Origin: Strongyloides papillosus
Taxonomy: Eukaryota > Nematoda > Chromadorea > Rhabditida > Strongyloididae
Assembly (NCBI GenBank): GCA_005656395.1
Contig: SRSI01000048.1
Location: forward strand, 2,046,001 to 2,110,000
Length of the DNA stretch: 64,000 nucleotides
Direction of reading: 5' to 3'
The notes under the pieces were generated by a model. That model saw nothing but the letters and a program-made list of their open reading frames with translations, made no database searches and had not been told where the DNA came from. Positions within the stretch are counted from its first letter, which is position 1. Each line of letters opens with the position of its first letter. Shown piece by piece: positions 1 through 64,000 of this stretch. The position numbers and the translations under genes are program-made.

Positions 1-1513
1 AAAGTTAGTTGATAAAAGTGTTATATATGTTTGTAATAGTTAATCAATCTCCATGCCAACAGAATTTTATGTATATTGAATTTTAGATATATTTGGTTGA
101 AGGAAAATTTTTGATATGGACAATGGCTACTACTACCACTTACTATTAATATAAGAAAGTTAAAGGGAAGTTATCAGTAAAGATACATACTACAACGAAG
201 GAAAACATTTATACAACACACATTATAATTAATATAATTGTTTGACTACACATATTATATGGCAATATTTATATTGAAAATTAATCTTCTAAATAGACTA
301 ATACTAAAAATATATCCGATAGGTAATATAAGTAATTTACACAAACGATGTACTTATAAAAATTAATCAAAATATTCTAACATACTAGAAAAACAAGGAC
401 ATCTAGCAGAACTAAATTATATATTAACATAAAAAACTTTCAAGACATTATTTTTTAATATTTAAAAGATTTCTCCAGAAAAACACCTTGAAAAAATATA
501 AAAAACAATTATGTATATGAAAAATAAATATATAAATTTTAATCACTTATCATAACACGATAATATCATGCAAGGATTTAAATATGTCTACGACTTATCA
601 CTAATAATCTTCTATTAAAAGAATGACTAACATTTGATTATTATCAATATTAAAATTTTTACTACATAAATTATTGAAAAGTCTCCCATCTTAACAAAAA
701 AAATAATAATAATTTCCGGTGCATGTTTATGTCTTTTTTAATAAAAGTGACTCAAATAAAAAAAAATTAATTTTCAATATAACAAATAAAGAAAAATATG
801 AATTACTACATGTGTATATAGTGGAATTACATATTAATGTTTTTCAAAAACTTTTTTTAGAAAAAAATTTTCTTTTCAAAGAATACCAAAAAATTTTAGT
901 ATACATTTAATTGAATACAATTTAAAAGTTAATTTCCTATATTAATGGAAGAAAAAATTTACAGAGATTCTTTTTGTATATCAAAAAATGAGGTAAGAAA
1001 ATGAGAATATTAAAATTCTCTACCGCAACTAAGCAAGAAGATAAGTCTGATACCAAATAAAGTCACAAAATAAACTGTAAAAAAATTCTATGTAATTTTT
1101 TTGGGTCATAAACGAATGATATCATTATTTTTTTAAAGCTTCAATATCCCACTATTAAAAAAATACTTATTTATTTGTAGCTTGACGTTTTTTATGTCTA
1201 TGTCTTTTTTTACTATGATAACGACATAGATATTAAGTAATTAACTTCTTTTTTTGGAAGTATTTATGTGATATGTATTTTGGTTTCCTAAGTTAGTTCC
1301 CAGAAAAGAAGGATAAAAATATTACGAAATCTCTTCTAATGAAAATAAATTATTATGTTGTCAACAATCAGAAGAACATCTGACGACATTTATAAAAACA
1401 AAAACATATCGTCTATGGGCTAATAATTACCATGTCATATAAAGAAAGCACATTAGAAAAACGAATAAATCCACACCAGCCTTAATTTGCTAGTATTTAT
1501 TTACCCCTTTTAG
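1..1513. other. AT-rich stretch without a recognisable gene
   Basis: Long A/T runs with scattered short open frames, none with a protein-like composition. The longest (around 719-910) begins at a GTG and is rich in Lys, Asn and Phe, as expected from AT-rich noncoding DNA. The part just before 1514 may hold the missing 5' exon of the next model, but I could not find one that splices in frame. Confidence 0.5.
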
Positions 1514-1723
1514 GTACAAATTCTTTCAAAAGTACACGAAGTAATATCGGAAGAAGAACAAAAGGTAAGTTCTTTTCTAACCATACTTAATTTATTTATA
1601 GATTTTTTTAGATGCAACAATGTGCTGATCCATGGAAGTTGAGGCAACGTTCAAAAGGTAAGTTTATTTTATGCTCCTATTATAATATATTTTTTATTTT
1701 TAGATCTCGAAACAGTAATCTAA
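1514..1723 (+). CDS. three small 3'-terminal exons of an unidentified gene
   Basis: I do not recognise this gene. Three short exons fit together without a frame break: 1514-1564 (17 codons, after a TTTTAG acceptor), 1612-1657 (phase 1 donor GTAAGT) and 1704-1723, ending in TAA. The joined peptide ends in an acidic then basic stretch (SEEEQKMQQCADPWKLRQR) and has a protein-like composition unlike the surrounding AT-rich filler. No start codon was found upstream in frame. Either the first exon lies before 1500 and was missed, or translation begins at the ATG that opens the second exon (21 residues only). Splice signals and phases are directly visible; the existence of a functional gene is inference. 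Confidence 0.3.
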
Positions 1724-1868
1724 TTAACTGTATGTTTATTCCATTATAAAGTTTATAATGTTTTATTTTTTAATATATTTTTAATTTCTAATATAATTTT
1801 CATATATTTATTTATGTACATTGTATAAAAAATGTTGATATTTGCAATTTTTCAATGTATTTTTTTTA

Positions 1869-1975
1869 AACTGTATACAGTTAACGTACAGTTTATATAC
1901 AGCTTTTAGCTTTCTGTACGCGTACAGATACTGCACGTATACAAATCTGTATACATTCTGTATATCGCGTACAGC
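1869..1975. repeat. cluster of TACAG/CTGTA palindromes
   Basis: Two perfect palindromes sit 30 bp apart: AACTGTATACAGTT at 1869-1882 and TCTGTACGCGTACAGA at 1913-1928. Further TACAG and CTGTA half sites follow up to about 1975. The block is clearly less AT-rich than its flanks and lies about 240 bp before the start of the next gene. It could be a protein-binding cluster or the relic of a small inverted-repeat element. Confidence 0.6.
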
Positions 1976-2078
1976 TTCCATCTGGTAAGTTAATTTTGAT
2001 GAATTTGACAACTCTAAAGATCAAAATATATACGATGACCTTAAAGGATTAAAACATGCACGATGATTCTAAGGTGTA

Positions 2079-2091
2079 GAAATTTCTAGAA
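2079..2091. promoter_or_regulatory. heat-shock-element-like triplet GAA-nn-TTC-nn-GAA
   Basis: GAA at 2079, TTC at 2084 and GAA at 2089 match the alternating five-base spacing of an HSF1 trimer site, about 120 bp before the ATG at 2212. The motif is short and such matches arise by chance in AT-rich DNA, so this is a suggestion only. Confidence 0.3.
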
Positions 2092-2211
2092 TTACATTCA
2101 CTAACCCTATGTCATCGTTTTAATTGAACTTAAAGAATATATAAGTGAATGAATTGTCGCTGAAACTTCATTCTATTGCACGCACTTGTATATTGTCATC
2201 ATTTTGCTAGA

Positions 2212-3345
2212 ATGTCGTTATCAGAAAGTAATTGGGTCCGTTGTAGTCGCTGTGTCATGACGTTCCAGGAAAGATGGCTTTATTTAACACACTGTCGTCA
2301 TATATCTTATTTACCTCGTTTAGGATCAGGTACATTCTTTCTTTGTATTACTTTCATGTAAAGATATTTTTAGATGTGAGAGATGATGAGGTAATTTGTT
2401 TCGAACGTATGTCTCGGACTCGTATCTCGGAGATAGGTTCTAAAACAAGACAGGATGAGTTGCCCATGTTCAGAGAATCAGAGAAGATGCTTGATAGGAT
2501 CACGAAGGTGTTTGTTGAGACCACGAAGGCGATTGATACGGTCAGAAGTTTTCGGAGACGCCAGTACGAGACAACCATAAAAAGATTGACTACGAAGGTA
2601 AGCTACTACTGGTGTTAGCATTACTAATGTTACTATGTTTTTAGAATGAAGAGTTGACAAATTTGATAGACAGGCTGGAAAAGCAGAACGATGATTCTAG
2701 GAAAAGTATTGCAAGGTTGCGTGCTTTGTTAATGGGTAGAGATGCCACAATAAAGGAGAAAGACGAAGTGCTTGATGGTCTAAAGTGTGAGGTTGGTAGG
2801 CTAAATGCTACAATAAGGAAGGATGGTGATGAATATGATGACATTATGGCTGGAATTAGACAGCTTACTCGGCTGTTATCAGAGCAGAAGGAACGTAATA
2901 AAGTTCTATCAGGGAGAGTTAGAGAGCTCCAAATAAATTCTCTGAATGTTGGTGGCTATCCTCGGATGTCACATCCGAAAATAAGTCCAAACAGTTTGGA
3001 GATTCGTAGAGTAAACAGCACCAATGTTATTGTAGGTTTGATAAAGATTCTTTCACTAATATGTTTTTTTATTTTTAGAGTAGAGAAAGGTCGAAGTTCG
3101 GTGTCTCAGTTTTCTGTCAAAATAAGGCAGTTAGGACAATGGGACGGGATATGAAGCTGCCTAACTGTACACCGGTAAAGAAATCGTGCCTTAGAAGCAG
3201 GCGTACGCAACAATTCCCAAGAACACCAATTCCGAAGGTTAGGTTTGGTGGGGTGGAAGAAATATTTTTAATGGATGATTCCGGTTATGATTCCTCACAA
3301 ATATTCCCAAGTATAGGTTGTGGTAGAAATAGTAGCTGCAGGTGA
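2212..3345 (+). CDS. ZHP/Zip3/RNF212-like coiled-coil protein with degenerate RING
   Basis: Four exons join cleanly: 2212-2329, 2374-2597, 2645-3031 and 3079-3345 (331 residues). A TTGCTAG acceptor directly precedes the ATG, suggesting trans-splicing. The N-terminus begins SNWVRCSRC and continues to LTHCRHI, matching the start of the RING in RNF212/ZHP proteins, which promote meiotic crossover maturation on the synaptonemal complex. A long coiled coil (about residues 75-215) and a Ser/Arg/Pro-rich basic tail follow, as in that family. Odd points: the two cysteines expected after the C-x-H are replaced by aromatic and basic residues, and only one Cys of the last pair remains, so zinc binding is doubtful. 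An in-frame TGA at 3343-3345 is followed by 37 more protein-like codons to a TAA at 3457-3459, which may be a premature stop. It could be a diverged paralogue or a young pseudogene. The family assignment is moderate. Confidence 0.55.
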
Positions 3346-3459
3346 CATTTTCAACCTTTGTCATCTGATACAAAAAATGATACTGATATACCTCCTACTG
3401 TTTCAGTAGATACTTTCATTATCGATGAAATACCCGTATGTACGAGTTCTAAAAAATAA

Positions 3460-4296
3460 TCGTCTTTTTTCTCTGTCTCTTATTATTGTATAGATTTTCT
3501 TTTATTGTATTCTTAATTGTAATATTTTTTTTAATTTGTATATCTAATTGTATATATAACAAGTTATTTATTTAATATTATATTTATTTGTATCATATAT
3601 ATATTGCAATTTTTTTATCCTTCTAATAATTAACAATAAAATTGTGTATTGAAAACTTTTTAATTTTTCTCTGAAATCTTGAGATTTTTTGATTGCAGTA
3701 TCGTTATCTATTTGTCTGCAAACATTATATATAAGAAAAGCAATTAATATTTTTTCTAAAGTGCTTGTAGCTTTGTAATTCTTTCTTTTCTACTTAGGTA
3801 CAAATAGAAAATAGCTCAAGAATGTTTTTGAACTATAAATAATTTAAAATAGGGGCACCGATTCAGTAAAGTCTATCCTATCTTTTTCCATGGAAAATTC
3901 AATAAGGATCTTTAATATAATTTTTTTGAGAAATGTTTATGTTTTATGTGATATTCAACTATATATAAAGTTTTCCAACGATGGTTGTATTATTTTTTTT
4001 ATACTCATTAATAAAATTTCTTTATGAGTAATATATTAATAACTTTATTATGTTAGAACTTTCAAGTTCCAAGTTTTTCATCAACTAAATGAAATAACTA
4101 TTTGTCATTGTCATATTTCTAATAAGTATAAATAATTTCTAATCTATCTTTTTATTATTTACTGTTAATTTACAAATTATTATTTACAATCAATAGACAA
4201 AAATGATAAAAAATAACACAACTAAAAAGAATGCACGACAATTATATACAAAAAAATCCTATTCATCTACAATATTAATATTTTCAAAATAATTAA
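3460..4296. other. intergenic, AT-rich
   Basis: 3' flank of the ZHP-like gene and of the convergent forkhead gene. T-rich and A-rich runs with AATAAA-like signals; nothing else recognised. Confidence 0.5.
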
Positions 4297-5553
4297 TTAA
4301 GTATAGAAAAATTCATTAAATAATTCTGGACAACTGCCTTCCGTGTATTGTGCGTAATCATCGCTAGATTGATAATTATAATGTCGTGACCCATTAGACA
4401 ATGTATCAGATTGTATAGGAACAATATTGGCTATAGATGAAGATTCACCACTATCTGAAGACAAATTACTATGCTCATCTACGTAAATATTGCTACTTAA
4501 ATATTCTGGTACCGGAGAAATTGGTGGTGACATCAAACCCAGTCCTTGTTGACTGAAATTTGAGGACAAATAAGGATTGTTGTAGCTGTTGTAAACTTGT
4601 ACATATTGATGAAGTACTTGATGCTGGTAGATGCGTTGGTTTCCTGGATATTGATAGTAATCTTGAGAATTAACATAATGAAGATCTTGTCCCAAAAGAT
4701 GATTATTCTGTTGAGTGGAATAATTTTCATAATGATACGCCTTCTTACTCATTGGTTCATCATCTTCTGGTTCACTTTTTACCTCAGTAATATGCTTTCT
4801 TTTACCTCCCCGTCCTCCAAAGCTTCTATTCCTGTCTCCATCATAGTCAGAAGCGTTATCTCTTTCCACTTTATCACAATAACCTGAAGACGGAACTGAA
4901 TGATAAATAAGTTTTTGCGCATTATAATGAGATTTGTTATTGATCTCCTGGAACTTCTCAATTTCTTCAAGACTTTCAGTATAGAATTCTTTATAGTGGT
5001 ATTTCACAGGGATACTAGAATCCAACCTATAACTTCCACAATACTTTGGTATGATCATCAATTCCCCAGAGATAAATTTCTCAAATTCATGTGGTCTCCT
5101 CATACGACTAATAATACTTTGTGAATCCTTTCTAGCGGTGGCACGAGCTCTCTCCAAGATACTCGCTATACATGTAAGAGATCTGAATCCCCAAATGCAG
5201 CTTTGGCGTAATCCATTATCAGACTGCTTCTGAGGGATCTTTTTAAACCAGTCCTTGGTCGATAAGTTATGACGAATTGAATTTTTCCAAGTGGACATTG
5301 AATCATTGTAACATGGGAAGATGTCTGCGACAATATCATAGATTTCACTGACAGCTAGGGCTTTCGTTGTAGTGTTTATTAATATTAATCCAACCAATTG
5401 TGGGAATGATAAAGATGTCTTTGGGTTCTTTGTCCTCCTTGGTAATCCTCCTTCTTCAGCTAGTTGAATCGGTGAGGTCTCATCAATTGAAGATGTCATA
5501 CTCTCCAAGGCTACCATAGGATCCATGACTGTAATATCGTAACACGGTTCCAT
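4297..5553 (-). CDS. divergent forkhead-box transcription factor
   Basis: Single-exon gene of 418 residues. I start it at the ATG 5551-5553 because a TTCTTAG acceptor lies four bases upstream, while the frame extending further upstream encodes only hydrophobic AT-rich filler. A forkhead winged-helix DNA-binding domain spans about residues 44-126: a helix-1 region with SFPQLVGLILINT, an SEIYDIVADIFPCY segment, and the recognition helix with WKNSIRHNLS at about 89-98. The usual KPPYSY start is degraded to NPKTSLSF, so this is a diverged member. The C-terminal 200 residues are Gln/Tyr/Ser/Asn-rich with an acidic Ser patch, resembling an activation domain. A basic GGKRKH motif near 240 may be nuclear-targeting. 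It is divergent from CRIPT across a 1-kb intergenic region. Subfamily (FoxX) cannot be named from inspection. Confidence 0.9.
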   Translation of the reverse strand: MEPCYDITVMDPMVALESMTSSIDETSPIQLAEEGGLPRRTKNPKTSLSFPQLVGLILINTTTKALAVSEIYDIVADIFPCYNDSMSTWKNSIRHNLSTKDWFKKIPQKQSDNGLRQSCIWGFRSLTCIASILERARATARKDSQSIISRMRRPHEFEKFISGELMIIPKYCGSYRLDSSIPVKYHYKEFYTESLEEIEKFQEINNKSHYNAQKLIYHSVPSSGYCDKVERDNASDYDGDRNRSFGGRGGKRKHITEVKSEPEDDEPMSKKAYHYENYSTQQNNHLLGQDLHYVNSQDYYQYPGNQRIYQHQVLHQYVQVYNSYNNPYLSSNFSQQGLGLMSPPISPVPEYLSSNIYVDEHSNLSSDSGESSSIANIVPIQSDTLSNGSRHYNYQSSDDYAQYTEGSCPELFNEFFYT

Positions 5554-6618
5554 AAAACTAAGAATTAAATAAGATAGTACCGACAGCAAAGCAAACAAAT
5601 TAGAAAAGTAAGAACATAGAAATAAATCCACCTTATATATAATCCGTATAATCAATTATAATATTATAAATCAACAATCATTATATCAAACAGTTTGTCA
5701 TAGCTTATAGCATCTTTCTCATGCAAAATTGAAATTAAAGCATTCTGTTTGGGTGCTTATAAACTTCTCTAACTTAAAACATTTAGTTACGTTATCAAGG
5801 TAATAAATCATAACAAATTGTTTATACTACATTTTTATCGTTCTATTGAAAACTAATTCTAGAAATTTCAGTGGGATTTCTATATTGTTTTTCTCTTTCT
5901 CAACTACGTTTAATCTCCACATTTTTCTGCTGTGAGGAAATAAATTCCTGTAAATTATAAATTTATTAGGTAATTTATCCTGCTAAACTTTTACTATTGT
6001 TAGGAAATACAAGAAGTGTAGGCACTTTAAGTTGTTTATCAACTATGTACGTGTATACCCATAATACTTGAATATGTATCCCGTTATATAGTCATAAATT
6101 TTCAGGAAATGACAGAAAAAATTAATGCGTTGATGAAAACATAATATGTACTTTTAATTTTGTTTAAAACTTTTTGACTTGAGATAAACAATTTTATTTT
6201 AAAATATTTGACGTAATCAGGTACTATTTCAAAATTTGGCTTTAAGTGACACAACTTGTAATATTTTATGTTGAAAGAAACTTTCTCCAGATTTAATGTG
6301 AGCTTTGAGTGGTTTTCAAACTTTGGTCCTAGTTGAAACTATCTTTTTTCACAGAGAATAAGTTTTATCTTTAAAGTTTTAATAAATATCACATTTTTTA
6401 ACAATTATTTGATCGATCGTAATATTCAATTATTATGATAACGAATTGAAAGTATTAAAATAATACTTTTTCACATCATCTTCAGAATTGAAGATATCAC
6501 TTGGTATACAGAAGTAACACTACTCCACGGAGAAGAACATTAATCTTGTTTGTTTTCACTACAAAAACTTTGCTGTAAATCCAATATCCAGAAACTCATA
6601 TTCATTAACCTATTTCAA
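5554..6618. promoter_or_regulatory. divergent intergenic region between forkhead gene and CRIPT
   Basis: About 1 kb separating two start codons on opposite strands, so it must hold both promoters (or outrons). It is less homopolymeric than other gaps. No specific site could be assigned. Confidence 0.4.
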
Positions 6619-6912
6619 ATGGTTTGCGAAAAATGTACCTCCAAGTTGCGACAACTACCTTCAGCAAAAAAACTCCCAAACAGTAAGAGGCCTCCAACTG
6701 CATCGTCTTCCAGTATTAGTAGACCTTTACAATCAAAAGATAAATTTAAACCAAACAGCAAAGAAACGTTTAGGAAGTGTAATATTTGTAAAAAACCAAC
6801 TCATCGTGAAGGTGCTTACTATTGCCAAGATTGTAGTTATCAGAAAGGAATATGTGCATTGTGTGGGAGAAAGATAGCTAATACATCCTCATACAGGCAA
6901 TCAAATACTTAA
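6619..6912 (+). CDS. CRIPT: CRIPT, cysteine-rich PDZ-binding protein
   Basis: 97 residues, close to the 101 of the human protein. It starts MVCEKC and carries the characteristic paired CxxC motifs: CEKC (3-6), CNIC, CQDC and CALC, with the conserved YCQDCSYQKGICALCG block near the C-terminus. It ends YRQSNT, close to the family's Y-x-Q-[ST]-x-[VT] PDZ-binding tail. CRIPT proteins bind PSD-95-type PDZ domains and microtubules, and are also found with the minor spliceosome in vertebrates. A longer in-frame start at 6550 is possible, but the family start is the ATG at 6619. It is the first of three same-strand genes with gaps of about 420 bp (CRIPT, FCE-1, COA3), which could be co-transcribed. 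Confidence 0.95.
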   Translation: MVCEKCTSKLRQLPSAKKLPNSKRPPTASSSSISRPLQSKDKFKPNSKETFRKCNICKKPTHREGAYYCQDCSYQKGICALCGRKIANTSSYRQSNT

Positions 6913-7332
6913 TCCCTTTTAATCGTATTTCTATGTCATTTTAACTGGATGAATTTCTTTTTTTTATCGATAAAAGGAAACCCACCTACCTCTCATTCAC
7001 TATTCTATCAATACACTTAAAAGATAATGATAACAATTATGTGTATTATGTAATTAATTAAAATGCTCTTGTCTTCTTTCATTTTTTACTCAACGTTCCT
7101 GTTAGGATGTCCTCCTTTGGTATTTCGTTCCCACTATGATGCTTTGTTTTCAATTATTGAAGCAATTTTATTATTATTAAATAAATATTTGTTTTTTTAT
7201 TCCTCTTCCAATATCCATCTCCATACGTTATATTTGATCATTCATATTTTATATATATCAATCAAAAGATGTTCCTACTTTATATTTTCCTGACTAAAAA
7301 CTTTTTATCTTTTCTAGGTAGTGGAGGTTGTG
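6913..7332 (+). other. gap between CRIPT and FCE-1, with trans-splice acceptor
   Basis: T-rich spacer of 420 bp that ends in a strong TTTTCTAG acceptor at 7310-7317, 15 bp before the FCE-1 start. An open frame at 7063-7293 is hydrophobic and Leu/Ile/Phe/Tyr-rich because of base composition, and I do not take it as a gene. Confidence 0.5.
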
Positions 7333-8736
7333 ATGTCACAGGCACTATTTTATGGAATTTTTGCCTTTCAATGGTTAATATACATATGGGAAACATATCT
7401 ATCATGGAGACAGTATCGCGTTCACCTGCTTACTGAAAAAAGACCAAAGAATGCTGAAAAAATTATGGAAGAATCCGAGTATACTAAAGCACGCCTCTAC
7501 AAACTCGATAAGCATCGTTTTGAATTTTGTCAATCAGCTTTTAGTCACATATTGAATTGCCTCATTTTATGGTATGAAATCCTCCCATTGATGTGGAATA
7601 TCTCAGGAGATGTCAATAAAAAAATTGGTATAACAAGTGAAATGGGACAATCATTAATGTTTCAAACAATTAATTCTTTACTAACATTCGTAACAGCACT
7701 ACCATTTTCTTACTATGATACATTTATCATTGAACAAAAACATGGTTTTAACAAACAAACATTACCATTCTTTATCAAAGATAAAATTAAAGGGTTGGTT
7801 GTGGGGCTTGTTATCATGATACCTGTCATTGCAGCTGTTATATGGATTGTCGAGAATAGTGGTGAATATCTCTTTGTTTATGCTTGGATCTTTGTATCTA
7901 TTATTGTTTTCCTTCTTATGACTATTTATCCTGAATTTATTGCTCCACTCTTCGATAAATATACACCACTTCCAGATGGTGAATTAAAGACAAAGATTGA
8001 AAATCTAGCCAAAAGTGTTAGTTATCCTTTGACAAAATTGTATGTCGTCCAGGGTTCCAAAAGATCCTCTCACTCCAATGCATATATGTATGGATTCTGG
8101 AAGAATAAGAGAATCGTTTTATTTGATACACTGTTATCAGCTGAGGAAAATGAAAAATTAAAAGCAATATTAGCTGAGGAGAATAAAGATAAGAAAAAGG
8201 AAGGTACTGAAGAAGACACTCTAAAAGAGGAGGAAGAAGAGGACAAGGATAGAAAAAATAAGGGAATGACAAATGATGAAGTTGTTGCTGTTCTTGGACA
8301 TGAACTTGGACATTGGGCATTAATGCATACAGTTATCAATTTAATTGTAATGGAAGTCAATCTTTTCTTCCTATTCTTTGTTTTTGCATACTTCTACCGT
8401 TGGTCAGCAATCTACGAAGCATTTGGTTTCTCAACACAACCAACAATTATTGGATTAATAGTGGTCTTCCAATTTATTACAGCTCCATACAATGAATTGG
8501 TTGAATTTTTAATGATATGGTATACCCGTAAAATGGAATTCCAGGCTGATGAGTACTCATTTAATCTTGGTTATGGTGATTTGTTATGTACCTCATTAAT
8601 TAAACTAGGTAAAGATAACCTATCATTACCTGTTGATGATCCTTTATATGCAAGTTTCCATCATTCTCATCCATCAATTATCCACCGTATTGAACGTATT
8701 AACTTATTAAAAGATAAAGAAAAAAAGTCAGATTGA
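7333..8736 (+). CDS. fce-1: CAAX prenyl protease 1 (FCE-1/ZMPSTE24, Ste24 family)
   Basis: 467 residues, the normal length for this zinc metalloprotease (human ZMPSTE24 has 475). It is a multi-pass ER/inner nuclear membrane enzyme that cleaves the last three residues of prenylated CAAX proteins and, in animals, processes prelamin A. The HEXXH zinc site is HELGH at residues 323-327, and the third ligand Glu is about 402 in MEFQADE. Other hallmarks are FVIEQKHGFN-like sequence near 135-145, the APLFDKYTPLPDG loop, and GSKRSSHSNAY before the catalytic helix. A Lys/Glu-rich insert of about 45 residues (near 275-315) precedes HEXXH, as in other animal orthologues. The start was chosen at the ATG after the TTTTCTAG acceptor. 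Single exon. Confidence 0.97.
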   Translation: MSQALFYGIFAFQWLIYIWETYLSWRQYRVHLLTEKRPKNAEKIMEESEYTKARLYKLDKHRFEFCQSAFSHILNCLILWYEILPLMWNISGDVNKKIGITSEMGQSLMFQTINSLLTFVTALPFSYYDTFIIEQKHGFNKQTLPFFIKDKIKGLVVGLVIMIPVIAAVIWIVENSGEYLFVYAWIFVSIIVFLLMTIYPEFIAPLFDKYTPLPDGELKTKIENLAKSVSYPLTKLYVVQGSKRSSHSNAYMYGFWKNKRIVLFDTLLSAEENEKLKAILAEENKDKKKEGTEEDTLKEEEEEDKDRKNKGMTNDEVVAVLGHELGHWALMHTVINLIVMEVNLFFLFFVFAYFYRWSAIYEAFGFSTQPTIIGLIVVFQFITAPYNELVEFLMIWYTRKMEFQADEYSFNLGYGDLLCTSLIKLGKDNLSLPVDDPLYASFHHSHPSIIHRIERINLLKDKEKKSD

Positions 8737-9157
8737 CTAGAGGGTAATTTAATTAACGATGAAAGGTAGTTTTGTTGTTTGTTTGTTTTTTTTATTGAAA
8801 AAAGGATTAATGAAAACTTTTTCATATCACATTGGTGAAGTTTTAATTTTATATAATATTTCTTTATTATTGTATAAATATTTTTAAATTTTTGTGTTAC
8901 CTTTTTATATTATTGTAATATGTATATCTCATTTATTATACCTTTATCTAAGAATTATATTTAACAATATCATTTCGAGAAAGTTAAATATAATGTTTTT
9001 AAAAGTTTTTTCTTGTATTATTTATAATATTATATTACAATTTCTTTAATAAATAAATATTTTTATTATCAGAGAGAGATGTAATTTTCTCTCTTTTAAT
9101 AATATACAATAAATTTTACATTACAATATAAGTTTTTTTTTATCTTTTCCAGACATC
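8737..9157 (+). other. gap between FCE-1 and COA3, with trans-splice acceptor
   Basis: 421 bp of AT-rich 3' UTR-like sequence with several AATAAA-type signals, ending in TTTTCCAG about six bases before the COA3 ATG. Spacing and signal are compatible with either separate genes or a spliced-leader-processed polycistron. Confidence 0.5.
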
Positions 9158-9595
9158 ATGACAACAACCTTGATAAAATTAATGAAGTTGCCTTTGAAAC
9201 AAAGGATGCTGCCACTGAGGGGATACTCATTATCAATAAAGGAACCTTCAAAAACAATAGCAATAGATAAATCTCGTCAAGCAGAGTTAGATGCGAAGTA
9301 CGATCCAAATTCCGAGTATCTTCAAAAGGTAAATATCGAAGATTTACCAAGAGCTCAACAAAAGTTTGCAAAACAATTTGAAAAAGTTAATGAAGAAAGA
9401 GTTAAGGAAATTTTTAAGAGAAACTATAAAAATATTATTGGTTTCGTTCTCATAGCTTCATTAGTTGTTGGAATATATTCTTATACAATTTATGCTGTTA
9501 AACAAGAAACTTTCTTAGAGGAAATTGATTTGGAAGTTGCTCAAGAAAAGGGTACTGGTAACCAAATGGCTCTTGAAACAAAGAAAGGACATTAG
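9158..9595 (+). CDS. COA3: COA3/CCDC56-type cytochrome c oxidase assembly factor
   Basis: 145 residues with an N-terminal basic stretch that could be a mitochondrial presequence, then a charged helical segment (about 60-90). A single membrane span at about 92-114 ends in the family signature YSYTIYAVKQETFLEEID. COA3 is an inner-mitochondrial-membrane protein that stabilises newly made COX1 and promotes its assembly into complex IV. The family match rests mainly on the span and the segment just after it. The extended N-terminus (about 40 residues longer than the conserved core) is weakly conserved in the family. The ATG follows a TTTTCCAG acceptor. It is the last gene of the CRIPT-FCE-1-COA3 run. 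Confidence 0.85.
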   Translation: MTTTLIKLMKLPLKQRMLPLRGYSLSIKEPSKTIAIDKSRQAELDAKYDPNSEYLQKVNIEDLPRAQQKFAKQFEKVNEERVKEIFKRNYKNIIGFVLIASLVVGIYSYTIYAVKQETFLEEIDLEVAQEKGTGNQMALETKKGH

Positions 9596-11442
9596 AAAAT
9601 ATTGTGTTAAGTGTTTGTAAAGGAGTGTGTTAGGCAGAAATAATAGGTTTAAATTAAAAATTAGGTATTTTGTACCATTAGGTAATATTCATTTCCTTAC
9701 ACTTATTCTTTTCAACAAAAAAAAGTTTTTTATCTAAAATTACACTTAAATAGTTTTTGAATGGATGGTTATATGAATTGTTAATATATTTTTAAAATAA
9801 ATGTTGTTATATATTTACAAAATTTATCTTTTATGTAATATAATAATATAGTAGTTTGGAGAAGTAGAACGAGGATCATTTTTCTATATTTTTGTGTATT
9901 AAAGGACTTCCAAACTTGTATTAAGAGTAATTGACATTTATATTCTATTTATTTCAAAGATTTACAATAATTTGAGGTTTGATCAACTAGTATGTGTTTA
10001 ATTTGATGTAGCGGTAAAACTTTTATACATACTTTATGTGTAACGATGGATTATTGTTATTATTATCAATTCTTTTCTTTATATTATTTGCAATTTGATA
10101 CTCCATTTGTGATTCATTAAAAGTTTCCTAATATGATATTATTATTTATTTGCTAAAAAAAAGTTTCAAATCCAGTTTATTTTTAATTTTATTCTAATTT
10201 TTTCTACTTCCTATTATAGATTAAATTTAATAGTAATGGCAAAAGATTACTAATTTTTTGTCTCACCATTTAATTTTCCTTTAATTTCCTCAATCCTGGA
10301 AACTTGTTTTTGATATAATAAATCCTCATAACTAATAGTATTTGTTAAGATAAGATAATAAAAAAAGTAGAATGTGATTAGTATTTTCATCTTCTTTAAT
10401 ATGACCTGATACTATTAAAAGAGAGTTTAACTTTTGTAAAGATACATTTTATTCTTCATCCTCATTTTATATTATAGTATAATCTTCTATATCAAGTTCA
10501 TATCAATACAATTAAATAGAAGAAGACCTTTTGAATTAAAATAGTAAAAATATTATCCATTAAGTATTGTTGTGTGAAGTTTATTTTATCAATGTTATAA
10601 TATCTATACTATTATTTTATAATTTTTTTTTATGTCCATTAAATAAATTTTTATCTTCAAAATTGTTTTCTCTTTTTATTTTTATGATACCCTCCATATG
10701 ATTATATTACAGGAGTCACAAAGGCGTGTCTGAAGAAGTTTATGAGTGAAATGTTCTTATAATATTTAAAAGAAAGAAAAAATATATTCCACAAAACTCA
10801 TATTTCATTGATGAATATCATTTTACTCATAAAAAATTCTTAAGTATTTTTATATATTATTATTATCACTAAATAGATAATTTTATAATACTTATATGGA
10901 AAACTTTTTAATTATGAGAAAGTACTTAAAAAACAAGTAGATTACCTTTATTATTCTTTTTCAAAACATGTCAATTATACTTTTAAATACTACTATTATT
11001 ATCATAATGTTCTTTTAAATATTTTTATCAATAAACAGCCATCTGATGATGATTATTTATTTATAATATAATTCTTTTACCATAAAAAATTATATAGGTA
11101 CAACATGGGAAACAAAAATGATAGAGGTGTAAATATGTGTGTATTGTGATTATTATTTGGAGAGAAGAAAAAAATTCAACAAATTCCTGCTTACTCAACT
11201 AGTTTTTCTTATTTTTAGGTGACAGAAACTATTATATATACCTATTGTATTTTAGAAGAACGATTGAAGTGAGTGATTAAGCTAGGAAGTATTGTATAAC
11301 ATTTATATTTGAGGATTATATTTTTTTTTCTTATAACAAATAATATTTCTATATTTGCTATACTACATCATTATCAAGATAAATCATTGTATATTCTATC
11401 ATCTAAACTATTTTGAACTGTATATGCTATATTTAATCAAAT
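9596..11442. other. AT-rich gene-free stretch
   Basis: About 1.8 kb of T/A runs. Apparent splice-like pieces at 10710-10740 and 11160-11220 do not extend into usable reading frames. Nothing else recognised. Confidence 0.45.
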
Positions 11443-11817
11443 ATGAGGCTATTCTATTATATAATTGATGGGAAATTAAAAAATATTTTATTAATTACAT
11501 TATTTTTATGGGGTAAAGTTACTGGAAAATATATTTTAACTAATGATCTGGGGCAAGGTAAGATTTTTGTCATTATTGTAGTAATTTTTTAAGATATCGA
11601 AATTAATAGTGATCAGCTGTCAAATTATGGTGAATTATCTCTGAATGATGAACCGTTAGTCCCAAAAAACAAGATTGATGATAATGATCAAGTGATGATT
11701 ATAAATAGTGAGATCACAAAGGATGATCATCCATTATTAAATAAGTCAAAGGATGAAGATCTAAACATACCAGAAAGTGAAGGAATGATATCACAGTATG
11801 ATAAAAAAACCTTATAG
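11443..11817 (+). CDS. small secreted acidic protein, two exons, unidentified
   Basis: I do not recognise the family. Exon 1 is 11443-11557 and exon 2 is 11594-11817, separated by a 36-nt intron (GTAAGA..TTTTTTAAG). Only this acceptor keeps the frame open, because the nearer AG leads at once to a stop. The 112-residue product has an N-terminal hydrophobic stretch (about residues 14-24, LLITLFLWG) compatible with a signal peptide. The rest is very polar and rich in Asp, Glu, Asn, Ser and Lys (repeated DDN, KDD and KDED clusters), with no cysteine. It looks like a short secreted or intrinsically disordered peptide precursor. Open frame through both exons and clean splice sites support a real gene; function is unknown. 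Confidence 0.62.
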
Positions 11818-14583
11818 AAATCTTACCATACTAGTAGTTAATGTTCTTTTTTTATAATAAATAACTTTTTGTTTTTCAAATTATTTTTTAACCTAACTTT
11901 TTTTATTCAAAATATATTAACATTATACAAAAGATCTTCAACAATTTAATAACAAATATTATTTAATAGCACATACCAAAGCAAGTAAAAAACTTTTTTT
12001 TTACACCAACCAACCAAAAGACAAAATTGATCTAATCAAAAGCAATTTATCAATTCCATCCAATTACCTAATTTAAATGTCAATAATAGAAAATAAATAA
12101 ATTTTCTAAAGTTACATGAATTAATTTTTGGTACCAAAAATTATATATTAATTAAATATACTTTTTAACAAAGCATAAAGAAACTTTTTTTTTTACCACA
12201 AAGAACATTTGTCACATTAATACAATACTTTTCTGAAATACCCAATTACATCATCTCTTTTAAATTAAATCTTTTTTAATTACACACAAATTATGGTGGG
12301 ATAAAATAATTTAAGATAAAAGTCTTTTTGTTCTTCCTTATTCTAAAAGACATGTGTTGTCAATTAAATAAAACTATAAATTTTAATAAAACTTTTTGCC
12401 AAATCTCCCACAAATTTCATATATTAAATTATTCTTTTCGCTAATTGTATATTAAAAATGACAAATAACTTTTTCTTATCTTATTAAAATACATGTTCAG
12501 AATTACTATAATATTAAAATACCTAATGATTGTAATTATTTTTTTACAGTTAAATTAATTAACTTACCTACCTTTTTCATACTATATTATTACAAAGTAA
12601 CTATATATCATATCAAAGTTGATTTATGTTTGTTCTAAAATATTCCTATTAGATATTTTACATATCAAATGATTTTTAATTTGTATACATTTATAGAAAA
12701 TTTATATATATATCTTCTAAAGTAAATAAACGGAGAAAAATTAAACTTTATCCAATAAATCATTTAAGTTATAGAAAAAAAGAAATTTCAGTTACTACTT
12801 AAATGATTTATTTAACTGTCTAAAATTTAGGTGTGGTTTTTATATTATTATTTTCTAATCCAATTTCTTATTACCAAAAAAAATTATTTTAACACTGAAT
12901 TCTTTATCAAATTTGTTTCACTTTTTTAAACAAACATGTTGCATACAACTACTATTTATATGTGTAATCCCAAACGGTTTAATTTTATATTGTACAATTT
13001 GTACATATATAGACATAACAAATTATTCTTTCTAAAGAAGTACCAAAATTTCCTATCAATTTCATTTCATATTTTTTTCAAGTTGCATATTATACTTAAT
13101 ATATCGTTTCTCAAAGTTTTTAAACATTTCCAAGATGCCTATTTATCATTTTTTTTTATTTTTCTAACATATAGTTATGGAAATTTTTATTACTTCAGTA
13201 AATATTATGGAAATATTTGAAAAAAAATTTTATGACTACCATTTTTGTTCACATTAAATATGGACAAGAAAATGTTTTAGTGATATATACTCCTTTTAAT
13301 GATCTCAAGAAATGTAATTTCTATAAAAACGTGCTTTAAAGTACATCATAAATATATATATGTATTTGATACCTTAAAAGAAAAGTAATCTTCTTATCAA
13401 TTAATATTGTAACATTTTTAAGTACTACTATAAACTCTCCTTATCACTTTTTTATTATTATTATTAAAAATTAAGTCACAAAATTCCATTTGTATATAAT
13501 AAAGATTCATCTGGAATATAATTATAATACATAATTATTAAAAATAGTATTTGGAAAAAAATTATGTAAAAATATTTATCACATTATATATTACAATCTA
13601 TTTATATATATGTTTTGTTGTCGTCATAATTGACAACTTTATCATATAAACATATTTATTCACATTCCATAACTTCTTTTCTTGATTTCTTCTCTCCATT
13701 ATACACATAGACGTCTATATATGTAGATGTCTTATTTTGATCTTCCCTCCTTTTTTAATAAATTATCACTTCATATTATCATCATTAAAAGTTACTCTAT
13801 CAACAACAACACACCATTTATCTTTTATAATCAAACTAAAGGATATAATATCACTATCACACTGTGTCGTATAATTCCTTAACTTCCATTAACTACCACT
13901 TCTAATATCACATTTTGTCTTTAATTAATTCTATTCCTAAAATATTTTATTGTAATAATTATTTATTTATCAAAAAAAAATGTGTTGTGCTATTAAAAAA
14001 ATAATGGAAAATGATAAAAATTAACATTATATAATAAATTATATGTGAAATAATTTATTCTTTATTAAAAATTCTTTTTGATTAACTTTTTTCAATTTGT
14101 TTAATACATTTACCTGTCCAAAATTAATTATCGGTCCATTAATTTTTCTCATAAATTACAGCTACAAAGTATCGACATCTTATTTCTATTTTATTAAAAT
14201 TATATATAAATATATATTTTACAAAATATTTGTACATTATTTTTGATAATTTTCTATTAATTACAATCATCTATTCTATACAAATATATTAAATATAAAA
14301 AATATAGAAAAAAAAAGTGCTTCTAATTTAATCTTTTTTTTAACTATATAAATTCTTACATTTGCATTATATTGATAACAAAACAATTACCTTCTTTATG
14401 TATAAATTTTTTATATATAAATAATTTAAGATCAAGGCAAATGTTGAAGAGGAAGTTTTTTAACAATTACTGGGTTTACTGTTAAATTAATATTATATTT
14501 GTATTTATATAAATATCAAAAGATTTTTCTAATATAAATTCTAACTACCTTATATTCTTCCAAATTGAAGAAGATATAATATA
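11818..14583. other. AT-rich gene-free stretch
   Basis: About 2.8 kb of extreme A/T content with many ATATATA runs. The open frame at 12936-13220 is Phe/Tyr/Ile/Asn-rich and has no gene-like features. Part of it is presumably the promoter of the next gene. Confidence 0.45.
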
Positions 14584-15300
14584 ATGATTGGATTCAGTAG
14601 AATTATATTCTTGTTAGTTTTTCTGATAGGAAATGTTTTATGTAATGATGTTGAAGATGATGATGATAATATTACTGTTATTAAGAGGTAAGAATCTATA
14701 AAATAAATTATTCTTATTTACCTTCAGAAAAAGAGAAATATTTAACAAAGTTGTAAATGAATTAAATTCACATTCCTTAGCATATTTTAATAATTTCTCT
14801 TCCTATCCAAATTTTGAATCTCAGAATTCATCTAATGATGGTGGTGGTGGATCATTACGCCCAAGGCGAAATAGAATGGAACAAAAGAGAAAAATTTGGA
14901 ATCATCGAAGGAGAAGAAAAGGTAAATATCATTATACAAGTCATTGTATTATTTATATATGTATCATTGATAGTTATATAATCACCATCTAAAAATTAAT
15001 TTTATAGAATGCCCAACAGCCCGTAAAGGACAACATATGATGTTATGTCCATCAAGAAATGAAAGAAATTATGATATTTGTATATCAGTTGAACAGTTAT
15101 GTGATAATGTTGAAAATTGTCCAGAAGGAGAGGATGAAGATTTAAAAAGTTGCATGTTTTACAAAGCGGTAAGAATACTTGTTTTTTAAAGTTTAATAAT
15201 TTTTCTTTTATAGACCAAACATCAATTAAAACACATTTACAATGCCCTTCTTCTATTAACAGAATCAACTGTAGGAGATACTGATAAAAAAGAGCTTTAA
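14584..15300 (+). CDS. secreted LDL-receptor class A protein, prohormone-like
   Basis: Four exons: 14584-14687, 14728-14921, 15008-15168 and 15214-15300 (181 residues). Residues 1-20 form a signal peptide ending LIGNVLC. An acidic stretch (EDDDDN) and a KRKR site at about 34-37 follow, then a linker with RPRR and RRRRK sites, which are typical furin/prohormone-convertase targets. Six cysteines at about 101, 113, 124, 131, 137 and 148 with CDNVENCPEGEDED form one LDL-receptor class A module, whose acidic loop normally binds calcium. The tail SCMFYKATKHQLKHIYNALL resembles what I recall of the LDLa-containing prohormone-4 group of invertebrate neuropeptide precursors; that link is recollection, not a search. 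Dibasic processing sites plus LDLa make a secreted signalling precursor the likeliest role. Confidence 0.82.
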
Positions 15301-16835
15301 AACATATTTTTCAAAAAGTTTATTTTTTTCAATGATAGTTTATATTTTTTAGAGACAAAAAGAAGTAACTTATGATCTCATTATTATCTTATTAATTAAT
15401 ATTTGAAATAACCTTTCTTTTTATTATTTTTCTATTATAAAGTTTCAATCTTTAATTTGTTTATATAAAATCTTTTTAAATGTATTTTTCATTAACGGGT
15501 TTGTATTTAGTAAAATTAGAAAATGTTTTTCATTATATTAAAAATTATATAAGAAAAGTGTAAATTATTTAAAAATATTCTTAAGCTTCAGTAGACAGAA
15601 AGGAGAATGAAATATTTGGTTTATTTTGATAACATACACATTATAATTAAAGTCTCTGTTTGACTTTATTTGATAGTAAATAGTATTTTTATGATGGAAT
15701 TATTTTAATAAAATATTTTTTTTGATAAGAGATTAGTAATTTTGCTGATATTTATTAAACTTTTCTTTTTTCAACTTATAATACGTTTGTTCCACTAATT
15801 ATATATCAACAATTTTTTACTACTAAAAGTCAAACGTAACTTTTAAAAGTCTAATCATAACATTGCACTTTTAGTGTCAAAAGTTATAATATCTTAAATT
15901 ATCATAAAACCTTCACTAGAAACACTAATTTATCAAGTTAAACTAACATTGAAAGTCTTTAAAAAAGATGTCATATAAAAATAATGATTATCCAAGAATA
16001 ACTGATCACTGATCTTATCACTTTCTTTGTTATCAAATATTCCTTAATAAAATACCATACATTAAATAAAAAAATGCAAACAAGTGTAATTCAATTAACT
16101 TGGTTCAGGTACTCATTTAATTATATTTTTTTTGTTATCAAAAAAAGCAACATTAATTAAAATAAGTTTTGAAAATAATTCTATTTTTTTTAAATCTCAA
16201 GACTCCTATTTATATTACCATTTTAATATTTAGTGCTAAATTTAGTTTGATTTTTGATCTTGATATAAAAAAATTCACTTTGGTGTTGAAAAGTCATAAA
16301 CCATTTCTTCAAGTACAATAAATATTTTAAATTATATTAAAACTTTGTACATCTTTCTTTATGTAATTGATAATCAAAAAAACAATAACTTTGCACTTGA
16401 AAATATGACAACAATTCTGACTATGCACGCAATACCTATAGAAGGTGTAAAAACCGTACTGTATTTACTATTTAAAATTAATAAATATTGACATTATAAA
16501 AACCTTTGATTAAACTTCATGTCTATAAATATTTGAAGTCTAAACTAGACGTCTTATATAAATATTTAAATTTTCAAAACAATTAGTTGTATTGGTACAC
16601 ACGAAAATATTCACAACCATTATCATAACAAAAATATACAATCACAAACCTTTTTAAGTATTAAAAATCAAGGAATTAATGTAGGATAACTTGAATAATT
16701 AAATTTTTTTAATCAAAAATTAAATAGTTAACTTGAATTTGAGTTAATTTAATACGAAGATGAACAAATGATTAATTCGATTATCTAAGTTATTTGTTAT
16801 AAAAAAGATAACATATATTTTGTTTTTTTTATCAG
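15301..16835. other. AT-rich gene-free stretch
   Basis: 1.5 kb with no convincing reading frame on either strand. Its right end is a strong TTTTTTATCAG acceptor at 16826-16835, which opens the relic described next. Confidence 0.45.
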
Positions 16836-17109
16836 ATTGAAACATTCAAGAATTTGAAATATTCAGATTATTTAAATGATTATTTCAAGCATATGATCAG
16901 TTTTTCCGATTGGCTGTAAGATAAAGTTTTTTTTTAAAGAATAAAGCCACGATTTAGCATAAATAGTGGACATAACTTCTTCTTATTCTATTAACACCAT
17001 TTTAAGTTAAAATAAGACTTTTAAAGATGCTGGAACTACAGTAAAGTATCGAGTTGATGCAATTATTGCAGGTAATTATAGCAAAGTTGGATTTCGTAAA
17101 CATCAATAA
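16836..17109 (+). pseudogene. two protein-like fragments, possible relic exons
   Basis: Directly after a good acceptor, 16836-16919 reads 27 codons (IETFKNLKYSDYL...ISFSDWL) to a TAA. About 100 bp on, 17017-17109 reads 30 codons (TFKDAGTTVKYRVDAIIAG...) to another TAA. Both have balanced amino-acid use unlike the AT-driven frames nearby. I found no splice pair that joins them in frame and no start codon, so I read them as remains of a dead gene or missed exons of a poorly resolved one. I do not recognise the family. Confidence 0.3.
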
Positions 17110-17365
17110 CATAATACATTTCACCTCCTTCCATGAAAATACCACACCACGTAGAATATAGAAAACAATTTCCCAATAATATCCTACAATTTTTCGTGCC
17201 CAAACACATCCCCTCTCATTTATTTACCATAACTCTATGTAACCGTTAGCTAACAACCAAATAAGAGAAAATTTCCTTTTCCTACAAAAAATATTGATTT
17301 CAAATAAAATATTAAAAAGTTGCCATTCTTGATGCTTAATTTTAGATAATTATAATTATATTAAA

Positions 17366-18148
17366 ATGACTGGTATTATTGCCAAGACATCCCTATTTAT
17401 CTCCATATCGACTGGATTTATATTAACATGTATTGGTAAGTGGAAGTTTACTTTTTCCTATTAATAAATATAAAATTTCTTAGGGCTATACTATATGCTT
17501 ACTGGGCAAGGGTCAAGGATAGACTTCGGATGGTTTCTTGAGAAAACATCACCTAGTATGTGGGCAGGCCTAGGTGTAGGTGCTTCACTTTCACTTTCTG
17601 TTATTGGTGCTGGATGGTAAACTTCAAAAATAAGTACCTTAATTTAATATTTGATTAACTTTTAGGGGAATTTTCACAACAGGATCATCAATTCTTGGTG
17701 GTGGAGTGAAAGCTCCAAGAATTCGAACAAAGAACTTAGTTTCCATTATCTTCTGCGAGGCTGTGGCTATTTTTGGCATAATTATGGCTTTTGTCTTCGT
17801 TGGGAAGTTACACTCATTTGATCCATCAAAAGCAACGAGAGAAATCTATGCTAGAAATCTTTTTTCAGGCTATCTTATCTTTGGTGGTGGTTTAACAGTT
17901 GGTTTCTCGAATCTTGTTTGCGGAATCGCTGTTGGTATTGTTGGTTCAGGGGCTGCATTGGCTGATGCCGCCAACCCATCACTTTTTGTTAAAATTCTTA
18001 TCATTGAAATTTTCGCTTCTGCCATCGGTCTCTTTGGAATGATTATTGGTATTGTTCAGGTAAATTTCAAATTCCCATATTCCTAAAATTCAAATAACTT
18101 ATTTCCCTATTTTTTTAGACAAACAAAGCTCAAATGGGAAATAACTAA
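17366..18148 (+). CDS. vha-4: V-type ATPase 21-kDa proteolipid, subunit c''
   Basis: Four exons: 17366-17435, 17484-17616, 17666-18059 and 18119-18148, giving 208 residues (human ATP6V0B has 205). The protein is a membrane-ring subunit of the Vo sector that carries protons across endomembranes. Hallmarks seen are [34 protein letters not shown] and [16 protein letters not shown], followed by [12 protein letters not shown], whose Glu is the proton-binding residue. A second conserved acidic residue lies in the last helix ([11 protein letters not shown]). The last exon encodes only nine residues. Splice phases are 1, 2 and 0, and all junctions preserve family sequence, so the model is secure. Confidence 0.96.
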
Positions 18149-18201
18149 GAACCAAGAGTATTAAAAGATTTCTATCTACAAAAATTCTCCATTAGAATGT
18201 A

Positions 18202-18408
18202 TTAATTTAAATTAAAATTCTCGATATTTTTATGTACTTTTACATATTCCTCGATTACTGTAGAATTTCTACTCTCCAAAGTGTTATTGACACTCTTTTT
18301 ATCATAAATATCCAATAATAAATGTATATTTAAGAAATTTCTGTGAAATTTCTCGAAAATCTCAAACACGTGTTCGATTTCTTCTTCCACAGTTGCTGAG
18401 ACCACCAT
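18202..18408 (-). CDS. possible small protein between vha-4 and the phosphatase
   Basis: A 68-residue frame reads VVSATVEEEIEHVFEIFEKF onward, rich in Glu, Val, His and hydrophobic residues in a helical pattern, which is not the usual AT-driven composition. A GTCTTTAG acceptor lies two bases before the ATG at 18406-18408, as for trans-spliced genes. It shares no overlap with its neighbours. I do not recognise a family. It could be real, or a chance frame. Confidence 0.3.
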   Translation of the reverse strand: MVVSATVEEEIEHVFEIFEKFHRNFLNIHLLLDIYDKKSVNNTLESRNSTVIEEYVKVHKNIENFNLN

Positions 18409-18537
18409 TTCTAAAGACAATTTTGAATATGAATAAATTAATTTCCAAATTTTATTTCTTAATAATTAATATTTAAAAAGAATAATCTTAGTCATTGTAT
18501 GTAGTGTTTCTAACAATTAGATAAAGGAGACGCGACA

Positions 18538-19601
18538 ATGGAGTCAACAAAAGTGATAGATGAATCCAAAAACCCAATAAATACTCCAGAAATCTTATCA
18601 ATGTATGAGAAAGAGGAATTCTTTACAAAACGTGAAAGTCCAAGCGATATAAAAGCAAGAATAGAGGGTTACATAAAAAGATTATCCGAAGACTGGAGTC
18701 CAGCACTAGCAACATGCTTATTCTCTGAACAAGAACTCCTCGAGATTGTCTATCGTGCTCGAGAAACTTTTTGGATGCAGCCAATTTTTGTTGACGTCAC
18801 CACTGATGTAACTGTTGTAGGGGATATTCACGGGCAATTTGAAGATTTGCTAGCTATATTCCATTATAATGGCTACCCACCAGATACCAAATACATATTT
18901 CTCGGGGACTACGTTGATAGGGGTCCCTTCCAATTGGAAGTTATTACAATTCTTTTCTGTCTCAAAATATTGTATCCCGATGATATTACACTATTAAGAG
19001 GCAATCATGAATCAAGGTAGGACTCATGCATTCAATAAGTTATTTAATTCCTTTTTCCAGACTTGTAAATGCACAGTATGGATTCTACTCTGAGTGTAAA
19101 AAACGTTATTCACTTCATTTATGGGAAGTGTTCCAAACAGCATTTGCTAACATGCCATTTTGCGCATTGATAGAAAAGAAAGTCCTTTGTATGCATGGAG
19201 GGATCTCTGATGAACTATTTGATTTCCAACAATTCGAAGAGATTGAAAGACCATGTGATATCCCTGATTTGGGACTTCTAGCAGATTTAACCTGGTCGGA
19301 TCCATCAGAGAAAATCTTAAGTTTCGAAGAATCACCCAGAGGAGCATCAAAAATATTCGGGAAAAATGCATTAGAAAACTTCCTCTCAGTAAATGACATC
19401 CAAATGGTTGTCCGGGCACATCAGGTAGTGGATGAAGGTTTTGAATTTTTTGCCGACAAAAAACTAGTAACAATCTTTTCGGCTCCTCATTATACCTGTC
19501 AATCTAATAATAAATCGGCAGTCATGAAGTTTTCCGCGAATCTTAAGTACACTTTTGTTGTCTTTGAACCTGTAAACGGATTCACATTTGATGTCCATTA
19601 A
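18538..19601 (+). CDS. PP1-like serine/threonine protein phosphatase catalytic subunit
   Basis: Two exons, 18538-19016 and 19061-19601 (339 residues), joined at phase 2 inside the RGNHES-R motif. It belongs to the PPP metallophosphatase family: GDIHGQ (95-100), GDYVDRG (123-129), RGNHE (154-158), a HGGIS loop and RAHQ are all present, so the two-metal active site is complete. Overall it resembles PP1 (WSDP, SAP-Y motif) but is divergent. RGNHEC is RGNHES, SAPNYC is SAPHYT, and the N-terminus carries about 30 extra residues. Nematodes have many PP1-like paralogues, often expressed in the male germ line; this copy fits that type, but expression is not visible here. The C-terminus lacks the long PP1 tail. 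Confidence 0.93.
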
Positions 19602-20180
19602 AATTATATTGTTTGAGATATAATTACTTCAGTACCGTGGATAAAAATAGAATCAGCATTCTTTTAAAATACTAATAATTAATGTCAACTGTCACTTTTG
19701 TTTACACACATAAAAATAAATATTATGATTAATACAAAAAAACGCTAATTCTTTTGTTCTCTCATTTATTTTTAATAAATTAACAAAAATCATAAGATTC
19801 AAAATCAGATGACACTTAATAGTCGTAATAAATGTAATAAAAAAAATTAGCGGCGTTTTACATAAGTAAAACAATAAAAATTATTGGTAAACTGTTCCTC
19901 ATATTCTTTAACAAAAAATTTTTATGCATAATACATTTTTCTTTTTCCACTTGAATCAATAGAAAGATCTAGAAAGTTTTATGTCATTGTTATGAAAGTG
20001 TGTGAAAAATTATTTCTATAATATTTCATAATACCTCTTTATCATTGTAATTTTTATACTATATATTTGTACGAAGTATTCTATAAATTAAATTTCTTGT
20101 AATATTCATCTCTTTCAGTCTCGTGTACTAACATAAGCTTCTACCCTGCTTACGAGGCAACAAATCTTCAGTTATAACCA
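19602..20180. other. intergenic
   Basis: AT-rich. A CAATCTTCAG-like acceptor lies about 12 bp before the NTF2 start. A minus-strand open frame at 19692-19874 is low complexity and not taken as a gene. Confidence 0.5.
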
Positions 20181-20632
20181 ATGGCTTTTAATCCCAACTT
20201 CAATGAAATCGGTGTTGCTTTTGTCAATCACTATTACTCTAAATTTGATGTAGGAGATGTCAATACTAGAACTCAGGGACTAAGTGATTTGTATGATCCT
20301 GAGAATTCTTACTTAACTTTTGAGGGAAAGCAGTGTAAAGGAAGGGATCAAATCCTGTCCCAACATCAGGTATGTAATATAATTCATTTTCTCTTCATCC
20401 TTTATGATATTTCCTTTTTTAGCAACTTACATTTCAACAAATAAAACGTGCTCTTACCAAGATTGACTGTCAACCATTGTATGACGGAGCGATTGCTGTA
20501 GTAGTCATCGGCCAACTACAAACTGATGAAGATCCAATACAATCATTCAATCACTTCTTTATCCTACGACCAAATGCAGGGTCATTCTTTATTTCTAATG
20601 AAGTTTTCCGTTTGGTACTTCATGACCATTAG
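20181..20632 (+). CDS. ran-4: nuclear transport factor 2 (NTF2)
   Basis: Two exons, 20181-20369 and 20423-20632 (132 residues; NTF2 is usually about 127). The protein imports RanGDP into the nucleus by binding it and FxFG nucleoporins as a dimer. Family features: FVNHYYSKFD near the N-terminus, LSDLYDPENSYLTFEG, the QQIKRALTKIDCQP strand-helix, and the C-terminal block FNHFFILRPNAGSFFISNEVFRL. The conserved acidic pair that contacts Ran is represented by QTDEDP. Phase 0 intron of 53 nt. The model covers the entire domain with no gaps. Confidence 0.95.
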
Positions 20633-21013
20633 ATATATAGTGAAATAACATTATAAAATCTTTTACAACATCTAATACCTTGGAATATTATTTTATTATT
20701 TTCAAGTCTCTTCTATTATTATTATCTCTGTTTTTATATAAATGATTTTGTTATACTTCATTTATTATCAGTTTATATCAAGTATAATTATTACTAAATT
20801 AAAGGAAATTTTTGTGATATAAAAATTATTTTCGAGTAGTTTCTTACAACATTTTTGGAAATATATTCTTGTGAATGAAGTTAGTTGTTCATTTTTCCGC
20901 CTCTTCTATCATTTTGAAATATTCGAATGAAATTTCTTCAGTGAAATACCATATCACTTGTGTCGTAATTTAGTAAATTTTAAAATTCATTTTCAGAAGG
21001 ATAGAATAGGAGG
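20633..21013. other. intergenic
   Basis: 381 bp of AT-rich DNA between NTF2 and TMEM208 with a TTTTCAG acceptor about 18 bp before the TMEM208 start. No other feature seen. Confidence 0.5.
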
Positions 21014-21599
21014 ATGAATGCCAGTGGAAAAGGGAAAAAGTTAACAAAAGGACAGAAACAAATATATGATGATAATATGTCCACTATCAGGACATATACA
21101 GGTATCTCATATGCCTCTGTGGTATGTTTTAACAAAACACCAAGAGTGAAAGTTCCAACATGTGTATAAACATTTCTTCTAGGCCATATATTTATTAGTA
21201 GCATACTTCTTAACATCTCCATCAACATGGGAATGGGTAGGCTTCACATTTGCCTTCCTCCTTCAAAATATCGCAATTGGATTGATGTGCATCTCCGCCA
21301 AAGCAAAGAAAAATGAGAAAGGAGTGGTTATAGATGCTGGAAGTGATCTCAATGATCCAGAGGCTTTTGGTGAATACTTGTTGGATTTGATAATTCTATC
21401 CTCTGCTTGTCATGTCCTTGGAGCAATCTACTCAAAGTTCTATCTCTTACTTTTGGTCATCCCCGGTTACGCCATCTACAAAGGAAGTACCTCTTTCTTA
21501 ATTCCGTGGTTAACAGCAGGAAGTGATACTCCCCCTGAAGAGGATGGCGGAAAGGGCAAGAAAAAGCAACAGGAAAAAGTTAAATACAAAAGATACTAA
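21014..21599 (+). CDS. TMEM208: TMEM208/SND2-type ER membrane protein
   Basis: Two exons, 21014-21121 and 21183-21599 (174 residues; human TMEM208 has 173). It is an ER protein implicated in the SRP-independent targeting pathway. The N-terminus has GKGKKLTKGQKQIYDDN, as in the family, followed by paired hydrophobic segments (about 32-70), a loop with DLNDPEAFGEYLLDLIILS, and another hydrophobic pair (about 95-135). The tail is acidic then Lys-rich (GKGKKKQQEKVKYKRY). Phase 0 intron of 61 nt. It runs convergent to the membrane-protein gene on the other strand, with about 240 bp between stops. Confidence 0.92.
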
Positions 21600-21834
21600 T
21601 TAAATGAGAGTATTACTAGCTTCTTTGATTAATTTTTTATTTTATTTGAGAAAAAAAAACAAATACAACTAAAAATTAATATTATAAAATAATAATTAAA
21701 ATCGGAGACAGTCATACACTCCATAAAAACAATTTTCATGATTACACATTTCTTTTGCGATTAAGATCGTATTCCTCTTCTTATCATTGACTTTTTACAC
21801 AATAACCTAAATAGTTGTTTTTGATAAATCCTAT

Positions 21835-22389
21835 TTACACTTGTTCGATGGATTCTTTCCTCTCAGAATCGTTGAAAACAAGGCTTTCGTCCCGAAGATC
21901 ATCATTATAATCAATTTTAACACCATTATATGTTGAGTTAGGAGGATGAATAGAAGATAACATAGTTGGATCGTAATTGGTGGAGCAGTAGGAGAAGTCT
22001 TTAATAATATCATCCTTGATGTACTTCTTGATCAGCTCCTCATTGAATGGAGAGAAATTAGCTTGAGAAAGATTGAAGGGTGTAGAAGATGTGGTGGTAA
22101 CCCTGTTAAGCTTATTGAAAACCCTTTTGTTTGCTTCCTTCCTCCTCTTCTCCTCACCGTAACTTGGCATCTCACCAAAAGTTATAATTCTGTTTGGTCT
22201 CGACTGAATACTGACATTTGCTGGTGACCATACTTTTGTGAATTCCGTAGTTCTACGTGAATATAATAAATTCAAAAGACAGTATATACATACAAGCAAC
22301 ACACCAAATGATATTATTATTCCATATATCAAAAGTGATGAAACTTTCTCAATCGGTTGAGGAGGAATCTCCGTCGTATCCATAGCCAT
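21835..22389 (-). CDS. single-pass membrane protein, unidentified
   Basis: 184 residues in one exon. An N-terminal short polar segment (DTTEIPPQP) is followed by one strongly hydrophobic span at about 19-42 and then a basic RR flank, giving a likely type III or signal-anchor topology with a 140-residue cytosolic tail. The tail is Ser/Thr/Asn-rich with charged patches and an acidic end (DDLRDESLVF). I do not recognise the family. The start could be the first or third residue (both Met). It is convergent with TMEM208 and about 530 bp from the zyxin gene's end on the same strand. Confidence 0.7.
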   Translation of the reverse strand: MAMDTTEIPPQPIEKVSSLLIYGIIISFGVLLVCIYCLLNLLYSRRTTEFTKVWSPANVSIQSRPNRIITFGEMPSYGEEKRRKEANKRVFNKLNRVTTTSSTPFNLSQANFSPFNEELIKKYIKDDIIKDFSYCSTNYDPTMLSSIHPPNSTYNGVKIDYNDDLRDESLVFNDSERKESIEQV

Positions 22390-22922
22390 AGAAAAATATT
22401 GACAATAAACTCACAATAAGTAGAAAGAAAAGTATGATAGTTTGGTGCTACTAGACTTCTAATATAATGTAACACCTATTTAAAGACTGTTGTGGAAGTA
22501 ATGTCTGCCATAGGGAGGAAAAAAATATCAATCGACAAGTTTGAAGCTTTTGATGATACTTTATAAGTTTTTCAAACAAAACTTTGACTTTAAGAGGTAC
22601 TTAGCAAATTAGACGACTGTAGTGTCATCATGAATTGAATGTCAATTGCTTGTCATGACAGCAGTATAATTTTGTCTGTCGTAGACTTTCGGATGTTTTT
22701 CCTATAAGTTGGAGGTGGATTCTGCAAGTTGTCCTACGACAGTGGATGTACACACATTTTTCGTCTCCACCTTGAAGTTATAAATTATTTGAAGGAATAA
22801 TTAAATATTTCATAATTATTTATAAACAAAGGTTATTTGATATGATTAACTAAGTTATATTAGGTATATTTATGTGCAATATGTATTATTTTATGAATTT
22901 TATTTGTTAATTAAAGAAATTA
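22390..22922. other. intergenic, moderately GC-richer
   Basis: 533 bp upstream of the membrane-protein gene and downstream of zyxin. The part at 22480-22760 is less AT-rich than most gaps and contains no extended reading frame; it may be promoter. Confidence 0.45.
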
Positions 22923-24919
22923 TTACAAATCAGTAATTGGAGTTTTACCACCACCAGTTTTGTTCCATAAAATATTACAAGATTTACAAAGTAATATATC
23001 ATCTAAAGGATAACATTTACCATCAGAAGTATTCTTCAAATTGACTCCACAACCTTCACAAGTATAACAATTAACATGGAAATCTTTCTTGAGAGCTTGA
23101 ACACGAATAATTTCTGTTATTTCATTATCACTAAAAATGGATAGTCCACAACGTGAACATTTTGGTGAGTAGAGTTTATGATAATCCTCACTACAATAAA
23201 TATAACCATTTTTACCAACTGTAAATGGAGTACCATCTAACGTCTTCCTACATTCTTTACACCTAAAACATTGTGGGTGATATGTTTTTCCTAGAGCTGT
23301 CAATACAACATCAACAATATTATTTCCACATTCATAACATCTCTCCGTATTCTCTATGATTCCATGAAGGATGTAATCTTTTTCACAATATATTTTACCA
23401 TTAAAATGATAAAACTTCTTGCCCTTCAGCGGTTGTCGGCAGGTGATACATCGAAAACAATTTTCATGATATGTCTTTTCCATGGCATATGTTATTGAAT
23501 CTGTATTATAAAGATTAACAGAACATTTTGAACATATCCCCACAACATAACTTGATTCTTTTTTTAATATATTATTTATATTGATATTTGAATAATTATT
23601 ATTACTTTCTTGTTGTAAATATTTTGTTGGGGATACTGTAACTCTTTGTAATCTTCTACCCTCATTATTATTATTATACATTTTGGTATTTGGTGTTAAA
23701 TTAAATTCAACTTTTTTATTTGATTTCCCTTCATTGTTATTGATTTTTTTTGTCCCATCGTTTAAGATTGTTTTAATTATGTTGTTATCTTTTTTATTGA
23801 TGATTGAGTAGATGTTATCTTGGTAATTCGAATTATTGTTGTTATTTTTGTATGATGTATTATTTATATAATCTTCGGGATTATATTTTTTTGTATATAT
23901 TGTATTGTTAATTTTAGGGTGTGATGTAGTTGTGGATGAGGAATCTGTTGAAGAATTATGTAATGAATTATTTGACCATCTTTCATTATCTGTACTACTT
24001 ATAATACTACTACATGAGGATGATGGAATATTATTTATATTATAAGTAGTATATTTATTGGTTGGGGAGTAAATATTTCTTGATACTATATCACTCTTAT
24101 CAAAAGTTCTATATGGTTTAGTGGTTTTGGAGTATGTTGAAGATTGATCAAAAGGTGATGGTGAGTGTATTCCTCTGCTACTATTGATATCTTCAAAAGC
24201 ATCTCTATGAGCTTTAAGGTATTCTTTAGCGTCTTCAACAGTTTGATTCTGTGATGATAAAGTACTGTTTAAGGGTCTGTTTTTCCTTAACACCTAGAAG
24301 GTTATAATATTATAGTTTAATGTTGTCTTAAACAAAAAACAATCAAACTTACACTTTCCCTTAATTTCCTGGATTCTTCCTTGTCTATAATTTCTTTCTT
24401 TCTTCTTCGCTAAATCTGTAACTCATACTATTTTCATTAACCGGTTTGGATGATATTATCTTATTTCTATCTAATAAAGTTCTCTCCTCTTTCCTGTTAC
24501 CACTAATTAAATTATCTCTTCCATTTTTTTCATTACTTAAAGCTTCATTATTGAATTTTGAAAAATCACTATTACCATTAATTTTATTGTGGTTGTTGTT
24601 TACAATGATGTTTGGTTTCTCCTCCATTTTTATTGGATGATTTTTTAATTTCTGGAAATGAAAAATGTTTCAGTAAATTATGAAATTTGATATATATATT
24701 TTTTTAGAACAAAAAAAACATAATGATAACAATTAATCTTACTTTTTGTTTATCTAAATTTAATTTATTTAATTTCTCTGCAATGTCGTTCATCTTTCGT
24801 GGTTTTGTGTACTCTTCATTGTTGATTGTACATAAAGGTTGTAATGGGGGTGGAAGACCAAAAGAATCCAACTCCTGGAGGTATCTTTTCGTCTCATAGT
24901 CAACAATATCCGACGCCAT
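22923..24919 (-). CDS. zyx-1: zyxin-family protein with three LIM domains
   Basis: Five-part reading: exons 24743-24919, 24429-24651, a 32-nt exon 24353-24384, and 22923-24293, joined in phases 0, 1 and 0 (600 residues). The N-terminal 390 residues are low complexity (Asn, Ser, Lys) with a proline cluster LPPPLQP near 25. Three tandem C-terminal LIM zinc domains begin at about 398, 463 and 523. The third has the diagnostic CYTCEGCGVNLKN and LLCKSCN of the zyxin/LPP/Ajuba group. These adaptors sit at focal adhesions, dense bodies and nuclei and respond to mechanical load. The C-terminus TDL fits a PDZ ligand. The microexon is inferred because the frame otherwise hits a TAG at once; a GTATGAG donor and TATAG acceptor restore it. 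Confidence 0.9.
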
Positions 24920-27900
24920 ATATGTAAATATGTGTAGTGTCTACAAATAAAATTGTAAGAATGAATATCTTTTTTAAGAATAATGATCTTGTTTGTTGAA
25001 GAACAAAAATCAAATAGTAAAAGAGATTATCTAAAAGGACATTTCTTGAAATATAGATAATATATTATAAAGTGTAGTAATTAATAAGGATCAACATAAA
25101 TTAAAAGACATCTGCTCCTGAAGATGATGGCTTTTTATCTTATGACATTTTTTTGTCCACTTATCTTTATATTTTATTATATAAATAAGTTAATAATACG
25201 AATTTTAAAAGAAATTAGGCTCAATAAATCAAAATGTAAAGGAATGAATAAATATATATGTATCTCCTTAAGATGATGTAAAACACACATTTTTATGTGT
25301 TCACTTTTAGTAAACATATAACACACTTTCTTCCCTATTTCATCAAATTAAATTTTATTTATAAATATAGCAAAGTTAGGGTCAAATAATAGTACAAATA
25401 TATATATGCATATTGTGAAATGATTATATTGCTTATACTAAGAGGGGGTATCAAAATATGATTAAATATAATAGGTATTTGAGAATCACTTATAATAAGA
25501 TTATGGGGTTAAAAGATGCTATAATACAGTGAGAGGTAAAAAAATATTGTTATTATTCATGAATCATGTCCCCATTCCAAAAAAAAATTTGAAAAAAAGC
25601 TTCAATATTGATATATAGAGGTTGAAATAATAAATATTTATGTAAGTATAGAATGATTTTTATGAGTCATGATCATGGAATGATAGTTATTACTATCTTC
25701 TTTCTTATAGAGAAAAGATCTACTTTTTATTGACATCAATAATATTAAAAATTATTTTTATGCTTCTTATAATGCATAGAATGAATATTATATGTGAAAT
25801 ATGAAAAAAAGGGTAAGTAACTTGATTCTCCTTAAAGTGTTATCTATTTCTTAATCTAATTCATGAGGAAAAAAAACCTTCTGTTAAAGAAAAATAATGT
25901 ACTAATAATAAAAACATTTTTTAAAATTGAAAATAAAAAAAATTATTCATGTAAAAGAATTTTATAAAATAAAATTAAGTCTATAAAAATATTTTATACT
26001 ATAGGAATCTTATCTAATATTATAATCATATAAACTGTCCTAAATCACCTTAATTATGCATTATAAAGAGAAAAGAGATATATTTTTAAATATATCACAA
26101 AATTTTTTCAATACTTTTCCTTAAAATGTTCAAACATTTTTTTTAAAATAATTATTTCTTTTTAACATAGATTTCAAATAAAATAACATATATGTTAAGA
26201 AATCATCACAAGAAGGGGAATATTTAGATGTTATATATTGTTATTTATTCAAAAAGAAAATAGTACAATAGAAGATTGGTAAAAACCTACAACCTTGAAA
26301 AGAAAATATCTCCTTCTAAATATGTTTATTCTTTCTCCTTTTTCTATAACAGTTAAAAATGTTTTAAAGATTCATTTTTAAAACTTTTTTCTTTTTTTTA
26401 AACATCAAAAATGATCAAATAAGATTTCTGTTATGTAATTTTTTCACAGATTATAAAAAGTTAGGTATGTTATTTTTGGTAAAGATTCAATAAAGATAAC
26501 AGTTAAAAAGAAAAGAATTTAAGAAGGGGAAAAAGAGAGAGAGGGGGTGAGATTAATTTTAAAATATACAATAGATCAATTGTTAAATTATATTTAAATA
26601 AGGAAGAGAGATAAAATATATTTATGAGATATGAAATGAAAAATAATATTATTTCTAATAAAAGGTTTGCAAAAAAAAGACAGCAGGTGTTAATATGATA
26701 TATTTGTTATGTTAATAAAATATGGCCACTATATATAAATTTATTTATATAACTAGTGAATATATATTTTATAAAAATAATAATAACATAATATAGAGAT
26801 ATGTGAAGAAGAAAGTTTTGATATATTGTATGGTCAAAGATAAAAGGTATTAAATTTTAATATATATTTTCAAATGAGGAGATATGATAAAGAGAAAAAG
26901 TTTGCATTACATTCAAAAAATGTTTTATACACTAAATAATATTGTTATTGAAAAAATATATATAAATTTTTTAATAATAATAGAAAAAAAAGAATGATTA
27001 TTATTATTATCATGTAAAGGTAAATGTATATGTATATAAAAGTATTTTGACAAAATAAATAAAAAGTAAATGATAACATTAAGAATGTATATATTAATGT
27101 TAAAAGAGAAAATATAATATGTACAATTGGTACGAAACAATCAAACAATAATAAAGAATGAAAGTGATAAACACAATCATTTTAAGGAAATTAAAAAGTA
27201 AATAAGAAGGTGTATGTGATTTGAGGGTTAAATGATAATTTAATTTAAATTGATCTTTATAATTATTTTTATTAAAAATTCAATTGTAATGTATTTTAAC
27301 AGATAAATTGAATATATGTTTTATCTTCTGTAAAATTTTAAATTCCTTAAATGTTTTGTATTTATCTATGTGATAATTTAACAATTATAGGTGTTATGTC
27401 TTCAGTAATTAAAATGATACAAATAAAATTAAATTCTCTTATAATATATACATATTTGATAACAAGTATCTTGTCAAAATAAATATTATTTATAAAATTC
27501 TGTCTCTTTGATAAGTGTTGTCATATTAAGAACAATTAAGAATATTTATGAGAATGTGTAGAAGTATCATTTTGGATGAAGGAGAGAAGGCAAAAAGTTT
27601 CAGGAGACATTTTAAATAGTCAATTGTCTGTTGTCTCTTTTATGGGTAAATGACAATATATAATTGATAAAATATTGGTTAAATAAATTTTTAAGTTTTC
27701 TTAAATGAAAAATTAAGAGGTCAATTGAAAGAATTTATTAAGATATAAGTTAAAATAAAGGGATTTATATACATATCTTTTTTTTGTTATGGATAACTTT
27801 GAAGAAACTATAGATATGTATACTCAATTTAAAGAGGTTACTTTTTAAAATGTTTACAATGTAATTAATAAAATGAAGAGAAATAATCATTTTTTATCAA

Positions 27901-28437
27901 TTTTAATATTATGTTGTTTGTAATTAGTAATTTTAACATTGCGCTAAAAAATGTAATTCATTAAAATAGAAAATTTTAGTAAATATTAGTATATTCTTGC
28001 AGCTTTCAAGAAATTTCAACAAGAAGGAGAAAAAACTATAGAAATGAATGTAACTTTAAATTTTAAATAAATAATAATTCTGACAAAAATAAATTGAAAA
28101 GCATTTATATATCATTCTTTGTATCATAAAAATGATTCTATTTTAAGGATCATCTTTGGTTCATTAACGCATAATTTATTGTCAGTTATTTTTTATCATT
28201 TAAAAATTTAGTAGGATAATTTTATCAATAAATTTGATAGTTTTACTGGTAAAAAACAAAAAAATAGAATTATATTTGCAAGAATGGTAATTAAATGACT
28301 AATTATAATTTATGACATTTAATTACCATGTATTTCTCCAAACAAAATAAGTAATTTAATTTAAAATATTGAAATTTTATTGCTTCTCAATTGCATATAA
28401 GAATCTAGATAAAAATACAAATAAGCAATTAATTATA
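24920..28437. other. large gene-free AT-rich stretch
   Basis: 3.5 kb with no credible reading frame; ATATATA and poly-A/T runs dominate. Overlapping minus-strand open frames near 26925-27148 are Ile/Tyr/Leu/Phe filler. A purine-rich patch lies at 26520-26560. Promoters of the flanking zyxin and adenylate kinase genes must be here, but I could not place them. Confidence 0.45.
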
Positions 28438-29034
28438 ATGTCATTGGCGTATGGACTCAGAGATCATAATATTATAGCTGTAGTTGGTGGTCCAGGTGCT
28501 GGTAAAAAGACACAGTGTGCAAAAATATGTTCCAAACTCAACTATACTTACATAAACACAGGTGATTTATTAAGAACTGAATTGACAAAAAATTCTACTC
28601 GTGCCAATGAAATTAGAAAATTGATGGATAGCAATCAACTTGTACCAAGGGATTACATTGAAAATATTATTATGACAACAATGATTGATGCTATTCAAGC
28701 AGGGACCAAAGGTTTTGTAATGGATGGGTATCCACGTGACACAGCCCAAGCAGAATCTTTTCAAAAAAAATTTAAAGCATTTAAATTTGTTATTTTCCTT
28801 GATTGTAGTGTATCAACATTAACTAAAAGATTACTAGCAAAGGGTAAAGCATCTGGAAGAACTGATCTTACTGAAGAAGTTGTCCAAAGACGTTTAAGAA
28901 ATTTTAGGGAAATTTCAATGCCATTTGTTGAGACATATAAAAAGAAAAATATTTGTGTCGCTGTCAATAGTGAAAATCCAGAAGATGTTGTTACTTCTGA
29001 TATTGAAAAAATTTTAACAGAACGTTTGAAGTAA
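28438..29034 (+). CDS. adenylate kinase, AK1-like (NMP kinase)
   Basis: 198 residues, the size of short cytosolic adenylate kinases, which interconvert ATP + AMP and 2 ADP. The P-loop is GGPGAGKKTQC at 17-27, NMP-binding residues lie in NTGDLLR, the GYPRD motif is at about 101-105, and LAKGKASGRTD plus RLRNF follow in the lid region, which has the short form typical of AK1. The start chosen is ATG 28438, since the longer frame begins with TTG and AT-rich filler. Odd point: the residue after the P-loop Lys is Lys instead of the usual Gly (GKGT to GKKT), which should affect phosphate binding. It could alternatively be a UMP/CMP kinase, but the AMP-type motifs fit AK1 better. Confidence 0.9.
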   Translation: MSLAYGLRDHNIIAVVGGPGAGKKTQCAKICSKLNYTYINTGDLLRTELTKNSTRANEIRKLMDSNQLVPRDYIENIIMTTMIDAIQAGTKGFVMDGYPRDTAQAESFQKKFKAFKFVIFLDCSVSTLTKRLLAKGKASGRTDLTEEVVQRRLRNFREISMPFVETYKKKNICVAVNSENPEDVVTSDIEKILTERLK

Positions 29035-29906
29035 AAATAGCTCAACTCTTATTCATGATTTGAATTCGAAATATGCATTCATAATTAAAATAAATTATCG
29101 TGTAATATTTCCTTTAATATAAAAGATAAAAATTTAAAATTTCTTTATTCTTCTAATTTAATATCCACTTTTTTTAATTATATTAGACAATTAAATTTAA
29201 ATAATACCTGTACAATGTGTTTAATTTAATATCACTCCATTGAAATTGATGTAATTTTATGAAAATTAATGTATAATGACAAAAGAAGAATGTAGTTATA
29301 AAATACTATAATTTTTATACAATAAAATTGTTCATTTTTCTTTTAATAACGGAGTAATTGAACAATTAGGTTGATTAGAAAACTAATTGTACTATTTTTG
29401 TTATATAACAAAATTTGTTTAAAAATTAATTGTCAAAAAATACCAATTTTTTTAAATTAAATAACACTTCTCTTAAAATAAATATAATGGATTCTATAAA
29501 CGTTAATAACTATATATTTAACATAATTTGAACTTCCGAAAATTGATTAATAAAATTAATATATTATCACATACAAAAAATTTCTATCCTAAGATGACAA
29601 CAAACGATCAATCACCTTGATTGTAATTAATTCTCTATTGTTATTAGAAAGTCTATCTATTTAATTAATAAAATATGTAAATATTTCTGTAATTTTTGAT
29701 TAAAAAAAATAAGAAGAATTATATAATCAAGAAAAGATATTTAAATAATCAATTGTTGTATAAATAAATTGTAAACACATGTTTAATAAAGTATATGATT
29801 TTATTCAAAAGATATTACTCAAAAAAGTTATCACGTATCGTACTGTTTAGATGTACAAAATCATTTGGAAATGTTAATACAGTTTGTAAAAATTGTACAG
29901 AATTGT
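29035..29906. other. intergenic
   Basis: 872 bp of AT-rich sequence between two convergent genes; no features recognised. Confidence 0.5.
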
Positions 29907-30182
29907 TTATTGGTTATTTGTAAGCTTGACTTGGGGATTTGTAGCTTTTGCGTCACCATTGGTACTTCCTTTGTTGCTTCCATAACCGTAATATAATGAT
30001 GAAAAAGCAGATGGATAATAACCAGCATATCCATATCCTGAGTATGTTGGGTATCCTGCAGCATAACCATAGTATCCAGCATATCCTGGGTAGTATCCAC
30101 TGTAAGCTGATGGGTAGTAGTATTGTCCAGATACTGAAGCGATGATGATAGCAATGAAAGCAATAATAATTTTTGAGTTCAT
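29907..30182 (-). CDS. Tyr/Gly-rich small secreted protein
   Basis: 91 residues. Residues 1-19 are a clear signal peptide (KIIIAFIAIIIASVSG) with cleavage expected before QYYY. The mature part is built of Tyr-Gly-Tyr, Tyr-Pro and Ala repeats (YSGYYPGYAGYYGYAAGYP), then a short polar tail with GDAKATNPQ. Short Gly/Tyr-rich secreted peptides in nematodes include cuticle-associated and antimicrobial-type (caenacin/NLP) families. This composition is compatible with either, and no paralogue-defining motif was recognised. A TATA box and a GATA motif lie just upstream. Single exon. Confidence 0.8.
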   Translation of the reverse strand: MNSKIIIAFIAIIIASVSGQYYYPSAYSGYYPGYAGYYGYAAGYPTYSGYGYAGYYPSAFSSLYYGYGSNKGSTNGDAKATNPQVKLTNNQ

Positions 30183-30242
30183 GATTTCTTGAGTTATAAC
30201 AATTTAAGTTGAAACTTAATGTCTTATCAAAGATTTCAGGTA

Positions 30243-30251
30243 CCTTATATA
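30243..30251 (-). promoter_or_regulatory. TATA box of the Tyr/Gly-rich gene, with nearby GATA site
   Basis: On the minus strand TATATAAGG lies about 65 bp before the ATG, and TGATAAG (30223-30229) about 45 bp before it. TGATAA is the core bound by nematode GATA factors of the gut (ELT-2 type), so intestinal expression is a reasonable guess and no more. Confidence 0.5.
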
Positions 30252-31871
30252 CTAAACTATTATTTATCTTGACACTTTTTATCACCAAATAGCTTCAAGG
30301 AAAAAAAGTAATATAAGTAATTAACTCAAGAATAAATATTTATCTTTAGGTGAGGAAGACTATTCTACCATTATGTGCTTGGAACCAATAAGTTTATGAA
30401 ATATGTTGCAAAAATTGAGTAAATATGTACTTGCAAATAACATAACTTTGGTAAACCAATATTAAAATGTAATTTTTATTTGAGAAAACAAGTTCGTTCT
30501 TGCGCGTATATACTTATACTCAATCATTTATAAATCTATATTTAATCACTTGAATTACAAATAAAATATTAAATTTAGAACTTTTTTCATTAAATATATA
30601 TATATATGATAAGGTGTCATATGAGATAAAATTATGAAAATTGAGTAATACACTTGAAGTTCAACATGACTTTATTGAAGAATATATTCAATAACATATA
30701 ATATCCCAAAATTGTAGAAGTACTATTAGTTTGATAGAAGAACTTTACTCCGATATACAAACACTATCAGAAACTAGAAAAAATAAAATAAATTATACAT
30801 ATGTGTTTCAACTGTGTGCCGGAAATTTTGAATTATGTTTTCATGCTCCATTGAATCAAAATTTCAGAAAGATATTTAGGAAAAATGTGCAGTTATTGTT
30901 TGATTTTTAATTGCTTAAATTTGAAGATTAAATTCAGGTAACTAACTTTCTATATTAAAAAAATTTTTTATGGTAGTTCACAAATAAATCATTGGCAAAA
31001 AGTGAATGTTAGCATCACGAGTATAAATATATACAAAATGCTTGTAATAATATAGACTGGTTTCCATTCTATGTATTATATAATATTACATAAAATTTTA
31101 ATAAAAAATTCACATTAATGATTCTTAATGGAGGTAAACTGATTCGCTATCCAATAGATTAAATTATATAACTTTTTTTTATATCATAGATAAGCTTTCA
31201 ATGGATATATAAAGTATTTTACCAAAAAAATTTAAAGTTCATTCCAAGAACAGTAGTTAATTGTATAAAAAAAGATATTAATTGGAAGAACTCTTTTAAG
31301 TATAAGGTATTTAAAGCTTATTTGGAGCATGTAAAAATAAATTATTGTGCTTGATAACAACTTCATAAGCTCACACGGAAAAAAAACCATAATTTTTTAT
31401 TTTATCGGTAATAGTATTCAAAATTGCAAATTCTAATGACGAAAAATAATGTATTTTTTGAGTGTTATCACAATTAAATTTCGAATTAATCCTTGTTTCT
31501 TCTGATGGTAGTGAAATTTTTCATAAGTGAAATATTACGAAGATAGATAAAGGTAAATATACTGGAGGTAGAAGATTTATTGGGTTAACGAGATACAATT
31601 ATAAAAAAAGAAAGAAACGGAGTCTGAAACAAAACATAATAAGTATAATATATAAGTTAATTAAAATGGGTAGTCGAAATGAAATATTTTTAAAATGATT
31701 ATTTGGTGACAACCGGTCACTTATATACTCGCTTTGTCATTATTTTTGAATTTCGTCCTTTTTATGTTTTACTCATAGCAATGATAGTAATCAAATTCTA
31801 AATATTCATGAAGATATGTTAAATAAAGATATTTATTATTAACGTAAAATAGTCATTGAAGAAGCTACTAA
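30252..31871. other. gene-free AT-rich stretch
   Basis: 1.6 kb; no reading frame with gene-like composition. A small inverted motif GTGAC-N5-GTCAC is at about 31710-31725. Confidence 0.45.
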
Positions 31872-32720
31872 ATGTCCATTTTTATCAAACTATCATGGAA
31901 AAGTAATGGAAACCTTATTAATTTGAAGGATGATAATGGGAACAAAATTTTCCATAATAAAATTCGGCTTGATGATAGTTTTTATGGCTTTAAAAAGTAC
32001 GAATGTGAAATAAGATACAAAAATAAGGACTTTAAATATAATCATCCCATTGGAAAATTATCCTTCCTGGAAATACCATCAAATGTATCAATAAAAAATA
32101 AAAACGAGACATAAAGAGTTAAAGACGATGTTGTTATACAGTGCCAAAAGAAAATATCCAACATCGGAGAGATTGATAGTGTTAGGCTTCAATTATCAAA
32201 AAACGTTTCTATTGAATATTCAAACGTAACAACTGGTGGTATATTTAACGTTGTAGGTGATTTTGTTAGATCAAATTATAGAAATCTTATCAAAAGTAAA
32301 AAGCAAAAAGATATGGACATTAAATATCTAACAACACAATGTAACTATAAAGTTAAAGGAGGAAAGAGATTTTCAATTGTTAAAAGTGGTACGGTCTTAC
32401 AAAAAACAACTATTTTTGAAATTAAAAAAATTCATAAAAATAAGGAAAATAATAATACATTGTTAATTAGTTTAATTATTGGAATATTAATTCTCCTTCT
32501 ATCAATAATTTTAGCAATCATATCAATACATTTTGTTAAATATATGAATAAAAAAAGAAGAAACGGAAATGATTCGTCTTCATCAACAACAACTTCTTCC
32601 ACTTCATCCTTCACTTCATCATTATCTGGTATGTCATTAACCAATACTACAGCTAAAAAGACACAAAGCAAGGTTTCAAAGGAAAGTGAATCTAATCTGG
32701 TAATTATATTGAAAAAATAA
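31872..32720 (+). pseudogene. single-pass membrane protein gene with one in-frame stop
   Basis: The frame is open from the ATG at 31872 to the stop at 32718-32720 except for a single TAA at 32112-32114, after residue 80. Both halves read as ordinary protein in the same frame. The first part has N-glycosylation sites and a Cys-containing YECEIRYKN stretch. The second has VVIQCQKK and TTQCNYKVKGG, then a strong membrane span (about 32460-32540, LLISLIIGILILLLSIILA), a basic stop-transfer KKRRN and a Ser/Thr-rich cytosolic tail. Paired cysteines in an extracellular beta-rich region suggest an Ig-like or similar receptor ectodomain, but I cannot name it. There is no signal peptide at the start, so a 5' exon may be missing. 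Either a recent pseudogene, stop readthrough, or a base error. Confidence 0.6.
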
Positions 32721-33094
32721 ATATTTATTAAAAGATTTTTTATATAAAAATTGTATTTTATTCTTATTAGTACATTATATATAATTGTATCATATTAAAT
32801 ATATAGTAATCATCGTATTAAGCATGAATTTACAAGCTATAAAAACATAATGTATCTATTCAATTTTGTATTTCTTGTAATGGTTCACTTCAATTATAAA
32901 TGATATTAGTGAGTTTTCATAGAAATTAAAAGAAAACATGGTTAAGATAAAATTTTTATATCTGATATTAACCACAAATGATGATGAAGGAACTGTATAA
33001 GTCTATGGTCTTAGAAGTCCGAGATTGAAAAAAGGGAGACGGTGAACATTTGCTTTTCTATGGTTATCCATACTTTTTTCCTCTTTTAAAAGTG

Positions 33095-33138
33095 CCATTT
33101 CGCTTACCCTATGGGTTACTCATGGACAAGCGAAATGG
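33095..33138. repeat. hairpin with TTTCGCTTACC arms
   Basis: CCATTTCGCTT at 33095 pairs perfectly with AAGCGAAATGG ending at 33138, with a 22-nt loop containing a CCCATGGG-like motif. Related TTTCGCTTACC copies occur at 35399-35500. Confidence 0.65.
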
Positions 33139-33157
33139 TATAATTTTTTTTTATACA

Positions 33158-33195
33158 ACCAGCCTTGGACCCGCCTTCGGCAGGTCAGAGCTGGT
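33158..33195. other. GC-rich stem-loop
   Basis: An island of about 60% GC in DNA of roughly 20-25% GC. ACCAGC (33158) pairs with GCTGGT (33190), enclosing an inner GCC-TTC-GGC hairpin. No tRNA or other known RNA fold was recognised. It lies about 20 bp after the previous hairpin, so both may be ends of one mobile element. Confidence 0.5.
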
Positions 33196-33639
33196 CCGCG
33201 GAGCATATTTTTTATAAAAGCATTCTTGTACTAAATTATTAATCAAAGTATGTGTACAAAAAATTGTTCTATTAAATTAAAAATTTCTGGAGAAATAAGA
33301 TAACCGAAAATACATTGTTATAAAATATGAAATATTTCTGAGTTTGAAAATCATTTCATAACGTTTACATTTATTGAAACTGTTTAGTTAAAAAAAATCT
33401 GCCCAACAAAAAGAATCTCATTTATTATCTAAAAGGTGAATAAAAATGTTTATTCGAATATTTTCAAGTAACAATTTAAGTGACTTTTCATCATATCTTT
33501 GAATTGGTATAAACAATTTAATATTATTGCTCTATTAACTATATATTTACGTTAGTTTTGCAAATATATAAAGGAAAGAAATATCAAAAAATTAATACCT
33601 AAAAATAACTTCTTTCGTTTTTAATCTACAAACTTCGTT

Positions 33640-35140
33640 ATATTTTCCATATTTTATGCCAGACTTTGTTATATGTGCTAACATTAGTTTTATTTTCTTT
33701 AAACAACTTTGCATAAAATTATAATATTAGAAAATTTTAATTTTTACTAAAAAAATGATCATCACCTTTTGATCCATTAGTTAATTTTTTACAAATCTTT
33801 TAAGCATTTATTTTCCTCATTATTCCTGAGTTGTATCTTTCAAATGAGTCATAAACAATAAAATTCTATTAACTTTAAAAAGAGTTATTTCTGGTAAAAA
33901 ACTATACAAAAATGTGTCGAAAAATTGGTGTTTTTTAAACATAACTTGGTCAAATTGTAGACCAAAAGTTTTGTAACTTATTTTCTCCTTTAAGTTGGAA
34001 AAAAATACATCAAATGACTATTTGACCATAAAAATTGATCAAGTTTGAAAAGAGTTATGTCTGGAACAAAAGTGATTTTTACGAAAGAAAACAGAAAAAT
34101 TCAAGAAAAATGACACTAAAATTGGCATAAATCGTTTTCTAGATAAGCTATAAACTTCGCAATAGTTTCATTTTTTAAGTTAAACCTAGATCTATTAAAA
34201 AAATTATCTTTACTTTATTTGTTCAAGTTTCCATTATGTAAGAACTATTTAAATTTTTATTATTTACTGAAAAAATGGTCATCACTTATTGACCCATAAC
34301 TTGGCCGATACTTTATAAATTTTTTTGCTGCTGTGTTTCCCCCTTATTCCATACTTGTACCTTTCCAATGAGCTATAAATCAAAACATTTCATTTACTTT
34401 TACAAAAGTTATCCGAAAGACAAAACTACACAAAAAAGGGTCTAAAAAAGTGATGTTTTCTAAAAATAATTTGGCCAGTTATTAACCAAAAGTTTTAAAA
34501 CTCCCTTTCCCCCCTAAGTTAAAAAAAAATACATCAAATGACTACTTGACCATAAAAATTGATCAAGTTTGAAAAGAGTTATGTCTGGAACAAAATTGAT
34601 TTTTACAATAAAAATGGAAAAACGGCAGAAAAATTGACATTCAAATTAATATAACTTTTTTCGTAGTTGAGCTACAAACTTCGTTAGACTCTTATTTTTT
34701 AAGTTAGACGTAGATCTATTTAACAGATACTATTTTATTTCATTTTATCAAGTTATGACTAAGTTATGGTTATTTAACTTTTTAATCATTTTTTTAAAAT
34801 GGTCACCACTCTTTGTATCATAGCTCCGCCAATTTTTGTTACAATTTAATAGAGTTGTGTTTCCCCCCTATTCTGGTAGTAGACCTTTCAAATGGTATAT
34901 AAACTATTATATATTATCTATTTTGAAATAACGTTTACCCCTGGTCAAATCTATGCTAAAAAAGGCCAAAAAAACGATGTTTTTTAAAGATAACATAGCC
35001 AATTATGGCCCAAAAACTTTTGAGACCTATCTTCCCCACTAAGTTAGGAAAAAACACATCTTTTGGCTATTTACTCATAAAAATCGGTTAAGTTTGAGAG
35101 GAGTTATGAGAGAGACAAAATTTTTTTTCTTATTTCTTTT
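33640..35140. repeat. three degenerate tandem copies of a roughly 520-bp unit
   Basis: Units start near 33752, 34267 and 34792 with the anchor AAAATGGTCATCACT and each contain, about 240 bp later, AAGTT-A/G-rich-ACATC followed by TTTGAAAAGAGTTATG. Copies one and two are most alike (the block at 33992-34082 against 34517-34607 differs at few positions); copy three is more diverged. No open frame is shared by the copies. Confidence 0.7.
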
Positions 35141-35397
35141 TGTTATAGAAATTTGGGTATGCGAATTTTTTTAATTTCCATTCGTAGACTGCTTATACCT
35201 ATCCCCTATACAGTAAGATTGATAGCAGCAACGCAGTCTTCTGGAATGCAATGCTCTAGGTTTATTAAAAAATGAATAAAACTAGTGTATATTCTTCGAA
35301 AAAATCATAAAAAAATATGTAGTTATACAATGAAATTACGTTAGTAAAAAAAATTATTTTTTTGCTTGTTCACATTTTGTATGTTACAAAAAACAGT

Positions 35398-35500
35398 CAT
35401 TTCGCTTACCAATGGACAAGTTGTAACAAAAAAAAATTTGTTTCGCTTACCCATGGGTATGCCAGATTTTTAAAAATGCCTTTTTGCTTACCCGTATGTA
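35398..35500. repeat. further TTTCGCTTACC repeats
   Basis: Three direct copies of a TTTCGCTTACC(C)-ATGGG type motif at 35399, 35441 and about 35490. They match the arms of the hairpin at 33095-33138, so the 33.0-35.5 kb region may be one composite repeat. Confidence 0.5.
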
Positions 35501-35837
35501 AATTATGACAGTTGGGAAACTGTTTGGAAAATTCGAGAACATTGTTTTTGTTATATTATTATATAAGGTGGCGAGAGTCATCAAATTATTTATTTTATTA
35601 ACTTAGGTAATAGTAGTAGTCGTTTTTTTATGTAATCAAAATTTTATATGAGTGACGTGTTATATTGTAATATTATTAATTATCTTAATTATATTGTATT
35701 TTGTAAACCACTAAGGGTTTCATAGGCGGTTGAGGGAGATCGAAGGATAAGTATAAGTAAGTATAATTTTGTAATTTATAAATGTTATCCCTAGGTGGCC
35801 ACTTTACTATACTAGTAAAAATTATAGAGATAGTTTT

Positions 35838-36519
35838 TGTTGGAGTGTTGCACCGCTAAAAGATACCTTTTATTTTAAACCACAAAATATAACCAGATTA
35901 CAATTAAATAATAAACCAGATAACTTAATTAATTAGCTAAGTAACAATATCAAATAAGTGACGGATTCAACTAAGGCCTTCTAGAATACAAAAAAGATAA
36001 TACAATAAACATAATTAATTAAAGCTTACAGTTGAATAAAACAGATCTGTGATAACTTATCACCAGAATAATATCAGATTTCAGAACAGTAGTTTAACCC
36101 TAAAATATACAATAATTAGGTAACTTAAAATATACTAAAATGATGAAATAGTTATACAATGACAAAAGGTATAAATGAATTAAAATAACAGATCTGTACT
36201 ATATATAAAAAGAAAAGAATCTTCTAGAAATACAAAACAAAGAGTTAGTTTTGGGATAATGCTTTTCCCATGGTCTAGATAATTCTATAAGAGAAAATAG
36301 AAGAGAAATATAAAAGCCTTAGGCACAAAGAGTAAAGTACAAATGAGAACATTCAATAAAAGACTATATTCTTACTTACTTTATTTTGAGTAATCTTATA
36401 TTTATATGTGTTATTGTATTAGAAGTTTGGTGAAATAAAGATTGATATTGATAAAGGTTTGGAATCAATCATTTACTCAAAGAAGCCTTGGGAATTGTTT
36501 GAAAAGGGGACGCCACAAC
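35838..36519 (+). mobile_element. possible solo LTR
   Basis: The stretch begins TGTTGGAGTG and ends near GCCACAAC, with a TATATATAAAAAG box at about 36202 and an AATAAAAG signal at about 36356, which is the order expected of U3-R-U5. No clear target duplication is visible and no retroelement coding sequence is in the window, so this is weak. Confidence 0.25.
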
Positions 36520-36735
36520 CTATATCTTATAAATATATTTTCTCATAGACAAGCAAATGTCCTCTCTCTCGTTATTTGTAGAATTTTTATTTGAACGGTA
36601 TTTATTAATTAAATGCTGTTTAGAAATTACAACTAATAAAGACACAAATAAATGTGAAGCACAATCAGTTTTTATTAGGTAAAACGTGCTTATTTATATG
36701 TCAAATAATTATAATATTAAAATATAAATTTAAAA

Positions 36736-37261
36736 TTAATAAATTTTTGATTCAATACATTTAGAATCAAAATTTTTATCTAATGTTGATAAATTAAAAT
36801 CTTTTTTTACTTCTACCAATTCTCTTTCACCTTCCTTCTTACCATAATAACTTGCATCATTAAAAGAAATTTTTACAGAAGTTAATTTTATAGTACAATG
36901 TTTTCCTGAATAACTTTCTTCATTTCGTAAACAAAGATGACGAACATCAAGATATAAATCTTAAAAAAAGTTTTTATTTTTTAGAATATAATCACTTACT
37001 GTCTTTTTCAGTTTCATTAAAATTTTCTTGAAGAATAAATTGTTTACCGTACTCCGCATGTATACGTTGAGCAGGATGATTTTCAGATGTTGATCCAGGT
37101 TCCTTTTTCGATATTCCAACAAAAAGAAGTGGTCCTTTAGGACTATCACAAGTGATATTTCCTATAAATTTAAGATGGTACTGTTCTGATAATTGTTTTC
37201 CTTCAGTAGTTTGATAGAAAAAAATTATTAAAAATATTAAAAGATTTTTAAATGCTATCAT
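36736..37261 (-). CDS. transthyretin-like (TTL/TTR-52 type) secreted protein
   Basis: Two exons, 37000-37261 and 36736-36959, joined at phase 1 across a 40-nt intron (161 residues). Residues 1-21 form a signal peptide (LLIFLIIFFYQTTEG). The mature protein starts with YHLKFIGNITCDSPKGP, the place of the G-x-L-x-C strand of nematode TTL proteins. It continues with a Cys pair around LYLDVRHLC and GKHCTIKL, as in that family's second half. The order of strands and Cys positions fits PF01060-type folds, but sequence identity to the common members is low. Several N-glycosylation sites are seen. TTL proteins are nematode-specific secreted carriers or signalling proteins, and at least one (TTR-52) binds phosphatidylserine. 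Function here is unknown. Confidence 0.7.
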
Positions 37262-37384
37262 ATTAAAATTTATAAATTTTTAAGCAAAAAAATTTCTTTT
37301 ATATTAATAATTATGTGAATATTTTGTGTTAAAAATTATCAAAACAAAAGTGAAAACAAATATATAATTAAACTTTAAATACTA

Positions 37385-38339
37385 CACACAGAAAAAAAGG
37401 CAGAAATTTCGACAAATTTATCTAAAATGTAAAAAAATCCCCACCTGTTAAGAAAATCAACATTTATTCAAATTTGGAAAATATCAAACGACAGAAATTA
37501 TTTTTTAAGTAATAAAAAATATTAGACTGTCGCAAAATTTGGCTGTTTTTTACAAAATTATATATGTTTTACACTTTAAAGTAATGTAACTTTTATTAAT
37601 TCTTAATATTTTTGATATAGTGTTAATCATGTAGTCTAACTTGTTTTTTTCTAATATGATATGAAATGTGTTGTCAGAATTCAATTTCATGTAAAGTTGT
37701 TAAGTATCAATAAAAATCATTCTTCTAAACAATCTACTAATAACAGTAAGCTTAAAAATTTAAAAGATTCATAATAATAACAAAAAGCCAAAAATTATTA
37801 TTTAATCACACAAAGCATTAATGATTAAAAATATTATTTTTGTATTTGTTCTTATATTAAGTTGAATTATGCAGAACATATTTTTTTTACTATAGACAAA
37901 ATCTATATAATTTTATAATTTTTCATAAATTTGATTCTTAAATTGTAACTTTAAAGTCATTAAAAAAATTTTTCGGCTTTCAAAAAAAGTGCAATTTAGT
38001 AAAAAAAACATAAATTATAGTAATTCAAACTGTTAAAACTTATTAATAAAAGTTATGTTGTAAGTTAATAAATGCTCTTCATGAAAGCATTTGTAAACTT
38101 ACATAAAATAAAATTCTAATCTAGTATTTAAAAATTTATTGTAGAAAAAATTTAAGTTTTAAAACAACAACAATATAATAAAAAAAGAAACTCATTTTAA
38201 TAACTCCTTAATTATTGCTTTAATTTTTATGTACGTATAATTGCGGAAAAATTATTTTCAAATCAATAAAATTCAAGTTTTATTAGGTGAGAAAAATTCA
38301 CTACATTTTACGTAAAAATGCTTTCCTATTTTTTCTGTG
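37385..38339. mobile_element. TIR element of about 955 bp (family also at 59 kb)
   Basis: Ends are CACAGAAAAAAAGG on the left and CTATTTTTTCTGTG on the right, followed by TA. The inside is AT-rich and noncoding. A diverged full-length relative occurs at about 58992-59951, with shared stretches such as ATTATTATTTAATCA and AACAATCTACTAA. This is a nonautonomous DNA transposon, probably of the TA-inserting (Tc1/mariner) type. Confidence 0.65.
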
Positions 38340-38969
38340 TAAAACTTTAATATCAAACAATTTTCTGAATAATATTTGTTAGAATTTGTGATAAAAATTT
38401 AGTACTTTTTGTTTTTTTCATCAAGTAAAAATTAAAGATTTGTTTGCTTAGCTGTCTTCCAAAAAAAAAAACATTTTAAATTATAATCTAAAAAATTATC
38501 ACATCAGTGCAGAAAAAATTTTATTATAATATTATGAAAATATACTGATACATCGATATTACCATGAATCTCAAAAATAGTACAAATTATACGTTAATGT
38601 TATATACTTCAAAAATTTATTGTTAATAAAGTTGATCTACTACAGTAATCCAATTGTTACTAACAGTATGTTGAATAGTGTTAACTTCTTCGACCGCATA
38701 CTTTGACCCCTGCCGCAGCAATGTTTTTCTAAACTTGTAAAAAAATCTATTTGTAGCCAATAAAAGTTTATGAAACCCTTACAGTACAATGTACATTATA
38801 TGTAAAAGTGGATTATCTAAAAAATTTTTAAAATTTAAAAAAATGGAGATTTTTTTGAAGCTTTATATTTCAAAATTTAACAGATGATTTTTTATGTACC
38901 CTATATATTCTGAAAGCCCTTGATTTCCTCTACAAGAATAAATTTATATCATATCAAAGTTTCTATATA

Positions 38970-40810
38970 CTGGGTGGCCGACCTAAAACTTCCCAGATAT
39001 TTGCACATATCACTCTGCGAATAGATAAACTACAAATATGATATTATAATCATTTTGTAGTTGAGATACATGTCATCCTAAATCTCTAGAATTCATAACG
39101 AAATATGTTTCAGGGCAGTGTTATGGACTTCCAATATTTATGTGCATTTTTCGACTTTCATCAAATGTAACTTTTTTTTAAAAAGATTTTCTAATGATTG
39201 TTGCAGATTCTGAAAGCACAAAGTCTTTTGTACTAAATGACAACATTTTATGAAAATTAAAGTCCGTCTACTGTGTTAAATTTTTAAATAACAGTTTATA
39301 TTTCTGTCAAAATTTTGATGTTTTTTGACAATAAAATTTTAATCAAGTAATTTTCAAAAAAGTTTTATTAGTATTCTGATAGAGTAAGCAAAGCTCTATC
39401 GAATGAGTATATGACCGTTCGAAGCGGTTGCCTTTTAAAGAAGTTATGATTTGTCAAAGACGACTTTTTGACACTTTCAATAAAAAATTAAAATACAAAT
39501 GATACTTTTTCCGACCTTTATGATATCCTAACAGCAATAATGGCACTGCTTGAACATATTAGTCAACAGATTTTTACTTATTTTTTATATATTGTCTAAA
39601 AAAAAGAGATGTTCTTCGTCACTCAAATTTTAAAAAAGATAATTTTTTCTTTATTTTCACACCATTTACTATCATTTTACACTGCTTGTATAGATATTAT
39701 TTTGTAAAAACAATTATAATGTGTCTTTTAAATTTTTTGTATATCCACTCATAATCTCATACTCTCTATTTTTAAAATATGAGCAAGCATTTATAAAAAT
39801 AGAACAATATTTTAAATACTTTTGAAAACAAAACATAATCCGTACCCGAAAACTTGAAAAAGATTAACATATTTTCTCTTTTTACTAGAATTACTGTAAA
39901 AAAAGTCAATTTTTGACTATTCATAACTTTCTTCAAACTCAATTAAATTTAGTAATGCTATACTTATTCGATAGAGCTTTGCTTACTCTATCAGAATATT
40001 AATAAATCTTTTTTAAAAATTAACTTATTAAAATTTTATTGTTAAAAAACATCAAATTTTAGCAAAAATTGAAATTTTTAACTTATATTTAAAAATTAAA
40101 CATATTTCCTAGACTTCAATTTTCATAAAATGTTGTGATTTAGTACAAAAGACTTTGTGCTTTCAGAATCTGCAACAATTATTAGAAAATCTTTTCAAAT
40201 AAATACACAGAAAAAAAATCCGTGACATTACTTCGCGTGACATTTTGTCACTCAAAAAAAATGTCCCGCATAAAAATGTCACGTTTACTTAAAATGACAT
40301 TTTGTCACGTATTTTTAAGGACATTTTGTCACGTTTATTTAAGAAAATTTTTTTCCTACATTTTTCAAAAATACAGGACAAAATGTCACACATATTTTCG
40401 TGACAAAATGTCACGTATTTTAAAAAAATATAGGATATTCAAATATTTTAAAGGACAAAATGTCACGCATATTAAAGTGACATTTTGTCACGCAAGCAGG
40501 ACATTTTGTCCCCAAAAAAATCGGGACAAAATGTCACGCGTATGCGGGAATTCCATGCGAGTCCCACAATTTACGTGACATTTTGTCACGAAAAAATTTT
40601 CTGTGTAGTTACAGTTGATGAAAGTCAAAAAATGTTCCTAAATTTTGAAAGTCTATAACTCCGCCCAGAATCCTTATTTTGTTATGAAATCTATAGATTT
40701 AAGACAAAATGTATCTCAGCTAAAAAATGATTATAATACCATATTTGTAGCTTATCCATGCCTAAAGGTATATATGCAATTATCTGGGAAGTCATACGTG
40801 GGTCACCCTG
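38970..40810. mobile_element. foldback element A with CTGGGTGGCC ends
   Basis: The left arm from 38970 reads in reverse complement along the right arm ending at 40810. The matched pairs are CTTCCCAGAT at 38990 with ATCTGGGAAG at 40780, TTGCAGATTCTGAAAGC at about 39203 with its complement at about 40163, and AGAGTAAGCAAAGCTCTATC at 39383 with its complement at 39970. Arms are several hundred bp, with a short unique centre near 39480-39890. No coding sequence. The right arm is interrupted by the element at 40206-40605. Confidence 0.75.
40206..40605. mobile_element. 400-bp MITE built of GTGACA-AAA-TGTCAC palindromes, nested
   Basis: Flanked by TA on both sides (40204-40205 and 40606-40607). Termini CACAGAAAAAAAATCCGTGACA and its complement form the TIR. 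About ten copies of GTGACATTTTGTCAC, in both orientations and some degenerate, fill the interior. It splits the right arm of foldback A; the left arm shows the uninterrupted sequence. The apparent 118-residue frame at 40222-40578 is an artefact of these repeats. Confidence 0.8.
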
Positions 40811-40914
40811 AATATAGAGATACATGAAAATAAAGTTAAAATGTCGGGAAATATATATTATTTAGGTAGAATATATAAGAGGAATATAAAATGTAAGAAT
40901 GTCAGAGAAATATA

Positions 40915-42351
40915 CAGGGTGTCCCATAATTAACTTCCCACATGCGAGAGCTCATAACTTTTTTCTACGAAGAGATAAAAACGTAAAATTTTGCAGGTTA
41001 GTAGAACTAAGAAACAATAACTTTTGTTTTTTTTATTTTTAAAAAATTATGGTCCCATTAGCAATTATGGTCATTTTAAAAAAATGTGTTTTTTTCGCCT
41101 TTATGAGCGCGTAACTTTTTTATATGAAAAGATATTGAGGTGATTATTTTACGGATCGAAAACTTATCTTCTTTTGTACTAGAATCCTCAATATCATAAA
41201 TATTAAACTTCATTAACGTTGTTTAATTTTTAATTAAAACAAAAAAATTACGCTTTTTGCCAAAATTTCGTAGTTTTTTCAAAATTAAAGCTCATTGAGA
41301 AGATTCTCGCAAAAGCTTTATCAATATTCTAATAGAGTAAACAAAGCTCTATCCAACTGTAATAACCTTGTTTCTTGGTAATAAGTTCCAAAAAAGTTAT
41401 GACAATTCAAAAATAGTCTAATTTTTCATTTTCTTTAGCATTTGAAAAAAGTATGCTATTTCTTTCAATTTTTCAACATCGATAATGATTCTTCATTGAA
41501 AGTAGTTAAAATATTATTTTATTTTTTATTGCTAATTGTTGATATTTCGAACATAAATCCAATGAGAGCAAGGTCAAAAATACGAAATTTTTGAAAGATG
41601 CATAAAAATGCTCTTATAAGGCAATTGTTATGTAAAATAGTGTAAAACGTAGATAAATTGTAATAAATGTTAAGAAAAATGATTTTTAAAAAAATTTAAG
41701 TGATAAAACACATTGGAATTTTTTTGGCCAAATATGAACAAATAGGCAATATTCTGTAAATTATCATACTTTATTAATGAAAATAATACTATTAAATGTT
41801 AAATATGTTAAAAAAAACAATGTTTGTAACTTTATTTTTTACCAACAGTACGAAATTTGTGATCTTTGATAGATCATAACTTTCGTCAATGGCATTTCAT
41901 TTTAATGTCACTATACTCATTTGATAGAGCTTCGTTAACTCCATCAGAATAATGATAAAACTTATGTAAGAATCTTCTCAATGAGCTTTAATTTTGAAAA
42001 AAACTACTAAATTTTGCCAAAAAACGTGGTTTTTTTGTTTTAATTAAAAATTAAACAATGTTAATGAAGTTCAATATTTATGATATTGAAAATTTTGGTA
42101 CAAAAAATGTTGAGTTTTCGATCTGTAAAAGAATCATTTAAATATCTCTTCATATTAAAAAGTTATGTACTCACAAAGGCGAAAAAAACACACTTTTTAA
42201 AATAGCTATAAATCCTCATAGGACCATAATTTTTTAAAAACAAAAAATATTGTCTCTTAATTCTACTAGTCTGTAAAAGTTCGCCCTTTTATCTCTTCAT
42301 ACAAAAAAGTTATAAGCTCTCGCAGGTGGGAGTTAATTATGGGACACCCTG
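40915..42351. mobile_element. foldback element B with CAGGGTGTCCC ends
   Basis: Flanked by TA on both sides. The left end CAGGGTGTCCCATAATTAAC is the exact complement of the right end up to 42351. Long inner arms match (GCGAGAGCTCATAAC with its complement at about 42310; a TCTAATAGAGTAAACAAAGCTC block near 41330 with its complement near 41930). The shared AGAGTAA-CAAAGCTCTATC core and terminal CAGGGTG link it to foldback A. Noncoding. Confidence 0.8.
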
Positions 42352-42518
42352 TATAAGGGAACATTCGATGACTTACTGTTTTCCGCGATCAGACTTTTTT
42401 GGTAAATTTTAACGTTTCCATGTAATAAGCATTAAAAATTACATCTATATGTAAAATTTCAAACAAAAAAATTTTTTTTGAGAAAGAAATGGAGGTACCG
42501 AATTTCAGAATTTGGTAC

Positions 42519-43500
42519 TTAATTAGATATATCTCGACAACAGATAATGGGATTAAGACGATCTATATGTCATTCGCTAGAGAATTAAATTCCACATAAA
42601 TTTTATTAACATTTCATATTGAAAAAGTTTCATCTTTGCATAGTTTTTTCTTAAAATTTAAAAATTAGAAAAAAAAATTAACCAATTTGTTTTTTGACTA
42701 ACTCAACAATGAAAAGAGTTAAATGAACGGTTAATATCTTAAAATATTCGCAACAAATTTCTCTAAGGGGGAAATTCAAGACATTTTAAAAAAAATGGAC
42801 GTATTTAAACTTTTTTCCTTTCTTGAAACTAAAAAATACCACTTTTTTAGAAAATTAAAAAATCACTTTTTTCTTTATATCTCGAGAACGGATAAATGAA
42901 TCAACATGATATATATATTATTCGATAGAGAATTTAATTCTACATAAAAGTTGTACAAACACTTTATTCAAAAAGTTTCATCTTGACATACTTTTTTTAA
43001 AAAAATACAAAAAATTTTTTTCAAAAAATTTCAACAACGGTTTTATGGTACTTAAAGTTTTCCGATTTTCTTGGGATTATACTTAAAATGTAAGTTAAAA
43101 AGAAACTTAGGATAAATTTTTTTCTTTTTTTCGATTTCCTTCTCTGAATCCTGATATATTATTTTAAAATGTAGGAATTTAGGTTATTTTCGACCATTTT
43201 GGAAAAAATCCAAAATCTCAAGAATGAACTTGAAATTTTAACTTTTTTTTATTTTTATATTATTAGTATCTAAAACTATATATACCTGTAAAATTTCAGA
43301 TAAAACGAATAACTCTAAGGGGTTCAAGAATAACACACCAAAACACCTTTAAGTAGCTGTATCTCAAGAACGGAACTTCAGATTAAGAAAATATTGCGTA
43401 TTTTGAAATCAGCACATAAAGTTACATATATTAAGGTATAAAAAAATTTCAATATCGAAAATAATTTACACATGCTCCTTACTCCTCTAAATTAAGTGGG
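42519..43500. repeat. degenerate direct repeats with TATCTCGA-AACGGA motif
   Basis: The block TATATCTCGACAACAGATAA at 42523 recurs as ATCTCGAGAACGGATAAA near 42880 and again as ATCTCAAGAACGG near 43360. The first two are followed by GATAGAGAATT(T)AATTC-type and AAAAAGTTTCATCTT-type sequence. The style (short sentences about 360-480 bp apart) resembles the 33.6-35.1 kb repeat, but the sequence differs. Confidence 0.5.
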
Positions 43501-43549
43501 GATTACTATATCTTTTATTCTAAAAATAAATTTAGAATTTCTGATCTTT

Positions 43550-43790
43550 ATTGTCCATATAACGAATGTTGTCTATCATGAAAGTAGCTTTATTTTTTTT
43601 AATTTGTTTTATATTATTAATAAAGGAATCTTTATAAATTTCTTTTGATCAGTATTTCATTATGTTTTACATTAAGTTAAAAATGTTTACAATCTTATAA
43701 CATATCTGCGCAATGGTATAGTGTTTGATAAAACATATATATCTATATTTAGTAAGATTTTGAAATCCTTTGTCATTTGTATGCATATTT
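43550..43790 (+). promoter_or_regulatory. conserved upstream block of propeller gene, unit 1
   Basis: Contains TATTGTCCATATAACGAATG, GAAAGTAGCTTTATT and TCTTTTGATCAGTATTTCATTATG, found again in the same order before the other four propeller genes. It ends about 130 bp before the start codon. Conservation may reflect recent duplication or promoter function. Confidence 0.5.
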
Positions 43791-43916
43791 TTGTTAAATG
43801 TCATTGTATAAACACTTTAACTATTTAAAATATCATTAAATTTTTAGCAATTTTTTTGTTGTGCATAGATACTTTTTTATATTTCTTTATAATTTAAGAA
43901 TATTTTTACTTTAAAG

Positions 43917-45315
43917 ATGGCAGTCGAGTGCATAATTTGCCTTGAATCATGTGCAGCTTCTGGGACCAATCATGCTCCATATTCTACACAATGTGGACAT
44001 GTAATGGGAAAAGAATGTTTAGAAAAATTTGAGGAACATTTAAATAGCAATCGTTTTAATTGTCCTTGTTGTCACAAAGAAACAACGTTTAATAATTGCC
44101 ACCCAATATATGGTATTGCTCCAGAGGTAATTATTAATAATTAAAATATTTATCTAATTATTTTAGGTTAAGAATTGTGATACAAAATCAAGAAACACGT
44201 GTAAAGAATTAAAAGAAAACTTTGCTTTTTCAAAAGATTTCAGTGAGAACATCAATGGAACTATTAAATTTTTTGATGAACATAATGGATATGTTTTAAT
44301 TGCTGGAGAAACACCATCATTATTTTTAAATGAACAATTCATAAAATTAATTGTTATCAAGGATAAAAAAATATATGATATATCAAAACCTAAATTGGAT
44401 ATTCAATGTAGTTGTTTATGCTTCAACAAAAGTGAAAATATTGTTATTGAATTCTGTGTTGGTTATGTTGATGGTACAATTAAATTGAATACATATAAAT
44501 TTGTTGGTGATAATTTAAAAAGAATCAGTAAAGATAAATTAATTAACTTAAGTTTATCATCACTTAAACGTAGTAAGGCAATGATTAATTCTATATGTTT
44601 TTTATCTAATGATACCATTGCTCTCTCTGTTGGAAAAGGATTGATACGTATTTGGGATAAAAGAGAAAAATGGTTATCAAAAACGCAAATTATAAATGAA
44701 TGTATCGACGATGAATCTGGTAATATTATACAACTGAAAGGAACAAATTGTGATGATTGTATTGGAATAATGAATGATAGAATTTATATGTTCGAAAAAG
44801 ATGGTACTTCATATGAACTTGCTAGTGAAGATGACAAAACAGTTGTTTCATATTCAATTGATCCAAAATTTCGTGTGCTTATTGTTTTATATTCCAACGA
44901 AAGTAATTCGATACAAGAACATTCAACATCTCAGTCATTTGCTAAATATAAGATCATCTATGACAGCGAGCTACAGAGATATTATGCCGAAAAAATAAGA
45001 ATTGTTCAAAATATTGGAGATGAAATTCCAAAATCATTTATGCCAAGTTTATTTGCTATAAAAAATTCTAATAAACCGTTGATATACCATGGAATTTTCC
45101 CAAATATTGGAAATAATAATCTCGAGATTATTTCTTTGAATAATACAAGAAAATGTGTGGGATATGAAAATCTTAAAGATATGTCTAATTGTCTTGGTAT
45201 TACATTTGTTGGTAGAGAAAATTTTTGTTTTAAAAATAACTCAAAAAGAAAAATTGCCATAATATTACAAAATAGAATTGTTATAATGGATATTTCTTAC
45301 ACGTCAACTTATTAA
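43917..45315 (+). CDS. RING finger-beta-propeller protein, unit 1
   Basis: Two exons, 43917-44126 and 44167-45315, phase 0 (452 residues). A TTTAAAG acceptor abuts the ATG. Residues 5-52 form a RING with RFWD3-type spacing: C5, C8, H19, C26-G-H28, then Gly where a Cys is usual, C34, C49 and C52. That fold recruits E2 enzymes for ubiquitin transfer. After a short linker, residues about 95-452 are a WD40-like propeller: repeated hydrophobic strands with VGYVDGTIKL, GLIRIWDKREKWL and a last strand NRIVIMDIS. RFWD3 has the same RING-then-WD40 order but a longer N-terminus, and acts on RPA in DNA repair; equal function must not be assumed. No frame damage is seen. The last pair is C-P-C-C, with one extra Cys compared with its paralogues. 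Confidence 0.85.
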
Positions 45316-45894
45316 AAATTAAATTTTTTTCTGTGTGTCTACAAAAGAAACCAGTCATATTTTACAAAAGTTGGAATCGTCATTAAAAATTACAAAAAAT
45401 GTTTATTTAAGTATCACTATAAGTTTTAATATTGGTTGATTTCATAAATGATAATCGTCATATCTTTTTTTTAAAAATTATTTTAAATTTATTATTAATA
45501 ATAAGAATATTTTAATTTTATCTTAAAATCAATTTGTATAATCAAACTTTCTAAAAGTATCATATAACATTGTGATAATACTTTTTTCCTTTTAGTAATC
45601 ATAAAAACAATAAAACGATTAATTAAATACAAAATAATTTTAAAACTTTAAATTTTGTCAAAATAGCATTTACAAATCTACAATATATATATTTCTTTTC
45701 GTTACATATAGTGGTAAATTTTTTGATGTAAAAAGCTAATTCAAACCAAATGTAATATATTCGGATGATGATTTTCTCCATACAATTTATTAGACAAAAA
45801 GTAGCTTACTCATTATTAACTAAGCATTGATAAAATCACAAGAATAATATTTTTTAACATCATAATATTTGATTGTAGCTATAACTTTTAAAAA

Positions 45895-46553
45895 TAACAA
45901 TTAGGTGTCAAATTTGTTTTAAATCATATGCAGATCCTGGAACAAAGCATGCTCAATAATCTGCGAACTGTGGGCATGTAATGGAAAATCATATATGAAA
46001 ACATTAAAAGAATATAGATATAAGGGTGAACTTAATTCTCTCTTTTGTAATAAAAGAGTTGTTTTTGAAAGGTATCATCCAATATATTTTATGCCTGATG
46101 AAGTAGGTTTTTATTGTATATAATTTAAATGATTTTTTTTTTAGTTTTTTACATCTACCTCAATGATAAAAATCATACAAAAAATAGCACGGTTAAAAAT
46201 AAACAAAAAAGGAATTATACAGATGAGATGTTAAATTTATTGAATAATGTGCCTTTTTAAATATATGGGTATAAAAGAACTAAAGGATACTGATAGATAT
46301 GTCGATTCAGAGGCTGTTGTAGGAGATTTTATATTACGTGACTCAGAAACAAATGTTGGAGATTACTCAATTAGTTTAAAAGGGGGTACAAGAAATAAAC
46401 ATCATTGGATTCATATTAATAAATAAAGATAATAGTGAATATACAATTGGTAAAAATACGTTTAAATCACTGGAATTATTGATAGATTTTTATAAAGTTT
46501 ACTCAATATCCATTTGTAAAGAAGCAGATGAGAGATTGTATTTAATTTAACGA
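45895..46553 (+). pseudogene. RING-SH2 pseudogene, unit 1
   Basis: The RING exon can be followed from about 45900 (TGTCAAATTTGTTTTAAATC) but has CTCAATAA, an in-frame stop, in place of the conserved APYS codons, and lacks a clean start. The linker exon is shortened. From about 46280 the SH2 part is close to that of unit 2 (VGDFILRDSETNVGDYSISLK), but it is broken by an inserted base or stop near 46427 (AATAAATAAAG) and a final TAA in the terminal strand. It is dead by several independent lesions. Confidence 0.85.
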
Positions 46554-46565
46554 TTTATGCCTATA

Positions 46566-46783
46566 CTCATTCATTCCAAATATTAAAAGTAACACCTTTA
46601 AGAGTATTAAAGTAAATGGAAAATTTAACACTTCAGGAGAAGAGGAAGAATTTAAGATCGACGAATGTTTAGGCTTTTATGCCTTGATAATTTAAATGAA
46701 ATTTTACCAGGAGTTAAGCAAAGTACTTTCTGTTTTGTTTTAAAAAATAATATTAGGATTTTAGATCTTTACTGTTCATAAAG
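46566..46783 (+). pseudogene. relic of a second, divergent propeller, unit 1
   Basis: Reads FIPNIKSNTFKSIKVNGKFN and on to DECLGFYAL, shifts one frame, then DNLNEILPGV to FVLKNNIRILDLYC and a stop. This aligns with the last 70 residues of the RING-propeller proteins (ILPN, NCLG, KN-V-VMDIF). The N-terminal part is missing in this unit, apparently deleted from the SH2 end to a shared GATTTATG. Confidence 0.65.
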
Positions 46784-46995
46784 AAAGTAACTTTATTATT
46801 TTCAATTAGTTTTATATTATTAATAAAAGAATCTTTATAAATTTCTATTGACCAGTATGTCATTACGTTTTACATTAATATAAAATAGTTTATATTCTCA
46901 TAACAAATGTGTCTCATGGTGCAATGTTTTAAATAGACAGATATCTTACGTTTGTAAGATTTTGATATCTTTTGTATTTGTATATGCTATTTGGT
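46765..46995 (+). promoter_or_regulatory. conserved upstream block of propeller gene, unit 2
   Basis: Same ordered motifs as before the unit 1 gene (TTACTGTTCATAAAGAAAG, GACCAGTATGTCATTACG, TCTCATGGTGCAATG), ending about 125 bp before the ATG. Confidence 0.5.
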
Positions 46996-47121
46996 TAAAT
47001 GTCATTATATAAGCTATTAATTCTTTAAATTATCATTTAATTTCTTACAATTTTTGTGTTGTATATAGATACTTTTTTATTTATAATTTCAGAACACTTT
47101 CAATTCAATTCTATTTTAAAG

Positions 47122-48537
47122 ATGGTAGTTTATTGTAAAATTTGCTTTGAATCATATTCAGCTCCTGGTACACAACATGCTCCATATTCTACATCATGTG
47201 GGCATGTAATGGGAAAAGAATGTTTAGAAAAATTAAAAGATTGTTCAAATGACGATGATTTTAATTGTCCTTTTTGTAGTGGAAATATTAAATTCAATGA
47301 TTGCCACCCAATATATGATATCGTTGAGGAGGTAACTTTTAGTAATTGTAATAATAATTTGATTTTTTTTTAGTTCAACGATGTTGATGAAGAATCGAGA
47401 AACATTATTAAAGAATTGAAAAAAGATAAAAAATTTAAATTTTTAAAAGATTTTAATAAGAATATAGGTGGAATTATTAATTGTTTTGATGAACACAAAG
47501 GATATATTTTAATTGCTGGAGAACATTCATCACTGGTCTTTCTAAGTAAACAATTTGTAAAATTAATTGTTACCAAGGAGAAAAAAATGTATGATATATC
47601 AAATTCTATATTCCAACAAGAATGCAGTTGTTTATGCTTTAACAAGTACAAAAACGACGTTGTTGAATTTTGTATTGGTTATGTTGATGGTGCGATTAGA
47701 TTGTATAGATATAAATTTGATGGCAATAATTTAATAATATTAGGCAAAAAATCACTTGATAATTCCGATTTCATATCGTTTTTATTTGGAACAATAGAAA
47801 TTAATTCTATATGCTTTTTAAATAATGAATCTGTTGCTTTTTCTACTGGAGAAGGAAAACTACGTATTTGGAATATAAGTGATGAATGGTTATCAGGAAC
47901 ACAAAGTTTTATAAAATTTCCTTACTCTATATCTCATAAGATTACTCACCTGAAAAGTTTAAGATTTAACGAATGTATTGGAGTAATGAATAACAGGATT
48001 TATGTATTTCCAAAAAGTGCTACTTCATATGAACTTGCAAATGAAATTGGAAAAACAATTATTTCATATTCAATTGATGAAAATTTCAGTCAACTTCTTG
48101 TTTTATATTCTAATGAAATGGATTGGAAAAGAGTAAATTCAACGTCTCAATTATTTGTTTTGTATAAAATTACAGAAGAAGATTATACAGATGATTTTGG
48201 TAAAAAATTAAAAAGATACTATGCCATTAAATTAGTAATTTATCATAATATCAAGAAAAAAATTCCAAAATCTTTTGCAGCAAGATTTTTTTCTGTAAAA
48301 CAATCTGATGGAACATTAATATATCATGGGATTTTACCAAATATGAAAGATGATCAACTGGAAATTATTTCTTTAAATAATCAAATTAAAACTGAAGGAT
48401 ATGAAGATTTCAAAGATTTAAAAAATTGTCTTGGTGTTGCTACTATTGATGGAAAAGAATCTTGTTTAAAAAGCAACTCAAGAAATAAAATTGCCATAAT
48501 ATTCAAAAATAGAGTTGTTGTAATGGATATTTTTTAA
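47122..48537 (+). CDS. RING finger-beta-propeller protein, unit 2
   Basis: Two exons, 47122-47331 and 47374-48537, phase 0 (457 residues). The ATG directly follows a TTTTAAAG acceptor; an upstream in-frame ATG lies in the outron and is ignored. The RING (C5-x2-C8, H19, C26-G-H28, C34, C-P-F-C) is intact. The propeller includes IGYVDGAIRLYRYKFDGNN, GKLRIWNISDEWL, an MNNRIYVFPKS strand, YSIDENFSQLLVLYSNEM, LIYHGILPNMKDDQLEI and a last strand KNRVVVMDIF. This is the best-preserved propeller copy and a good reference for the family. It is followed 622 bp later by the only RING-SH2 copy intact end to end. I infer a candidate E3 ligase whose propeller chooses the substrate; nothing in the sequence names the substrate. 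Confidence 0.88.
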
Positions 48538-49159
48538 TATGGTGAGCTACTAAAACTCAAATTTTATTCACCGGTATGATTAAAAAACAAACAAGTTATA
48601 TTTTAAAAAAATTGGAATCATCATATAAAATCATAAAAAATATTTATTTAATCATCATTGTAAGTTCTTGTAATGGTTTAACTTTTTAAACGATAATCAT
48701 CATATCTTATTTTTTAATTGTATAAATTTATTATTAATAAAAATGTTTTAATTTTATCTTAAAATCAATTTGTATAATCAAAATTTCTAAATGTATCATA
48801 ACATTGTGATAATTCCTTTTTATATCATAAAGATAAAACGTTACTCATTATATTACTTACAGAACAATAAAAGAAAAAATTGATTACAAGTAAGTGTTAA
48901 AACTTTTACCTTTGTTAAGGATACATTTACATATATACGATAAGATATTCTTTTGCTTGCAACCAGTAGTAAATCTATTGATATAAAAAACTAATTCATA
49001 CCAACTATAACATATTTGCTTGATGTAACGATGATTTTTCTCCATGCTATTTATTGAACAAAAAACTAGATTAGTCATTAATAACTAACCATTGATAAAA
49101 TCATAAGACTATTATTTTTTTAAGAGCCCACTATTTGATTGTAAATATAGCTTTAAAAA

Positions 49160-49999
49160 ATGGCAGTTGGGTGTCAGATTTGTTTTGAATCATATACAGA
49201 GCCTGGGACAGAACATGCTCCATATTCGGCACCATGTGGGCATGTAATGGGAAAATCATGCATGAAAACATTGAAGGAATATGGATCTAAGGGTGAATTT
49301 AATTGTCCATTTTGTAATAAAAGAATTGTTTTTGAGTGGTGTCATCCAATATATTTTATGCCTGATGAGGTAGGCTTTTATTGTATTAAAGTTAAATGAA
49401 TTTTTTTTTAGTTTTTTACATCTACTTTTAATAGTAAAAGTCAAATAAAAAATAGTATCTTTAAGAATAAAGGCAAAGGTAATTCTATTAAAGAAGTCGA
49501 GATGTCAAATTCTTCAAAAACTGTTCCTCCTAAATTGATAGATAAAATTAACAGCAATAAGAAACAACCAGCTTCAATGGGTAGTGTAAAAATCAAGGAA
49601 AATTGTCAGGAAATAAATTTATCAAATTTTTATAATGAACTTGAAGATACACACAAGGATGAGATATCACTAAATGTGTCTAATTATCCATACTATCATG
49701 GAAAAATGAAACGGGAGGATGCTGATAAATACCTTAATTCAGAGGCTGTTGTAGGAGATTTTATATTACGTGACTCAGAAACAAATGTTGGAGATTACTC
49801 AATTAGTTTAAAAGGGAGTACGAGAAATAGACATTATTGGATTCGTGTTAATAAAGATACTAATGAATACACAATTGGCAAAAAGACATTTAAATCACTG
49901 GATTTATTGCTAGATTTTTATAAAATTCACCCAATATGCATTTGTGAAGAAACAGATGAGAGATTGTATTTAATTAAACCACTACCTAGTAAAAACTAA
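49160..49999 (+). CDS. RING finger-SH2 domain protein, unit 2 (intact)
   Basis: Two exons, 49160-49369 and 49412-49999, phase 0 (265 residues). Exon 1 is the array's RING exon (C5, C8, H19, C26-G-H28, C34, C-P-F-C), nearly the same as in the propeller genes. Exon 2 encodes a polar linker (about 71-160) and a complete SH2 domain at about 164-260: YPYYHGKMKREDADKYL, FILRDSE with the phosphotyrosine-binding Arg near 190, GDYSISLKG, NRHYWIRV, YTIGKKTFKSLDLLLDFY and ERLYLIKPL. GDF-LRDSE plus TIG-K-F-SLD-L--FY plus ERLYLIK is closest to NCK-adaptor SH2 domains. The plain reading is a ubiquitin ligase that docks on phosphotyrosine. CBL has SH2-like and RING modules in the opposite order. Splice sites are conserved in other copies. 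Confidence 0.88.
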
Positions 50000-50099
50000 A
50001 TACTTATTATATTTATTTATTTTAGAATCTTTAGATTATTACGTGTAGATTATTTATACTTTTTACATTTATTGTTTTCAAAATAAATTGTTTATTCGA

Positions 50100-50940
50100 T
50101 GTTTATTGTGTTTATTGAATTAAATTCATCCTAAAAGATTGTTTTCATATTTTTGTGCACTTTCCTATTTATTTTTCATGTATCTCAACATCAATTATAT
50201 GATCAACATATCTACTTTGTTGTGAAACAGATTCCAAAATAATTAATTACGTTATTGATTTATCAATTAATAGGATTCATGGTTTTTATAATAAATATAA
50301 TGTTGTAATCCATCTAAGATTGTATTCATTTCATAATGATATATAAAATTATTAAGGAAACTACTATGTTTTATGATGTTGATATAACATAAATTTTCAA
50401 GCATACAAATTATTGAAAGAGATATCTTCAGATATTGATGAAAGATTTATCTTACATTCATTTATTGCAAATATTAAAGTAATACTTTTAAAAGTATTAA
50501 CCGCTGGATCATGGTGTGAATAAATAAATATGTAAAAAGGTTTATTAACAATAATAAGCTACAATAACAAACAATCTTAATTATAATGACCCATTCCCAG
50601 TTCTCTTCTCCAAATAACTAATAGATAAGCCAAAAATTACGACATCATGACACCAACTACCAACCAACTATTTCACATGCTGCCAAGTAACTCATAACTG
50701 CCAAAAATATTTTGATTCATACCTCCTAACTCCTCCTATAGAATTATCTAGAAATTTCCTTTTACTTAATGCAAGTATAAAATTAAATATTGTAGGAGAA
50801 GAAGAAGGAATTAATATTACTGATTGTTTGTGCTTTTTTGTACTGATAATTTAAATGAAATTTAACCAGAGATTATGAAAATTACTATATGTTTTATCTT
50901 ATAAAATATGATTAGAATACTTTATTTTTATTGTCCATAT
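50100..50940 (+). pseudogene. relic of a second, divergent propeller, unit 2
   Basis: Fragments align with unit 4 and with the propeller proteins: INYVIDLSINRIHGF near 50245, MIYKII-ETTMFYDVDI near 50335-50395, then, after the insertion at 50501-50765, a VGEEEGINITDCLCFFVL and DNLNEI stretch. Several stops and shifts; no intact frame. Confidence 0.55.
50501..50765. mobile_element. insertion at a TTAA site, unit 2
   Basis: A 265-bp block between TTAA (50497-50500) and TTAA (50766-50769) that is absent from the same place in unit 4 (60396) and unit 1. It starts CCGCTGGATCATGGTGTGAA and ends GAAATTTCCTTTTAC. A homologous block is in unit 3, and its start is in unit 5. TTAA duplication is typical of piggyBac-type elements, but no clear terminal inverted repeat is seen. 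Confidence 0.6.
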
Positions 50941-51230
50941 GAAGAATATTGTTTATCAAGAAAGTAGCTTCATTGTTTTTATTTTGTTTTATGTTAAAAA
51001 TTAAAATATCTATATAATTTTCTTTTGATCATTATGTCATTATGTTTCACACTAAGATAAAAGAGTTTATAATCTCAAAACATATCTGTTCGACGTATAG
51101 GGTTTAAAAAAATATCTTAATGTTTGTTAGGAAACTGTTTTATAATCCCCAAAACATATATGTTAAATCGTATACAGTTTTAAAAAAGTTATCTTAATAT
51201 ATGTTAAGATTTTAAAATCTTTTCAATTTA
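50925..51230 (+). promoter_or_regulatory. conserved upstream block of propeller gene, unit 3
   Basis: Carries TTGTCCATATGAAGAATATT, GAAAGTAGCTTCATTG and TTTTGATCATTATGTCATTATG in the shared order, with part of it duplicated locally (the AACATAT-C/T-TGTT segment occurs twice near 51080 and 51150). Confidence 0.5.
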
Positions 51231-51396
51231 TTTATATACTATAGAAATTTTGATTGTTTTGATTAAAAAGTCATTATTTAAACTATTACTTCTTTAAATT
51301 ATCATTTAACCTCTTACAATTTTTGTTTGCATATAGATAATTGTAATACTATTTTTATAATTTCAGAATACTTTTATTCTAAATTTTATTTTATAG

Positions 51397-52768
51397 ATGG
51401 CAATTCAATGCAAAATTTGTTTTGAATCATATTCAGCTCCTGGTACCAGACATGCACCATATTCTACATCATGTGGACACGTAATGGGAAAAGAATGTTT
51501 AGAAAAATTAAAAGAGTGTTCAAATGATGATGATTTTAATTGTCCTTTTTGTAGTGGAAATATTAAATTTAACGATTGTCATCCAATATATGGTATCGTT
51601 GAAGAGGTAATTTTTACTAATCATAATATTAATTTAATTTTTTTAGTTTAAGGATATTGATGAAGAATCGAAAAGTATCATTAGAGAATTAAAAAAAGAT
51701 AAAAACTTTTCATTTTTAAAAGATTTTAATAAGCATATAAATGGAAATATTCATTTTTTTGATGAACATAAGGGATATATCTTAATTGCAGGAGAAGCAT
51801 CATCAATGTTTACACGTACACAATTCATAAAATTAATTGTTACTAAGGAGAAACAAATATTTAATATATCAACATCTATACCTAATTCTAAACGTAGTTG
51901 TTTATGTTTTAACAAAAACAAAAACGATGCTATTGAATTTTGTATTGGTTATATTGATGGTACAATAAAATTGTACAGATGTAAATTTGATGGTTATAAT
52001 TTAAAAATTATAAGCAAAAATATATTAAATAATTTGGATTTCATATCGCATTTACGTGGAAGAATGGAAGTTAATTCTATATGCTTTTTGAATGACGATA
52101 CTGTTGCTTTTTCTATTGGAAAGGGAAAATTACGTATTTGGAATAAGAAAGAAGAATGGCTTTCCAAAACAAAAATTTTTATAAAATTTCCTTACTCTGA
52201 ATCTGATAAGATTACCCACCTAAAAAGTATAAAATTTAACGAATGTATTGGAGTAATGAATAACAGGATTTATGTATTTCCAGAAAGTGCTACTTCATAT
52301 GAACTTGCAAGCGAGATTGGAAGAACAATTGTTTCATATTCAATTGACGAAGATTTTAATCGACTTCTTGTCTTATATTCTAATGAAATGGATGGGAAAA
52401 GAAAAAATTCAACATCTCAATCATTTGTTTTGTATAAAATTATAGAAGAAGATTATACAGATAACTTTGGTAAAGAATTAAAAAAATACTATGCCATTAA
52501 CTTGATGATTAATCATAATATTGAAAGAAACATTCCAAATTCCTTTACACCAAGATTTTTTTCCGTAAAACAATCTGATAAAACATTACTATATCATGGG
52601 ATTTTACCAAATACGAAATATGATCAACTTGAAATTATCTCTTTGAATAAACAGATTAAAAGTGAGGGATATGAGGATTTTAAAAATATAAAAAATTGTC
52701 TTGGTATTACATTTGTTGATGAAGAAGAATTTTGCATGCAACGCAACACAAGAAAAAAATTGCAATAA
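51397..52768 (+). CDS. RING finger-beta-propeller protein, unit 3 (C-terminal frameshift)
   Basis: Exons 51397-51606 and 51647-52768, phase 0 (443 residues as read). The start follows a TTTTATAG acceptor. The RING is intact (C5, C8, H19, C26-G-H28, C34, C-P-F-C), and the propeller contains IGYIDGTIKLYRCKFDGYN, GKGKLRIWNKKEEWL, NRIYVFPES and LLYHGILPN. The end differs from all sisters: in the A-run 52753-52759 one A appears to be missing, so the frame leaves the family sequence and stops at 52768 with RKKLQ. The lost part is the last strand (about 15 residues, visible in the next frame, ending with a TAA at about 52803-52805). Losing the closing strand could open the propeller. A base error in a homopolymer is also possible. 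Confidence 0.8.
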
Positions 52769-53635
52769 TATTTAAAAATAAAGTTGTTGTTATGGATATT
52801 TTTTAATATAGTATGTTACTAAATTTCAAACTTTCTTTACCTGTATACTTACAAAAGAGAGAAGTTATATTTTACAATGAATGAAATCATCACATAAAAT
52901 CAAAAACATTATTAATCTTAATTATAATTTTTTATAATGGTTGATTTATTAAATGATAATTATTATACCTTGTTTGTTAACAATTTTTATTTTAATTAAT
53001 AAAGTATTTTAGTTTTATCTTAAAATCAATTAGCATAATCAGAACTTCTAAAAGTATCATAACATCGTTATAAATACCTTTTTATATCATTAAGATAAAA
53101 TGTTACTGGTCATATTAATCACAAAAATAGTAAGACGAATATTGAATTGTAAAAAAATTTTAAAACTTTAACTTTTGTCAAAATCACATTTACAATATAA
53201 TATTAAATTTTAGTATTGGTAACCAACCCTATAAAGAAACAAGGTTAGTCTAATAACATAAGACAATGTAAAATGTTATAAAAATGATAATTATTTTTTA
53301 AATCAACAAATTTATACTCATTTACAGTTCTTTATCTTCAAATATCATAAAAATATTCAAAATTCTTATTTCGACAATATGATATTTCTTTTGCTTGCAC
53401 ATAAGTAAGATATTTTGGTGAAATATGTTAGTACCTTTTAACTTTGTACTTTATCTTTTCTTTGTTTTGGTAATCTTTAGCTGGAAATAAGGTATCTAAA
53501 AAGTAGTTTACTTTATACCAATTAAAAAATGGTATATAAGAGATGTTTTTTCTCAATTAATTCACATTTGCATTTTGTTTAATTTCATCATACAGCTACT
53601 ATATTTCGTAGTATTAATAGTATAATTTTTAGTAA

Positions 53636-54408
53636 ATGCCTTTTCAATGTCAAATTTGTTTTGGATCTTATACAGATTCTGGGACTGAACATGCTCCATA
53701 CTCAGGACCATGTGGGCATGTAATGGGTAAGTCGTGCATGAAAACATTAAAAGAATATGGATCTGAAGGTGAATTTAATTGTCCATTTTGTAATAAAAGA
53801 ATTGTTTTTGAGTTGTGTCATCCAATATATCTTATGCCTGATGAAGTATGTTTTTACTATATTAAAGTTAAATGAGTTTTTTTTAGTTTTTTACATCTTC
53901 CTCTTATGGCGAAAATCATATGGTAGAAAATAAACAAAATAGTAATTCTATTGTAAAAGTTGAGATGACAAATCTTTCAAAGAAGACGCCGTCTGAATTG
54001 ATGAGTGAAATTGATATAAATATAACACAACCACTCTCAACGGTTAATATAAAAATCAAGGGAAGTTATGAAGAAATAAAAATATCAAATCGTGAAAACG
54101 GACGTGAACTTATAAATGGGAAAAATGACGGAATGTCACCAGGCGTTTCTAATTGTCCATACTGTCAGACAAAAATGAAACAGGAGGGTGCTGATGGATA
54201 CCCCGATTCAAAGACTGTTGTAGGAGGTTTTGAATCACATAGCTTAGGGACAAGTGGTGGAATTAAATTGATTAACTTAGAAGGAGATACAGAAAATTTT
54301 AAGCGTGAGATTTGGGTCGGTAGAAACAGTTTTACAAATATATATAGCCGGCAGACGTTTAGTTATAGACCCATTGGTACATTTTTTCAATGTCCTTTCA
54401 ACATGTAA
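53636..54408 (+). CDS. RING finger protein with decayed SH2, unit 3
   Basis: Exons 53636-53845 and 53887-54408, phase 0 (243 residues). The RING exon is intact and starts with MPFQCQICF; all zinc ligands are present. The linker still resembles unit 2, but the SH2 region has lost its signature: VVGDFILRDSE reads VVGGFESHSLG, so the phosphotyrosine Arg is gone, and the strands after it are unrecognisable. The frame ends early at TAA 54406-54408, whereas degenerate remains of the family's final strand follow at about 54420-54465. Many differences from unit 2 in the SH2 part are A-to-G or T-to-C. The product would be a free RING with a disordered tail, or this is a pseudogene in an early stage. 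Confidence 0.6.
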
Positions 54409-54559
54409 TATGTATTTGTGAAAAAAAGATAAGAGATTGTATTTAATTAAACTACTACTTAGTAAAAATTGAATATTTATTTTAAAATTTCTAAATTACT
54501 ATGTATCGATCTTTTGACATTTCTTTTTACCTCTGCTGTTCTGGAAATAAATTGTTTAT

Positions 54560-55640
54560 CCGATGTTTATTGTTTTTGGTTAATTAATTCTTTCTAAAGG
54601 ATTGTTTTCATCGTTATTGTTGCAATTTTCAATTTAAATAGGATTTCAACATATTTACTTTGTTCTGAAACAAATTTCAAAATATTTAATTACATGATTG
54701 ATTCACCAACTAATAGGATTCATGTTTATTATAGTAAATATAATGTTGTAAATTATTAAAGATGGTATTCATTTTATGACGATATATAAAATAGTTGAAG
54801 AAACTACTGTATTTTAATAGCCGCCCACAAAAATCCTAAGAATTTGGTGCTGGAAACAAATATAAACAGGAGGATGAATCATCAGCATCAGGAATATTTA
54901 TATTCCTAAGTAAAAATGTAAATATCAAGATGAAAAGAAGAGTCAAATACTGAAATAATTAATATATACTTATCAAATACCATATATCTTTACTTTTTTT
55001 TCCTAGTTTTCATTAATAAACTACTTTATACTAATTGGTGTCTGCTTTTTACCCTACCTGCAGTTACGACCGTATTTTATTATATTAATGTAGTGAAAGG
55101 TTATAAATATATAATCATTTGAATGAGATATCTTCAAATATTAATAATAGTGAAAGATTTATGCTACTTTCATTTATTCCAAATATTAAAAGTAATACTT
55201 TTAACAACATTAATCGTTGGATCATGGTGTAAATAAATAAACAAGTATTTAAATAAATTTCTTGACATTATTATGCCAAAATATCATATAATCTTAATTA
55301 TAATAGCCTATTCATAGTTCTCTTCTCCAGACTGCTAGTAGATCAACAAACAATTACGACACCAAGGCAGCAACTACCAACCAAATAATCCACTAACTAA
55401 CTCTCAACTTTCAAAAAATATTTTGATCCATACCTCCTAACTTCTCCTGTAGAATTATGTAGAAATTTCTTTTTTACTTAATGTAAATGGAAAATTTAAT
55501 ATTGTATTAGAAGAAGATGAATTAAATATCAATGATTGTATGAACTTTTTTGTATTGATAATTTAAACGAAATTTTACCAAGGGTTAAAAAAATTGATAT
55601 CTTTTTTGTCTTATAAAATATGATTTGAATTTTAGATCTT
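54560..55640 (+). pseudogene. relic of a second, divergent propeller, unit 3, with two insertions
   Basis: DGIHFMTIYKIVEETTVF can be read near 54770, the ERFMLLSFIPNI segment near 55155, and LNVNGKFNIVLEEDELNIN near 55480. The frame is broken many times. An insert of about 260 bp unique to this unit (from about 54820, starting AGCCGCCCACAAAAATCC, to about 55080) and the TTAA-site element interrupt it. Confidence 0.55.
55214..55477. mobile_element. insertion at a TTAA site, unit 3
   Basis: Homologous to 50501-50765 and at the same site (TTAA at 55210-55213 and 55478-55481). Shared blocks include CAACTACCAACCAA and CATACCTCCTAACT. The shared position shows it was present before units 2 and 3 separated. 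Confidence 0.6.
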
Positions 55641-55850
55641 CATTGTTCATTAAGAAAGTAGCTTTATTGTTTTTGATTTGTTTTATGTTATTAATAAAAA
55701 GATAGTTATAAATTTCTTTTGATCAATTCCTGTTGTTTATGTTTATATTAAGATATAAATGTTTGAAAACATAATATAAGATATGTTTAAAGCTTACAGT
55801 TATTTAAAAACGATATCTAAATGTTTGTTAGGATTTTAAAGGAACTTGCA
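55640..55850 (+). promoter_or_regulatory. conserved upstream block of propeller gene, unit 4
   Basis: Motifs TTCATTGTTCATTAAGAAAG, TAGCTTTATTG and TTTCTTTTGATCAATTCC in the array order; about 160 bp before the start codon. Confidence 0.45.
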
Positions 55851-56012
55851 ATTAACATATAAATTATATAAATTTCGATTAAATAGTCATTATTTAAACT
55901 GTCCATTCTTTAAACTTCAATTTATTTTCTTATAATTTTTGTTTGTATGTAGATACATTTTATACTTTTTTTATAATTTCAGAATACTTTTACTCTCAAT
56001 TTTTCTTCGAAG

Positions 56013-57418
56013 ATGGTAATTCAATGTAAAATTTGTTTTGAATCATATACAGCTCCTGGTACTAGACATGCTCCATACTCTGCAGCATGTGGCCATGTTA
56101 TGGGAAAAGAATGTTTAGAAAAATTAAAGGATTCTTCAAATGACGATTATTTTTATTGCCCTTTTTGTAGTGAAAACATTGAATTTAATGATTGCCACCC
56201 AATATATGATATCATTGAAGAGGTAATTTTTAAAAATTAATTTATTAATTTAATTTTTTTAGTTTAAGGATATTGATAAAGAATCAAGTAAACACGTGTA
56301 AAAATTTGAAAGAAAACTTTTACCTTCTAAAAGACTTTAAAAAGAATATCAATGGAAGTATTAAATTTTTTGATGAACATAATGGAAATGTTTTAATTGC
56401 TGGAGAAACGCCAGGATTATTTTCGAATTATGGGTTTATTAAGTTAATTAATACCAAGGAAAAAAAAATACACGATATTTCAAAACCTATATTTGAATAT
56501 GAATTTAGTTGTTTATGCTTCAACAAATGGGAAAATGATGTTATTGAATTCTGTGTTGGTTATGTTGATGGTAGAATTAAATTGTATAGATATTCATATG
56601 ATGATAATATGTTTAAAAGATTAAGTAAAAATACATTATTTTACTTAAATTTTTCATCTGTTAAAAGTGGTAAAAAGATAATTAATTCTATATGTTTTCT
56701 ACCTAATGATACTGTTGCTTTTTCTTATGGAAGAGGAAAACTACGTATTTGGAATAAGAGAGAAGAATGGCTATCCAAAACACAAATTTTTAAAAAAATT
56801 CCTTACTCTGAAAATGATAATATCACTCATCTTAAATGTACAAAGTATGGTGATTGTATCGGAATAATGAATAATAGAATTTATGTATTTCCAAAAGATG
56901 CTCCTTCATACGAACTTGCCAGTCAAACTGGAAAAACAATTATTTCATATTCATTTAACGAAGATTTTAATCGACTTCTTGTATTATATTCTAATGAAAT
57001 GGATTGGAAAAGAAAAAATTCAACATCTCAAACATTTGTTTTGTATAAAATTATAGAAGAAGATTATACAAATAATTTTGGTAAAACATTAAAAAAATAC
57101 TATGCAATTAACTTGGTAATTAATTATAGTATTGAAAAAAAAATTCCAATATCTTTTATAGCCAATCTTTTTGCTGTAGAACAATCTGATGGAACATCAC
57201 TTTATCATGGGATTTTACCAAATATTAAAGAAAATCAACTTGAAATTATCTCTTTACATGATCAAATTAAAAGTAAGGGATATGAAGACTTCAAAGATAT
57301 AAAAAATTGTCTTGGTATTACATTTGTTGATGGAGAAGATTTATGGACACAACGCGATTCAAGGAAAAAAGTAGTCATAATATTTAAAAATAAAGTTGTT
57401 GTAATGGATATTTTCTAA
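56013..57418 (+). CDS. RING finger-beta-propeller protein, unit 4 (altered splice junction)
   Basis: Exon 1 is 56013-56222, with an intact RING after a CTTCGAAG acceptor. The family acceptor would start exon 2 at 56263, but there an extra T after TCAAG (near 56290) puts the frame into a stop within 13 codons. Using the AG at 56280-56281 instead, exon 2 becomes 56282-57418 and the complete propeller is read in frame, losing about six residues of linker (448 residues total). The alternative acceptor has a poor pyrimidine tract. The propeller is complete: VGYVDGRIKLYRYSYDDN, RGKLRIWNKREEWL, NRIYVFPKD, SLYHGILPNIKENQLEI and KNKVVVMDIF. Functional if the alternative AG is used, a pseudogene if not. 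Confidence 0.7.
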
Positions 57419-58028
57419 TATTATGAGCTGCTAAAATTCAAACTTTCTTTACTTGCATAATTACAAAAGAGAGTAGTTAAATTTTGCAATGGATGAAATC
57501 ATCATTTAAAATCAATAACAATATTTACCTTAATTGCAATTTTTTTTATGAATGTTGATTTTTAAATTATAATTTCCATATCTTTTTTAATCAATTTAAA
57601 TTTATTTGTAATAAAAATATTTTAATTTTATTTCAGAAAAAATTTCAAAATCAGAATTCTTGAAATAGTGTGAATTCTTGATAAAATTTTTTTATATTAT
57701 AAAGATAAAACATTACTTATTATACAAATCACAAAATAATAAAACGAAAAATTGTTCAAAATAAAGCTTTAAGAACTTTTATTTTTACAAAATCGAAATT
57801 ACAAATCTACAGAAAGATAATTCTTTCATCTTGTACACAATAAAAATAGTTGGTTTATAAAAGGCTAATTCATATCAATTATAATATATTTGACGATGTG
57901 ATGGTGAATTTTTTCATGCTGTTTATTGAAAAAAGTATATTGATCTTTATTAGTAACCATTATTAAAATTATAAAGCTATAATCTTTCCAAAACTGTACC
58001 ATTTAATTATAACAATAAATTTTAGTAG

Positions 58029-58689
58029 ATGAAATGTCAATTTTGTTTTGAATCTTTCACAGATCATAGAACTGAACATTCTCAATACTCATCACCATGT
58101 GGACATATAATGGGAAAATCATGTTTAGAATGATTAAAAGAATTTGGATCTAGGGGTGAATTCAATTGTTCTTTTTGTAAAAAAAGGATAATTTTTGAGT
58201 CGTGTCATCTAAAATATCTTAGTCTTAACGAAGTATGTTGTTATTATACTAAAGTTAAATGAATTTATTTAGATTGTTACTTCTACATGTAATGGTAAAA
58301 ATCAAGCAAAAAATAATATGGTTAAGAATAGACATAAAGGGGATTCTACAGGTGAAAAGTCAAATTTATTAAATAATGTGTTTTTGAATCTATGGGCATA
58401 AAAAAAGATTCTGGTAGATACCTCAATTCAAAGACTGTTGTAGGAGATTTTACATTACGTGACTCAGAGACAAATGTTGGAGATTAATGAATTAGTTTAA
58501 ATGGAATTTTTGAAAACAAATATTATTGGTTTCGTGTTAGTAGAAATACTGATGAATACGCAAATTGTAAAAATACATTTAAATCATTGTTTTCTTTGGC
58601 AGATTTTTTATAAAGTTCACCCAATACGTATTTCTAAAGAAATGGATGAAAGATTGTATTTAATTAAACTGTTACACAGAAAAAACTAA
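58029..58689 (+). pseudogene. RING-SH2 pseudogene, unit 4
   Basis: Exon 1 (58029-58232) starts MKCQFCFESF as in unit 5, two residues shorter than other copies. It has an in-frame TGA at 58131-58133, right after KSCLE, and the last zinc pair reads C-S-F-C. In the SH2 exon GDFTLRDSETNVGD is followed by a TAA, and frame shifts occur near 58395 and 58605. The tail RLYLIKLLHRKN is still readable, ending at 58689. Confidence 0.85.
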
Positions 58690-58991
58690 ATTTTTGTTTT
58701 AAAAACTTTTGATTATTATTTATAGATTATTAATAATTTCTTAATTACTTTGTTTCAAAATAAATTATTTATCATGTTTTTTTGTGTTTTGATAATTAAA
58801 TCCATTCCAATTGATAATTTTCATCTTTTTTGTGAAACAAAATCTAAAATAGTTAATTACATTATTGATTCATCAACTATTAGAATCTATGCTGTTTCTA
58901 ATAAATATAATGTTGTCAACTACCGAAGATGGAACCACTTTATAATGTTGTATAGGTATATTATATATGGGCATTCATCTACTGCCAATTA

Positions 58992-59951
58992 TACACATAA
59001 AATAAAAAAAGGAAAACTTTTGACGATTCTTCAAAAAATGGAAAAATTTTTTTTACCATTTAGAAAAATTAAATTTTATTCAAGTCTTAAAAATACCAAG
59101 CGACGACAAGGATATTTCAAACGACTCAAAATACAATGTTTTCGCATAATTTTTGCCTTTTTTTACAAATATATATATAATATTTTGAGTATTTTAACCT
59201 TTATTTAATTTTAACGTTTTTTGATATCATTATAATCTTAGATTTTAACTTATTTTTTAAATATGCTATGATGTGCATCGTTAGAATTTAACTTCGTGTA
59301 AAGTTTTTCACTTCTAACAAAGATCATTTTTCTAAACAATCTACTAAGTACAATAAATTTAAAATTGTAGAAGATACACAATAATAATAACGAAAAGAAA
59401 AAAATTATTATTTAATCATACAAAACATTAATAATTAAAAATATCATTTTTGTAATTGTTCTTATTTTGAATCAAAATATGTAAAAGTCATTTTTTACTA
59501 TAAATAAAAATCCAAATTATTTTAGAACTTTTCATAAGTTTGATTTTTATAAATGGTCATTAAAAACATTATAAAAAGAATTTGGCTTTTGGATGAGTAT
59601 AGTTTTACAAGAAATTATAATAATTCAAACTATTGAAACACATTAAAAAAGATATTACTATATGTTAGTAAATGCTCTTTGCAATAGTATTTATAATTTT
59701 ACATAATATTAGATTGTAATTTTATATTTTAAAATGAAATGTAGAGAACAACTTGAGATTTAGAATAAGAATAATATAATGAATAAAAAAGTATAAACTC
59801 ATTTTATTAATTCTTTAATTGTTGCTTAATTTTTATGTGCAAAATAACTTCCGTAAAATCAGTCACAATTCAAGAAAATTTAAATTTTATTGGTTTGGAC
59901 AAATTTATTACATTTTACGCAAATCTATGTCCCTTTTTTATTTTGTTTGTA
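58992..59951. mobile_element. TIR element of about 960 bp inside the unit 4 relic
   Basis: Ends ATACACATAAAATAAAAAAAGG and, reversed, ATACAAACAAAATAAAAAAGG. The interior is a diverged copy of the element at 37385-38339 (for example AACAATCTACTAA and AATTATTATTTAATCA). It splits the relic and accounts for most of the greater length of unit 4. Confidence 0.65.
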
Positions 59952-59974
59952 TTTACCTTAATTCAACTGTGATG

Positions 59975-60063
59975 AAATATTTATATCATTTTGATCAGTA
60001 ACTAAATATTTATAATATTTTGATCAGTGATACAAATATTTATAACATTTTGATCAGTGATAA
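59975..60063. repeat. three tandem copies of a 29-30-bp sequence
   Basis: AAATATTTAT-A/C-A/T-ATTTTGATCAGT-G/A-A is repeated from 59975, 60004 and 60034, just right of the inserted element. Confidence 0.8.
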
Positions 60064-60569
60064 AGCTTAATACTGAAAATCTATCAAGGATTTTTTCTAA
60101 TATAATATTAACCAATTTTTTATTACTGATTATGATGTCATTGTTTTTAAAATCAATGAGAAATACTAAAAACTATTCTGCCCACGTCTGGTTATATATC
60201 AAACTATTGAAGAAACTACCGAATTTTATGATGTTGATATTGAAAAAATTTCCGAATACACAACCATTTCAATACAAAGTTTTGAATATGATAATAATAT
60301 TTTATTATAAATACCCTTGAGAGAAATATCTTCAAATATTAATAGTGGTGAAACATTTATGCTATATTCATTCATTCGAAATATTAGAAGTAAGGCTTTT
60401 AAAATTATTAATGTATAATGAAAATTTAATATTGTAGGAGAAAAAAATGAAATAATTATCGGTGATTTTTTTGAGCTTTTTTTGTTCTGATAATTTAAGT
60501 GAAATTTTACCAAAGAGTATGAAAGTTGCTATATATTTTGTTTTAAAAAATTAGAATTTTTGATTTTTT

Positions 60570-60830
60570 TGACCATATAAAGAATATTGTTTACCAAAAA
60601 TGTATATTTAATAATTTTTATTTGGTTTATATTATTGACTATTGTTATTAATAAAAAGATTTTTATGAATTTCTTTGACCAATATATTGTTATGTTCATC
60701 ATATTATGATAAAATAGTTTTACAATCCGCCTAACATGTATGACTAACTGTATAGAGTTTTAAAAAAGTTACCTTAGCGTTTGTTAAGATTCTGAAATCA
60801 TTTATAATTAATATAGAAATTATTAAAATT
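60570..60830 (+). promoter_or_regulatory. conserved upstream block of propeller gene, unit 5
   Basis: TTGACCATATAAAGAATATT, TTTCTTTGACCAATATATTG and GTTAAGATTCTGAAATC appear in the shared order. Here the block is separated from the gene by the insertion at 60902-61421. Confidence 0.45.
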
Positions 60831-60901
60831 TTGATTAAAAAGTCATTATTTTAACTATTAATTATTTATACTGTCAATGAATTTCCTACAATTTCCGTGT
60901 T

Positions 60902-61421
60902 CTGAGAAAATTGTGATGCACGGATTTTTGCGGATGCAAATTTTTTTTGCATTTATGAACAAATTTTTTCGGTTGATAGGAATTTCGACTAATTTAATTT
61001 TAATATTTTTTTTAAAGGGTAGTTAATTATGTAAGTTTTAAAACTAATATTTAGATATAGTTAATTTTAGTCAATGGCTAGCTGTTTTTAGACACATTTA
61101 AATGATCTAGGAAACAAAAATTAATATTTAAACAATAAAACAGATGAAATATTGCTGTTAACGGGTAATAATAAAAATTAATGTATTTTGATTTCCCAAT
61201 GTACTATTTTTATGTGGCAAATTTTTATTTTTTCTATGTGCGTATGTAAAATTAATTGTATTAATTAAAGTTAACATTCTAGTATAAAGCGTTTATATTC
61301 GTTTAAAAAATTTTGTGGTTACAAATACTTGGGTTTGCAAAAATTTGGGGTTACAAAAAATTTTTTTTTATATTTCTGATTATAAACCGAAAATGTTTGC
61401 TACACGCAAAATTTTTCTCAA
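60902..61421. mobile_element. about 520-bp element in the unit 5 upstream region
   Basis: Compared with the other units, this lies between ATTTCCGTGT and GTATTGCATATAGATAC. Its ends are imperfect inverted repeats (CTGAGAAAATTGTG and CAAAATTTTTCTCA). The interior has short G/T-rich direct repeats (TGGGTTTGCAAAAATTTGGG). It moves the conserved upstream block about 500 bp further from the gene. Confidence 0.5.
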
Positions 61422-61489
61422 TGTATTGCATATAGATACTTTTTATATTTTTTCTATAATTTAAGAATACATTTATTTTTATTTCAAAA

Positions 61490-62834
61490 ATGGCAATCGA
61501 ATGTATAATTTGCCTTCAATCATGTGAAGCTTCTGGTACCAGACATGCTCCATATTCTACACCATGTGGACATGTAATGGGGAAAGAATGTTTAGAACAA
61601 TTAAAGATGCTTTCAAAAGATGATCATTTTAATTGCCCTTTTTGTAATGAAAATATTAAATTTAATAGTTGTCGTGCAATGTATGGTATCGATGAAGAGG
61701 TAATTTTTAATAATTTAAATAATAGTTAGATTTTTTTAATTTAAGGATAATACTGAAGAATCAAGAAATTTTATTAAAGAATCAAAAGAAAATAAAAACA
61801 TTCTTTTTTCAAAAGAATTTAGAAATGACATAAATGGAAATATTAAATATTTTGATGAACACAAAGGATATATCTTAATTGCTGGAGAAGGATCATCAAG
61901 GTTTCCTGGTACACAATTTATAAAACTAATTGTTACAAAGGAGAATAAAATATATGATATATCAAAATCTATAATCAAACCCAAATGTAGTTGTTTATGT
62001 TTTAACAAGTACAATGATGACGTTATTGAATTTTGTATTGGTTATATTAATGGTACAATAAAGTTATATAGATGTAAATTTGATGGTAATAATTTAAAAA
62101 TAATGGATAAAAAATCATTAAATAATCGTGATTTCATATCACATTTACATGGAAGAATAGAAATTAATTCTATATGCTTTTTAAATAATGGTACTGTTGC
62201 TTTTTCTATTGGAAAAGGAAAACTGTGTATTTGGAATAAAAGTAATAAATGGTTATCAAAAACACAAATTATTAAAGAGTTTCCCTACTCTGAATCTGAT
62301 AAAATTACCAACCTAAAAAGTACAAAGTATGGTGATTGCATCGGAATAATGAATAATAGAATTTATGTATTTCAAAAAAGTGGTACTTCATATGAACTTG
62401 TCAGTGAAATTGGAAAAAAAATTATTTCATATTCAATTGACGAAGATTTTAATCGACTTCTTGTCTTATATTCCAATGAAATGGATAAGAAAAGAAAAAA
62501 TTCAACATCTCAATCATTTGTTTTCTATGAAATTATAGAAATAGATTATACAGACAACTTTGGCAAGAAATTTAAAAAATATTATGCAATTAACTTGATA
62601 ATTAATAATAGTATTGAAAGTAAAATTCCAAAATCTTTTATAGCGAAACTTTTTGCTGCAGAGCAATCTGATGGAACATTTCTATACCATTGCATTTTAC
62701 CAAATATGAAAGATATAAAAAATTGTCTTGGTATTACATTTGTTGATGGGAAAGAATTTTGTATACAACGCAATTCACGAAATAAAATTGCTAAGATATT
62801 TAAAAATAAAGTCATTGTAACCGATATGCTTTAA
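61490..62834 (+). CDS. RING finger-beta-propeller protein, unit 5 (internal deletion)
   Basis: Exons 61490-61699 and 61746-62834, phase 0 (432 residues). The RING is intact (MAIECIICLQSCEASG; C5, C8, H19, C26-G-H28, C34, C-P-F-C). The usual acceptor AG has become AA, and the next AG, six bases on, keeps the frame, dropping two codons. The propeller reads IGYINGTIKLYRCKFDGNN, GKGKLCIWNKSNKWL, NRIYVFQKS and LYHCILPNMK, then lacks 22 residues relative to unit 2 (between two AAAGAT repeats) and ends NKVIVTDML. The blade motif R-I-W is C-I-W here. The frame is open throughout, so it may be expressed, but losing a strand pair from a propeller should disturb folding. Confidence 0.78.
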
Positions 62835-63370
62835 TATGATGGATACTAAAATTCAAACTTTATTTACTTGTATGACCATAAGAGCAATAAGTTATATTTT
62901 ACAATGGATGAAATCATCACATAAAATGAAAAAGATTATTTACCTTAACTATAACTCTTAGAGATGATTGATTTTGAAATATTAGTTACCATGCATTTTT
63001 TTAGTTATTTTCAATTTGTTTTTAATAAAAATATTTTAATTTATCTTAAATTCAATTTTTATAATCAGAATTCACAGAACAACGAAACAAAAAATTGTCC
63101 AAAATAAAACTTCAAAAACTTCTATTTTTGCAAAATTGAAATTACAAATCTACAAAAACATGATTCTTTCTTCTTTTACATAGTAAAAAAACTGGGTATA
63201 TAAAAAGCTAATTCATATGAATTATAATATATTTGATGATGTGATTGTGAATTTTTTCATACTGTTTAATGAAAAAAGTAGATTGATCATTATTAGTAAC
63301 CATTATTAAAATTCTAAAGCTATAATTTTCCAAAACTCTACCATTTAATTATAACTATAAATTTTAGAAG

Positions 63371-63900
63371 ATGAAATGTCTACTCTGTTTTGAATCATAT
63401 ACAGACCCTGGAACAGAACATGTTCCATATTCGGCACCATGTGAACATATAATGGGGAAATCATGTTTGGAAAGATTAAAGGAATATGGATCTAGGAGTG
63501 AATTCAATTGTCCTTTTTGTAAAAAAAGGATAATTTTTGAGTCGTGTCATCTAAAATGTCTTAGTCTTAACGAAGTATTTTGTTATTATATTAAATTTAA
63601 ATATTTTTTTAGTATATTTCATTTACCCCTAATGGTAAAAATCAGACAAAAAGTAATACGACTAAGAATAGACGTAAAGGGGATTTTACAGATGAGATGT
63701 CAATATTATTAAAAAATGTGCTTTTTGAATCTATGGATATAAAAGAGGATGTTGATAAATACCTTAATTCAGAGGCTGTTGTAGGAGATTTCCTATTACG
63801 TGACTTAGAGACAAATGTTTGAGATTATTCAATGAGTTTAAAAGGAATTACAAGAAACAGACATTATTGGATATCATGAAATGTAATTAATAGTGAAAGA
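63371..63900 (+). pseudogene. RING-SH2 gene, stop in SH2 and truncated, unit 5
   Basis: Exon 1 is 63371-63574 (68 codons, MKCLLCFESYTDPG). The C-G-H is C-E-H, so the zinc ligands remain but the motif is changed. Exon 2 starts at 63613 and reads the linker and VVGDFLLRDLETNV to an in-frame TGA at 63820-63822, where sisters have Gly. The SH2 remnant continues (DYSMSLKG-TRNRHYW) to about 63880 and then jumps to relic sequence, so the second half of the SH2 domain is deleted. A truncated RING protein of about 137 residues could still be made. Confidence 0.75.
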
Positions 63901-64000
63901 TTTATGTTACATTTATTTATTTCAAATATTATAAGTGATGCTTTTAAAAGTATTAACTGTAGGATCATGGGGTGAATAACTAAACGAGTATGCAAATAGA
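63885..64000 (+). pseudogene. start of unit 5 relic and TTAA insertion, cut by window end
   Basis: AATAGTGAAAGATTTATG and LFISNI-type sequence correspond to the propeller relic of the other units. From about 63952 it continues in TTAACTGTAGGATCATGGGG, the left end of the TTAA-site insertion. The unit continues beyond the window. Confidence 0.5.

What the first reader, a model, noticed from the sequence alone, without database searches (positions are those of the whole stretch)
49160..49999. RING domain joined to an NCK-type SH2 domain in one protein
Seen: the two exons join in frame at conserved splice sites, giving N-terminal RING, polar linker and a full SH2 domain with the FILRDSE phosphotyrosine pocket. 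Known: CBL has its SH2-like module before the RING, and Hakai uses a different pTyr module. I know of no family with N-terminal RING and C-terminal SH2. Inference: a kinase-dependent ubiquitin ligase that evolved separately from CBL.
Basis: partly seen in the sequence, partly recalled or inferred. Interest (0 to 1): 0.92.

Follow-up and report, generated by a model that had tools for sequence, protein, structure and literature searches.

The report
Natural RING–SH2 fusion in threadworms
Parasitic threadworms (at least three Strongyloides species) encode a protein with a RING, the domain type found in ubiquitin ligases, at its start and an NCK-type SH2, the phosphotyrosine-reading domain type, at its end; it would likely tag tyrosine-phosphorylated signalling proteins with ubiquitin, a natural counterpart of RING–SH2 fusions that laboratories built to silence a growth-factor receptor.

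Summary
Exons 49160-49369 and 49412-49999 join in frame over a 42-bp GT..AG intron and give 265 residues: RING (5-54), a probably disordered linker and a full SH2 (164-240). The join is not an accident of one locus. Predicted full-length RING–SH2 proteins are held for S. papillosus (2 of 265 residues differ, so the window is that species or very close), S. venezuelensis (85%) and S. ratti (45-47%), and a second intact copy lies just past the window.

Trees favour one origin. The SH2s form a clade beside the host's own NCK. The RINGs form a less firmly supported clade beside the RING–propeller genes that alternate with RING–SH2 genes in this array; four of its six RING–SH2 copies are decayed.

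The SH2 keeps its phosphotyrosine pocket (R171, R190, H211). The RING is closest to RNF4 among solved structures, including the HPIY tail, but one of eight zinc ligands is Gly31 and RNF4's Arg181 is Asn. Ligase activity is inferred, not shown.

Best precedent: the engineered RING-SH2(Drk), which down-regulates EGFR in flies. Best reading: a phosphotyrosine-directed ubiquitin ligase that arose separately from CBL. Main rival: a degenerate RING acting as dimerising adaptor or competitor of NCK.

The parts
49160..49369 (+). Exon 1: ATG, RING (residues 5-54) and RNF4-like HPIY tail (residues 62-65, 49343-49354); 70 codons
   Evidence: splice position shared with paralogues printed
49250..49252 (+). 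Codon for Gly31 where C3HC4 RINGs (and RNF4) have the fifth zinc ligand, Cys
   Evidence: Alignment to RNF4; Gly in all four RING-SH2 proteins of A2; 12 Gly, 1 Val, 1 Cys in the 14 RING frames matched
49370..49411 (+). 42-bp intron, GT..AG
   Evidence: 40-bp intron at the same place in the second intact copy
49412..49999 (+). Exon 2: polar linker (residues 71-160) and NCK-type SH2 (residues 161-262, 49682-49987), stop 49997-49999
49769..49771 (+). Arg190 (beta-B5 phosphotyrosine arginine of FILRDSE; position name recalled)
   Evidence: invariant in A2
49832..49834 (+). His211 (beta-D4 pocket histidine; position name recalled)
   Evidence: invariant in A2
43917..45315 (+). RING-propeller paralogue, array member 1
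45890..46550 (+). RING-SH2 paralogue, frame broken (decayed)
47122..48537 (+). RING-propeller paralogue, array member 2, open frames
51397..52768 (+). RING-propeller paralogue, array member 3 (its frame ends about 13 residues short of the held protein P0008)
53636..54408 (+). RING-SH2 paralogue: RING open, SH2 part no longer recognised by Pfam
56013..57418 (+). RING-propeller paralogue, array member 4
58029..58689 (+). RING-SH2 paralogue, frame broken (decayed)
61490..62834 (+). RING-propeller paralogue, array member 5 (no AG at the usual intron end)
63371..63950 (+). RING-SH2 paralogue, decayed (RING frame open, SH2 frame broken)

Best explanation
This is a RING–SH2 protein of Strongyloides that is predicted to act as a phosphotyrosine-directed ubiquitin ligase: its likely NCK-derived SH2 would dock on tyrosine-phosphorylated receptors or scaffolds, and its RNF4-like RING would, likely as a dimer, bring ubiquitin-charged E2 to them. 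SHOWN here: the gene structure, the domain order, the conserved phosphotyrosine pocket residues, the RNF4-like RING with the HPIY tail, and the same architecture in predicted proteins of three named species. INFERRED: the origin, by joining a RING exon of the array's RING–propeller family to the SH2 end of the host's nck gene in the Strongyloides stem. INFERRED: clustering on multiply phosphorylated targets would raise local concentration and drive RING dimerisation, as SUMO chains do for RNF4. INFERRED: the outcome would be down-regulation of NCK-type signalling, by ubiquitination of the bound protein and by competition with NCK for the same sites. UNTESTED: expression, E2 binding, ubiquitin transfer and phosphopeptide binding.
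Against: One of eight zinc ligands is missing (Gly31), and RNF4's Arg181, which with Met140 is needed for E2 binding, is Asn here and Asp in the second copy. Between the two intact copies the SH2 shows dN/dS 0.88 and the linker 1.2, near neutral; the whole gene 0.68. Four of the six RING–SH2 copies of the array are decayed, and the copies on contigs C24 and C26 are broken. No transcript, protein or activity data. The second S. venezuelensis entry (P0006) is a truncated mixture.
Confidence: 0.5

Rival explanations
1. A degenerate RING that no longer activates E2 on its own. The protein is a dimerising adaptor or competitor: it would occupy NCK binding sites, or supply the HPIY tyrosine in trans to a RING–propeller partner that binds the E2.
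For: Gly31 and loss of the Arg181 equivalent; in RNF4 a protomer unable to bind E2 (M140A+R181A) still works in a heterodimer because it supplies Tyr193 (PMC3991395 passages); Tyr65 of HPIY is invariant in A2; RING–propeller relatives L058 and L059 and Parastrongyloides P0018 keep Arg at the linchpin.
Against: The Gly is shared by 12 of the 14 RING frames matched and by the Parastrongyloides RING–propeller, so it looks inherited rather than a new loss in RING–SH2; the RING is the best conserved part between the two copies (58 of 70 residues, dN/dS 0.17). The array RING–propellers themselves have Ser or His at the linchpin.
Confidence: 0.28
2. A recent, fast-turnover array product under little constraint: an open frame that is drifting towards decay like its neighbours.
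For: Four of six array copies decayed; SH2 and linker dN/dS near 1 between the intact copies.
Against: Same architecture in S. ratti and S. venezuelensis; SH2 is 92% and RING 87% identical to S. venezuelensis against 74% for the linker; pocket residues invariant.
Confidence: 0.17
3. Gene-model artefact: RING and SH2 exons belong to separate transcripts, with an SH2-only protein from the ATG at 49502.
For: No transcript evidence was available; the in-frame ATG exists. The database proteins may all rest on automated gene prediction.
Against: Gene models in three species join the same two parts; the intron lies at the same codon boundary as in RING–propeller paralogues and the second copy; P0015 encodes RING-linker-SH2 in one open frame of a 1757-base assembled contig, although whether that contig is RNA or DNA is not known.
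Confidence: 0.04

Closest known systems
Engineered RING-SH2(Drk) and RING-SH2(Grb2) (PMC3038869 abstract and passages; PMC11310040 passages)
   Same: RING plus an adaptor-type SH2 in one small protein; the fly construct promotes endosomal traffic of the EGFR complex, lowers signalling and displaces Drk
   Different: Man-made; CBL RING and Drk/GRB2 SH2. Here RNF4-like degenerate RING and NCK-class SH2, made by evolution
CBL family (c-CBL, CBL-B, SLI-1; members recalled)
   Same: Couples phosphotyrosine reading to a RING
   Different: CBL has its TKB module (four-helix, EF, SH2-like; make-up recalled) N-terminal to the RING (D-CblL layout). Here RING first, a canonical NCK-type SH2 last, no CBL N-terminal family hit
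NCK / Dreadlocks adaptors
   Same: SH2 ancestry and pocket; database entries of S. venezuelensis and S. ratti are called Dreadlocks
   Different: No SH3 domains; a separate nck gene with SH3 and SH2 hits lies at C4:1.857 Mb
RNF4 (SUMO-targeted ubiquitin ligase)
   Same: Closest solved RING, HPIY tail with the tyrosine that engages ubiquitin
   Different: RING is N-terminal here, one Cys ligand and Arg181 are missing; SUMO-interaction motifs were not searched for
RING–propeller genes of the same array (human RFWD3 has RING plus WD40; its similar Gly is recalled, not checked)
   Same: Same RING exon, same intron position, alternate with RING–SH2 in the array
   Different: Second exon codes for a propeller-like part (weak WD40-type hits only), not SH2
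SOCS proteins
   Same: SH2 that recruits ubiquitination (recalled)
   Different: Work through a SOCS box and a cullin (recalled); no SOCS box hit here

Membership tests
CBL | TKB module (4H, EF, SH2-like) N-terminal to the RING | tested here: not met
   RING 5-54, SH2 164-240; no CBL N-terminal family among the 15 families at E<=1
SH2 domain | Full Pfam SH2 profile and beta-B5 Arg | tested here: met
   PF00017 1-77, E=1.2e-17; Arg190 invariant in A2
NCK family | SH2 groups with NCK | tested here: met
   Closest solved SH2s NCK1/2; clade with host NCK
NCK family | Three SH3 domains before the SH2 | tested here: not met
   No SH3 hit at E<=1; the host nck gene gives SH3 hits with the same library
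C3HC4 RING | Eight zinc ligands | tested here: not met
   Seven of eight; ligand 5 is Gly31
RING family by profile | Over Pfam gathering score | tested here: met
   zf-RING_UBOX, zf-RING_5, zf-RING_2, zf-C3HC4 over cut-off
RNF4-type RING | C-terminal HPIY tail, tyrosine engaging ubiquitin | tested here: met
   Alignment; role of Tyr193 from PMC3991395 passages
RNF4-type RING | Arg181-equivalent linchpin | tested here: not met
   Asn in the window gene, Asp in the second copy
SOCS | SOCS box C-terminal to SH2 | tested here: not met
   No SOCS box family at E<=1; only 3-25 residues follow the SH2 profile match
Ubiquitin ligase | Transfers ubiquitin with an E2 | not testable with these tools
   Needs a biochemical assay
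Phosphotyrosine reader | Binds phosphotyrosine peptides | not testable with these tools
   Only pocket residues checked

The most novel reading that the evidence does not exclude
Strongyloides built a kinase-gated ubiquitin ligase from scratch by swapping the propeller exon of an RNF4-like RING gene for the SH2 end of nck. It works as a RING heterodimer with the RING–propeller proteins encoded next to it, so that SH2 and propeller read two features of one target, and it serves as a natural silencer of NCK-type receptor signalling.
Probability: 0.15. Interest if true: 0.9.

Novelty: new variant of a known kind. Interest (0 to 1): 0.7.

Why it matters
CBL is the classic RING ligase that reads phosphotyrosine through an SH2-like module (recalled). 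A second, independently assembled RING–SH2 protein, with relatives of both parental genes still in the same genome, would show that kinase-directed ubiquitination can be reinvented by one exon exchange. It would also be the natural version of a design that laboratories made by hand to shut down EGFR. It sits in a worm lineage where SPOP-like genes are expanded in S. venezuelensis and S. papillosus, and F-box genes are more often raised in their parasitic females than in those of S. ratti and S. stercoralis (PMC5979966, passages), so a link to parasitism can be asked directly.

Tried and rejected
AlphaFold with four sequences gave a poor model (mean pLDDT 43.8); with 17 rows the RING and SH2 became usable (62.3 overall), though six of those rows are NCKs whose SH3 parts fall on the RING and linker columns, and four are RING–propellers whose propeller falls on the SH2 columns. 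Fold searches were filled by SH2 chains (rows span 156-265), so they say nothing about the RING fold; RING identity rests on sequence.

Pfam gave no match over cut-off for the propeller exons, only weak WD40-like hits, so 'propeller' for the neighbours is a cautious label. I considered RFWD3 as the parent type of the RING–propeller family; the layout fits, but I did not verify RFWD3's sequence, so it is recalled only.

dN/dS against S. venezuelensis or S. ratti could not be computed because only proteins were at hand; the paralogue pair is a poor substitute. The first RING tree contained one row in the wrong orientation (L050) and was redone. The first SH2 tree had eight outgroup rows from the genome, of which the tool left out three as nearly empty and one (L002) was 13% filled; the second kept only L001 as outgroup and dropped the C26 row. 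Both versions are quoted. The spider and mite NCK rows were cut as the last 105 residues, which in P0017 starts inside the domain.

Six aimed at a natural RING–SH2 protein, one at ligase expansion in Strongyloides, one at the S. papillosus genome, one each at RFWD3 and RNF4. Four returned nothing. The six papers listed were not opened. Subscription journals are not held, so this is weak evidence of absence. Protein searches are limited by shared words and length, so absence outside Strongyloides is not proven: of the 14, 19 and 6 hits, none with a non-Strongyloides species name carries both RING and SH2; P0015, which carries both, is unnamed.

Full report

WHERE IT IS FROM. The window is C7:2046001-2110000 of a 58.2-Mb assembly. 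Its protein differs at 2 of 265 residues from A0A0N5BR47 of Strongyloides papillosus, so the host is that species or very close to it. S. venezuelensis (P0002, 265 aa, 85%) and S. ratti (P0005, 248 aa, 45-47%) hold full-length predicted RING–SH2 proteins, both named after Dreadlocks, the fly NCK. An unnamed assembled contig of 1757 bases encodes 191 residues of another, nearest to S. ratti and ending inside the SH2 (P0015). A second intact copy lies at C7:2112873-2113680, 2.9 kb past the window end, with a 40-bp intron at the same codon boundary; its protein is identical to the database protein P0003 of S. papillosus.

THE ARRAY. From 43.9 kb to the window end and on to 67.7 kb, RING–propeller and RING–SH2 genes alternate head to tail. 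I count six RING–SH2 copies. Two are intact (49160 and 66873 on the window scale). Three have broken frames (45.9, 58.0, 63.4 kb). One (53.6 kb) keeps the RING but its SH2 part is no longer recognised by Pfam. Broken copies also lie on contigs C24 and C26; the C26 copy has lost the phosphotyrosine arginine (FILLDSE). The RING exon has further relatives in the genome: which returned 70 matches to the whole protein (a lower bound), RING-part matches lie on C1, C7, C14, C23, C24, C26, C35, C36, C38 and C40. Of four such loci outside the arrays that I looked at, three (L057-L059) show a long second exon of the propeller kind; L060 showed none on the strand read.

ORIGIN. The SH2s of RING–SH2 proteins form one clade (95/93 in the second tree, 96/94 in the first) that joins the host's own NCK (93/95 and 96/95) before Rhabditophanes NCK. 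The host nck, with three SH3 matches over two exons and a C-terminal SH2, is open elsewhere on C4. The RINGs of RING–SH2 proteins form one clade (92/89; 80/81 in the first, flawed tree) beside the array RING–propeller RINGs, the two together at 99/97. The RING–SH2 intron also sits where the RING–propeller intron sits. I infer one joining event, RING exon plus NCK tail, before S. ratti and S. papillosus/S. venezuelensis separated. The only hit named Parastrongyloides was a RING–propeller protein (P0018); this fits an origin within Strongyloides but is limited by search sensitivity.

HOW IT SHOULD WORK. In the four RING–SH2 proteins of alignment A2, R171, R190, D191, S192, E193 and H211 are invariant; by the usual SH2 nomenclature (recalled) R171, R190 and H211 are alpha-A2, beta-B5 and beta-D4. 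The SH2 should therefore still bind phosphotyrosine. The RING keeps seven of eight zinc ligands and the RNF4-type HPIY tail. Passages of PMC3991395 say that RNF4 Tyr193 engages the ubiquitin of E2~ubiquitin, that the M140A+R181A double mutant cannot bind E2, and that substrate chains switch RNF4 on by inducing RING dimerisation. I placed these residues by counting back along the RNF4 chain aligned with the tail tyrosine as 193 (an assignment that I recall); the count lands on Arg at 181 and Met at 140. Here the tail tyrosine is present (Tyr65); the residue at Met140 is Phe and that at Arg181 is Asn. The fifth zinc ligand is Gly31. In 14 RING frames matched by a pattern in the window and the loci then held, ligand 5 was Gly in 12, Val in 1 and Cys in 1 (L057); frames failing the pattern were not counted. 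The Parastrongyloides RING–propeller also has Gly there. The substitution therefore looks like a family trait rather than a fresh injury, but it leaves activity open.

PRECEDENT. The abstract and passages of PMC3038869 describe RING-SH2(Drk), D-Cbl's RING fused to Drk's SH2. It down-regulates EGFR in fly follicle cells, increases endosomal traffic of the receptor complex and reduces Drk in the EGFR complex by 40%; the RING alone had no significant effect on ligand distribution. PMC11310040 (passages) mentions RING-SH2Grb2. PMC7332993 (passages) shows that an RNF4 RING retargeted by a nanobody degrades its targets. So the architecture is sufficient in principle. The Strongyloides gene would be the natural case, if its RING is active.

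EVIDENCE AGAINST MY READING. Between the two intact copies dN/dS (Nei-Gojobori, my script) is 0.17 for the RING, 1.2 for the linker, 0.88 for the SH2 and 0.68 overall; dN>=dS in 0%, 72%, 37% and 4% of 500 bootstraps. The SH2 of the second copy is thus nearly unconstrained or diverging in specificity. Against S. venezuelensis the order differs: SH2 97 of 105, RING 61 of 70, linker 67 of 90 residues identical; against S. ratti 54 of 105, 47 of 70 and 17 of 65. That fits constraint on both domains, but synonymous divergence could not be measured. Four of six array copies are dead. No RNA or protein evidence was seen.

VERDICT. Observation confirmed; interpretation partly supported. It works like a CBL or an engineered RING-SH2 at best; it is not a member of the CBL, NCK or SOCS families by the tests listed, and meets the RNF4 RING features only in part. 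The architecture, its presence in three named species and its traceable parents are the surprising part.

Noticed in passing
43917-63950 and on to C7:2113680: Tandem array of alternating RING–propeller and RING–SH2 genes; the propeller exons have no curated family match over cut-off, and further RING relatives lie in other places of the genome.
   Followed up: partly
52700-52830: The third RING–propeller copy ends its frame about 13 residues earlier than the held S. papillosus protein P0008, so this assembly and the database strain differ there.
   Followed up: partly
L057 (C1:1508467): One RING–propeller relative keeps all eight zinc ligands and matches a solved RNF4 chain (two fused RINGs) at E=4e-20; it may be close to the ancestral form.
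   Followed up: partly
G000 C3:149447 with C39:362373, and C11:1880277 with C29:547687: SH2 matches with identical scores on two contigs each, which suggests retained haplotypes or recent duplications in the assembly.
   Followed up: no
P0006 (S. venezuelensis): A 159-aa database protein joins a RING–propeller-type RING to pieces of a RING–SH2 protein, which suggests that the alternating array exists in S. venezuelensis too.
   Followed up: no
40186-40578: Open frame made of short degenerate repeats (TFCH / KMSR words), probably repeat DNA rather than a gene.
   Followed up: no
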